Below, in pieces: positions 1 to 35,615 of a stretch of DNA of 35,615 nt. Origin of the DNA: a virus. The DNA lies in the IMG/VR virus record IMGVR_UViG_3300033567_000012, positions 1 through 35,615 of that record; one strand, written 5' to 3'. Within the stretch, counting starts at the first letter, position 1. Every line of letters begins with the position of its first letter. A program made the position numbers and the translations under genes. The notes under the pieces were generated by a model that worked only from the letters and a program-made list of their open reading frames with translations, ran no database searches and was not told the origin of the DNA.

Positions 1-2
1 CC

Positions 3-476
3 ACAAACGGGTTTCGGCACAAAGGTTTGGCGGGCGTCTACAACCGGCCAACCCCTGGGACCATTGTGCAGACGAGAGGAACGCAGATAACCAAGGCGTT
101 CCTTGAAGGCAAGTCGACTGTGGATTATCAAGGTTGCTACCGTGGGCATGCGTTAGAGTTCGAGGCGAAGTCCACCAAGCAGGAGCACCGCTTCGACCTG
201 GACAACGTCCACCAGCATCAGATTGACCACCTGCGTGCGTGCAATGACCAGGGTGCTGTGTGCTTCGTCGTGCTGGAGTTTAGCACCAGGCGCGAGACAT
301 TCTACCTCCCGGCGAAGATGCTACTGCAAGCGTGGGACAAGGCTAGTTGCGGTGAGCGTAAGTCGCTGCCGTACACGGACATTGCGCTGATGTGCTACAT
401 GATAAACAGTGGACGCGGGGTACCTTTGGATTACTTAGAAGTGGTGGACAGGCTGCTCGATAAGGCGGTGGGGTAA
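3..476 (+). CDS. recU: Holliday junction resolvase RecU, 5' end cut by window edge
   Basis: RecU cuts four-way DNA junctions; phage copies resolve recombination and replication intermediates before packaging. The visible part carries the family core: a TVDYQGCYRG stretch followed by EFEAKST, the E-x-K nuclease motif, then a conserved HQHQIDHL helix and a VVLEF strand. The frame stays open to the left edge and reads through the first possible TTG (27), and the residues before it (KGLAGVYNRPTP) match the usual RecU N-terminal region. The true start is therefore outside the window and about 30-40 residues are missing. The stop at 474-476 lies one base before the next start, so the two genes are probably co-transcribed. 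Identification is firm. Confidence 0.9.
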   Translation, partial: TNGFRHKGLAGVYNRPTPGTIVQTRGTQITKAFLEGKSTVDYQGCYRGHALEFEAKSTKQEHRFDLDNVHQHQIDHLRACNDQGAVCFVVLEFSTRRETFYLPAKMLLQAWDKASCGERKSLPYTDIALMCYMINSGRGVPLDYLEVVDRLLDKAVG

Positions 477-477
477 G

Positions 478-1392
478 TTGGATTTACCAACAATGCCTGG
501 TGGTCGCACCGACTGGGACACGGTTGTGCGTGACTGGGCATCCGAGAATGAAATGAGTTTCCGAGATGCGATGGGCTGGCTCAGTAAGCGCGAAACGCTA
601 GAGATTGCCGTGGATATGCTGGGTTTGTCAATCTCGACCGGAGTTGACGAGTGGCCAGAAACGAGGCGCGTCGGGAAACAGGTGATGCTTTCGTTCGCCT
701 CTTTCCTTGACCATCGTGGATATCGAGTGCCGATAACAAATCTGAAGTTACCAACCGAGGAGGAAAACACAAATATGAAAACGTCACTGACAAGAGAGTT
801 GTACCTTGACGAAAGACGCGCAGGGAAGAACAGGACCGCAGTTCAAAGAGAATCAGGCCTCGGTCCATCGCAATTCTACCAACTCTTGCGCGATTGGGGA
901 CTGAAAGACACCACTGTCGAGGATGCGGAAATGAACAAGGTTGTTGTCGCAGAAATTGAGGTTGCCGCTACTCGGGCGGTTGTGGACGAACCAAGCCCAA
1001 GCGAAACAACATCCATCCAACGCGAAGATGCACCGGCGAAGCGGCTTGAACGAAAGGTGGGAATCACCGTGACAATCGACGAGCTACTTATGCGCCATTC
1101 ATTGGCCGCTGTCATCGATGACGTGCATCAGACGGCGGTGGACCATGGGTGGCACGACAAAGAAGTTTCGCTACCTGTACAGATTGCGCTCATCCACAGC
1201 GAGGTCTCAGAGGCTTTAGAGGCCGACCGCAAAGGTCACGGTGACGACAAGGTTGCTGAGGAATTGGCGGACGTGATTATCCGAGTGATGGATACGGCAG
1301 CCGCGCATAAGTTGCAGTTGGTTGAGGCGTTGTTTGCGAAGATGGAGCGGAATCGAGAGCGGGAGTATCGGCATGGAAACTTGGCGTATTGA
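478..1392 (+). CDS. HTH plus MazG-like NTP pyrophosphohydrolase
   Basis: The C-terminal ~90 residues (about 212-304) match the all-alpha MazG/dUTPase-like NTP pyrophosphohydrolases. IHSEVSEALEA supplies the E-x-x-E metal motif and EELADVIIRVMD the second (E-x-x-D) motif. Residues ~100-145 (KTSLTRELYLDERRAG...SQFYQLLRDWGLKD) look like a phage helix-turn-helix module. Residues 1-99 are not recognised. A strong GAGGAGG at 757-763 stands 11 nt before an in-frame ATG at 775, so a 205-residue HTH-MazG product may be made alone. Role by family: cleaning of non-canonical or excess nucleotides. The TTG start at 478 is the least certain part. Confidence 0.75.
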   Translation: MDLPTMPGGRTDWDTVVRDWASENEMSFRDAMGWLSKRETLEIAVDMLGLSISTGVDEWPETRRVGKQVMLSFASFLDHRGYRVPITNLKLPTEEENTNMKTSLTRELYLDERRAGKNRTAVQRESGLGPSQFYQLLRDWGLKDTTVEDAEMNKVVVAEIEVAATRAVVDEPSPSETTSIQREDAPAKRLERKVGITVTIDELLMRHSLAAVIDDVHQTAVDHGWHDKEVSLPVQIALIHSEVSEALEADRKGHGDDKVAEELADVIIRVMDTAAAHKLQLVEALFAKMERNREREYRHGNLAY

Positions 1393-1513
1393 CACGAAAA
1401 GATGTGAAAGTGTAACGAAAATGAACAAAAACGTGCAACTATCGGGAGCTGGCGTATTTACTGCGTCGCTTCCGTTTTTTTATGCCCCAAAATAGACATA
1501 GGGAGGTGATAAC
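1389..1513 (+). promoter_or_regulatory. Leader before the packaging genes; possible promoter
   Basis: The gap holds a perfect TTGACA (1389-1394, overlapping the end of the MazG-like gene), but only weak -10 candidates (TGTAAC or TAACGA) stand 16-18 bp downstream. It also holds one copy of the repeated GCGTCGCT motif (1463-1470), followed by a short T run, and a strong GGGAGGTGAT ribosome site (1501-1510). It may be where late transcription starts; the -10 is too poor to be sure. Confidence 0.3.
1463..1470 (+). repeat. Copy 1 of the GCGTCGCTAC border motif (8 of 10 bases)
   Basis: GCGTCGCT followed by TC instead of AC, preceded by TTTACT as at copy 2. It lies about 50 nt before the start of the small Cys-rich gene. 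Other intergenic copies are at 6130, 18159, 20749 and 29020. Confidence 0.5.
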
Positions 1514-1681
1514 ATGCCGAAACCATGTCAACTCGGCCACAACTGCGAATGGGGCCGCAAACAATCGACGGTCATCGTGTGTTCGATGCCACGATGCACC
1601 TTGGTTAAAGTGCCGAAGACCAGCAATCTATACCGCGACCGCATCACAGGCCGCAAAGTGACTGTAGCGCCGAAGACGTGA
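1514..1681 (+). CDS. Small Cys-rich protein, possible zinc-binding
   Basis: This is a 55-residue frame starting MPKPCQLGHNCEWGRKQ, with a near-perfect ribosome site GGGAGGTGAT four bases before the ATG. Four cysteines (C5, C11, C23, C28) and H9 form a C-x5-C...C-x4-C pattern that could bind one zinc ion. Small proteins of this shape are common just before terminase genes in Firmicutes phages. The function is unknown; HNH endonucleases often sit at this place, but no HNH motif is present. Support comes from the start signal and the Cys pattern. Confidence 0.6.
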   Translation: MPKPCQLGHNCEWGRKQSTVIVCSMPRCTLVKVPKTSNLYRDRITGRKVTVAPKT

Positions 1682-1821
1682 CGATTGTCGTGTCTTTGCC
1701 GGTGCAGTGATGTGCCTGAGAAACGTTTCAAGTTGTTGCAGTTGGTAGCCTCACCTAACAAGGAGGGCGTCGGGACAACGCACATGCCAGCTGCAGCACC
1801 TCCTTTGAGGAGATGAGGAAA
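1682..1821. other. Untranslated stretch before terS with inverted repeat
   Basis: 140 nt without a convincing gene. It contains AAGGAGG (1760-1766) and its complement CCTCCTT (1799-1805), able to pair across a 32-nt loop, and a CAGCTGCAG palindrome between them. A 43-codon frame from TTG 1685 exists but has no ribosome site. Its place directly upstream of terS fits a packaging start (pac/cos) or a control hairpin, which the sequence alone cannot decide. Confidence 0.3.
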
Positions 1822-2322
1822 ATGAAAAAACTGACGCCGAAGCAAAAGGCCTTCGTTGCTGAATATTTGATTGACTTAAACGCCGCGCGCGCTGCTAGAG
1901 ACGCTGGCTACTCTGCCAAGACGGCAAATGTGAAGGCCGCACAGTTGATGGCAAGCGTCCAGGTGCAAGCCGCGATACAAGAGGCTATGCAAGCGCGTGG
2001 TAAGCGTACAGAGGTAACGGCAGATGCGGTCTTGGCTCAGCTGGCTAAGATTGCGTTTGTGGATATAAAAGACATCGTGACTTGGGGTGTTGATGGAATC
2101 CATGTGCGCAACAGCGAAGACGTAGATGGCACCGTTCTCACCGAGGTTAGCGAGACGATGTCGGAAGGCGGCTGGACGAAGAAAGTAAAGCTTGCTGACC
2201 GAATGCGTGCGTTGGAGCTGCTTGGCAAGCATCTAGGGATGTTCACGGAGAAGCTAAAGGTGGACATTGATGTGTCGCTCGCGGACGTTCTTGCGAAGGC
2301 ATGGCAATCCAAGGATAGCTAA
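1822..2322 (+). CDS. terS: Terminase small subunit (TerS)
   Basis: The N-terminus MKKLTPKQKAFVAEYLIDLN...AARAARDAGYSAKTA is the typical start of the Terminase_2 family. It forms the DNA-binding helix-turn-helix that selects phage DNA for packaging, and later residues build the oligomer. Length (166 aa) is normal. An ATG at 1813 lies inside the ribosome site, so the ATG at 1822, nine bases after GAGGAG (1807-1812), is the better start. It is followed after 12 nt by the large subunit, the standard order. TerS recognises DNA near or inside its own gene in many phages. Confidence 0.88.
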   Translation: MKKLTPKQKAFVAEYLIDLNAARAARDAGYSAKTANVKAAQLMASVQVQAAIQEAMQARGKRTEVTADAVLAQLAKIAFVDIKDIVTWGVDGIHVRNSEDVDGTVLTEVSETMSEGGWTKKVKLADRMRALELLGKHLGMFTEKLKVDIDVSLADVLAKAWQSKDS

Positions 2323-2334
2323 GGGGGTGATTCC

Positions 2335-3776
2335 GTGTCCAAGGCGGATATGAGTGATATGGTGCAAGGCATGATTCGATACATTAAGGACCCCGTTGCA
2401 TTTGTGCGAGAGGTGTTACTTGCAGAACCAGACCCGTGGCAAGTCGAAGCCCTTAATGCAATTGCGGTCAGTCCACGTATATCAATCCGCGCTGGACACG
2501 GTTAGGTGTTGGCAAAACGGCTTTTGAGTCGTGGGTGATTCTGTGGTTTTTGTTCACGAGGCCATATCCTAAAATACCAACAACAGCTCCAACAAGGCAA
2601 CAGTTGCTTGACGTTCTATGGCCTGAGATTAGCAAGTGGATTAGCAACAGCCTCGTTCTTAAAAAGTATTTTGAATGGCAAAAAACCCGCGTCGTGATGA
2701 CGCAAGCGCCGGAACGATGGTTCGCAACAGCGCGGACCGCGAATAAACCTGAAAATTTGGCGGGATTCCACGAAGAACACATTCTGTTTGTTGTGGATGA
2801 GGCATCGGGTGTCAAGGATGAGATTTTCGAGGTTATCGAGGGCGCGCTCACGACGGCAGGCGCGAAACTCCTGATGTGCGGCAACCCCACTAAAACGAGC
2901 GGCGTATTTTACGACAGCTTTCACAGTGACCGCGACATGTACTGGACGGCAAAGGTGTCTTGCCTCGATAGTCCACGTGTAACCATAGAGTATGCTGAAC
3001 GCTTGGCTCGTAAGTATGGCAAGGATTCGGACGTCTACCGCGTGCGTGTGCTCGGAGAATTTCCGTCAAAGGAGCCTGACGTACTTATTCCGCTAGAACT
3101 CGTGGAGCAAGCAACCATGACGGATGTCACGGAAACAGATAGCCACGGTATACCGCGATACATCGGGCCGCTTGAAATTGGCGCTGACATCGCACGTTAT
3201 GGTGATGATGAGATTGTGTTCATACCGCGCATTGGGACACATGTTTTCGAGCCAGAGATACACCACAAACTCAGTGTTACCGAAACGGCAGGGAATCTCA
3301 TCCGGCTCGGCGCACGACTACTCGAAGAGCACCATCGGACTGTGATATCCATCAAAATTGACGTCGGTTCAATGGGTGCGGGAGTTGTCGATATCCTCGT
3401 GGACGAAACAAAAAACCTAGCAGGACAATGGTCTATCGTGCCGGTTAATTTTGGTGGTGCAGGAGACGATGAGCACGACGACTTGGCAACCATCATGTGG
3501 GATAACGTGCGTCAGTTGCTAAACGCACACGAATTACACTTGCCAGATGACGACGAGCTCGTTGGACAGTTGAGCACTCGCAAGTATCGAGTTACCGCTA
3601 AAGGTAAGCTGCGCATCGAACGAAAGGACGACTATAAAAAACGCCATCATATCAGTCCTGACCGCGCTGATGCACTCGTGCTGTGCTTGTATGATGGCGG
3701 CGTGGATACAAGGCAACTATTGCAGACCGTCAAGGTCAAGCCGGTCACATCAGGCATCCGCACGAAACGATTCTAA
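2335..3776 (+). CDS. terL: Terminase large subunit (TerL), frame broken at the P-loop
   Basis: TerL is the ATPase-nuclease motor that cuts and packages DNA. It starts at GTG 2335 after AAGGGGGTGA and reads ...VSPRISIRAGHG, then meets a TAG at 2503. The protein continues in another frame as VGKTAFESWVILWFL, so the Walker A motif GHG-VGKT is split. Five bases (TAGGT, 2503-2507) are extra relative to that motif; a -1 shift, giving GHGLGVGKT, also restores the frame. Downstream parts are intact: Walker B LFVVDEAS, coupling motif CGNPT, and nuclease acidic residues in GADIARYGDD, KIDVGSMG and DRADAL. Cause could be mutation, sequence error or recoding. Confidence 0.85.
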
Positions 3777-3788
3777 GGAGGTGGTCAT

Positions 3789-6098
3789 GTGGGCGTAAAA
3801 GATGCGTGGAAAGCGTTGTTCCAAGGTGAGCGAGCGCCGAAAAACTCACCCATGCGCGGCGAAGTCGGTATGACAGGCAACAAAATGTTTTCGGGGTTAC
3901 CAATGGACGAGTATAATCCCGACTTGGCGTTTCCAAAGTCGATAGAAGTCTACGACCAGATGCGGCGGTCAGATGGGCAGATTGGCGCCGTCCTCAATGC
4001 AATCAAGCTGCCGATACGCTCGGCGAAGTGGTATGTCGAGCCTAATGAGGATGCGAAGGATGAAAAATTGGCTGAGCAGATTGCGGAGTTCATTGAGGAC
4101 AACTTGATGGGCGGAATGGCTTACAGTTGGGACGACCACCTGCGTGAGGCATTGTTGATGCTGGACTTTGGATTCTCGGTATTCGAGAAGGTGTACAAGT
4201 TTGACACGTGGCAGAATAAGCCGGTGATTATGCTAGACAAGTATGCACCCCGTGTTGCTCCGTCTATCTGGAGGTTTCCACAAGACGAAGAGACTGGCGA
4301 CGTTGTTGCGGTCGAACAACTCAACTACTACACAGGCCAGTTGTTTTCAATCCCGCTGACAAAGTGTCGTCTCTACACGTACAACCGCGAGGGTGACAAT
4401 CCAGCAGGGATTAGTCTGTTACGCCAGGCGTACAAGCACTGGTACTACAAGGATTCGCTCTACCGCATCATGGCGGTCGGAGTGGAAAAATCACTGGTGG
4501 GTACACCTTACGCGACGATGCCAAAAGGTGCGTCTGAGCAGGACAAGAACTCGGTTCTCGCTGTTATATCGGCGATTCGCTCAGCTGAAGAGGCAGGTTT
4601 CACGATTCCTGAAGGCGTCATCCTCGGGATGCTTGAAGGTACGAAGAACGCAGTCGATGCCATGCCGCTGATGGAGCACCATGACACACTGATTGCGCGG
4701 TCGGTGCTCGGCCAGTTTCTCAACCTAGGTACCATGTCGTCAGCATCCGGTGGCAGTTTTGCGCTCGGTCAAACACAAGTCAGTCTGTTTTTGCAAGGGT
4801 TGGAAGCTATCGCAAACTATATCCAAGGCGAGATTCAGCACGACATTGAGCAACTCGTGGAATGGAACTTCGGCAAAGATGCGCCGGTACCACAACTCAA
4901 ACACGGTCTCATCACGATTGAGAGTGTATCCGAACGTATGACAGCGATTGCCGCTCTTGGTGCTGGTCACTTGGTCAATCCCGATGAATCGCTGGAGAAT
5001 TATCTGCGTAGCCTCATGGGATTGCCGCCGATTACGAAAGCGACGCTCGACAACCAGTTGCTATTGCCTGCTAACCGCTATGAGCCGGAGATTATTCCGA
5101 ACAAACCGCTTACACCACAAATGGCCGCTGACGCCGCGAAGGCACAAGCACAAGCCAAAGCACCAGGCATCATACCGGGTGCCACGGCTATCAAAGCTAG
5201 TGAGAGCGACACAGGTTTCACGTTCGCTGATGACGGTCCCAAAACGACTGGAGGCGGCCAACCACCGGCGCAAACGGGGAAGTGGAAGCGGGAACTCACT
5301 GCGCTCGAAAGCGAAGACATGCTTGTGCGGCTCAGCAAGGAATGGCAAGAGCACGAAAGCCAGTGGCAGTCACGTCTCGCGACACAGCAACAAACAGCTG
5401 CCAAGGACCTCGTTGACCAGGTGCGCCAAGTCGTCATGGCCCACACGAACAAGTTGATGCAGATGAACGATGTCAACAGCCTTAAAGTTCCGGTGGATAT
5501 GCAAGCCAAATACCAACAACAGATTGAGCAGTTGCTCACGCAATCCTATGAGACCGGCACAAACAGCACGGCTGCAGAACTCGGCACAACCAGTCCAACG
5601 GCCATCGATGCGGAGGTAACCGCACTCATCTCGGCAAAGGCGCAGTTGCTGGCGGGGGTGCAACTCGGCAAGCTCACAGATGGCGTGAAGTTTGCGGTTA
5701 TCGACCAACTAACACGGAACCACGCGGTTGGCGAAGTCGTCACAGCTGCACGACAGGCTGCGGCCACATTTATCGACGGCAACGACTTGAAGACTAGCGG
5801 TATGGTGTCGATTGGCGAGGCTCTGAACATCGGGCGCGGAGTTACGGCGAAAGCGGTAGGCGTCAAAGGTGCGCAGTGGTCGGCGGTACTGGATGACCAC
5901 ACATGTCCGCTGTGTGAATCGCTAGATGGCAAGAATATAAGCGCCGAGAACAAGGACTTTGATATTTTTAGGCCACCGCTTCACATCGGTTGCAGATGCA
6001 TCTTGGTATATATTGGAAGCAACAATACTGGTGAAGTGTACAACTGGGTGACACCGAGTCCGGAACTCGTGAAAAAGTATGGTCACCTCGTAAGTTAA
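3789..6098 (+). CDS. Portal protein (DUF935/Mu gp29 type) fused to a minor head (Mu gpF type) domain
   Basis: Residues ~20-430 resemble Mu gp29-type portals (DPDGQ-like RRSDGQIGAVLNAIKLPIRSAKWYVEP, then SVFEKVYKF). The portal is the ring at one capsid vertex through which DNA passes. Residues ~680-769 match the C-terminal Mu gpF/SPP1 gp7 domain: WSAVLDDHTCPLCESLDG...HIGCRC, with C706, C709, C735 and C737 placed to bind zinc. In many phages these are two genes; here one 769-residue frame carries both, joined by an Ala/Gln-rich linker. The start is GTG at 3789: AAGGAGGTGG (3776-3785) precedes it, and the ATG two bases earlier runs into a stop. Confidence 0.85.
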   Translation: MGVKDAWKALFQGERAPKNSPMRGEVGMTGNKMFSGLPMDEYNPDLAFPKSIEVYDQMRRSDGQIGAVLNAIKLPIRSAKWYVEPNEDAKDEKLAEQIAEFIEDNLMGGMAYSWDDHLREALLMLDFGFSVFEKVYKFDTWQNKPVIMLDKYAPRVAPSIWRFPQDEETGDVVAVEQLNYYTGQLFSIPLTKCRLYTYNREGDNPAGISLLRQAYKHWYYKDSLYRIMAVGVEKSLVGTPYATMPKGASEQDKNSVLAVISAIRSAEEAGFTIPEGVILGMLEGTKNAVDAMPLMEHHDTLIARSVLGQFLNLGTMSSASGGSFALGQTQVSLFLQGLEAIANYIQGEIQHDIEQLVEWNFGKDAPVPQLKHGLITIESVSERMTAIAALGAGHLVNPDESLENYLRSLMGLPPITKATLDNQLLLPANRYEPEIIPNKPLTPQMAADAAKAQAQAKAPGIIPGATAIKASESDTGFTFADDGPKTTGGGQPPAQTGKWKRELTALESEDMLVRLSKEWQEHESQWQSRLATQQQTAAKDLVDQVRQVVMAHTNKLMQMNDVNSLKVPVDMQAKYQQQIEQLLTQSYETGTNSTAAELGTTSPTAIDAEVTALISAKAQLLAGVQLGKLTDGVKFAVIDQLTRNHAVGEVVTAARQAAATFIDGNDLKTSGMVSIGEALNIGRGVTAKAVGVKGAQWSAVLDDHTCPLCESLDGKNISAENKDFDIFRPPLHIGCRCILVYIGSNNTGEVYNWVTPSPELVKKYGHLVS

Positions 6099-6126
6099 GC
6101 CTCCATTCGGGGGCTTTTTTCTTTTT
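6097..6126 (+). terminator. Rho-independent terminator after the portal gene
   Basis: GCCTCC (6099-6104), loop ATTC, GGGGGC (6109-6114), then TTTTTTCTTTTT. The stem has one G-T pair. It would stop or reduce transcription between portal and protease genes. Confidence 0.8.
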
Positions 6127-6129
6127 ACT

Positions 6130-6139
6130 GCGTCGCTAC
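6130..6139 (+). repeat. Copy 2 of the GCGTCGCTAC border motif
   Basis: Exact 10-mer directly after the T run of the portal terminator and 50 nt before the next gene. It is preceded by TTTACT, as is copy 1. Confidence 0.55.
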
Positions 6140-6189
6140 GGTTTCGACGGCGATTTATGATACCAGCAGAAGGTAAAGGGGGTGGACGT

Positions 6190-7746
6190 GTGGCACATGG
6201 GATGATTGACCTCGCGCAATTTGCGGAGAGCGCAAGTGGCGAGAGCTGGATTCAGATTATGAAAACAGGCAATTGGCAACATCCGAAGCTGAAGGAAGTT
6301 GCAATAACAAATAAAGACCTCGCACAGTTCAAGGACAACTTCGATAAACGCGTGCGCGGTGTCGATTTAGCTGTAGACGTATCGCATAATCCCGATGCCG
6401 GTGCAACAGGGTGGTTCAAAGAACTTAAAGTTGACGGCGACAAGCTGATGGCGAAAGTTGACTGGACTGAAGAAGGCGCTCAACTGGTGAAGTCGGGTAA
6501 ATATCGCTACTTCTCGCCTGAGTTTATGTTCCAATGGACTGACCCAGCGACGAAACAGACCCACAACAATGTCATGCTTGGTGGAGCGCTTACCAACAGG
6601 CCGTTCCTGAAGGACATGGAGCCGATTGCCTTCAGCGAATCGGGCATGGGCACCGTGTGGATGTCGGACGACGAAAGCATGGCAAATCCACAACACTATG
6701 CGTCGAGCGTAAAGCATGACGACGGCACGCACTACGACCCTGACGGCGATGGTGACGACGACAGCACAACGGATCCTCGTGCAAATCCGGACTGGATGTC
6801 CGACGTGAAGATGGGTGCGACTGCATGGCCGGAGCACACCGCCCAACAAGCGGAACTCGCGAAGGCTGGCGTAAACAAAGCAGACGCAGACAAGAAGTTT
6901 GCTGCGTTCCAGAAAGTTCATCCGATGCCTGGTCACAAGTCAGTGCAGATGTCTGAGCCGGTTGTTACCAACTCGCATAAGACACCACCGAAAGGCAAGC
7001 CGCAGAACCGTGACCTATACGCTGACCCTGACAACTACAAGTACCCGATTGACGCCAAGCACGTACATGCGGCCGTTAGCTACTACAACCAGGGTGGTAT
7101 GCAGTCAAAGGGTGGATACAGCGACGGCCAGTGGTCATCCGTTGGTAGTCGGATTGCGAAGGCCGCTGGTGATGGATACAGCCTCAAGGGTGGCAAAATC
7201 GAAACGCCGTCAACTCACGAAATGAGCGAAGCGGTGTATGACCCGGAGGCGAATCCCGATGACGGCATATCGACGCCGCACAAAACGGATGACACCAACG
7301 CCGGGAAATTTACAGATGGAGGTGGCAAAATGCCAGGCGAAAACGTTGTAACGATGGCCGAGTTTCAAGCGGCTCAAGCAAAGATTCAATTGCTGGAGAC
7401 CGAGAACCGCCAAGTCAAGATGACTGAAAAGGTGCGCAGTTGGATGTTTGACGAGAGCACCAAAACAGGCAAGATTGCACCAGCTCAGCACGACAAGACT
7501 GTCGAGATGCTCATGGGTATGTCGGAAGAGCAAGTGGCCGCATTTAGCGAGTTTATGGCGCAGGCACCAGCGGCAATCAGTTTTGGTGAGCACGGAACAT
7601 CTGCGGATGTCACTGCACGCATGAAGGAAACTGGTGGCGACAAGTCAGACCAAGTCGTGAAGCTGGCTGAGAAGAAGATGCGCGATGACCACATGGAGTG
7701 GAAAGAAGCGTTCATCGAGGCTTCGGACGAACTGGGGGTGAAGTAA
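6190..7746 (+). CDS. Head maturation protease/scaffold with inserted domain
   Basis: The first ~170 residues resemble Mu gpI-type prohead proteases (SWIQIMKTGNW...VDVSHNPDAGATGWFKEL, then KYRYFSPEF and a LTNRPFLKDMEPIAFSE end). The C-terminal ~130 residues are charged and helical, as in scaffolding parts. Between them lies an acidic DPDGDGDDD stretch, a WPEHTAQQAELAKAG segment, and a module rich in YADPDNYKYPIDAKHVHAAVSYYN and YSLKGGK that is known from other phage protease genes and has an unknown job. The GTG at 6190 follows AAAGGGGGTGG (6174-6184); the ATG at 6157 would place this site inside the gene. The order protease-decoration-capsid supports the call. Confidence 0.8.
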   Translation: MAHGMIDLAQFAESASGESWIQIMKTGNWQHPKLKEVAITNKDLAQFKDNFDKRVRGVDLAVDVSHNPDAGATGWFKELKVDGDKLMAKVDWTEEGAQLVKSGKYRYFSPEFMFQWTDPATKQTHNNVMLGGALTNRPFLKDMEPIAFSESGMGTVWMSDDESMANPQHYASSVKHDDGTHYDPDGDGDDDSTTDPRANPDWMSDVKMGATAWPEHTAQQAELAKAGVNKADADKKFAAFQKVHPMPGHKSVQMSEPVVTNSHKTPPKGKPQNRDLYADPDNYKYPIDAKHVHAAVSYYNQGGMQSKGGYSDGQWSSVGSRIAKAAGDGYSLKGGKIETPSTHEMSEAVYDPEANPDDGISTPHKTDDTNAGKFTDGGGKMPGENVVTMAEFQAAQAKIQLLETENRQVKMTEKVRSWMFDESTKTGKIAPAQHDKTVEMLMGMSEEQVAAFSEFMAQAPAAISFGEHGTSADVTARMKETGGDKSDQVVKLAEKKMRDDHMEWKEAFIEASDELGVK

Positions 7747-8328
7747 TTGTACACAGGAATCAAAGGAGCACAGCAGGTACTTGTTGAGACGCTTATCGCT
7801 GACGCGGCGGTGAACCAGTTTCAAGCAATCGTACAAAGTAATACGGACTACCACGGCACGAATCCGGCCGGCGCAAACGCAAGTGGATTCGTCGGCATCA
7901 CGCTCGATGCTGCTGCAGCTGGTGACAGTGTGCCGGTTGTCATGCTCGGTACTGCGTGGTGTACGGCTGCTGGCGTGATTACGTCTGGCCAGTACGTTAG
8001 TATCGCAAACGCAACGGGCCAAGTGGGAGCTGGCGGCAGCAATGTGATCGGTATCGCGTTGAGCACCACAGCTGCAGCTGGTGATTATGTGTTGGTGTAT
8101 ATCTCGCCATCGCCTGGTGCGTCCGACCTGAAAAAAGTTTCCGGTACCACAAACGCGACCCCGGCAACACAAGATGCCTACGCGCATGGGCTTGGTTACA
8201 TTCCTAACACCGTACTCATCACACCTAAAGGTGACGGCATTGTGTACGAATCAGCCACAGCTGACGCAACAAACATTTACGTGTCGGCCTCTGTTGCGTC
8301 TATCAGTTTTGACGCTTACGTCGGCTAA
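7747..8328 (+). CDS. Capsid decoration (DUF2190-like) protein with added C-terminal domain
   Basis: Residues 1-125 are rich in Ala, Gly and beta-forming residues with a repeating pattern of ...GDSVPVVMLGTAWCTAAGVITSGQYVSIAN..., as in DUF2190-type head decoration proteins that bind the outside of the capsid. The last ~60 residues (HGLGYIPNTVLITPKGDGIVYE...) resemble a small beta-sandwich found at the ends of tail and head fibres, so the protein may display an exposed domain. The TTG start lies directly after the protease stop, with GGGGGTGAAG as ribosome site. Its place just before the capsid gene is the usual one. The family assignment rests on pattern and position. Confidence 0.65.
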   Translation: MYTGIKGAQQVLVETLIADAAVNQFQAIVQSNTDYHGTNPAGANASGFVGITLDAAAAGDSVPVVMLGTAWCTAAGVITSGQYVSIANATGQVGAGGSNVIGIALSTTAAAGDYVLVYISPSPGASDLKKVSGTTNATPATQDAYAHGLGYIPNTVLITPKGDGIVYESATADATNIYVSASVASISFDAYVG

Positions 8329-8359
8329 TAAAACTATCTGAAAGCAGAGGTGAGTTAGG

Positions 8360-9292
8360 ATGCCAAAGTTCGGTACACTGCACGTTGAGCGCAATTTGAC
8401 GAACTACAGCCAGAAGTATAGCAACGCAGGCTTCGTGAATGAGTCGTTGTTCCCGAGCGTGAAAGTGAACTACGAAGCTGACAAGTATCTCGTGTACGAC
8501 TTGTCCAACTTCAACCTGTACGAGACCACTCGTGCGAACGGCTCGGAAGCGGCGCAAGTCGACTGGGGATTCAGCGAAGATTCGTATTTTGCTGAGGAAC
8601 ATAGCCTTCGTGACATCGTGACTGACCGCGACAAGGCCAACGCAGACAAGCCGCTGACAATCGATATCGACACGCTTGAGATTGTCACGGATGGCGTCAT
8701 GCTCAAAAAAGAGTACAATGCGGCACAGATTGCGCGGAACACGGCTAACTACACGAATGGAAACACCGAAGTTGCGCCCATCAAGTGGTCTGACTACACC
8801 AACAGCAAACCACTGAGTGACTTCCAAACTATGCAAGAAACCGTTTTTGATGTTTCTCGGAAGTATACAAATACCATCATACTGGGATATAAGGCCGCTA
8901 TAACTTTGGCTTACCATCCCGCTATCCTCGAACTCGTCAAGTACACCAACGGTGGCCTGTTGCAAACCCTCACAGGTGGCATTGGCGATGGGCTGTTGCC
9001 GAAGAAACTGTTCGGGATGCAGGTTGTGGTTGCTGGTGCGGCTTATAACTCGCAAAATCCAGGCCAAACAGCATCGCTTGCCGACATCTGGGGGAACGAC
9101 GTTATCGCGGCTTATGTAGAGCCAGGCGCGAAGTTGAAGTCCCTCAGCTATGGCAAGACATTCCGGACTGAAAAGTATGTCCGTAAATGGCGCGAAGAGT
9201 CTCGTCATGGCGACTGGGTTGAGTACAACGACATCTACGACCTCAAACTCACTGCCAGTGCAACAGGATTCTTGCTTCAGAGTGTTATTTAA
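8360..9292 (+). CDS. Major capsid protein
   Basis: This 310-residue protein builds the capsid shell. It has the features of capsid proteins that follow DUF2190 genes: an N-terminal extension, then NESLFPSVKVNYEADKYLVYD, a helix-rich centre (LEIVTDGVMLKKEYNAAQIARN), ALAYHPAILELVKYTNGGL-type spine residues, and a basic EKYVRKWREESRHGDWVEYNDIYDLKL end. The ATG follows CAGAGGTGAG. A long minus-strand frame lies opposite this gene (8303-9412), but it has no start signal and is only a by-product of codon use. Position and length fit very well. Confidence 0.85.
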   Translation: MPKFGTLHVERNLTNYSQKYSNAGFVNESLFPSVKVNYEADKYLVYDLSNFNLYETTRANGSEAAQVDWGFSEDSYFAEEHSLRDIVTDRDKANADKPLTIDIDTLEIVTDGVMLKKEYNAAQIARNTANYTNGNTEVAPIKWSDYTNSKPLSDFQTMQETVFDVSRKYTNTIILGYKAAITLAYHPAILELVKYTNGGLLQTLTGGIGDGLLPKKLFGMQVVVAGAAYNSQNPGQTASLADIWGNDVIAAYVEPGAKLKSLSYGKTFRTEKYVRKWREESRHGDWVEYNDIYDLKLTASATGFLLQSVI

Positions 9293-9313
9293 TCTGTGTG
9301 AAATGTTTAACGG

Positions 9314-9338
9314 GGCCGCCATAGCGCGGCCTCTCTTT
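9314..9338 (+). terminator. Hairpin after the capsid gene, probable partial terminator
   Basis: GGCCGC (9314-9319) pairs with GCGGCC (9326-9331), followed by TCTCTTT. The weak T run suggests partial termination that would keep capsid transcripts in excess over downstream connector transcripts. Confidence 0.55.
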
Positions 9339-9355
9339 GGATGGAGGGTAAGCAA

Positions 9356-9601
9356 ATGGCCAAGTATCGCTGTATCCAACGGTTGACGACCGATAATCAC
9401 AAGACTATCCACGAGGTTGGCGACATTGTGGAATTGTCCGACTCAGATGCGCAGGTGGCGTTAAGGGCAAGTGCGGTTGTGTTGGTTGCCGACACACAAG
9501 GTGTCACGCAAGCGCCGACAGTCACTCAACTCAAAAGCGAAGTAGATACGCTACAGCACCAGATTGATGTCATGGACCATGAAGGTGGCGTTGCGCAGTG
9601 A
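9356..9601 (+). CDS. Small head protein, unknown role
   Basis: An 81-residue protein, MAKYRCIQRLTTDN...HEVGDIVELSDSDAQVALRASAVVLV, with a beta-rich first half and a short helical tail (TQLKSEVDTLQHQIDVM). Small proteins with this 'property + VGDIVELSD' pattern often sit between capsid and connector genes. The ATG at 9356 is placed after GGATGGAGGG; the ATG at 9341 is inside that site. It overlaps the next gene by four bases (GTGA), which indicates translational coupling. Confidence 0.6.
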   Translation: MAKYRCIQRLTTDNHKTIHEVGDIVELSDSDAQVALRASAVVLVADTQGVTQAPTVTQLKSEVDTLQHQIDVMDHEGGVAQ

Positions 9602-10047
9602 ACTACTGCACACTCACTGACGTCCAGGGACTAATCACTGGATTTACAATAACGGCTACGTCTACGGTCTCTCAGGACACTGTGAATAACGAGATTATCC
9701 CGATGTACAGCCGTTACATCGACGACCGTCTTGGCAAGTACTATCAGACGCCAATCACAGGCACGAACTCGTTACTGACACTCAATCGAATCGTTAAGCA
9801 GTTGTGCGCTGCCGAGGTCGTGGAGCGTGTCTACATCGGCCAAGGACCATCTGATTCAATCCAGTCGACTACATGGCGCAAACAAGCGGAGGATGACCTT
9901 ACGCGGTTGGCAAACGGGGGAATCATCCTGACTGACGCGGTGCCGACTGGCGACACGCCGCAACCGATGAGCGTGCTGATAGGCGACAATCTGAGCCAAG
10001 CAACACGGCAAACACCACCAGCATTCTCGATGGCGCAAAGATTCTGA
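9598..10047 (+). CDS. Head-tail connector (gp36/DUF1320-like)
   Basis: The N-terminus NYCTLTDVQGLITGFTITATSTVSQDTVNNEIIPMYSRYIDDRLG shows the pattern of adaptor proteins that bind under the portal: a short 'T-x-x-D-V' helix start, a middle helix bundle, and LNRIVKQLCAAEVVERVY. Length (149 aa) is right. It starts at GTG inside the previous stop region and ends overlapping the next ATG by one base, so the connector genes are tightly coupled. Confidence 0.7.
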   Translation: MNYCTLTDVQGLITGFTITATSTVSQDTVNNEIIPMYSRYIDDRLGKYYQTPITGTNSLLTLNRIVKQLCAAEVVERVYIGQGPSDSIQSTTWRKQAEDDLTRLANGGIILTDAVPTGDTPQPMSVLIGDNLSQATRQTPPAFSMAQRF

Positions 10048-10529
10048 TGACAAACAGCATCCGGATTAAATTCGAGGCACCAGGTGCTGACACGTTTGAA
10101 AGCTACTTCGACCACATTGCACACGTGCCTGACGACTTTCGTCCTGCGTGGGATGGCATGGCAGAGGACTTCTGGGGACATGAGCAAGAGGTGTTTGACT
10201 CCGAGGGTCCAGGTTGGGTGCCGCTGTCGGAAAGGTACGGTAAGTGGAAAGAGAAGCATTACCCAGGCATGCCGATACTTGTACGAACGGGTGCGCTCAA
10301 AGCCTCGCTAACTGGCGGTTTTGCGGAAGGTTCGATATTCGACGCGATGCCAGCCGAGCTAAAACTTGGCACCAGTGTCCGTTACGCAATGTATCACCAG
10401 ACGGGTTCCATCAAAGTAGCAGACCATCCACCAAAGCGTACCGAGCTCACGGTTCCAGATGGCTTGCAGGCACAGTGGAATCGACGCCTGGTCAAATGGC
10501 TACGTGATGAGCTTGACTACAAGGGGTGA
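10047..10529 (+). CDS. Virion morphogenesis protein (Mu gpG/tail completion type)
   Basis: The pattern ...GPGWVPLSERYGKWKEKHYPGMPILVRTGALKASLTGG...LGTSVRYAMYHQTGSIKVADHPPKR is characteristic of the phage virion morphogenesis family: W-x-P-L-s-x-x-Y-x-x-x-K, then 'iLvrTG.L..Sl' and 'Ya.yHQ.G', with a P-x-R end. These proteins help join head and tail. The 160-residue length is normal. ATG overlaps the preceding TGA. Confidence 0.85.
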   Translation: MTNSIRIKFEAPGADTFESYFDHIAHVPDDFRPAWDGMAEDFWGHEQEVFDSEGPGWVPLSERYGKWKEKHYPGMPILVRTGALKASLTGGFAEGSIFDAMPAELKLGTSVRYAMYHQTGSIKVADHPPKRTELTVPDGLQAQWNRRLVKWLRDELDYKG

Positions 10530-10533
10530 TTGG

Positions 10534-11001
10534 GTGGCATATCCAGATTTAGAAGATGTCATTGATGGTTGCACGACTGTGTTTCAGAGGAATTTTGCAG
10601 CCGCACTGGCTGCGGTAGATGCGCGAAAGTCTACGCCGCTCAATCCGAATCCTCCAGTAGATTGGGTGTTTGGCGACAAAGCTAACTTGCCGCAAATGCC
10701 CGCAATGCTCATCACGAGTCATGCGACGCAAGAGGAGTCTGACGAGTACGACTGGCGCAATCAAATTTATCAACTGGAGATTGAAGCCTACTACAGCGGG
10801 GACGATGTCCAGAATCTCAGCCGAATCATGCGTCGCTACGGCGCGGCGATAGACGATACTTTAAGAGGGAACCAATCACTTGGTGGAGTAGCCAAAAACG
10901 TAACCAACATCAAGCAGCAGTATTGGGACAGCATGAGCGCAAAAACGGGATTATTTCAAGTGGTGCGCGTCACATTTGATGTGGCAGTTATCACGGATTA
11001 A
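10534..11001 (+). CDS. Putative tail terminator/neck protein
   Basis: A 155-residue protein (VAYPDLEDVIDGCTTVFQRNF...) directly between the morphogenesis protein and the tail tube, where the tail terminator normally lies. The centre has beta strands, MPAMLITSHATQEESDEYDW and QIYQLEIEAYYSGDD, and the end VVRVTFDVAV resembles tail terminator folds, but no named family is recognised. GTG 10534 is used after AAGGGGTGA (10521-10529). It overlaps in its centre one chance copy of GCGTCGCTAC (10830-10839). Confidence 0.5.
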   Translation: MAYPDLEDVIDGCTTVFQRNFAAALAAVDARKSTPLNPNPPVDWVFGDKANLPQMPAMLITSHATQEESDEYDWRNQIYQLEIEAYYSGDDVQNLSRIMRRYGAAIDDTLRGNQSLGGVAKNVTNIKQQYWDSMSAKTGLFQVVRVTFDVAVITD

Positions 11002-11013
11002 GGGGGCAGCGAT

Positions 11014-11535
11014 ATGACGGTAACAGTGGGCAACATTATCATTGGCGCTTGCACAAGTTTCATGGTAGATACGGTTGATATCGGCGCAACGAGTGGTGGC
11101 GTCATGATTGAGAAAAAGCAAACTTTCACGGACCTACAGATAGACCAGGTGACTGGAATCATCAAAAAGGCAATCAAAGAAGAAACATACACCATCGTAA
11201 CCACACTCGCAGAAGCGACGTTAGCAAATCTTCAAATCGCGTTCGGCGCAAGCAAAGCACCTGTCGTATCGACAGTCGCGCCGATTGGTACTACGCTTAG
11301 TCTCGGTGTGGAAACAGGAGCTGTCGAGCACAAACTCGTGTTCGTCGGTGCTTGCCCTACGGGCACTACGGCCTACACGACTCGGACGTTCACGCTCAAT
11401 CGTGCAGTCAACGTGACCAGTACGAAAATTGACCTCGCCAAGGACAAGGAACAGATGTTCGCGGTCAGTTTTGAGTGTTTACCAGACCTTACACAAGTGG
11501 CAGGTAGTGAGTACGGTACGGTTTTCGACGCTTAA
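11014..11535 (+). CDS. Major tail (tube) protein
   Basis: 173 residues, almost all beta: VTVGNIIIGACTSFMVDTVDIGATSGGVMIEKKQTF...QVTGIIKKAIKEETYTIVTTLAEATLANLQIAFGA, followed by ...TFTLNRAVNVTSTKIDLAKDKEQMFAVSFECLPD. 'DiGaT.GGv.i' and 'vsfEcLpD' are features of phage tail-tube proteins, which stack as hexamers around the tape measure. ATG follows AAGGGGGCAG. It stands directly before the chaperone frameshift pair, as expected in long-tailed phages. Confidence 0.8.
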   Translation: MTVTVGNIIIGACTSFMVDTVDIGATSGGVMIEKKQTFTDLQIDQVTGIIKKAIKEETYTIVTTLAEATLANLQIAFGASKAPVVSTVAPIGTTLSLGVETGAVEHKLVFVGACPTGTTAYTTRTFTLNRAVNVTSTKIDLAKDKEQMFAVSFECLPDLTQVAGSEYGTVFDA

Positions 11536-11571
11536 TCTAGCGCCGTTAGTCAATGATTGAGGAGGGTTTAC

Positions 11572-11967
11572 ATGCAAACCGATACTAAGATTCCCGTGGT
11601 GCTTGCTGGCCGCGACTTCGTGCTAAAGCAAGTACCCATGGCGCGGGTGAAGCGTCTGAGCACAACGCTGGCGCAGGTGTTTGCGGGTGCCGACGCTGCC
11701 GACGTAGCAACCGAAGCCGGGGTAACGACCCTCGTGGACAAGCTCATGCAAGCGCCTCATGCCGTGCTCTCGTTGTTCATCGACAATCTACCCGCAGAGA
11801 TATTCGAGGACGAGGAAAACGGTGTCACGCTGCCGGAGTTTTTGGACGTCCTGCAAAAAGCCGTCACCTTAAACCGGGTGGACGTGCTAAAAAACGTATT
11901 TTCTCGCCTGACACCGACACTGATTCAGGCTCAGGCTCAGGCGAGTATGTCGACGAAGACGAGCTAA
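11572..11967 (+). CDS. Tail assembly chaperone, short form (gpG-like)
   Basis: 131 residues, mainly helical (MQTDTKIPVVLAGRDFVLKQVPMARVKRLSTTLAQVF...). It acts with its longer frameshifted form to coat the tape measure during tail assembly and is not part of the finished virion. It starts at ATG 11572 after GAGGAGGG; the upstream in-frame TTG is the ribosome site itself. The slippery sequence lies at codons 106-108. The family is very divergent in sequence; the call rests on position between tube and tape measure and on the frameshift signal. Confidence 0.8.
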   Translation: MQTDTKIPVVLAGRDFVLKQVPMARVKRLSTTLAQVFAGADAADVATEAGVTTLVDKLMQAPHAVLSLFIDNLPAEIFEDEENGVTLPEFLDVLQKAVTLNRVDVLKNVFSRLTPTLIQAQAQASMSTKTS

Positions 11968-12164
11968 TTGAGTTTTGCGCTGAGACTTACGGTTGGCGTC
12001 CGGCGGAGACACTCGACACACCGTGGGCGCAAATCGTGGAGTTGCTGGAGGCTCGGTCAAAACGTATGGAACGCTCAGATGCCGGTTCGTCGACTCGTCA
12101 CAGAGATGGCGAACCGGTTTCGCATAGCAGCAACCTGAGTGACTTTGGAATAGGCGGGGGGTGA
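11572..12164 (+). CDS. Tail assembly chaperone, -1 frameshift product (gpGT-like)
   Basis: Ribosomes slipping back one base at 11889-11895 would join the first 108 residues to 89 residues read in the second frame (starting RIFSPDTDTDSGSGSGEYVDEDELIEFC). That frame is open from the slip site to TGA 12162-12164, has no start codon with a ribosome site, and encodes a soluble acidic protein (YGWRPAETLDTPWAQIVELLEARSKR). TPWAQIVELLEA resembles T-domains that bind the tape measure. The 197-residue product ends five bases before the tape measure start. Confidence 0.85.
11889..11945 (+). promoter_or_regulatory. Programmed -1 frameshift signal: slippery site and stem
   Basis: The heptamer A-AAA-AAC (11889-11895) is in the correct phase (CTA-AAA-AAC). 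After a 7-nt spacer, CTCGCCTGA (11903-11911) pairs perfectly with TCAGGCGAG (11937-11945), a 9-bp stem with a 25-nt loop. Two further TCAGGC copies in the loop could form competing pairs. Confidence 0.9.
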
Positions 12165-12168
12165 CGGC

Positions 12169-14832
12169 TTGGCGAATATATTTGACCTGTTGGTGCGTAT
12201 CGCTGGTGATGGTGCAGGGCTTCGCGAAGACATCGACAAAGACAAGAAGAAAGTAGAAGAATTGTTCGCTGAATTCGACGCGGAGCATTCGATTGACTTG
12301 TCGACAACTACTGCAGACAAAAAGATGGACCACTTGTCAGCGAAGTTGAAGGCTGTCGAAGATGCGCAAGCAAATCTAACATTGGATGATGTGCAGGCGA
12401 CGTTGGCTGCTAATTCGTTGATTGCACAAATGGATGAGCTACGCAAGACAGATGCGAAGGTTTTCGTTGAGGACAAAGATGCGAAATCGAAGTTGGATGA
12501 CCTTGTGCTTAAATTGGCTGATTTTCATGACAAGACTGTTTCCTTGAAGGTTCATGACAAAGAAGCAAATACTAAGTTGGACACCTTAGAAGCGAGAATG
12601 AATGGAATAGGAAACGTGACTCCCACAAATACGGGCGGTGGCGGATTACTCGCCGCTCTCATTGGCGCAGCAGTTCCTATGGCGAGTCCAGTGGGAGCCG
12701 CAGGACTAGGCGGTGCTATGGGTCTCTTGTCTGCTTTTGCTCCCGGTGCCGTCGGTGCTGTTGGACTCGGTGCAGTTGCTGCAGGAGACCTAAAGCCCGT
12801 GTTCGGAGCAGTCAGTCAGAGCAACGCAGCGTTACAAGCAGCTTCCCAGGCACCGAACGTAAAAACGCAGAACGCAGACCTAGCCAAGGCTAATGCGGCG
12901 TTCGCGGGACTGGACCAAGCGCAAGTGCAGGCCGCGAAGTCTCTGCAAACGTTCGAGGGATTCTGGAAGTCGTTCTCGCAATCATTGCAAGCCCCGGTGT
13001 TCACGCTGTTTAACGGTGCCCTCCAAGGTATCCAACAGTTGCTTGGGTTGATGAAGCCAGTCATATTAGGCGCAGCCAAAGGATTCGCAACACTAGAACA
13101 GGATGCGTCAAAAGCCTTGCAATCGCCATTCTGGAAGTCGTTTTTCGGGTGGTTGGGTGGACAAGCGCAAACATCGGTGACCTCGTTCGGGACGATACTC
13201 GGTAACCTGACAACAGGGTTTGCGGCGCTACTACAGGCTTTTCAGCCAGCAGCCACGTCAGTTGAAACTGGACTTGGTAAAATGACGAAGAATTTTGCCG
13301 CATGGGCGCAACACTTAGGTGCTACCAAAGGTTTTCAAAAATTTCTGCAATACGCCGCAAAGAGCGGTTCGGCTGTGTTGAAGACTATTGGTGATTTAAG
13401 CGGCCTTATTGGAACACTTTTGGTAGATATGGCCCCGTTAGGTTTGGCAATGGTACAACTTGTTGGTGCGCTTGCCAACCTTCTTAAAGACGCTCTAACG
13501 ACGAATCCAGTTATCAGTACGATGGTAAATTTATTGCTGGGTGCAGTCACGCAGGTTGCGCAATTTGTGACGTGGCTAACTACAGCACATCCTCAGTTTT
13601 CACAATTTTTGCTCGATATCGCTGCTGTTGTTTTAGCGCTCGTAGGTTTGAATGCAGCAGGGAAAACAATTGTCGGCTGGGTAAGTGGACTCGGCAAGGG
13701 AATTGGTTCGCTAATAAAAGTTGCAACCGAATTGCCTACTAGAATCGGTTTAATTGGTTTGCAGATTCAGAAGATGGGTTCAAGTGTGGTATCCGTCACA
13801 AAGAACATAGTTTCGTTTACTGCTTCGATGGTCAAGGTTGGCATACAAGCTGTCGCAACAGCCGCAAAGATAACGGCTCAATTTATCGTGTCGATGGCCA
13901 AGGCAGCTACACAAACCATTGCAACGGGGTTGGCTATCACAGGACAATTTGTCGTATCTATGGCTAAAGCCGCTGCACAATCGGTCGCGACAGCCGCTTC
14001 GGTTACAGGCAGCTTCATAGTTTCCATGGTGAAAGGTTTAGCTTCCGCCTTAGCAATGACCGCAAGTATCGTTGCGCAAGGTGTGGTATTGGCAGCTCAA
14101 AAGGTCTCAGTGATTGCGTTTACGGTAGCGCAAACAGCCATGACCGCAGGTACTGCACTTGCCACTATCGCAACAACAGCGTTTGGGGTAGCAATGGACA
14201 TCGCGTTAGGACCTGTAGGGTTGATAATTTTAGCCGTTGCCGCGCTTGCGCTCGGAGCGTATGAGCTTGTCAAACATTGGGGCGCTGTTAGCAAATTCTT
14301 CGGAGACATGTGGGGAGACATCAAAAAATATTTTAAAGAATTTGAGACTTGGGCGGGTAATTTTTTTGGGAGTTTAGGAACGGAAGCGCTCACGTGGGGA
14401 GAAAACTTCGTAAAGATGATTGGCAATGGAATCATGGCAGGAGTTCACTGGGTTGAAAACGCAGCACGCAGCGTTGCCAATACCGTCAAGTCTTTTCTTG
14501 GCTTTCACAGCCCGACGAAGGAGGGCCCCGGCAGCGAAGCCGATGTCTGGATGCCAAACCTCATGACAATGCTGACCGCTGGTATCAAAGCTGGCACACC
14601 TCAGTTGCAAGCGGCACTCAACAACGCCTTGGCGGTTCCGTCGTTCATGGTTAATCCATCGGTCTCGGCGATGATGAACGGTGGCGCTAGCGTACAAGTC
14701 ACGCACACCATGCAAGGAACGGTACAGCATCAACTAAACGGATCCTTTGATGTACAAAAATTTGGCCCAACCGCAATCAAACACATCGAGCAACAAATCT
14801 ACCGCAACGGCGTCAGCCGTGGATTGAGGTGA
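12169..14832 (+). CDS. Tail tape measure protein
   Basis: 887 residues that set tail length and leave the tail during DNA entry. Residues 1-140 form a charged coiled coil with Asp/Lys repeats (DAKSKLDDLVLKLADFHDKTVSLKVHD). Several hydrophobic stretches follow, e.g. LLAALIGAAVPMASPVGAAGLGG, LLDIAAVVLALVGLN-like and GPVGLIILAVAALALGAYELVKHW. Residues 550-637 hold four 22-residue repeats. The end has the FLGFHSPTKEGPGSEADVWMPNLM motif common in tape measures. If fully helical the protein would span about 130 nm, so a medium tail is inferred. TTG start after GGGGGTGA. Confidence 0.92.
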   Translation: MANIFDLLVRIAGDGAGLREDIDKDKKKVEELFAEFDAEHSIDLSTTTADKKMDHLSAKLKAVEDAQANLTLDDVQATLAANSLIAQMDELRKTDAKVFVEDKDAKSKLDDLVLKLADFHDKTVSLKVHDKEANTKLDTLEARMNGIGNVTPTNTGGGGLLAALIGAAVPMASPVGAAGLGGAMGLLSAFAPGAVGAVGLGAVAAGDLKPVFGAVSQSNAALQAASQAPNVKTQNADLAKANAAFAGLDQAQVQAAKSLQTFEGFWKSFSQSLQAPVFTLFNGALQGIQQLLGLMKPVILGAAKGFATLEQDASKALQSPFWKSFFGWLGGQAQTSVTSFGTILGNLTTGFAALLQAFQPAATSVETGLGKMTKNFAAWAQHLGATKGFQKFLQYAAKSGSAVLKTIGDLSGLIGTLLVDMAPLGLAMVQLVGALANLLKDALTTNPVISTMVNLLLGAVTQVAQFVTWLTTAHPQFSQFLLDIAAVVLALVGLNAAGKTIVGWVSGLGKGIGSLIKVATELPTRIGLIGLQIQKMGSSVVSVTKNIVSFTASMVKVGIQAVATAAKITAQFIVSMAKAATQTIATGLAITGQFVVSMAKAAAQSVATAASVTGSFIVSMVKGLASALAMTASIVAQGVVLAAQKVSVIAFTVAQTAMTAGTALATIATTAFGVAMDIALGPVGLIILAVAALALGAYELVKHWGAVSKFFGDMWGDIKKYFKEFETWAGNFFGSLGTEALTWGENFVKMIGNGIMAGVHWVENAARSVANTVKSFLGFHSPTKEGPGSEADVWMPNLMTMLTAGIKAGTPQLQAALNNALAVPSFMVNPSVSAMMNGGASVQVTHTMQGTVQHQLNGSFDVQKFGPTAIKHIEQQIYRNGVSRGLR
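13816..14079 (+). repeat. Four 66-bp coding repeats in the tape measure
   Basis: Four consecutive 22-residue units begin F-(T/I/V)-x-S-M-(V/A)-K, e.g. FIVSMAKAATQ and FVVSMAKAAAQ, and end in ...ITGQ or similar. Periodicity is clearest in the protein; at DNA level the copies have diverged. Confidence 0.8.
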
Positions 14833-14836
14833 GCAC

Positions 14837-16342
14837 ATGGGTACCGGATTCAAGCCAATATGGCGAGTGCTCATCACGCCAATAGGCGGCACAGCAACCG
14901 ACGTGAGCTATTACGTGGCTGTGCCGGGTGGCGGTCAGCCTATCGATGTGCAGGACCAGACGACCGACCGCGCCTCTACATTCCAGGTTGACTTGTGGGA
15001 CCACGACGACAGCGGCTTGCTCACTCAGTTTGGCATTGGTGACAAGGTGGAGATATGGAGCGACACCCAGCAGTCGGCGAGTAACACGCAGGCAACAGCT
15101 ACGGTGACGACCACTGGTATCAGTCTGCCAGTCAAAGCGTGGGTGTCGCTGTCTGACACCACTCTGCAAACGAGTACGAGCATGGACGGCGTCAACTGGG
15201 CACCGTTTGTCGCAGTTGGCACAGGTGGCGTGATAGAGTCGCTACCCTATCGGTGGATTCGCGTGAACAGCGGGAGCGCAACGGTAACCTACAAGGCGAT
15301 GCCGAAGCGTATCAGCGGCGTAGCGAATAACAAGTACACCGGGCAAGATGGGCCGACTGTTAAGACTCTGCAACTCAGTGGCAACGACTACACGAGCCGC
15401 ACGATGCAGAGTCTGGTCACGGCAGCTTATACAACGCAGACGCCAGATTTCATCATCAAGGACGTGTTGACCACCTATTTCCCCGATATCACCGCCAACA
15501 ATGTGCAGGCTGGAGCGCCGTCCGTCATCCCTATCAAGTGGAGCCACAAGAAAGGTTTCGACTGCTTTGCGCAGTTGGCGCAGATAACAGGTTGGGACTG
15601 GTACGTTGACGCTGAGCAAGACTTCCACTGGTTCCCATCATCGCAGAATCCTGCATCCGTATCATACTCGACAACGGGCGTCGGCGGCTACACGGCGAAC
15701 ATCGTGCGTGCAAGCGCAAAGTTTCAGACGGATGGCACCAAGTTGGAGAACAAAGTCACATTCTATGGCGGGTCTTACCTGTCGAACACGAGGACAGAGT
15801 ATCGCGCAGGGGATGGGCAGACGACGACTTTCTTCGTGACGTATCCATTTGCGGCTGAGCCTGCTGTCTTTTTAAATGGCACTCAACAGGCCGCTGGCAA
15901 CGATGGCACTGACCTCAATCGCAACTGGTACTATGCGTCAGGCAAGAACTATCTGCGCGAGGATACAAGCGGCGTGGTTCTCAAATCCACGGATGTCCTA
16001 GAGATTCAATATCAATACAATGTTCCGCTCATCGAGCAACAGCAGGATGACAACAGTGTCAACAAGTACGGTCTGTTCGAGGGCGCGAAAGTGGATTCGG
16101 CTGTGAAAAATCGCGCAACCGCGCGAAACATCATCAACGGCTTGCTGTCAGAGAACGCCTACCCCATCATCTACGGCACGTTCGACAGCTGGGAGCCGAC
16201 GATTGCGAGTGGTCAACAGGTGACAGTCAACGCCCCTGACCAAGGTGTGAACGCGCAGAGTCTCAAGGTCACGCAGGTACACCATCAGATTAGCGACACC
16301 GACTATGTGGTTTCGCTGACCACCTACGGGAAGGGGAGTTAG
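14837..16342 (+). CDS. Tail-tip/baseplate hub protein
   Basis: 501 residues, starting GTGFKPIWRVLITPIGGTATDVSYYVAVPGGGQ, a pattern of phage hub proteins (gp27/late control D-like or Tal N-terminal domain). Around 215-270 SVIPIKWSHKKGFDCFAQLAQITGWDWYVDAEQDFHWFP is the typical hub segment (L-x-x-I-a-x-x-t-G-w-x-w-y-v-d). The end, GQQVTVNAPDQGVNAQSLKVTQVHHQIS, closes the second beta domain. It follows the tape measure directly, without a separate Dit-sized gene. ATG after TTGAGGTGAG. Confidence 0.7.
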   Translation: MGTGFKPIWRVLITPIGGTATDVSYYVAVPGGGQPIDVQDQTTDRASTFQVDLWDHDDSGLLTQFGIGDKVEIWSDTQQSASNTQATATVTTTGISLPVKAWVSLSDTTLQTSTSMDGVNWAPFVAVGTGGVIESLPYRWIRVNSGSATVTYKAMPKRISGVANNKYTGQDGPTVKTLQLSGNDYTSRTMQSLVTAAYTTQTPDFIIKDVLTTYFPDITANNVQAGAPSVIPIKWSHKKGFDCFAQLAQITGWDWYVDAEQDFHWFPSSQNPASVSYSTTGVGGYTANIVRASAKFQTDGTKLENKVTFYGGSYLSNTRTEYRAGDGQTTTFFVTYPFAAEPAVFLNGTQQAAGNDGTDLNRNWYYASGKNYLREDTSGVVLKSTDVLEIQYQYNVPLIEQQQDDNSVNKYGLFEGAKVDSAVKNRATARNIINGLLSENAYPIIYGTFDSWEPTIASGQQVTVNAPDQGVNAQSLKVTQVHHQISDTDYVVSLTTYGKGS

Positions 16343-16345
16343 CGG

Positions 16346-16594
16346 ATGCCTACACAACCGAGTACCGTCACCGATACGCTGACTGGCCTAAACAGCCGCG
16401 TTACTGCGTTGGAAAGTACATCGATAGACGACAGCCAGCCAGTGGACTTATTCCACAGTTTTAGCGAGAACGGGGTATGTAACGATGCGTTTACTATCAG
16501 CACACACCTTTATCACGTGTGTCAGGGATATGTGTTCGTTGGACAAGGTCAAATAGAAGCGACGCTACCATGCAATACGACACTTATAATTTAG
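16346..16594 (+). CDS. Short tail-tip protein, unknown
   Basis: 82 residues beginning MPTQPSTVTDTLTGLNSRVTALE, a short coiled-coil segment like the N-terminal anchors of fibre proteins, then an unrelated-looking LFHSFSENGVCNDAFTISTHLYHVCQGY end. The ATG has GGGGAGTTAG in front and overlaps the hub gene's end closely. It may be a remnant anchor cut by recombination in the fibre region, or a real small protein. Confidence 0.45.
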   Translation: MPTQPSTVTDTLTGLNSRVTALESTSIDDSQPVDLFHSFSENGVCNDAFTISTHLYHVCQGYVFVGQGQIEATLPCNTTLII

Positions 16595-16641
16595 AAAGAG
16601 TACGTCATATTACAAATCCGACAGAGCGGATGTGAGTCAAA

Positions 16642-17421
16642 GTGAGCGGTTCATCGAATAACTTGGTACTAGATACCGCAAATAAGCCTGCACCGCAGTT
16701 TGACGACGAAATAAACAACAAATATCAGTACCTAAAGGGCATCAATGGTGCATCGTCTGTAAACCGTGGACGTTGGTATCAGGTAGGTGCGAGTGCCACC
16801 ATAACATCTATTCCGATGACGACAGAAAGCGGACTAACATTGTTATTTACGGCTGCTGCACAGAATCGTATGGTGAACGGCACAGCTATTTTAGTGCTCG
16901 GCACGCAACAAGTTGAAGCTATTGTGACTGCTGTTTCATCCGCTGGCACCTTGACATTAGATTCCGCACTTCCTTCTGCCCCGGTACAAGGCGCTTGGAT
17001 TATGGTTGTGCCGCCTGAAGAAACGTCGCTTACGGGCAGTAATGCGACAATTGGTAACGTTGGGTTGAATGGAAGAACAGCTATTAAAACCGTTATATTC
17101 AATGCTCTAGCAATTGCTGACACAACCGTGCATTATTCTACAAGCGTCGATGTATCAGGTTATAAGGATTGGTTCCTATATGTTAATTCTTCTCTAAACG
17201 AACCCCCCCAATTTACACCTAATATTTATAATGTTGGTGCTATTTGGCCTGATGGTACTGACGGAGGGGTGACGATATCGACGCCTAATGTTAACTGGCT
17301 GATAACACAACAAAAATGGGTAGGAGCAGAATTTACAGACTTTTTACAGTTCGGCGTTGGTTGTACTACCGCTCCAACGTCAGGTTCATTTTCAGCTGCA
17401 CTTGTGGGGGTGCCTAACTAA
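16642..17421 (+). CDS. Putative fibre/structural protein in AT-rich patch
   Basis: 259 residues (SGSSNNLVLDTANKPAPQFDDEINNKYQYLKGINGASSVNRGRWYQVG...), beta-rich with a C-terminal module TVHYSTSVDVSGYKDWFLYVNSSLNEPPQF that looks like a virion-surface beta-sandwich. The base composition of its second half is clearly more AT-rich than the neighbours, suggesting recent exchange. GTG start with GCGGATGTGAG; the ribosome site is mediocre. No family recognised; role inferred from position among tail-tip genes. Confidence 0.55.
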   Translation: MSGSSNNLVLDTANKPAPQFDDEINNKYQYLKGINGASSVNRGRWYQVGASATITSIPMTTESGLTLLFTAAAQNRMVNGTAILVLGTQQVEAIVTAVSSAGTLTLDSALPSAPVQGAWIMVVPPEETSLTGSNATIGNVGLNGRTAIKTVIFNALAIADTTVHYSTSVDVSGYKDWFLYVNSSLNEPPQFTPNIYNVGAIWPDGTDGGVTISTPNVNWLITQQKWVGAEFTDFLQFGVGCTTAPTSGSFSAALVGVPN

Positions 17422-17612
17422 TGCCAACAGAAACACAACATGCCGTTCAATGGGCTTTACAACAGACTTATGTGCCATATCCAGATGCAACACCTGTCCC
17501 GATACGAATTTCTAATTCAGGGGCGTTAGTTAATGCTGTGCGGAATTATTTCAATGCGAATAAAATACAGTATGGAACATTTGGGTATGACAACCTAAAA
17601 CCGTATCTGTAA
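17421..17612 (+). CDS. Small protein of unknown function in the fibre region
   Basis: 63 residues, MPTETQHAVQWALQQTYVPYPDATPVPIRISNSGALVNAVRNYFNANKIQ. The ATG shares its A with the stop of the previous gene, so it is translated with it. It is AT-rich like its neighbour. No domain recognised. Two hairpins follow. Confidence 0.5.
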   Translation: MPTETQHAVQWALQQTYVPYPDATPVPIRISNSGALVNAVRNYFNANKIQYGTFGYDNLKPYL

Positions 17613-17614
17613 AC

Positions 17615-17680
17615 GTCACATTCGGGTGCTAGTGTGACAAAGTGGATGGCCACTGATATGACACAAGCGGCCATCCACTT
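17615..17680. terminator. Two hairpins between convergent genes; second is bidirectional
   Basis: GTCACA (17615-17620)/TGTGAC (17633-17638), then AAGTGGATGGCC (17640-17651) pairing perfectly over 12 bp with GGCCATCCACTT (17669-17680). The second separates the rightward tail genes from the leftward gene at 17684-18028. Confidence 0.75.
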
Positions 17681-17683
17681 CAT

Positions 17684-18028
17684 TTACTCTTGAGCGCTGG
17701 TTTTAAATCCGATTGGTTCAGACTTGAGCTCACGTGTAAGACCATTCGCGATCATCTCTTCTTGACTAAGGCTGTGGTGAACAACAGACTGCACGGCAGA
17801 GTATGGGAAACTGACCCATGCTTTTCGGTGTGAGGATGTGCCGTTGTCAAATCGAACCGTTTCGACATCTACTAAGACTTCGACTCCGAACGGGGCAAAG
17901 CTGAAGTTCTCATCCGACCCATGCAATGTCATACCACCTTCATTATTGGGGAGAAGTTTAAGAGCCCCGGATAACATTATAGAGTCAAAAACCGCACTTC
18001 CATGTAAATGTACATAATAATATTCCAC
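17684..18028 (-). CDS. Opposite-strand cargo gene (moron-like), unknown function
   Basis: 114 residues starting at GTG 18028 (VEYYYVHLHGSAVFDSIMLSGALKLLPNNEGGMTLHGSDENFSFAPFGVEVLVDVETV), with AGGAGTGAT on the minus strand 3 nt upstream. It is the only leftward gene among the structural genes and is bracketed by hairpins on both sides, the arrangement of independently expressed prophage cargo. Its sequence suggests a small soluble beta-rich protein; no motif or export signal is seen. Possible roles are immunity or host change; the sequence does not decide. Confidence 0.6.
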   Translation of the reverse strand: MEYYYVHLHGSAVFDSIMLSGALKLLPNNEGGMTLHGSDENFSFAPFGVEVLVDVETVRFDNGTSSHRKAWVSFPYSAVQSVVHHSLSQEEMIANGLTRELKSEPIGFKTSAQE

Positions 18029-18158
18029 TTTATCACTCCTGTTTGTTTTGTTGTATATCCTCACACCATTCAATTCAATACAAGTTTTTTCTTTTCCTCT
18101 AATTGGCTGTAAATATTTCTGCAGCACGAAAAACTTCCTTTGTGAGTGTCTTGGTCAT

Positions 18159-18168
18159 GCGTCGCTAC
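18159..18168 (+). repeat. Copy 3 of the GCGTCGCTAC border motif
   Basis: Exact 10-mer about 45 nt before the GTG of the next tail gene and just before the hairpin at 18174. Confidence 0.5.
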
Positions 18169-18173
18169 ACCCC

Positions 18174-18212
18174 AAAACGTCCCTTATGCTTAATCGCAAA
18201 GGGGGCGTTTTT
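18174..18212 (+). terminator. Terminator-like hairpin that contains the next ribosome site
   Basis: AAAACGTCCCTT (18174-18185) pairs with AAAGGGGGCG-TTTT (18198-18211), allowing G-T pairs, and five Ts follow. The right arm AAAGGGGG (18198-18205) is also the only ribosome site for the gene starting at 18213, so folding would both stop transcripts and hide the site. Confidence 0.6.
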
Positions 18213-18755
18213 GTGTTTGTGGAGACGCCAGAGGCGTTCGGTCATATCACCCTGCGAACGTGGGGTTTGCGCGAAAACGAAATACTGCGCCATGCGTGGC
18301 AGTCCGAAGGTGAACTCGACGTGGCTATCAAGCGGATGTTGCGCGACGGTCATCGCCCACGGCGAACTGTGCAGAACAGCAACTCAGTGGAGAATGTTGG
18401 CTTCGACCTGCTGCTGTCGTTCCTTGCCACTACTGCGGTCACAGGCATCCAATACGTCGCGTTAGGTATCAGCAACACGCCGCCAAGTGGCACCGAGACG
18501 CAACTACCTGATGAGCAAATCCGCATCCCGGTGTCCTCGTTCAGCCAGTCAACAGGGCAACTCACAGTCACCGGGTACTTTGATACCGGGCAGGCAAATA
18601 TCACATTGGGTAACGCGGCGTTGTTTGGAAACGGGGCGACTGCGGCGGTTAACAGCGGGGCGATATACAGCTATGTGGTGTACAACCAGTTCACCAAAAA
18701 CAACCTGGAGAGTTTGACGGCACAGTGGAACTTAGGGTTCCAGAGACCGTCGTAA
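18213..18755 (+). CDS. Tail fibre/baseplate-attached structural protein
   Basis: 180 residues beginning VFVETPEAFGHITLRTWGLRENEILRHAW. The second half, YVALGISNTPPSGTETQLPDEQIRIPVSSF...TVTGYFDTGQANITLGNAALFGNGATAAVNSGAIYSYVVYN, matches the beta-rich module found in tail-fibre-associated proteins ('yiALGts..pp...dt.L..E..R'). Start chosen at GTG 18213, 7 nt after AAAGGGGG; a second in-frame GTG is at 18219. A fibre adaptor role is inferred. Confidence 0.6.
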   Translation: MFVETPEAFGHITLRTWGLRENEILRHAWQSEGELDVAIKRMLRDGHRPRRTVQNSNSVENVGFDLLLSFLATTAVTGIQYVALGISNTPPSGTETQLPDEQIRIPVSSFSQSTGQLTVTGYFDTGQANITLGNAALFGNGATAAVNSGAIYSYVVYNQFTKNNLESLTAQWNLGFQRPS

Positions 18756-18772
18756 TGGAGGCGAGATGAGAT

Positions 18773-19570
18773 ATGCCGTATCAAAAGACCTCGTGGACTG
18801 ACGGCAGTACGCCGTTGTCTGCGGCAAATATGGACAACTTGGAGACTCAACACGACCAAGCATTAGCGGACGTCGAGGCACAAAGCGGGAATGTGCTGAC
18901 ATCCGTAGGCATCGCTGGGATGACGGGAGCCACAGCGGGTGGCCGATTTGCCGGATTCATCGCAGGAGGGCCGCCGACCACAGGGACATTCGCAGTAAAC
19001 GATGTCGTGTTTGATACGACGAATCGCGTCGTCTGGATATGCACGGCCGTAGGAACACCGGGGACATGGGTGGATTTTAACTTCCTTCGCACAGACTCGG
19101 CCGCGCCAAACCCACAGACGGTGGCTAATGAGGTGACGTTTAATGCGAATCTCGCGACGGATGGCACCTTAACGGCATCCTCTAATCAATTCGTTGTCAA
19201 TTCGGCGGGCGACATCATCCAAAGGGGCACCACGTCTGCCCCCACGCAAGTCGTCAACGGCCTACTAGAATACTGGAATGGAACGGGGTGGCAAGTAGTG
19301 GCGGCAGTTAAATCGGTGCAACGCGGCACGTACAATCCAGGCAATGTTACATCGGCATCGACCGCAATAGCCATAGGGAGTGTTGACACCTCAAAAGCGG
19401 TCGCATTTGTTTCGTCGCAAGGCTACGGAATCTCTACTTCAGTTGGGGCGGCAGCTATATTCGAGATAACCTTAGACTCCGCCACGCAAATAACGCTAGC
19501 GTTTACGGATGGAGGGTTCGCTACCACGGTAGACGCGGTAGCCGCATGGCAAGTCGTCGAATACTACTAA
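18773..19570 (+). CDS. Tail fibre/receptor-binding candidate
   Basis: 265 residues. The N-terminus MPYQKTSWTDGSTPLSAANMDNLETQHDQAL is the widespread fibre anchor pattern (W-x-D-G-x-T-P-l-s-A-x-N-m-x-x-L-E). After this come Gly/Ala-rich beta segments (TTGTFAVNDVVFDTTNRVVWICTAVGTPGTWVDFN) and a 50-residue beta C-terminal end (VAFVSSQGYGISTSVGAAAIFEITLDSATQITLAF). These features fit a trimeric fibre contacting the host. ATG after GGAGGCGAGATGAG. Confidence 0.65.
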   Translation: MPYQKTSWTDGSTPLSAANMDNLETQHDQALADVEAQSGNVLTSVGIAGMTGATAGGRFAGFIAGGPPTTGTFAVNDVVFDTTNRVVWICTAVGTPGTWVDFNFLRTDSAAPNPQTVANEVTFNANLATDGTLTASSNQFVVNSAGDIIQRGTTSAPTQVVNGLLEYWNGTGWQVVAAVKSVQRGTYNPGNVTSASTAIAIGSVDTSKAVAFVSSQGYGISTSVGAAAIFEITLDSATQITLAFTDGGFATTVDAVAAWQVVEYY

Positions 19571-19584
19571 AAGGAGTGATTTAG

Positions 19585-20034
19585 GTGTCAGGTATCAATG
19601 TAGTGCAGATAGATGCCACAACAAGCGTCGTGTATGCGATAAGTTCGCTGAACGATTTGGCGATTGTTTCAAGCAATGCGATAGAGATACCGACTTATCG
19701 AGCGGATTTAATGAGTACGGTGTATAACAGTGTCACAAAGACGTTCAGCGGATTCATCACCACCTTGACAGCGGATAAGACGACCATCACCGCGAACGGA
19801 ACTGACGTATCCACGGTTACTGCTACAGTGACGGATTACACCGGAGTACTCGCAACTACACTCAGTGGGAATGTGGTTTTCACCTTCAACGGTCAACAAC
19901 ATACCGTTGCATTGGCAAATGGACAAGCACAGACGCAATTCAGCAGTACAACTGCCGGAGTTTTCACGCTCGTCGGGAGTGTAGACGGCGGTCATAACAA
20001 ACAGACTGGCGCAATTGCGATTACCGCACAATAG
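19585..20034 (+). CDS. Ig-like (Big/invasin type) domain virion protein
   Basis: 149 residues. Residues 55-149 (LTADKTTITANGTDVSTVTATVTDYTGVLATTLSGNVVFTFNG...ANGQAQTQFSSTTAGVFTLVGSV) are a clear bacterial Ig-like domain of the Big_1/invasin type. Phages use such domains on surface proteins, probably for weak binding to cell wall or sugars. The first 55 residues may anchor it. GTG follows AAAGGAGTGA. Confidence 0.75.
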   Translation: MSGINVVQIDATTSVVYAISSLNDLAIVSSNAIEIPTYRADLMSTVYNSVTKTFSGFITTLTADKTTITANGTDVSTVTATVTDYTGVLATTLSGNVVFTFNGQQHTVALANGQAQTQFSSTTAGVFTLVGSVDGGHNKQTGAIAITAQ

Positions 20035-20045
20035 GAGGATTGAAC

Positions 20046-20273
20046 ATGTCAAACAGACCGCCGAAAATAAATATAGACGTCCAAGCAACGTTGACATCAA
20101 CTGGATTCGCAGTCGTCCCGTCGCAGATTGCACTAGACAAACAAGCGCGAACACAGCGCATGGCCACCCGCAAGGCGTCGCCCCCAAAAACCCCCGTATT
20201 GACGGATGTGTGGTCGTTCTTGGAGGATATCGCCGACAGGCAACAGGAGATTTTGGACGCACTGACGCCATGA
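20046..20273 (+). CDS. Small protein between fibre and amidase genes
   Basis: 75 residues (MSNRPPKINIDVQATLTSTGFAVVPSQIALDKQARTQRMATRKASPPKTPVL...DRQQEILDAL). It is preceded by TAGGAGGA with proper spacing to ATG 20046 and overlaps the next start (ATGA). Function not recognised; a structural or accessory role is inferred from place only. Confidence 0.5.
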   Translation: MSNRPPKINIDVQATLTSTGFAVVPSQIALDKQARTQRMATRKASPPKTPVLTDVWSFLEDIADRQQEILDALTP

Positions 20274-20746
20274 TGCCGATACTTCTGCCAGGTGACGTCG
20301 TCCTTGTACATGGTCATGACTTCGTCGACGATGCCATCGAGTTTGTGACGCACAGTAAGTACAGTCACGTGGCCCTCGCGGTCAACGGTAACACGCTAAT
20401 CGAAGCACAAGGTGGCCGCGTTGTCGGTTATCAACCTGCATCCGCCTACTCCGGACAAGCCGACGTGTTCCGTACCCAGCTTGCTCCAGACGTATTAGCG
20501 CGAGTCGTCGCCAAAGCTGAGAGTTATCGCGGTGAGCACTATGACGACGAGTTAATAGTGGTCGAGTTGGTCAGATACGCCACAGGCATCAATCTGCCGT
20601 GCGAAGAGTTGCACAAGCTTATCTGTAGCACACTCGTGGGCGATGCGTTTCGCGGCGAAGGGTACGACCCGTGTCTAGGCATCCGGTTTCCATCGCCAGC
20701 GGATGAGGCCAAGTCAACACTCTGGCGACACTCTTTCAGCTACTGA
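20270..20746 (+). CDS. Permuted NlpC/P60-like (YiiX-type) papain-fold enzyme
   Basis: 158 residues. GDVVLVHGHDFVDDAIEFVTHSKYSHVALAVNGNTLIEAQGG carries the catalytic His (SHVALAV) before the Cys, and EELHKLICSTLVGDAF carries the probable catalytic Cys: the reversed order of the permuted NlpC/P60 group (YiiX/LRAT-like). Such enzymes cut amides in peptidoglycan peptides or lipids. No signal peptide is seen, so it may act with the lysin or on the tail tip. ATG 20270 overlaps the prior stop; the longer upstream frame is a chance extension. Confidence 0.7.
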   Translation: MMPILLPGDVVLVHGHDFVDDAIEFVTHSKYSHVALAVNGNTLIEAQGGRVVGYQPASAYSGQADVFRTQLAPDVLARVVAKAESYRGEHYDDELIVVELVRYATGINLPCEELHKLICSTLVGDAFRGEGYDPCLGIRFPSPADEAKSTLWRHSFSY

Positions 20747-20748
20747 TA

Positions 20749-20758
20749 GCGTCGCTAC
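20749..20758 (+). repeat. Copy 4 of the GCGTCGCTAC border motif
   Basis: Exact 10-mer, three bases after the amidase stop, within the perfect dyad TAGCG-T-CGCTA. It lies 57 nt before the next ATG. Confidence 0.5.
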
Positions 20759-20814
20759 ACTAACAAATCTATCGTAGGGTGTAGGTAAGACGAGTGGCGA
20801 GGCGGGGTGTAAAT

Positions 20815-21213
20815 ATGATGACGGACGACCAGCGCATTGGAACTCTAGAGGGGTGGTCGCAGTCGGCTGACCGCCGATTTGACGAGATAGGTCGACGGAT
20901 GGACAAGCAAGACACGAATCTACAACGTATCTGGGAGCGCCTAGACTTGCACAGGGATGGCCAAGTCAAGACGCAGACATTGGTCGAGGTCGGTAATCGT
21001 GATGTAGCCGAACTAAAGGTGCAAATGGCACAAAATGCTACAACTCAGCAGGATATACTTCAGACGCTGAGCGCACAAAACGTAACAAGTTTAAAGCGCT
21101 CAACTGAGCAGGACGCGCACTCTGCAGGTAAATGGGAAAATTTCTACAGTAAGGCGTTCTGGATTATCGTGACTGGGGTAGCTACCTATTTCGGATATTC
21201 ACTCTTCAAATAA
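20815..21213 (+). CDS. XhlA-like membrane protein of the lysis module
   Basis: 132 residues from ATG 20815: a long coiled coil (ADRRFDEIGRRMDKQDTNLQRIWERLD...) and one C-terminal membrane segment (FWIIVTGVATYFGYSLF), the architecture of haemolysin XhlA-like proteins that work with holins. GGCGGGGTG precedes this ATG; a GTG at 20794 would add seven residues and is less likely. It sits directly before the lysin gene. Confidence 0.7.
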   Translation: MMTDDQRIGTLEGWSQSADRRFDEIGRRMDKQDTNLQRIWERLDLHRDGQVKTQTLVEVGNRDVAELKVQMAQNATTQQDILQTLSAQNVTSLKRSTEQDAHSAGKWENFYSKAFWIIVTGVATYFGYSLFK

Positions 21214-21229
21214 GTGAGGTGATGTCGTC

Positions 21230-22672
21230 GTGCAACCATGGCAGGGCAAGTCAATTTTCATCTGGGAGTTGTCAGCTTGCGAACAAGGCACCTTGCAGGC
21301 AATAGCACAACAGGCAGCATCTGCAAAGCTGGACTCGGTCATCGTCAAGGCACACGACGGCGCAGGGTGGTGGTCACAATTTACATCTGAGTTAGTGAGT
21401 ACGCTGCATGCTCACAGCATCAAGGTAGGTGCCTGGGGCTACTGTTACGGACACGACGTGCCAGGCGAAGCGGAGCAGGCGTGTCAGGCGCTCAGTCTGG
21501 GTGCTGATTTCTACGTGGCAGACGTCGAAGTGGAGTTTGAGGGTATGTTCAGCGATGTAGCCGCCAACTTGATGCAACGCATTCGCGCCGGTGCAAGTGG
21601 CAAACCGATAGGTTTTACATCGTTTGGACTACCCGCCGACCACCCTAGTTTTCCATGGCAGACGTTCGCGGCGAACAGCGACTTCATGCTGCCGCAAGTG
21701 TATTGGGTGGATTGGGGAATGCCTGCACAACAGGCTGTCAGGATGTCCAATGAACAGTGTGGCAAGTATGGTGTTCCAGTGGTACCAGTAGGACAGGCTT
21801 ACGGGGCAGTTGGAAGCTATGCGATTGACCAGTTCGCGGCGTCTGCTAGTGGCGCTTCCGGAATCTCATTTTGGAGCTGGCAACATGCAACAGCAGATAT
21901 GTGGCTTGGGATTGCCCAGGCAACTACGACGAGAGGGGTGATTGTCACGTTACAATATGGCAACAGCGGCGAAGCGGTAAAATCACTGCAAATTGACCTG
22001 AACAAAGTACTTGGCATCCACATCGCGGAGGATGGCCAGTATGGTCCGGCGACAGATGCGGCGGTGAAGTCGTTGCAAGTCATCGCTCATCTGACGGTCG
22101 ATGGTATTGCTGGAGAGGCAACATATGCGGTGCTGGATGAGAAGCTGAAGGCGATGCAAAAGTCTGTAGTCGCGCCAGCACCAGTTGCGAAAGTTCCTAT
22201 CACGCAACCGACTGAGACCGATAAGGTCAAACAAGCGCTGGCACTACTTGCACAAGCAAGTGATGTCATCGCGTCGATGGGTGGGACGATTGCGCCATCT
22301 AGCAGCGTCATTGCTACGGTGCCAATCGACGTACTGAACGATGCCGTCTACTTTTTGTGTGACGGGATTGGTCGTCTTCAGCTTGATACCGGAGATTTCA
22401 AGTTGTGCTTAGCCGGTGATTATGCCAAAGCAGCAAACCTGCCGAATCTAGGTGCGCTGACGATTCAAGGGGTTGGCGGGACGGCACACGCCTACAACTC
22501 GAAAGTCACATTTAAGCTCGGCGAGACCACGTACACAGACGTCCCATGTGTCGTTGACGAAGCGATGCAGATGGGCACGAGCAACGGGTTGTTCGGATTA
22601 GACTTTCTGAACGCAAATGGGATTTCAATCACCTTGGACCCAGTCGCAAAAACACTAACGTTTTCTAAATGA
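21230..22672 (+). CDS. Endolysin: GH-like barrel + peptidoglycan-binding + retropepsin-like domain
   Basis: 480 residues, three parts. Residues 1-225 look like a GH25-type/glycosidase TIM barrel (VIVKAHDG, KVGAWGYCYG, ADVEVEFEG, QVYWVDWG, FWSWQHA), with acidic residues at strand ends for wall-sugar cleavage. Residues 240-306 are a PG_binding_1 repeat (YGNSGEAVKSLQIDLN...EDGQYGPATDAAVKSLQ). After a Pro-rich linker, residues ~364-480 resemble retropepsin-type aspartyl proteases: LQLDTGD with D386, a GVGGTAHAY turn, DVPCVVDE, and GLFGLDFLN at 453-461. GTG start follows AAGTGAGGTGAT. No signal peptide, so the holin should release it. The third domain is very unusual for a lysin. Confidence 0.82.
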   Translation: MQPWQGKSIFIWELSACEQGTLQAIAQQAASAKLDSVIVKAHDGAGWWSQFTSELVSTLHAHSIKVGAWGYCYGHDVPGEAEQACQALSLGADFYVADVEVEFEGMFSDVAANLMQRIRAGASGKPIGFTSFGLPADHPSFPWQTFAANSDFMLPQVYWVDWGMPAQQAVRMSNEQCGKYGVPVVPVGQAYGAVGSYAIDQFAASASGASGISFWSWQHATADMWLGIAQATTTRGVIVTLQYGNSGEAVKSLQIDLNKVLGIHIAEDGQYGPATDAAVKSLQVIAHLTVDGIAGEATYAVLDEKLKAMQKSVVAPAPVAKVPITQPTETDKVKQALALLAQASDVIASMGGTIAPSSSVIATVPIDVLNDAVYFLCDGIGRLQLDTGDFKLCLAGDYAKAANLPNLGALTIQGVGGTAHAYNSKVTFKLGETTYTDVPCVVDEAMQMGTSNGLFGLDFLNANGISITLDPVAKTLTFSK

Positions 22673-22703
22673 TTCACTCAAATACACATAGGGAGGTAAT
22701 CTT

Positions 22704-23147
22704 GTGACTCAATCACTCGAATTACAAGTGGTTCAAGGATTGCTCGGCTTGCTACTGGCCGCGACGACCGCAGGCATCGGATATGTGGCCCCGCGAGTAA
22801 AACGGTGGCTATCAGCTCACTCGACCGCACAAGTGGCGGGGGTTGCGGGTAAAGTTATCGATGGATTGTCGACGATTGCTGAGGCTGTCGTGCAGGATTT
22901 CAATCAGCGCGTGGTGCTCGACGCGAAGAAGCAAGGGACGTGGACGCCGCAGTTGGCCGCGAGTGTAAAGGCTGACGCGTTGGTTGCTGTGCGTGACCAG
23001 GGCGCGCAACTCGTGGCGCTCGGTCAAAGTGTGGTGGGGAATATGGACGGACTGATTGCATCGCTAGTCGAGCAGGTGGTCGGTCGACAGAAGATGTGGA
23101 CGACACAAAGCTCAGTGTTACGGGCTGTCACGCCACAAACCGCTTAA
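22704..23147 (+). CDS. Holin, LL-H type
   Basis: 147 residues with one N-terminal membrane segment (VVQGLLGLLLAATTAGIGYVAP), a basic RVKRW border, and a long helical C-terminal part (VAGKVIDGLSTIAEAVVQDFNQ...) as in LL-H/phage_holin_6-like proteins. It opens the membrane at the end of infection. GTG follows AGGGAGGTAAT. The last codons overlap the end of the opposite-strand regulator gene. Confidence 0.75.
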   Translation: MTQSLELQVVQGLLGLLLAATTAGIGYVAPRVKRWLSAHSTAQVAGVAGKVIDGLSTIAEAVVQDFNQRVVLDAKKQGTWTPQLAASVKADALVAVRDQGAQLVALGQSVVGNMDGLIASLVEQVVGRQKMWTTQSSVLRAVTPQTA

Positions 23148-23338
23148 TTTTCCGGCCACAACTCATCAATCGACACATCCAGCACCCTTGCAATCGCCCT
23201 AGCACTCTTCAGCGTGGGCTCAGATTTCCCGTTGACTAACAGGCTCATCGCCGAGTGCGAGATGCCTGTTTTTTCTTCTAGCCATTTCTGTTTCAAACCT
23301 CGTTCGCGCAATATCCGTTTCAGCTGCGTCTCTTCCAT
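23144..23338 (-). CDS. Small XRE-type DNA-binding protein
   Basis: 64 residues that are almost only a Cro/CI helix-turn-helix: LKRILRERGLKQKWLEEKTGISHSAMSLLVNGKSEPTLKSARAIARVLDVSIDELWP. It faces left into the lysis module and overlaps the holin stop by four bases. Its targets may be the palindromes at 23418-23481. As a second regulator far from the main switch, it may control the nearby accessory genes. Confidence 0.85.
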   Translation of the reverse strand: MEETQLKRILRERGLKQKWLEEKTGISHSAMSLLVNGKSEPTLKSARAIARVLDVSIDELWPEN

Positions 23339-23417
23339 GATTCACACTCCATACATAAAAGTTTGGTGGACAAGATATATTTAGTCGCCAACTCCAATAT
23401 AACTCTACTGTACACGA

Positions 23418-23481
23418 GGAACTGAGTTCCAGAGTGGCACTCCCCCACCGAGGTGCATCGCCACTGTGGAACGGAGTGGCG
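23418..23481. promoter_or_regulatory. Palindrome and competing hairpins before gene 23512
   Basis: GGAACT-G-AGTTCC (23418-23430) is a perfect dyad suited to an operator. Next, AGTGGC (23433-23438) and AGTGGC (23475-23480) both complement the single GCCACT (23460-23465), so two exclusive stems are possible; the second extends to CGCCACT/AGTGGCG. AAGGAG at 23497-23502 follows. Confidence 0.45.
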
Positions 23482-23511
23482 GACTTAAATCACAAAAAGG
23501 AGTTGGCCAAC

Positions 23512-24000
23512 ATGTTAATCGGCAGGGTAGACAAGAAACGTAAGGTGTCGCCGTATGTGTCGCAATCAGTGAGGGAACATGTCCACGAGGTGAGTATATA
23601 CCTGCGTCAGTCTGAAGGTGAAGCAGGTACCCGACTGGTTCTCGCTGCGCTGGATGACTTCCCTACTCTCAACAGATTAGCACCTTATATGTGGCGTGAC
23701 TATGCCTACGGTACACATGCGTGGATTGGACACCGCGAACACAAGGATCTCGATAGTGTTATCAACCCACGCGGCCAAGTGCTCGACCGCCTCTGCATGC
23801 GATTCACGCAGGATGAATGGGCAAGTATCGATGCGCTGGGTTTCGCCTTTGGCCGTCCTGTTGCCCACTCGGCTGCGGCGCTCCTGAAGTTTGCCTACGA
23901 TTATCCGCGTGTCACACAGTTGGTTGCACCTGGCTTCCAGTCACGTAGCGAATACAGTCTGAAAAGGGGGACGCCACAATGGGGTGGTTCGATCCGATAA
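23512..24000 (+). CDS. Unknown accessory protein
   Basis: 162 residues from ATG 23512 after AAAAAGGAG. The N-terminal LIGRVDKKRKVSPYVSQSVREHVHEVSIYLRQSEGEAGTRLVLAALDD has the charged pattern of small DNA-binding proteins (a ribbon-helix-helix-like start), followed by a helical body (DRLCMRFTQDEWASIDALGFAFGRPVAHSAAALLKFAYD). The upstream GTG 23434 lies inside the hairpin region and is less likely. It lies between lysis and attP, a common position of lysogen-expressed genes. Confidence 0.55.
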   Translation: MLIGRVDKKRKVSPYVSQSVREHVHEVSIYLRQSEGEAGTRLVLAALDDFPTLNRLAPYMWRDYAYGTHAWIGHREHKDLDSVINPRGQVLDRLCMRFTQDEWASIDALGFAFGRPVAHSAAALLKFAYDYPRVTQLVAPGFQSRSEYSLKRGTPQWGGSIR

Positions 24001-24212
24001 TCGCGGTACCTGGAGTTACTTTCAATCGACTGCAGCTGTTAGTACGAGAGGTGCATTATATGGAGGTCGGAGATGAACTGGACTCAACCGACCTTCGAGA
24101 CGAAACAGAACGGTTCATTTCCAAGCTACTCGACGAGTATGCCAGACAGCATTTCGAGGCCAGCACGAAGGTTGCGGCACAGTTAATAGTGGATAAGCGG
24201 AGGTTGTGGTGA
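23979..24212 (+). CDS. Small unknown protein, overlaps previous gene
   Basis: 77 residues (MGWFDPIIAVPGVTFNRLQLLVREVHYMEVGDELDSTDLRDETERFISKLLDEYARQHFEAS). ATG 23979 lies inside the previous gene in another frame after AAAAGGGGG, so translation is coupled. It is mainly helical; a partner of the previous protein is possible. It ends where the attachment region begins. Confidence 0.5.
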   Translation: MGWFDPIIAVPGVTFNRLQLLVREVHYMEVGDELDSTDLRDETERFISKLLDEYARQHFEASTKVAAQLIVDKRRLW

Positions 24213-24352
24213 TTTTGCAAATCCAATTGCAAATGAAAGGATGACAACGCACAGTGAACAAAAGGGAAAGCGACACGATAAAATCCAGTTGTAGCGCGAT
24301 TTACCGTACTTGCAGGGAGGCACAAATCAGGCTTGTGGAGGTGAGTATGGAA

Positions 24353-24396
24353 CTGCAAAACCTCTATCCCCGGTTCGAATCCGGGTGGCGCCTCCA
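24353..24396 (+). other. attP core: 3' part of a tRNA-Cys gene, from the anticodon loop through CCA
   Basis: CTGCAAA is an anticodon loop with GCA (24353-24359). Then come the 3' stem half ACCTC, variable TATC, T arm CCCGG-TTCGAAT-CCGGG, acceptor TGGCGCC, discriminator T and CCA (24394-24396). The upstream bases do not form the other half of the anticodon stem, nor a D arm or 5' acceptor. It is therefore not a working tRNA but the part that restores a host tRNA-Cys after integration. Confidence 0.88.
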
Positions 24397-24416
24397 AATT
24401 AAAACCTAAGCGTACC

Positions 24417-24450
24417 AAGGCTTCCCGAGTCAGTGGGGAGCCTTTTGTTT
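24417..24450. terminator. Hairpin after the att core
   Basis: AAGGCTTCCC (24417-24426) pairs with GGGGAGCCTT (24435-24444), one G-T pair, then TTGTTTT. In the lysogen it may end the tRNA transcript; here it separates lysis-side transcription from the leftward int gene. Confidence 0.7.
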
Positions 24451-24492
24451 TGGTCGGTGGACACCGTTTGCAAATCTTTTGCTAATCCAGCT

Positions 24493-25629
24493 TTATTTTA
24501 CGCGCTTTTTCGGTCCCCCAAATAGCGAGTCTCCAAAATTTTTCGCAACAGCATCCTGCATCGATTGGTCAATGTGGGTGTAGATGTCTAACGTGACATT
24601 CACGCGTGCATGACCGAGACGTTCGGATATCAACTTCGTCTCGACGCCTTGTTTGAAAAGCATTGTAGCGTGGGTGTGCCTGGCATCATGCAAACGGATA
24701 CGCGGCACCTCGGCAACCTCTATGCATTTGAGCCAGTGCTTTTGAATCATCGTGTAACTTACAGGTTGGCCGTTATCGCGGCAGTTGACCAAGTCATTGT
24801 CCTGGTAGCGCGGCCCGATATAGAGTCTACCTTCCGATTGCGCTGCTCTGTGACCACGCAGATAATCCGTAACCTGACTTGGGACTGAGATTACGCGGTT
24901 GCTCTTTGCGGTTTTGACCTCTTCAAACACATACGCGCCATCCTTGTTAAGAAGGGACTGCCTCACGGCTATGTGCCCTCTAATCAGGTCGACATCACGC
25001 CACTGCAGGCCGCAAATCTCGGCCTTACGCATACCTGTCGTCAAAGCGAGAAGATAGACCGCAAAATAACGGTCATCACGTGCGGTTTCGATAAATCGTA
25101 TGACCTGCTCCTCATTCCAAACACTCATCTCATGTTGGATTGCCCTAGGTGGATCCACGGCGTCCGCGACGTTCCGGACGACAAGTTGCCACTTCAGGGC
25201 ACGGTCGAGCGCCGCACGAAGGACGGTGTGCAGGTGAGCTACCGAGCGACCTGACAGTTCCTCTCCCTTCATTAAATGTGTGTAAAATTGCTGGATGTGG
25301 TGTGGAGATAGTTTAGTTAATTCGTGGTGCCCTAAAAAAGGTACAATGTGTCGACTTACTAACCATCGATACTTTCGAAACGTGTTGAATCGTACCTGCA
25401 TCTCTTTATCAGCCAGCCAGCGTTCCATATACTCTCCTACGGTGATTTTCGTTGGCGTGACATAGGTTCCTGTGTTGATTTCGTTCAGAATTTTTGTCAG
25501 TGACTCTTGTGCCGCCTTCTTCGTTTCGAAGTCGCTAAACCACTTGTATTGTTTTTTTCCGTTGTCGCCATAACCCATATACACAACGACGGCCCACTTC
25601 GTGCCACGTTTCCGAACGTGTCCTCTCAT
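24493..25629 (-). CDS. int: Tyrosine integrase
   Basis: 378 residues. It has an N-terminal arm-binding domain (VYMGYGDNGKKQYKWFSDFETKKAAQESL), a SAM-like core-binding domain (~60-160) and a catalytic domain with R201 (TTGMRKAEICGLQW), K242 (VKTAKSNR), H314 and R317 (HDARHTHA), H340 (LGHARVNVTLDIY) and Y350. It recombines attP with the host tRNA-Cys. Start ATG 25629 is chosen because GATGGGGG precedes it; the upstream ATG adds 11 residues. It lies 13 nt behind immA on the same strand, so both share the LexA-box promoter. Confidence 0.93.
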   Translation of the reverse strand: MRGHVRKRGTKWAVVVYMGYGDNGKKQYKWFSDFETKKAAQESLTKILNEINTGTYVTPTKITVGEYMERWLADKEMQVRFNTFRKYRWLVSRHIVPFLGHHELTKLSPHHIQQFYTHLMKGEELSGRSVAHLHTVLRAALDRALKWQLVVRNVADAVDPPRAIQHEMSVWNEEQVIRFIETARDDRYFAVYLLALTTGMRKAEICGLQWRDVDLIRGHIAVRQSLLNKDGAYVFEEVKTAKSNRVISVPSQVTDYLRGHRAAQSEGRLYIGPRYQDNDLVNCRDNGQPVSYTMIQKHWLKCIEVAEVPRIRLHDARHTHATMLFKQGVETKLISERLGHARVNVTLDIYTHIDQSMQDAVAKNFGDSLFGGPKKRVK

Positions 25630-25642
25630 TTCAGTACCCCCA

Positions 25643-26161
25643 TCATCTTGCGTTATAAGCACTTCGTCGCTCTGCTACGGCGCGACAGCTTTCAAGCATC
25701 TCCAGACGCTTGTCCATCCACGGCGCAGGCACGTCGAAGATGCCGCTTAGTTGGTCAGCGAGTTGTTCGCGCCCATATGCCTGCGTGATGCACGCGGAAA
25801 TCATGGCTGTCGGCACTAGCACGTATGCCTCAAAACGTATGGCCTGCCATTCCTGCTGTGCGCGGAACGCATCCGTCATTAACTCTTGTCGTCCCGCGTG
25901 CAAAACCACATGACCTAACTCGTGGGCCAGTTCCACACGTTGCTGTCGCCTCACTGGACGGCTATCGAGGACAATCACATACTTCTCACCTATGCGCATT
26001 GCGCGACTCTTAAAAGGCATCATTTGCACCGAGATATTTGCCTCATCGCAGAATTGGCGTAGGTGGATGTCCTGTGGTTCTTTGACACCATTGAGTTGGT
26101 AGTATTCAGTGATTTTGGATTCCATTCGGTTTGACTCGTAGAGATTGACGCCGTTAATCAT
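25643..26161 (-). CDS. immA: ImmA/IrrE-type metalloprotease, repressor-cleaving
   Basis: 172 residues from ATG 26161 with AAGGGGGA in front. LAHELGHVVLH is the zinc HExxH motif, and a further acidic residue in FEAYVLVP completes the site. ImmA proteins cut XRE repressors encoded nearby (as ImmA cuts ImmR in ICEBs1), inducing the element after DNA damage. Here the likely target is the repressor at 28248-28637. It is unusual that immA is next to int rather than next to the repressor, and that a LexA box lies 20 nt upstream of it. Confidence 0.88.
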   Translation of the reverse strand: MINGVNLYESNRMESKITEYYQLNGVKEPQDIHLRQFCDEANISVQMMPFKSRAMRIGEKYVIVLDSRPVRRQQRVELAHELGHVVLHAGRQELMTDAFRAQQEWQAIRFEAYVLVPTAMISACITQAYGREQLADQLSGIFDVPAPWMDKRLEMLESCRAVAERRSAYNAR

Positions 26162-26181
26162 GCTGTTCCCCCTTGATGTGA

Positions 26182-26195
26182 CGAACGTATGTTCG
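26182..26195. promoter_or_regulatory. LexA (SOS) box upstream of immA-int
   Basis: CGAACGTATGTTCG matches the Gram-positive LexA box CGAAC-N4-GTTCG perfectly, including the preferred central R-N-R-Y. It extends to ACGAAC...GTTCGT (26181-26196). On the minus strand a possible -10 TACCAT lies just upstream of it with TTCCCT 17 bp before, so bound LexA would block this promoter. Confidence 0.85.
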
Positions 26196-26314
26196 TATGG
26201 TACATCAGAAGATAAGGGAAGGGAACAGATAAATTTCGACACGTTTCGCTATGGACACCTACCATCACCACTGGTATCGTTTAACATGGTAAATAGATTG
26301 GCGGAGGTTACATA

Positions 26315-26953
26315 TTGAAGAAAATTGCGGGTTATGCAGTTGCTTTTGTACTTGGCAGCGCGTTGTCTGGCGGTGCAGTTATGGCGGCCACGAATTATGT
26401 TCAGGCGCTGAAAGGCGACTCGGTTATACAACTCAATGGGAATGCAGTTGAACACGCACCGAAGTTAGTCTACGGTGGCACGACATATGTGCAGTTGTAT
26501 TCTATTCAACAGGCTTTGAAACAGGCGGGATTTGGCGCTAACTGGGATGGCAGTCACATCACGGGTTTGTTCAATATGACGAGTTCGGAGACCGCAACAA
26601 ACACTCCTGTGAGTACCGCGAATGAAATCATCTCTTTATCTCAACACCAGCAGTGGGACGTCCTGTATTCCTATCTCGACCCAGACGTACAAGCCAAATA
26701 CACAGAAGCACAATTCATATCAGAACGGCAACAAAATGGATCCGCATTTGCGACTGTAAAAAGCTTTACTGTGCAACCATCGACAACCCTTTCAACTTGG
26801 TCAGATGCTTCAGGGACAGGTAATACGTATTCAAACGTTGCAGATGTGCCTTTCACTTTAACTTTGGACGATGGGACTACGATAAGTGGCAATATGCATT
26901 TGACTAAGGCTTCTGATGGTAATTGGAGATATTTCTGGTCTCCATCGACCTGA
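26315..26953 (+). CDS. Secreted stalk-domain-like protein (lysogenic cargo candidate)
   Basis: 212 residues. A clear signal peptide (MKKIAGYAVAFVLGSALSGGAVMAA) is followed by VIQLNGNAVEHAPKLVYGGTTYVQLYSIQQALKQAGFGANWDG, similar to the copper-amine-oxidase N-terminal-like/stalk domain of Firmicutes surface proteins. The C-terminal half (EIISLSQHQQWDVLYSYLDPDVQAKYTEAQF...VPFTLTLDDGTTISGNMHLTKASDGNWRYFW) resembles small NTF2-like extracytoplasmic domains. TTG start after GGCGGAGGTT. It stands alone, running rightward between leftward genes, as cargo genes do. Confidence 0.75.
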   Translation: MKKIAGYAVAFVLGSALSGGAVMAATNYVQALKGDSVIQLNGNAVEHAPKLVYGGTTYVQLYSIQQALKQAGFGANWDGSHITGLFNMTSSETATNTPVSTANEIISLSQHQQWDVLYSYLDPDVQAKYTEAQFISERQQNGSAFATVKSFTVQPSTTLSTWSDASGTGNTYSNVADVPFTLTLDDGTTISGNMHLTKASDGNWRYFWSPST

Positions 26954-26997
26954 AGATTTATGTGTGTTTGTTTATGAGCGCCCGATTTTCGACAAAA

Positions 26998-27024
26998 CGT
27001 TAGGCACCACGAGGATGCCTAACG
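26998..27024. terminator. Bidirectional hairpin between convergent genes
   Basis: CGTTAGGCA (26998-27006) pairs with TGCCTAACG (27016-27024) over 9 bp. The right arm overlaps the stop codon of the leftward gene. It separates the secreted-protein gene from the leftward membrane-protein gene. Confidence 0.7.
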
Positions 27025-28110
27025 GGACACGTTTACTGTTGTTTGGAGTGTTTTGCTACCTATAGTGATTATCACGGGCCAGTTGCCAGGTGTGGTTCGA
27101 GTGCCAACTTTCCACGTCCACGTAATGTCTCCGTTGTTGTCTGCGGTCTGCGGATAAAGTCCAGTCGCACGACTAGCACCTGATTCGTAGTCCACTTCGA
27201 TAGTTCCAGATGCATCTGGAGTCGTGTGAATTGTTATTGAAGCCTCGTTGCCATCGGCTACGGCGAGGGTAGATGACACAATCGAGATTTCCGACGACGT
27301 TGAAGCACTTGTCGTGCTTGACGACTTTGGCGGTGAACTACTTGTTGATTTACTCTGCGACGTCTTACAGTCACTGTCATGGTTCCCACAAACACCAGTT
27401 TGTACCGACGCTGCGGCAGCTGTCTGTGTGTAAGCCGAGGACCCCTTGCCATTCACGAACCACACGGGGTGCATTTCCATCCATCCGTGGTCGGCATCTT
27501 TCGCGTAAGCACCAGTGACAGTGATATGCTCACCAACTGTTGGAACAGGGACATCATGTTGGTCCATCGGGATGACTTCCGCTACTATATCGCCGTGTTC
27601 GTACTCGATGTTCTTGGAGTTTATTAGTGACGCGTACTGACTGTCTAACTTCAAGTTGATGTGATAATCATGGTCAGCCTCGTGCCGAATGGCTACCACT
27701 GTACCCGATACTGTCTTGCATGCACTGATGACTTGTAATCGGTAGGGATGGTACACACCTGCAAGCGGTACGGAACGGCAATCAGAGGAAATTGTCTGTT
27801 GATTTTTTGAGGCATCCCGCTTTGTGGTAGATGTCGTTTTAACGGTAGTGTTGACAGTCTTGGTTGTGTTCGATTTACTCACGTTTGAAGAAATCGATTT
27901 TGTTGCGTTTGGTGGTGGCGCTAGTTTCGCAGACTGTGTTTTAGCTGAAGGAATAATCGCGATGCCAACCATAAGTAAGATGACCGACAATACAACTGGT
28001 CCTCGCCTCTTTTGTTTGGGTTTCAACTTCATGAAAGCAGTTCCAAAAAAAGCCAAAAAACCAATTGCAAGTACAATTATACCGGCAATCCATCGTAGCA
28101 CGTCAATCAT
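27019..28110 (-). CDS. Membrane-anchored protein with OB-like and Ig-like parts (lysogenic cargo candidate)
   Basis: 363 residues. Two N-terminal membrane segments (VLRWIAGIIVLAIGFLAFFG and GPVVLSVILLMVGIAIIP) are followed by a Ser/Thr linker. Residues ~130-220 (CKTVSGTVVAIRHEADHDYHINLKLD...GDIVAEVIP...GEHITVTGAYAKDADHGWMEMHPVWFV) resemble an OB-fold-like extracellular domain found in Firmicutes surface proteins. A second Ser-rich linker and a ~90-residue beta-sandwich end the protein. ATG 28110 overlaps the stop of the 44-residue gene before it. A change of the lysogen surface is likely; the exact function is unknown. Confidence 0.7.
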   Translation of the reverse strand: MIDVLRWIAGIIVLAIGFLAFFGTAFMKLKPKQKRRGPVVLSVILLMVGIAIIPSAKTQSAKLAPPPNATKSISSNVSKSNTTKTVNTTVKTTSTTKRDASKNQQTISSDCRSVPLAGVYHPYRLQVISACKTVSGTVVAIRHEADHDYHINLKLDSQYASLINSKNIEYEHGDIVAEVIPMDQHDVPVPTVGEHITVTGAYAKDADHGWMEMHPVWFVNGKGSSAYTQTAAAASVQTGVCGNHDSDCKTSQSKSTSSSPPKSSSTTSASTSSEISIVSSTLAVADGNEASITIHTTPDASGTIEVDYESGASRATGLYPQTADNNGDITWTWKVGTRTTPGNWPVIITIGSKTLQTTVNVSR

Positions 28111-28241
28111 GTGCGTTTCCCCTTTACTGTCACGCGTCTATGTGAACGTCGGTTGAAAAACTCAGCTATCTCCCAAATCCCCTTGAAGAACCAATAGACT
28201 ACGCGAAACGGCAAAACCAATAGCTGAAACAAACACCCCAT
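28107..28241 (-). CDS. 44-residue membrane microprotein
   Basis: MGCLFQLLVLPFRVVYWFFKGIWEIAEFFNRRSHRRVTVKG... has one hydrophobic helix and a basic tail. AAGGAGTGAT, which overlaps the repressor stop, is its ribosome site, and its TGA overlaps the ATG of the membrane protein gene (ATGA). The three genes repressor-microprotein-membrane protein therefore form one leftward lysogen operon. Function unknown. Confidence 0.65.
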   Translation of the reverse strand: MGCLFQLLVLPFRVVYWFFKGIWEIAEFFNRRSHRRVTVKGKRT

Positions 28242-28247
28242 CTCACA

Positions 28248-28637
28248 TCACTCCTTGGCGTCCCGCTTCCGCTTGCTGCGCTCCTTATTCCACAAAACCT
28301 TCAGAATTTCCATAGTCTCAGCTTTCTGTTCTTCAGGACTGTCCGCGAAGTCGTAGAAGAATGATTCCTCCAAGTTGTCTTCAACCCATTGGAGAAATTC
28401 AGTCTGTTCGGGAGTTGCCGTTGGCTTGGAGGATTGTCTTCTTCCTATTATTAAATAATCAGTATTAACCTCGAAATATGTCGCTATTTTCTCTAAGAGA
28501 TTATAGTCAGGCTGTCTTTCATCTCGTTCATACATCCCGACTGCAGATTTACTGATTTGCAATGCATTTGCTAGGTCTTCTTGTGTCATCTGCCGCTTAT
28601 CTCGGAGCGCACGCAAGCGAGTTCCAAAACTGCTCAT
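28248..28637 (-). CDS. CI/ImmR-type repressor
   Basis: 129 residues. Residues 1-65 are an XRE helix-turn-helix (FGTRLRALRDKRQMTQEDLANALQISKSAVGMYERDERQPDYNLLEKIATYFEVNTDYLI) and the rest is acidic and helical, without a LexA-type protease domain, as in repressors cut by ImmA. ATG 28637 follows GGAGGGGTAAT. It is divergent from the cro-like gene across repeated operators, so it should hold the lysogen. Confidence 0.88.
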   Translation of the reverse strand: MSSFGTRLRALRDKRQMTQEDLANALQISKSAVGMYERDERQPDYNLLEKIATYFEVNTDYLIIGRRQSSKPTATPEQTEFLQWVEDNLEESFFYDFADSPEEQKAETMEILKVLWNKERSKRKRDAKE

Positions 28638-28671
28638 ATTACCCCTCCAGACGCCTATAGCAGACAAGATA

Positions 28672-28766
28672 ACACGTAATGTGTGTGATATTAAAATAAA
28701 GACACGAATTGTGTTGACTGTCCACAAAGTGTGTGTTAATATTTGTCCCATGAACACATTTCGTGT
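28672..28766. promoter_or_regulatory. Operator cluster of the lysis-lysogeny switch
   Basis: Four 13-bp dyads of the form ACACGAAATGTGT: 28672-28684 (ACACGTAATGTGT), 28702-28714 (ACACGAATTGTGT), 28722-28734 (CCACAAAGTGTGT, weaker) and 28754-28766 (ACACATTTCGTGT, reversed). A fifth (CCACAAAATGTGT) lies at 28986-28998 in the end of the cro-like gene. The second to fourth cover or flank the rightward promoter. Confidence 0.85.
28714..28742 (+). promoter_or_regulatory. Rightward early promoter
   Basis: TTGACT (28714-28719), spacer exactly 17 bp, TAATAT (28737-28742), followed about 44 nt later by the cro-like start. The third operator fills the spacer, so repressor binding would exclude RNA polymerase. 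Confidence 0.85.
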
Positions 28767-28785
28767 CCGGAAGGGGGTGGGAATT

Positions 28786-29019
28786 TTGAGTAACACCGTC
28801 GCTAAAAAATTAGTAAAACTCCGCGGAGACCGCAGTCGAGGCGAGATTGCTTCCGGCTTAGGAATCAGCGTTAGCGCGGTTCAGATGTACGAAAATGGTA
28901 AGCGAGTACCGAAAGATTCAATCAAGGTTCGTATCGCCCGTTACTACGGAGTTTCGGTAGAGTCAATTTTTTTTGCGAGTGAAAGCCACAAAATGTGTCC
29001 TGCGCACCAAACCGCATAA
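28786..29019 (+). CDS. Cro-like XRE regulator
   Basis: 77 residues: SNTVAKKLVKLRGDRSRGEIASGLGISVSAVQMYENGKRVPKDSIKVRIARYYGVSVESIFF, an XRE helix-turn-helix with little else. The TTG 28786 stands 8 nt after AAGGGGG; an ATG at 28750 overlaps the fourth operator and has no ribosome site. First gene of the rightward operon, thus the usual cro place. Its own end carries a further operator copy. Confidence 0.82.
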   Translation: MSNTVAKKLVKLRGDRSRGEIASGLGISVSAVQMYENGKRVPKDSIKVRIARYYGVSVESIFFASESHKMCPAHQTA

Positions 29020-29029
29020 GCGTCGCTAC
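29020..29029 (+). repeat. Copy 5 of the GCGTCGCTAC border motif
   Basis: Exact 10-mer directly after the cro-like stop and 34 nt before the next GTG. Confidence 0.5.
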
Positions 29030-29063
29030 GACAACTGAGCGGTACCAAGATGGAGGTGAGCAC

Positions 29064-29288
29064 GTGAGATTGACAGATTCGCAGATCAAGGTCATTGGGC
29101 AATTGTCCAGCACAATCCTTTTGGCAGGAGCGCAAGAAATGTTGCCAGCGACGATCAAACTGTATTTAGACACCGTTGCAAGTGAGGAGGAAGCCGCAGT
29201 TGGAACGGCGGCTCCGTTTGAAGGACATAGTTCCGTGGGACGAACAGACGGCATGAATGATCCATACATCAAGTCAGACGTGCGTTAA
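29064..29288 (+). CDS. Early small protein, unknown
   Basis: 74 residues (RLTDSQIKVIGQLSSTILLAGAQEMLPATIKLYLDTVASEEEAA...). GTG 29064 after TGGAGGTGAG. The first half is helical. Its 3' end overlaps the end of the opposite-strand Cas2-like gene by 20 bp. Confidence 0.6.
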   Translation: MRLTDSQIKVIGQLSSTILLAGAQEMLPATIKLYLDTVASEEEAAVGTAAPFEGHSSVGRTDGMNDPYIKSDVR

Positions 29289-29544
29289 TCCATTCCCAAT
29301 CATCTTTTGGTAACCAACCTTGGTGGTCTGAAGGCGTTAAACGCCATACAAAATGGTTTTCTGGTTTGTAAACAGCGCGGACATGTTCGGACATCGCTTC
29401 TGCTGTCCAAGTTGTGTTGACAATCCACACTGAGTACATGACATGGTTCCAGTCTCCAAAGCTTTTGATTACATCGTGTAACTCTTTGTAATCAGATGAC
29501 TGAGCGTGATCGCGTAAATCGTACGTAACGATGTACAAAGCCAT
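29269..29544 (-). CDS. Cas2-like (SinR/VapD-type) ferredoxin-fold protein
   Basis: 91 residues. MALYIVTYDLRDHAQSSDYKELHDVIKSFGDW...SVWIVNTTWTAEAMSEHVRAVY...NHFVWRLTPSDHQGWLPKDDWEWI has the pattern of the Cas2-like 'SinR family' group: first strand 'YiVtYDLr' with the Asp that binds metal in Cas2 nucleases, 'W.....SVWiV.T', and a 'GWLPk..WEWi' end. No Cas1 or CRISPR repeats are present, so it is not CRISPR adaptation. Related folds include the VapD and GhoS RNases. AAAGGAGGGAAA precedes ATG 29544. It is the only leftward gene in the rightward early region. Confidence 0.75.
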   Translation of the reverse strand: MALYIVTYDLRDHAQSSDYKELHDVIKSFGDWNHVMYSVWIVNTTWTAEAMSEHVRAVYKPENHFVWRLTPSDHQGWLPKDDWEWINARLT

Positions 29545-29628
29545 TTGTTTCCCTCCTTTCGTGATTGATGGGTGGCACCAATCAATTCCACAGAATGGAG
29601 TAAAAATCCTCCAAGCGAGGTGATTCAT

Positions 29629-29817
29629 ATGCGTTGCAACATGCCTTGCATCACGCAGTCAGACGGATGGTGCACACACCCGGTACCAGCGCTCACGTTT
29701 TCCGGTACCGAGAACCTTATCAGATGCACGACATTCCAACTGGAAGGAGATGACGATGATGAGTTTGCAACAGATGCCCACTCAGCCAGTGGTCAAGATT
29801 ATGCACACACCAGATGA
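29629..29817 (+). CDS. Small Cys-rich early protein, tentative
   Basis: 62 residues from ATG 29629 after GCGAGGTGAT: MRCNMPCITQSDGWCTHPVPALTFSGTENLIRCTTFQLEGDDDDEF. Cysteines 3, 7, 15 and 33 may bind a metal. It overlaps the next gene by about 60 nt in another frame, which is more than usual, so the last part may be non-essential. Support is the ribosome site and the Cys pattern. Confidence 0.45.
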   Translation: MRCNMPCITQSDGWCTHPVPALTFSGTENLIRCTTFQLEGDDDDEFATDAHSASGQDYAHTR

Positions 29818-30016
29818 CGGTTTGCCTCCGGTACTCACGATTGACGAGGCTGCCAAAGTGATGCGATGTGGCAAAAATAAAATGTACGACCTCACGCGGC
29901 GCAAAGGTTTCCCGGTATATCGCGATGGATGGCGGTTGTTCATACCACGGGATGAAATGTTCCGCTGGCTCAATGAGCAAGCGAGAGCCAACACAGGCGA
30001 AGCTATACAGCGTTAA
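29756..30016 (+). CDS. Excisionase-type (MerR-like/HTH_17) DNA-binding protein
   Basis: 86 residues: LPPVLTIDEAAKVMRCGKNKMYDLTRRKGFPVYRDGWRLFIPRDEMFRWLNEQAR is the excisionase-family winged helix (HTH_17): 'tv.EAAk.l....n.vY.L.r..gfP....g.r..ip...l..Wl'. It may act with the integrase in excision, or as an early regulator. AAGGAG at 29744-29749 supports ATG 29756 or 29759. It lies in the early operon, far from int, so expression in the lytic direction would favour excision. Confidence 0.8.
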   Translation: MMSLQQMPTQPVVKIMHTPDDGLPPVLTIDEAAKVMRCGKNKMYDLTRRKGFPVYRDGWRLFIPRDEMFRWLNEQARANTGEAIQR

Positions 30017-30147
30017 GCGTGGGACACGACCAGCTTCAACGTTACGTCGGGCCAGTCACTTTGTTCTAATAGTAGGTTTGCGAGATTCATAAGCACGTAT
30101 TGTGCCAAGTCAATCAATTCTGTTTGTTCCGCTGTCAACGTCGGCAT
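30013..30147 (-). CDS. 44-residue leftward microprotein
   Basis: MPTLTAEQTELIDLAQYVLMNLANLLLEQSDWPDVTLKLVVSHA, helical and amphipathic, preceded on the minus strand by AAGAGGAGTTG with normal spacing. Its stop overlaps the stop of the excisionase-like gene on the other strand. Small antisense proteins next to regulators may modulate them, but no function is visible. Confidence 0.5.
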   Translation of the reverse strand: MPTLTAEQTELIDLAQYVLMNLANLLLEQSDWPDVTLKLVVSHA

Positions 30148-30293
30148 TGTTACAACTCCTCTTTATGAGGGTGGGCGCTCCAACGCTCACCTGTTATCAA
30201 GGGACAAGCCCCACGGGGTGGTGGCACCAATAAGCGTATCACGAGAGTCGGTGTAGCAAGTGTTGTGTATCACACGGAAAGAGGGGATAGCGG

Positions 30294-30800
30294 GTGTCAA
30301 TCGCACAAGCGCTGCGCGAGAGTCGCAAAGCGAGAGGTTTGAAGCAAGGCGAACTAGGACTGCCGTACTCAGAGAGCATGGTAAGCATGGTGGAACGCGG
30401 CGAACGCCCGTTAGCCGCCGACATTGCACCGATGCTAGCGGCCAAGCTTGACCACCCAGCCATCATCGCTGAGTTAGCGAGAGAGCTCACGGGATTTGGG
30501 CCAGCGTGGCTCGATGGTGACGCAGTGGATTTGCACAGGGCAAGCGTTCGCGAGAAGTGTCTGGAGGAGTTGCGTGAAGCGATGGAAGCTATCAATGACA
30601 TTGGCGCATACATCCCACCTGGCACCGAGAACGACAGGCGTCACAAGGAACGGTATGCGCACTTGCTACAGGTGTTCGACGCTATCCAAGCCTGTTTCGT
30701 CTACTGCGGAGTGCAATCGTTGGACTATGGTTTTTCGATGCTCCAGTTGAGCAAAGACCACCATCTGAAGTTGAAAGCTAGACACTACGTTGCAACATGA
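30294..30800 (+). CDS. XRE-domain early regulator
   Basis: 168 residues. Residues 1-60 (SIAQALRESRKARGLKQGELGLPYSESMVSMVERGERPLAADIAPMLAAKLDHPAI) are a helix-turn-helix of XRE type; the rest is a helical domain (CLEELREAMEAINDIGAYIPPGTENDRRHKERYAHLLQVFDAIQA) of unknown partner. GTG after GAAAGAGGGG. The hairpin at 30170-30191 lies upstream. It begins the replication operon, so may control entry into it. Confidence 0.75.
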   Translation: MSIAQALRESRKARGLKQGELGLPYSESMVSMVERGERPLAADIAPMLAAKLDHPAIIAELARELTGFGPAWLDGDAVDLHRASVREKCLEELREAMEAINDIGAYIPPGTENDRRHKERYAHLLQVFDAIQACFVYCGVQSLDYGFSMLQLSKDHHLKLKARHYVAT

Positions 30801-30811
30801 GGAGGAGCAGG

Positions 30812-30997
30812 ATGCAGTCGTTTGCGGAGATTCTAGCGGATGCCGCTAAAAAGTTAGATGAAATCGAGGCATCAAAAAGCCCTCGTCCCGATTCACAGTC
30901 GGTAGAAGGGCGCATGAAAAACTATTCACCTGAGAGTGTACCACTGGCATTACGCGACAGCAACGGGCGGGAGGTTGTACTGGATGCACGCGACTGA
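30812..30997 (+). CDS. Small early protein, unknown
   Basis: 61 residues (MQSFAEILADAAKKLDEIEASKSPRPDSQSVEGRMKNYSPESVPLALRDSNGREVVLDARD). ATG 30812 after GAGGAGGAGCAGG; it overlaps the next gene by 14 bp. No domain recognised. Confidence 0.55.
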   Translation: MQSFAEILADAAKKLDEIEASKSPRPDSQSVEGRMKNYSPESVPLALRDSNGREVVLDARD

Positions 30998-31169
30998 CCC
31001 ATGTCCACGATGCAAACGAATGTCAGTGAAGCTCACGACCGAGCGCTACGGCGAGGACGCAGACGGCAATCGGTGGGAGTTACGTGAGTATGCAGAGTGC
31101 ATGGCTTGCGGCTGGGAGCCGATTTATGGATACCACTTTCAAGATGATGACGAGGAGGAAATTGCGTGA
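30984..31169 (+). CDS. Small zinc-ribbon protein
   Basis: 61 residues. C-P-R-C (residues 7-10) and C-M-A-C (residues ~37-40) flank a beta-forming stretch (KLTTERYGEDADGNRWELREYAE), giving a classical two-knuckle zinc ribbon; the tail is acidic (DDDEEE). GGCGGGAGG precedes ATG 30984. Such proteins often accompany recombination genes; ATGA-like overlap with the next gene supports coupling. Confidence 0.65.
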   Translation: MHATDPCPRCKRMSVKLTTERYGEDADGNRWELREYAECMACGWEPIYGYHFQDDDEEEIA

Positions 31170-32707
31170 GAATCAAGAGTTTGCACTGCAAGAACTTTCG
31201 AGCCTACGAGAACGTCAAGTACGAGTTTGGTGACACAGTCCGTATCAGTGGCGACAACGGTCGAGGGAAATCAAGTATAGCCGAAGCCATCGTGTTTGCA
31301 CTATGGGGTACGACGCTCACTGGCAGCCCTTACACAGACCACCTTATCCGCAAAGGCGAGAAGCAAGCGGAAGTGACTGTCACTTTTGATTTTGACGGCA
31401 GCGATTATGAAGTCAACCGCATCAAAGGTAAAAAAGCTGAGGTGTTCGTTGACGGCCAAAAGGCAGCGCAAACCGACATCGACAGGATACTTGGTGACAA
31501 ACAACATTTTTTATCGGTGTTCGCACCCGGCTACTTCGCTAGTCTGGCTGACAAGGATGCTCGTGAGTTGCTGATGGGACTCATCAAGCCACCAACACAG
31601 GAGCAAGTATTAGCCGAGATGGACAAGCCGTCCGTGGACGCGCTGACGGGCGAGAATCTACGCGACCCAGAGGCACTTGCTAAAGAGTGGCGTGCAGATA
31701 TCAAGGCCAACGAAACCGAGTGCGCAAAGACCGAAGGGCGCATCGAAGAATTGCAGTCTCGCGTCGGCAGAGAGATTCCAGAAAATAGACTGTGGAGTCA
31801 CAAAGAACTCGATGGCCTTAAAGCTCAGTTGCAATCCGGGGTATCGACACTCACTCAGGAACTCGGCGCACTGAGAGCAGAGCCGCAGTCACTACGGACT
31901 CGTTACGACAGCCTGAAGCGCCAGCTGAAGAATCCACCGCAAGCACCGTACGGAGAAGGCGATGCATGTCCAGTGTGCGCTAGAGAACTAGATTCGGATG
32001 CCCTCGGACATGCACTGACAGCGCATTTGAAGGAACTCAACTCAATCAAGGAGTTTAACGAGCGCGTCAAAGCCGAGATGGGCGCTGTCATCGCACGAGG
32101 TGCAGATGTAAAGGACCGCGTCGCAGAATTAGAGGCCTCAGCCACCGGTGACGACCACTCAGAATTACGGGCCCGCATCGCTGAGTTGGAACGCGAATTC
32201 GCAGAAGTACAGACGCACAACGGGATTGCAACTCGCATTCGCATGGAGGTTGTCGATGACCGGGCGGCACTCGAAAAGGCTCAGGCATATATCGCGTCAT
32301 TGCAAGCGGAGCAATTCAAGTTTAGGGAAAAAATAAAAGCAATCGGTGCCTATCGTGCACAACTCGCCGACATGCAGATTGCGCAACTCAAGAGAGAGTT
32401 AAAACTCGTGGATATCAAGCTGTTCGACGTCACGAAGACAACCGGCGAAATCAAAGCCGTGTTCGAGCTCTTGTACCAGGGCAAACCTTACAAGTCACTC
32501 AGCTACTCGGAACAGATTCGCGTGGGCCTAGAGATTGCGTCACTTTTTAATATCGTCACAGGCGCGGGTTATCCAGTGTTCGTGGATAATGCGGAATCGA
32601 TTACAAGTTTCGACGAACCGGCGACTATCCAGCTATTCACCGCGCACGTGGTAGAGGGTCAAGAATTACAAGTGGAAAACTTTGAGACGAAAGAGGATGC
32701 AGCGTAA
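31166..32707 (+). CDS. Rad50/SbcC-like ATPase
   Basis: 513 residues. Walker A GDNGRGKSS (29-37), a coiled-coil pair interrupted by a zinc hook CPVC (268-271), ABC signature SYSEQIRVGLEIA and Walker B-like YPVFVDNAES follow in order. It is much shorter than host SbcC (~1000 residues). Family role: an ATP-driven clamp on DNA ends that works with a nuclease. No SbcD-like or RecE-like nuclease gene is seen next to it, so the partner may be the host SbcD. It begins four bases before the preceding stop and is followed directly by the Bet annealing gene, forming a recombination unit. Confidence 0.85.
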   Translation: MRIKSLHCKNFRAYENVKYEFGDTVRISGDNGRGKSSIAEAIVFALWGTTLTGSPYTDHLIRKGEKQAEVTVTFDFDGSDYEVNRIKGKKAEVFVDGQKAAQTDIDRILGDKQHFLSVFAPGYFASLADKDARELLMGLIKPPTQEQVLAEMDKPSVDALTGENLRDPEALAKEWRADIKANETECAKTEGRIEELQSRVGREIPENRLWSHKELDGLKAQLQSGVSTLTQELGALRAEPQSLRTRYDSLKRQLKNPPQAPYGEGDACPVCARELDSDALGHALTAHLKELNSIKEFNERVKAEMGAVIARGADVKDRVAELEASATGDDHSELRARIAELEREFAEVQTHNGIATRIRMEVVDDRAALEKAQAYIASLQAEQFKFREKIKAIGAYRAQLADMQIAQLKRELKLVDIKLFDVTKTTGEIKAVFELLYQGKPYKSLSYSEQIRVGLEIASLFNIVTGAGYPVFVDNAESITSFDEPATIQLFTAHVVEGQELQVENFETKEDAA

Positions 32708-33604
32708 ATGGCAATAGCGGAGGCAAGTCTAACGCTACAAGGCGCACAGTCGCTTCAAATGGACTTCAACAAGGAACAAATCACCGCAATGCGCAACACG
32801 GTTGCCAAGGGTGCAACAGATGACGAGTTTGTCATGTTTCTGCACCTCGCCAAGACGTATCAATTGGATCCGTTTAAGCGTGAGATTTGGTTTATCAAGA
32901 TGGGTGGCACACCGACAATCTATGCCTCACGCGATGGATTCGTGGCACACGCTCAGCGTCAGAGTGACTTCACAGAAATGATTAGTCATGAGGTATGCGA
33001 AGGTGACGAGTTTTCCTTCGACCCAATCAGCGGAGAAATTAGTCATAAGTTGACCGCGAAACGAGGTCCTATCACGTTGGCTTACGCAATCATCCGTAGA
33101 ACAGATAAACCAGACCATGTCGTTACGGTCCCATTTGACGAGTATTTTAACGCTCTAGCTGCCAAAAATGGAGTCTGGAAGTCTCACGGTACGATGATGA
33201 TCCGTAAGGTGGCCGAGGTCATCGCGTGCAAGCAGACCTACGGCATCAAAGGTCTCTACTCCCAAGAAGAATTGGGTACCGACGAGCCAAACTCCATGGT
33301 TGATATTCCGTACGACGATGGCCAGAAAGCACAACCAACTGCACCAGTGCGAAACCATCCATCCCGTGAAGAATGGCTGAAGGCAATCAACGAACTCAAT
33401 GCCTACGCCGAGTCAATCGGCCTAACTGGCGACGAGTTGCGTAAGCAAGGTAAGCGGCTACTCAACAAGGAAAACCCGAAACAGTGGTCACTCGACGATA
33501 TCAAGACGATTCGCGGACAGCTGGCTAATGTCGTCACGTCACAGCCGGAGCAATCAGCACAGACTGACTTCGACTTGCCGAACGACGAGGACCTACCGTT
33601 TTGA
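32708..33604 (+). CDS. bet: Bet-type single-strand annealing protein with SSB-like tail
   Basis: 298 residues. LAKTYQLDPFKREIWFIKMGGTPTIYASRDGFVAHAQRQSDF is the core of the Bet/RecT annealing family; WKSHGTMMIRKVAEVIACKQTYG is the second conserved block. It pairs single strands during phage recombination. After ~190 residues follows a less conserved part with NHPSREEWLKAINELNAYAES, and the final residues DFDLPNDEDLPF equal the acidic tip of bacterial SSB proteins, which recruits repair enzymes. No SSB gene is present in the window. ATG follows the Rad50-like stop without gap. Confidence 0.88.
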   Translation: MAIAEASLTLQGAQSLQMDFNKEQITAMRNTVAKGATDDEFVMFLHLAKTYQLDPFKREIWFIKMGGTPTIYASRDGFVAHAQRQSDFTEMISHEVCEGDEFSFDPISGEISHKLTAKRGPITLAYAIIRRTDKPDHVVTVPFDEYFNALAAKNGVWKSHGTMMIRKVAEVIACKQTYGIKGLYSQEELGTDEPNSMVDIPYDDGQKAQPTAPVRNHPSREEWLKAINELNAYAESIGLTGDELRKQGKRLLNKENPKQWSLDDIKTIRGQLANVVTSQPEQSAQTDFDLPNDEDLPF

Positions 33605-33873
33605 GCCGCACACTGAAATCCCTACTCACCCTAGTCTGTCTGTTGATGTTCGCATGGGCGGCAACCGCTGCCCTTTCGGCGGGGGATGTTCCGAAACACA
33701 CAACTACGACTACATACACAGTGGAACCAGGCGATACCGAATGGCAGATAGCGTTGAAGTTTGACCCACAGGCCGACCCGCGTGCGGTCACGTATTGGAT
33801 GGAACACCACGATGATATTGGGCAAGTACTAACACCAGGGCAAGTGCTTGTAGTTCCAGAGGGAGGTAAGTAA
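33601..33873 (+). CDS. Secreted LysM protein in the replication operon
   Basis: 90 residues. SRTLKSLLTLVCLLMFAWAATAALSAG is a signal peptide or membrane anchor; TYTVEPGDTEWQIALKFDPQADPRAVTYWMEHHDDIGQVLTPGQVLVVPE is a single LysM domain that binds wall sugars. It starts at TTG inside the Bet stop (TTGA), so translation is coupled to it. An exported wall-binding protein made early might block a second phage or change the wall; an alternative is an imported spanin-like helper. No lytic domain is present. Confidence 0.72.
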   Translation: MSRTLKSLLTLVCLLMFAWAATAALSAGDVPKHTTTTTYTVEPGDTEWQIALKFDPQADPRAVTYWMEHHDDIGQVLTPGQVLVVPEGGK

Positions 33874-33875
33874 AT

Positions 33876-34619
33876 ATGTCCAACATCCTCAAAAGATTCG
33901 TGTTTGACGAAAGATTTGGCGTCCGTGTCGCACTAGTGGATGGACAGGCCTGGTTTGTCGCAAAAGACTTGTGCTCGGTACTCGACATCAACGACACGCG
34001 TCAAGCGGTTGCAAGACTCGACGACGATGAGCGTTGTTTAATACCGGTCACCGACGGCATCGGTCGAGTGCAGGATACTTTCGCGGTCAACGAAGCCGGA
34101 CTCTACACTCTGGTACTCGGTAGCCGGAAACCAGAAGCTAGGGTTTTCAAGCGTTGGGTGACACACGATGTGCTCCCTCGGATTCGTGAAACAGGTACCT
34201 ACTCTATCAACCAAGCTTCACAACCGACGACGAGTGCTGAGGCACTTCTACAGATGGCTCAGCACCTCGTGGAGAGTGAACAACGCATGGCAACGGTAGA
34301 AATGCAACTGGAGGTCACCAAGCACCGTATCGACACCCTAGACCACGTAGATGCAATCGGTGACAAACAACAACGGTTGAATGCGATGGTCCGCAAGCAT
34401 GCGAGACTAGCAGGCGTCTCATACGCTAACGCCTGGCGGGAGTTCCGTGCAACCTACAACGTGGCTTATCACACGAATTTGACGGCGCTGCGTGACAACT
34501 ACTGCGAGCGATTGAGCATTAGTGAACTGACGATACCAGAGTATCTAGCGGTGATGGACAGGTTGGATGATGCGCTGCGTGTTATGGATAAACTTTTGAA
34601 TCCGGTGGGGGTGCTGTAA
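33876..34619 (+). CDS. BRO-N/ORF6C-type antirepressor
   Basis: 247 residues. Residues 1-110 form a BRO-N domain (FVFDERFGVRVALVDGQAWFVAKDLCSVLDINDTRQAVARLDDDERC...VNEAGLYTLVLGSRKPEARVFKRWVTHDVLPRIRETGTY). Residues ~150-240 (QQRLNAMVRKHARLAGVSYANAWREFRATYNVAYHTNLTALRDNYCERLSISELTIPEYLAVMDRLDDAL) match the ORF6C domain. Such proteins counteract repressors or shape early gene expression. ATG after GAGGGAGGTAAG. Confidence 0.88.
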   Translation: MSNILKRFVFDERFGVRVALVDGQAWFVAKDLCSVLDINDTRQAVARLDDDERCLIPVTDGIGRVQDTFAVNEAGLYTLVLGSRKPEARVFKRWVTHDVLPRIRETGTYSINQASQPTTSAEALLQMAQHLVESEQRMATVEMQLEVTKHRIDTLDHVDAIGDKQQRLNAMVRKHARLAGVSYANAWREFRATYNVAYHTNLTALRDNYCERLSISELTIPEYLAVMDRLDDALRVMDKLLNPVGVL

Positions 34620-35612
34620 GTGGCTTGGATTGAGTCTCACGATGCGTTGGGTGAACATCCTAAAACTAAAAGACTAGCTAGAATCCTTGGAGAACCAATG
34701 CCCATGGTCGTGGGACGACTTCACTATTTGTGGTGGTGGGCTTTGAAATATGCCGAGGACGGCGACTTAACTCGATATGACGCTGCAGATATTGCCGATG
34801 GTGCTGGATTTGTCGGAGAAGCTACCGAATTTTTATCAGCTCTCGTACAAGCGGGTTTTATCGACGAGGAAGGCGATGTGGTTGTCCTTCACGATTGGGA
34901 TGATTACGCAGGTCGGCTAATCGAGCAACGAAAGCTAAATGCAGGGCGAAAAAAACGCAGTCGGGATTTATATGAAGACCAATCATTGACTCGGACTGTC
35001 AGGGAACGCGATGGCAACCGCTGTAGATATTGTGGTAATCCTGTGAATTGGAAAGACCGAAAAGGTTCTGGCGGAGGGACTTATGACCATGTTGACCCAG
35101 AGGGAACTAACTCTGTAGAAAACATCGTTGTTGCATGTAGGGGTTGTAATTCTGGGAAGGGACGCAGAACACCTGAAGAAGCAAATATGATTTTATTAAA
35201 ACCTATCAAGAAGAAGGTAGAAAAATCTAACCGTAATCTAACTGGAATCAAACCGGAATCAAACCTGCTTCAAACCTGTTTCAAACCTGATACCGCTATT
35301 ACCGTACCTGACCTAACCGTACCTGACCTGACCTTACCTAACCAAACCGTACCAAAAGAAGAGGAGATCGCGAGTCTGGAAATCACCGTCACTCGTGCAG
35401 AAGTAGCAACCGCTGAGGAATCACCAGAAGAGCAAAAAGACTCCTCCTCGTTTGGATATGACGAGAATGTTGCTTTGATTGCCAAAACCTTCAGCTCCGA
35501 GGGATACGGCCAAGCAACGGAAACGATTAGGACACAACTTAGTACGATGCTCGATGACTGCGTGGAGCCTTGGAGACAGCTGGACCGTAAAGAGTCGTGT
35601 AGCCAGAGATAA
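34620..35612 (+). CDS. Replisome-organizer-like initiator with embedded HNH domain
   Basis: 330 residues. Residues 1-110 (WIESHDALGEHPKTKRLARILGEPMPMVVGRLHYLWWWALKYAEDGDLTRYDAADIADGAGFVGEATEFLSALVQAGFI) match the N-terminal winged helix of Firmicutes phage replisome organizers. Residues 125-190 form an HNH nuclease: DGNRCRYCGNPV, YDHVDP, NIVVACRGCNSGKG, with the four zinc cysteines and the DH pair. A repeat-rich linker (TVPDLTVPDLTLP) follows, then a short tail. No complete DnaD C-terminal domain is seen before the stop at 35610-35612, so the end may be truncated or shifted. GTG follows the prior stop directly. Confidence 0.78.
   Translation: MAWIESHDALGEHPKTKRLARILGEPMPMVVGRLHYLWWWALKYAEDGDLTRYDAADIADGAGFVGEATEFLSALVQAGFIDEEGDVVVLHDWDDYAGRLIEQRKLNAGRKKRSRDLYEDQSLTRTVRERDGNRCRYCGNPVNWKDRKGSGGGTYDHVDPEGTNSVENIVVACRGCNSGKGRRTPEEANMILLKPIKKKVEKSNRNLTGIKPESNLLQTCFKPDTAITVPDLTVPDLTLPNQTVPKEEEIASLEITVTRAEVATAEESPEEQKDSSSFGYDENVALIAKTFSSEGYGQATETIRTQLSTMLDDCVEPWRQLDRKESCSQR
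35222..35287 (+). repeat. Six 11-bp iterons inside the initiator gene
   Basis: Consensus GGAATCAAACC in exact 11-bp spacing: two degenerate units (35222-35232, 35233-35243; 8 of 11 bases each), two identical (35244-35254, 35255-35265) and two close (TGCTTCAAACC, TGTTTCAAACC to 35287). Since 11 is not a multiple of 3, the repeat is not caused by repeated protein. Confidence 0.75.
35301..35360 (+). repeat. Four 15-bp direct repeats next to the iterons
   Basis: ACCGTACCTGACCTA (35301-35315), ACCGTACCTGACCTG (35316-35330), ACCTTACCTAACCAA (35331-35345) and the start of a fourth (ACCGTACC, 35346-35353, then diverging to 35360). They encode the TVPDL pentapeptide pattern. Confidence 0.7.
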
Positions 35613-35615
35613 ACA

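Follow-up and report, generated by a model that had tools for sequence, protein, structure and literature searches.

Phage endolysins are usually described as combinations of wall-cutting and wall-binding modules. Those whose head is of the GH25, Rv2525c-like or glucosaminidase type have in common with the lysin described here a PG_binding_1 domain, a position within a lysis cassette and probably the catalytic head, whereas an extra half-protease at the C-terminus distinguishes this lysin from its endolysin relatives, in which it was not found. The closest described counterpart of this additional domain is APRc (RC1339) of Rickettsia conorii (PDB 5c9b, 5c9d, 5c9f), which is the best fold match to both of our predicted models and the top match of profile searches in the PDB. 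APRc resembles the lysin domain in being a half-protease with a single DTG motif, but it carries the sequence DTGA, is anchored to the membrane of a Gram-negative cell and is found outside any lysin. Exported homodimeric retropepsins that act outside the cytoplasm have been described for RloA of Pseudomonas (PMC12239564), which is related to RimB, differs in architecture, contains an alanine after the DTG motif and is not fused to a lysin. Retroviral-protease-like domains of Ddi1 and the retroviral proteases of EIAV, FIV and HIV match the lysin domain in fold and sequence profile but belong to other hosts and polyproteins, and the Pfam family RVP is not reached. Finally, PF13650 and PF13975 define generic aspartyl protease families in Pfam, whereas the copies found in lysins constitute a group specific to one lineage, centred on the family of Alicyclobacillus ferrooxydans. 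Retropepsins and lysins are each known; a retropepsin–endolysin fusion, which recurs here among phages associated with a single bacterial family, is not described in the open-access literature that we searched.

The lysin and its genomic context

The window, as we refer to the whole stretch of DNA that was analysed, comprises the complete IMG/VR virus record of 35,615 bases. Its genes include those of terminase, portal, major capsid and tape-measure proteins, integrase, RecT and RecU, and the record is that of a temperate tailed phage. Used as direct queries, neither the C-terminal domain nor the entire lysin found anything retropepsin-like in phage and plasmid collections, viral contigs or genome contigs. 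After these searches, the relatives were reached via the major capsid protein, which is 74% identical to its counterpart in a viral record that is a prophage of A. ferrooxydans TC-34. Because of this kinship, the phage probably infects acid-loving bacteria of the Alicyclobacillus type. The features of the lysis region are as follows:

20794 to 21213, plus strand: XhlA/hemolysin-like gene of the lysis cassette, directly upstream of the lysin (phrog_937 'hemolysin', E 2.7e-4)
21230 to 22672, plus strand: lysin gene (480 amino acids) with a GTG start and GAGGTGATG ahead of the start codon
21230 to 21919, plus strand: catalytic head, residues 1 to ~230, a putative divergent GH25-like muramidase
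21965 to 22135, plus strand: PG_binding_1 wall-binding domain, residues 246–302 (Pfam E 1.6e-12)
22220 to 22270, plus strand: helix-like segment, residues ~331–347, at which relatives without a retropepsin end
22310 to 22669, plus strand: retropepsin-like half-protease domain, residues 361–480, as assigned from Pfam, profiles and predicted fold
22385 to 22396, plus strand: presumed catalytic DTG (386–388) and the unusual D389 (codon GAT), located in an alignment of the family
22469 to 22495, plus strand: flap motif GVGGTAHAY, residues 414–422, with G414, G416 and G417 common to all four lysins that bear the domain
22586 to 22612, plus strand: second hydrophobic-hydrophobic-Gly motif GLFGLDFLN, residues 453–461, with L454 and G456 found in all four lysins
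22704 to 23147, plus strand: holin-like candidate of 147 amino acids with an N-terminal hydrophobic segment, starting 31 bp past the lysin

The lysin matches endolysin families of PHROG (best E 1.2e-14) and contains, in this order, the divergent GH25-like head, PG_binding_1, a C-terminal helix and the retropepsin-like domain, with a Pro-containing linker at about residues 310–330 and a tail (348–360) ahead of the retropepsin. No Pfam family directly matches the head. Relatives of about 50% identity are found in four genomes, and since one of them (L098) exceeds the GH25 cut-off (34.8 vs 27 bits) and the sequence ADVEVE of the window head provides a D-x-E motif, our best guess is a divergent GH25 domain.

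The lysin is placed as expected for a lysis cassette, with the XhlA-like gene upstream and a small hydrophobic protein downstream. The latter, the holin-like candidate, matches no family in Pfam or PHROG and occupies a position equivalent to that of the genes behind the other three retropepsin-bearing lysins. As revealed by comparison, these downstream genes mostly do not form one homologous family. On the 5' side of the lysis genes, an open reading frame at 20015–20746 matches phrog_1128 (E 1.7e-15); by eye it resembles an NlpC/P60 or YiiX-like fold, and the PHROG name (enoyl-CoA hydratase-like) seems wrong. Following the tail genes, 19585–20034 encodes an Ig-like protein with Big_1, invasin D3 and GH2 C-terminal matches above cut-off.

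Assignment of the C-terminal domain

A preliminary description of this DNA had proposed a retropepsin-like aspartyl protease domain fused to the lysin at 22319–22672. These coordinates correctly enclose residues 364–480 and the stop codon, although the domain begins slightly earlier, around residue 361 (nucleotide 22310), and the strings quoted from the translation are all in place, namely LQLDTGD (containing D386), GVGGTAHAY (414–422), DVPCVVDE (437–444) and GLFGLDFLN (453–461). The proposed relationship was borne out in searches against retropepsin families. In Pfam, the isolated domain scores 28.7 bits for gag-asp_proteas (PF13975, cut-off 28.2) and 27.3 bits for Asp_protease_2 (PF13650, cut-off 24.3), and the latter is also reached by the full protein with 24.5 bits. 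Retroviral RVP (PF00077) was absent for the window at E <= 1, and the sister domain in L006 scored 19.0 bits against the cut-off of 20.7. A profile derived from 22 host proteins only retrieved the lysin frame from among all frames of the window with an E-value of 7.5e-35, the runner-up being at 0.64. A phmmer search of the PDB with the single window domain gave no match. Matches were obtained with profiles of 2 and of 26 sequences, and the top 17 matches listed for the 26-sequence profile are all retropepsins, with E-values of 3.4e-5 for the Rickettsia retropepsin ApRick, 1.2e-4 for Ddi1-type domains, 1.2e-4 for the EIAV protease and 3.9e-4 for the FIV protease. The family assignment rests on more than one weak score.

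The predicted structure leads to the same family. A single-chain AlphaFold2 model of residues 353–480, obtained from an input of four sequences (pLDDT 71, pTM 0.60), displays the retropepsin/pepsin-like fold that had been anticipated. In Foldseek the Rickettsia retropepsin ranks at the top (E 1.6e-4) and the 50 matches listed are aspartic proteases, and in VIA-align the same protein (5c9f) is again ranked first, with a Z of 8.4 and an rmsd of 4.6 over 115 residues. Since a Z near 8 alone may reflect a common arrangement, we also modelled the sister domain of a viral contig (L055) from the same four sequences; this model (pLDDT 88, pTM 0.79) superimposes on 5c9f with a Z of 13.4 and an rmsd of 3.6 over 122 residues. 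Other folds do not appear among the top matches listed by Foldseek and VIA-align, nor was there a confident match to a different known binding domain, which had been named as an alternative. Sequence profiles and predicted structure together confirm residues 361–480 of the lysin as a retropepsin-like (clan AA) half-protease. Its fusion to a phage lysin is likewise genuine and was seen again in three further lysins of phages or prophages, each with another head.

Distribution and origin of the domain

When constructed from the window domain and its counterpart in the A. ferrooxydans prophage, a profile finds matches in 25 of the 41 genomes analysed from the GTDB family of A. ferrooxydans. The corresponding open frames encode proteins of three kinds, which are stand-alone members (mostly about 125–140 amino acids), exported-type proteins and lysins. 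Seventeen proteins of 359–400 residues start with a hydrophobic leader and combine the retropepsin domain with an Ig-like stretch and a module resembling copper amine oxidase; judged by sequence, these host relatives look exported, which would indicate extracytoplasmic substrates. Of 399 genomes sampled evenly across the class, only 29 matched, with strong matches confined to the A. ferrooxydans family and to G353, G362 and G397, which may or may not belong to that family; the remaining ones are weak and concern generic clan AA proteins. These matches place the domain in a protein family whose members occur mainly in the A. ferrooxydans family of GTDB. Searches of 50,697 phage records did not retrieve the domain, and two alignment-based scans gave the same two viral contigs. 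Separately, a viral contig (L056) encodes a fibronectin-like plus retropepsin protein and a nearby open reading frame that by eye resembles an acid glutamic (G1) peptidase (3787–4710 and 7431–8309), and in two genomes (L074, L075) a small retropepsin carries a C-terminal tail of ~55 residues, consisting of a Pro-rich linker and about 35 further residues.

As far as can be told from their sequences, four lysin heads bear the domain, a divergent GH25, an Rv2525c-like, a GH25 and a glucosaminidase head, in four phages or prophages. At the genome position of the window lysin, the A. ferrooxydans TC-34 prophage contains a different lysin, which has a glycoside hydrolase head of the Rv2525c-like type, lacks PG_binding_1 and likewise ends in a retropepsin-like domain, here with the canonical DTGA. 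The two others are located in prophage neighbourhoods and consist of GH25, PG_binding_1 and retropepsin (L010) and of glucosaminidase and retropepsin (L051), the latter behind a holin-like gene and tail genes. In L055, an Ig-like plus retropepsin protein has a gene of its own, which immediately precedes that of an Rv2525c-like lysin. Among the matches in the 41 genomes of the family, the domain is carried by about one of 22 for GH25, one of 29 for Rv2525c-like and one of 85 for glucosaminidase lysins. Since so few of the matches bear it, the domain appears to be dispensable for lysis.

The relationship between lysins with and without the domain is illustrated by four genomes (L097–L100), which encode a lysin that is 46–50% identical to that of the window and ends without a retropepsin. 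On the window lysin, the alignment extends to residue 347 for L097, L099 and L100 and to residue 316 for L098, where the proteins stop, and a profile search detected no member of the retropepsin family in any of the four genomes. Because these relatives stop just before the domain, after the shared helix, the comparison indicates that the retropepsin was added to a lysin already complete with its two modules. A replacement of the wall binder was considered and rejected for the window lysin, where PG_binding_1 is intact and the relatives end right after the shared helix. In L098, L099 and L100, the divergent-GH25 plus PG_binding_1 lysin and a holin-like gene are located beside an apparent host hisZ-type gene, and the arrangement may represent a lysis cassette that has been domesticated or survives as a remnant.

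The four copies from lysins fall apart in a tree of 51 domains, all of them on long branches, and each is nearer to host proteins than to its three counterparts in lysins. A single ancestral fusion was rejected by constraining the four copies to one clade (AU p = 0.0019, to be read with caution in light of the long branches). The fact that unrelated lysins of other phages share the domain suggests that the protease part was added to lysins more than once, and repeated capture from hosts offers the best reading of the tree, with the small and exported retropepsins encoded by the host itself as most likely source. The copper-amine-oxidase-like module of the host proteins is also found in the lysin of L051 and, weakly, in that of L006. 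A lysin-like protein (L102, 1249–2301) has a transmembrane segment ahead of part of a head of the window type, then the module of the exported retropepsins, and contains no retropepsin. The presence of this module there and in the lysins of L051 and L006 indicates that modules are being shuffled.

Active-site residues and proposed role

The window copy retains the retropepsin hallmarks DTG, which is invariant in the family, the Gly-rich flap G414-x-G416-G417 and L454-F-G456 and lacks the small residue (A/S/T) after DTG. A comparison of 47 distinct proteins shows alanine at this position in 46 and aspartate exclusively in the window copy, where the codon of D389 (GAT) differs from the alanine codon GCT by one base, a difference that a sequencing error could produce. 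The preliminary description had correctly pointed out DTGD as a departure from DTGA/S, but that it is unique to this copy had gone unnoticed. Additionally, the hairpin ahead of DTG is shorter by several residues. Of 21 columns that are >= 90% conserved in 22 host proteins, the window copy retains 18. Invariant in the four lysins are D386, T387, G388, G414-x-G416-G417, A421, S424, V442, L454 and G456, and the host-conserved columns L402, L404, L407, P439, C440 and F459-F460 vary among them. This pattern, with DTG and flap retained, speaks for catalysis by the lysin-borne domains taken together. For the window copy itself, which may be active, altered or inactive, A389D and the shortened hairpin make activity doubtful; D389 weakens the case for proteolytic activity in this copy and not in its kin.

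We propose that an endolysin with a divergent GH25-like head and PG_binding_1 has gained a retropepsin half at the end of its complete chain. Once the lysin is released by a holin, the wall-bound protein would cut peptidoglycan, and two retropepsin halves would pair as a dimer and cleave wall-associated or S-layer-type envelope proteins that shield the peptidoglycan, thereby assisting lysis. In the window copy, this catalysis may have been reduced or lost through DTGD and the shortening of the first hairpin. We tentatively prefer to see in the domain a dimeric accessory protease that attacks envelope proteins once the lysin has been released, granting this reading somewhat less than an even chance; A389D and the shortened hairpin of the window copy, the weaker model of its domain compared to its sister from the same four sequences (pLDDT 71 vs 88), the rarity of the domain among lysins of the family and the pH range of APRc (see below) speak against it.

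Unlikely, albeit a serious contender, is a non-catalytic role of the retropepsin fold, above all in the window copy, as a dimerisation or protein-binding module by which the lysin would be tethered to a protein of the envelope. Such a role would agree with the change in the active-site motif that is unique among 47 proteins, with the shortened first hairpin and with the finding that APRc binds IgG independently of catalysis (PMC8649778). However, DTG and flap have been kept in four lysins over long branches while other columns drifted, and as the window lysin already contains PG_binding_1, a second anchor would be unneeded. It is improbable that the paired halves serve to cut the lysin's own linker and thus free or activate it. 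Retropepsins such as APRc do autoprocess via their catalytic Asp (PMC4140852), and the Pro-containing linker and the tail flanking the domain could offer sites for such cleavage, but complete lysin relatives exist without the domain, and the linkers are unlike among the four lysins, with no shared cleavage site found. Quite improbable is also a degenerate passenger, by which the window phage would carry a captured host fragment devoid of present function. Whereas A389D, the short hairpin and the lower model confidence are compatible with decay, the reading frame runs unbroken through the final strand, most host-conserved columns are retained and the fusion recurs in other phages. A chance resemblance or an assembly chimera, which might be suspected from Pfam scores barely above their cut-offs, has a negligible probability in view of the host-only profile, of the related A. 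ferrooxydans prophage, where a different lysin at the corresponding genome position also bears the domain, and of its occurrence in two further prophages.

Returning to an accessory protease that acts on envelope proteins, the attachment of a retropepsin half to at least four lysin types suggests that such proteins can constitute, beyond peptidoglycan, a barrier that lysins evolve to remove. As a wider hypothesis, which we consider possible rather than probable, phages of Alicyclobacillus-type acidophiles would repeatedly fuse captured host retropepsins to unrelated lysins and thereby combine the cutting of glycans and envelope proteins, with a protease that is possibly switched on by pH when leaving the cytoplasm. 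The bacterial retropepsin APRc works best at pH 6 and is not appreciably active at pH values under 5 (PMC4140852), so activity at a strongly acid outside pH cannot be assumed and a switch by the acid exterior is only a hypothesis. The system offers a testable case of a retropepsin at the cell surface, where lysins with and without the domain can be compared directly, and also starting points towards lysins effective on Alicyclobacillus, a genus causing juice spoilage. Elsewhere in the window, 26315–26953 encodes an exported copper-amine-oxidase-like protein, a 56% identical relative of which (L093, 10379–11173) is located just downstream of the prophage in G012.

Follow-up and report, generated by a model that had tools for sequence, protein, structure and literature searches.

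Two adjoining repeat arrays inside a phage initiator gene are a probable bipartite replication origin

The virus record analysed here (IMG/VR, 35,615 bases; hereafter, the window) contains a replication-initiator-like gene whose coding sequence carries two neighbouring tandem arrays, the first with 11-bp and the second with 5-bp units. Judging from their sequence and context, these arrays are probably the replication origin of the phage, a bipartite origin lying inside its own initiator gene, in which the 11-mers would be bound and the pentamers would serve opening or helicase loading. Intragenic phage origins with iterons are a known kind. The 11+5 grammar described below, its recurrence in multiple families and the imprint that stop avoidance leaves on it were absent from the literature searched, which covered few subscription papers, and part of this may be in print. 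The features of the locus are as follows.

34620–35612, + strand: replication-initiator-like gene, 330 amino acids, GTG start, stop codon TAA at 35610–35612 (open reading frame listing and PHROG 9474)
34620–35006, + strand: N-terminal domain, residues 1–129, predicted to be a winged-helix-like DNA-binding domain (PHROG 9474 and AlphaFold2)
35022–35168, + strand: HNH nuclease-like domain, residues 135–183, between the N-terminal domain and the arrays (Pfam PF01844)
35176–35225: least stable 50-mer of the 34.0–35.6 kb region, 24% GC, just upstream of the iterons (stability calculation)
35224–35289, + strand: array 1, six 11-bp iterons with an exact period, consensus about AATCAAACCGG
about 35301–35355, + strand: array 2, eleven 5-bp ACCNN units on the coding strand with a 15-bp superperiod (Tandem Repeats Finder and reading)
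35356–35612, + strand: C-terminal part of the initiator-like protein, without a Pfam match to the DnaD-like PF07261, unlike several relatives

The arrays start about 600 bp into the gene. The units of array 1 are, in order, AATCTAACCGT, AATCTAACTGG, AATCAAACCGG, AATCAAACCTG, CTTCAAACCTG and TTTCAAACCTG, which bears out the six exact tandem units of the initial annotation, and 11 bp separate the last of them from array 2 (ACCGT ACCTG ACCTA ACCGT ACCTG ACCTG ACCTT ACCTA ACCAA ACCGT ACCAA). The second array had been taken for a set of independent 15-bp iterons; an array is indeed present there, but it is made of eleven 5-bp units. Tandem Repeats Finder gives it a period of 15 bp and also one of 5 bp, the periods in relatives are 5 and multiples of 5, and the 15-bp period arises because 15 is the common multiple of the 5-bp unit and the 3-bp codon.

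The match-run score of the window at period 11 is 39, a value reached by none of 5000 synonymous-codon permutations (mean 11.5, maximum 35), and that at period 5 is 27 (permutation maximum 20, 0/5000). With codons resampled by phage usage as a second null, the result is 0/5000 for both periods. Period 15 alone is weaker, its score being reached in 6/5000 under either null, and the runner-up array anywhere in the 35.6-kb window scores 9 at period 11 or period 5. Because the synonymous nulls never reach the observed scores, the arrays are a property of the DNA and not of the protein. The 11-bp period is thus independent of protein repetition, as first proposed, and such repetition is ruled out as the source of the arrays by the synonymous nulls in the window and in its relatives.

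The gene content of the window is that of a temperate phage: terminase, portal, capsid, tail, integrase and endolysin genes are present, a Holliday-junction resolvase gene lies at the 5′ end, and RecT-like, SbcC-like and anti-repressor genes neighbour the initiator gene (PHROG and Pfam matches). The resolvase gene (3–476) is cut by the start of the record, and the initiator reading frame stops three bases short of its end. In r1t, Tuc2009 and other phages the resolvase and initiator genes lie close together, and this may thus be a near-complete genome cut between those two genes. No phage sequence was matched by positions 1–25000 in a megablast search, and the GC skew of the window carries no informative signal. 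On the opposite strand, positions 29269–29628 encode a 119-residue protein with weak matches to DUF4465 (E 0.0012) and to Cas2-like proteins (E 0.034), perhaps a small ferredoxin-fold protein.

The arrays had been placed inside an initiator gene, and this assignment is upheld by the match of residues 1–129 to PHROG 9474, ‘replication initiation protein’ (E 2e-40). Modelled with AlphaFold2 from 59 sequences, residues 1–120 reach a confident pLDDT of 86.9, and a single-sequence fold of the whole protein is poor (pLDDT 45). Structure matches of the N-terminal model are weak, namely Z 4.6–5.1 for the RepA chains 4pql, 5kbj, 4pt7 and 4pta and Z 4.0 for DnaD (2vn2), the top rank being held by an unrelated chain at Z 5.4; Foldseek returned no match with E under 0.001, and a PDB sequence search with the N-terminal profile returned none. 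A DnaD- or RepA_N-like fold of this domain is thus a lead suggested by modelling. The RepA_N plasmid initiators of pSK41 and pTZ2162, to which the weak fold similarity (Z 4.6–5.1) refers, have their origin within rep. RepA_N iterons are described as palindromic in PMC7145576, and many of the 11-mers compared, in several relatives of the window gene, likewise have a palindromic core, e.g. GGACGTCC or GCACGTGC. The window itself differs from the RepA_N systems in having 11-bp units, an iteron without a clear palindrome and a protein that gives no Pfam match to RepA_N (PF06970) at E up to 0.1.

To place the arrays in context, relatives of the window gene (family 1) were compared. The first protein searches gave 22 loci, 16 of which have an N-terminal relative at 41–64% identity, while six (L014–L017, L022, L023) match via the HNH part only and were excluded from repeat counts. 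Together with the best 80 loci from an alignment search and nine named phages, 98 genes were entered, 87 of them distinct once exact duplicates had been removed. With an array called when its score was reached in at most 2/200 synonymous shuffles, a period-11 array is present in 46/87 and a period-5 array in 44/87 distinct genes. Across the scanned periods of 4–30, the best period of a gene is most often 11 or 5 (26 and 24 of the 87 genes, respectively). The 11-mers vary from relative to relative (GTCACGCG-, CACGTGCAG-, GTCCAACGGAC- and GTAACGCGTTA-like units and others), and the second array is mostly ACCNN, with ACANN, AGAGA, AGGAG and CGGGT (actinophages) as exceptions. Strong periods of 4, 9, 14, 19 or 24 occur in L064, L072, L078, L093, L103 and other family-1 genes, as if 4- and 5-bp units were mixed in the second array.

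Within the 65 discovery loci, the best array of the whole locus falls inside the initiator gene in 53 cases for period 11 and in 50 for period 5, with 11.5 expected by length for each; the control periods 7 and 13 do so in 13/65 and 12/65. A second scan, directed at HNH-type relatives, yielded 67 new loci among the best 80, which after removal of 20 duplicates and one short gene left 46 genes. At threshold, both arrays are present in eight of these, the 11-mer only in nine, the 5-mer only in 12 and neither in 17, and the best array of the locus lies inside the initiator gene in 28/46 for each period (7.6 expected). In the majority of other HNH-type relatives, the two arrays are not both clear. 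Retention of the protein with loss of the repeats, which the initial annotation had regarded as evidence against an origin, is therefore seen in those 17 of 46 second-set genes, and the layout is common among the relatives rather than universal.

The same layout is found in initiators of another family, that of Tuc2009. The record of Tuc2009 orf16 bears the note ‘Rep; contains origin of replication’, and, according to PMC8965321, Tuc2009 ORF16 and TP901-1 ORF13 bind direct-repeat-rich regions that lie within the genes encoding them and function as ori. In Tuc2009 orf16 (Rep2009), an 11-bp array (TGNCAACCAAN) at 7434–7479 is followed, after a 7-bp gap, by a 5-bp array of AGGAT/AGGTT units at 7487–7543; in r1t orf11, TGGAACCGAAA units are followed by AGATA/AGAAT/AGATT units. 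These arrays rank first for their period across each 14-kb region, and they occupy the same place in the gene as those of the window. The best 80 loci of this family gave 68 distinct linkers, of which 59 have period 11 and 66 have period 5 at the 1% level (100 synonymous shuffles). The likeness extends to proteins that differ otherwise: the N-terminal domain of Tuc2009/r1t shows no detectable profile homology to that of the window (probability 2.6%), the pentamers are of the AGGTT or AGATT type where the window side has ACCTA, and these organizers lack an HNH domain and have PF06926 and PF09524 C-termini. In a third family, initiators with a Lin1244_N domain, AAAGT-type pentamers score at least 12 in 12/13 loci, without a clear 11-mer. 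Profile comparison demonstrates no homology among the N-terminal families F1, Tuc and Lin1244.

Both arrays reach a score of 12 in 26/87 family-1 and 41/68 Tuc-family initiators, compared to 3/666 other open reading frames of the loci. Wherever both are present, the 11-bp array comes first (26/26 family-1, 41/41 Tuc-family and 8/8 second-set genes, 75/75 in total), and the median gap between them is 11 bp in family 1 and 7 bp in the Tuc family. The relatives are not independent of one another, above all in the Tuc set. This comparison supports the original interpretation of the repeats as a replication origin, in that distant homologs have the arrays at the same position and the Tuc2009 family, with an origin reported in PMC8965321, shows the same 11-then-5 order. 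The remark that two different arrays side by side would be unusual does not survive it, as the pair is recurrent in this class of initiators.

Other phage initiators depart from this pattern to varying degrees. TP901-1 rep, whose intragenic ori is reported in PMC8965321, has a 15-bp repeat without the 11+5 layout, and phi11 has two 11-mers followed by a purine tract. Listeria phage A118 gp49 (L139) has a two-array layout with periods other than 11+5, 12-bp ACAACGAAAGGG-type units being followed by 8-bp AAGAATTA units at 8951–9066. Lactobacillus phage A2 (L143) carries four 11-bp tandem units (GCGAACTANNN) at 18134–18175, at the end of ORF50 and distant from its annotated rep_origin. No 11/5 arrays were found at the annotated non-coding origin of Sfi21, and a search with PF09681 gave one locus, which was left out with its relevant part masked by N. 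Lambda O resembles the window in that its iterons lie midway along the initiator gene and precede a strand-asymmetric tract. The lambda origin, however, has four 18-bp iterons spaced about 20–24 bp and an A-rich tract, and no 5-bp array as strong as that of the window; the 11-bp units of the window do not fit a lambda O pattern of four 18-bp iterons at about 20-bp spacing.

The location of the arrays in coding sequence has left an imprint on the pentamers. A perfect array of ACCTA, AGGTT or AAAGT produces a stop codon every 15 bp, whatever the frame. In family 1, ACCTA accounts for 0/91 units in the TAA-giving phase and 63/181 in the other phases; in the Tuc family, AGGTT accounts for 0/88 units in the TAG-giving phase and 90/218 elsewhere; and in the Lin1244 family, AAAGT accounts for 1/14 units in the stop-giving phase and 33/39 elsewhere. 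The Fisher values (9e-14, 1e-16 and 4e-7) are indicative, as units within an array are not independent. The second family-1 set agrees, with ACCTA in 0/33 units in the stop-giving phase and 18/69 elsewhere. This avoidance argues that selection acts on the DNA and that the 5-nt motif is preserved within the limits of the code. It also accounts for the 15-bp units of the initial annotation: because the presumed origin sits in coding sequence, its 5-bp array must dodge in-frame stops, and a 15-bp superperiod results. The arrays, their order, spacing and conservation, the selection at the DNA level and the link to initiator genes are all direct observations.

Repeats of AGGTT and of ACCTA are reverse complements of each other, and in our reading two of the families thus share one repeat, placed in opposite directions. 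The pentamer tracks the N-terminal family (ACCTA, AGGTT or AAAGT), and the similarity of the 11-mers increases with N-terminal identity (Mantel r 0.25, 5/999 permutations as high, 49 arrays). C-terminal domains do not follow this division: the DnaD-like PF07261 is found in four of the five family-1 relatives scanned (L039, L042, L113 and L024, not L033), and one C-terminal cluster of 70 members goes with ACC-, AGG-type or AAAGT pentamers according to the N-terminal family. Recognition of the pentamer by the C-terminal domain is disfavoured by this single cluster that spans all three types. The pentamer thus goes with the N-terminal module, be it through recognition or through physical linkage.

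The arrays might instead be operators through which the protein represses or times its own gene, with the origin elsewhere. Autoregulation could indeed work through such binding. We nevertheless regard this as improbable, given that (i) the repeats lie far inside the gene, about 600 bp downstream of its start, (ii) the intragenic origin of Tuc2009, as reported, shows the same layout, and (iii) an operator does not call for a stop-avoiding 5-bp tract.

The HNH domain raises another alternative. Residues 135–183 match Pfam PF01844 with an E value of 7.7e-06 (26.4 bits, cut-off 21.4); in an alignment of six HNH-type sequences, the Cys pairs and the Asn are kept in all six and the DH in five, the window residues of catalytic type being DH at 156–157 and N168, and in the relative L122 the catalytic-type His is replaced by Tyr. 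An HNH domain stands between the N-terminal domain and the arrays in the window and in L002, L003, L118, L119, L122, L226 and L228, and the HNH-carrying relatives of the window gene have quite different N-terminal sequences. In Brevibacterium phage AGM3 (L025), four annotated 198-bp repeats (3793–4584) lie within an HNH-type initiator gene, and the AGM sister phages have unequal genome lengths, perhaps from the copy number of this repeat in the replication gene.

From sequence, the HNH domain may have no active part, may serve in processing of the origin or may be directed against rival origins, as is Odn of phage ICP1. In Odn, according to PMC8263062, a RepA_N domain is fused to a nuclease, and iterons are required for cutting. 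The window gene might, by this precedent, encode an origin-directed nuclease aimed at the origins of competitors, since it joins an initiator-type DNA-binding domain to a nuclease domain in the same manner. The likelihood of this is as small as that of the operators. The gene carries its own iterons and adjoins recombination genes (RecT, SbcC-like), a comparison of 25 window proteins (the initiator-like protein included) to PHROGs revealed no further initiator and no helicase or primase, and HNH-type genes are frequent in actinophages. Odn, furthermore, has a T5orf172-type nuclease rather than HNH, is not the initiator and has no origin in its gene. A dual role as initiator and origin-directed nuclease is possible.

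Still less probable is that slippage within a disordered linker produced functionless repeats, which need only leave the protein intact, stop avoidance being ordinary purifying selection. The linker sequence is free to vary, some arrays resemble recent 15-bp expansions (L120), and slippage combined with selection against stops could also produce stop avoidance. However, among periods 4–30 it is 5, 11 and their multiples that dominate, in two N-terminal families, closely spaced and always in the same order. Slips of 5 bp disrupt the reading frame, and those of 15 bp create no 5-bp period. The remaining proposal, that the pentamer tract acts through DNA secondary structure, a G-quadruplex of its G-rich strand, and not through protein recognition, seems the least probable of all: TTAGG-like and CGGGT tracts could, from their sequence, form quadruplexes, but AAAGT, AGAGA and AGATT tracts have no G-runs, which also disfavours the quadruplex as the feature common to the tracts.

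In favour of the pentamer tracts as the place where the duplex might open, they are less stable than their own gene in 44/55, 60/62 and 11/11 genes. In the window the tract does not stand out, since 26% of the window is at least as unstable, and the CGGGT tracts of some actinophage relatives fit simple melting poorly because they are GC-rich. The least stable stretch upstream of the window iterons (35176–35225) is a possible unwinding stretch in this genome; as a general rule, an AT-rich stretch at this place was rejected, with lower GC in 30/49 and 21/44 relatives only.

Returning to a bipartite origin, we propose the following model. The 11-bp iterons, which recur about once per helical turn, would be bound side by side by the N-terminal domain on one face of the DNA. 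At the 5-bp tract, ACCNN on the coding strand and about 11 bp further on, the duplex would be opened or a strand-specific single-strand contact made, and this opening or contact would lead to loading of the replicative helicase; alternatively, the strands might open at the least stable stretch upstream of the iterons. Iteron binding, strand opening, helicase loading and origin activity are what we infer from the sequences. In this the pentamer tract would be comparable to the DnaA-trio/DnaD recognition element beside the DnaA boxes of Bacillus oriC. B. subtilis DnaD, according to PMC10201434, recognises a strand-specific short single-stranded motif opposite the DnaA-trios, so that in both systems such an element would lie beside double-strand sites. 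The bacterial elements are TnnT opposite 3-nt DnaA-trios and belong to the host chromosome, whereas the phage tract has 5-nt units and is known from sequence alone.

Opening of DNA and loading of helicase by phage initiators are poorly known beyond the lambda model. As a tentative generalization, to which we give slightly less than even credence, many phage initiator families may share a two-tier grammar of intragenic origins, in which iterons, mostly of 11 bp, are followed at most about 10 bp on by a strand-specific 5-nt tract. This tract would be the counterpart of the DnaA-trio/DnaD element and would be tied to the N-terminal family, not to the exchangeable C-terminal domain that recruits the helicase, and its 15-bp superperiod would reflect stop avoidance. 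The conserved two-part sequence is recognisable without experiment and has a built-in control, every third pentamer being forced by the frame to deviate. The layout makes origin opening directly testable through synonymous recoding. If the generalization is true, the 11+5 grammar could locate phage origins by sequence alone, and it could help to find origins in uncultured phages.
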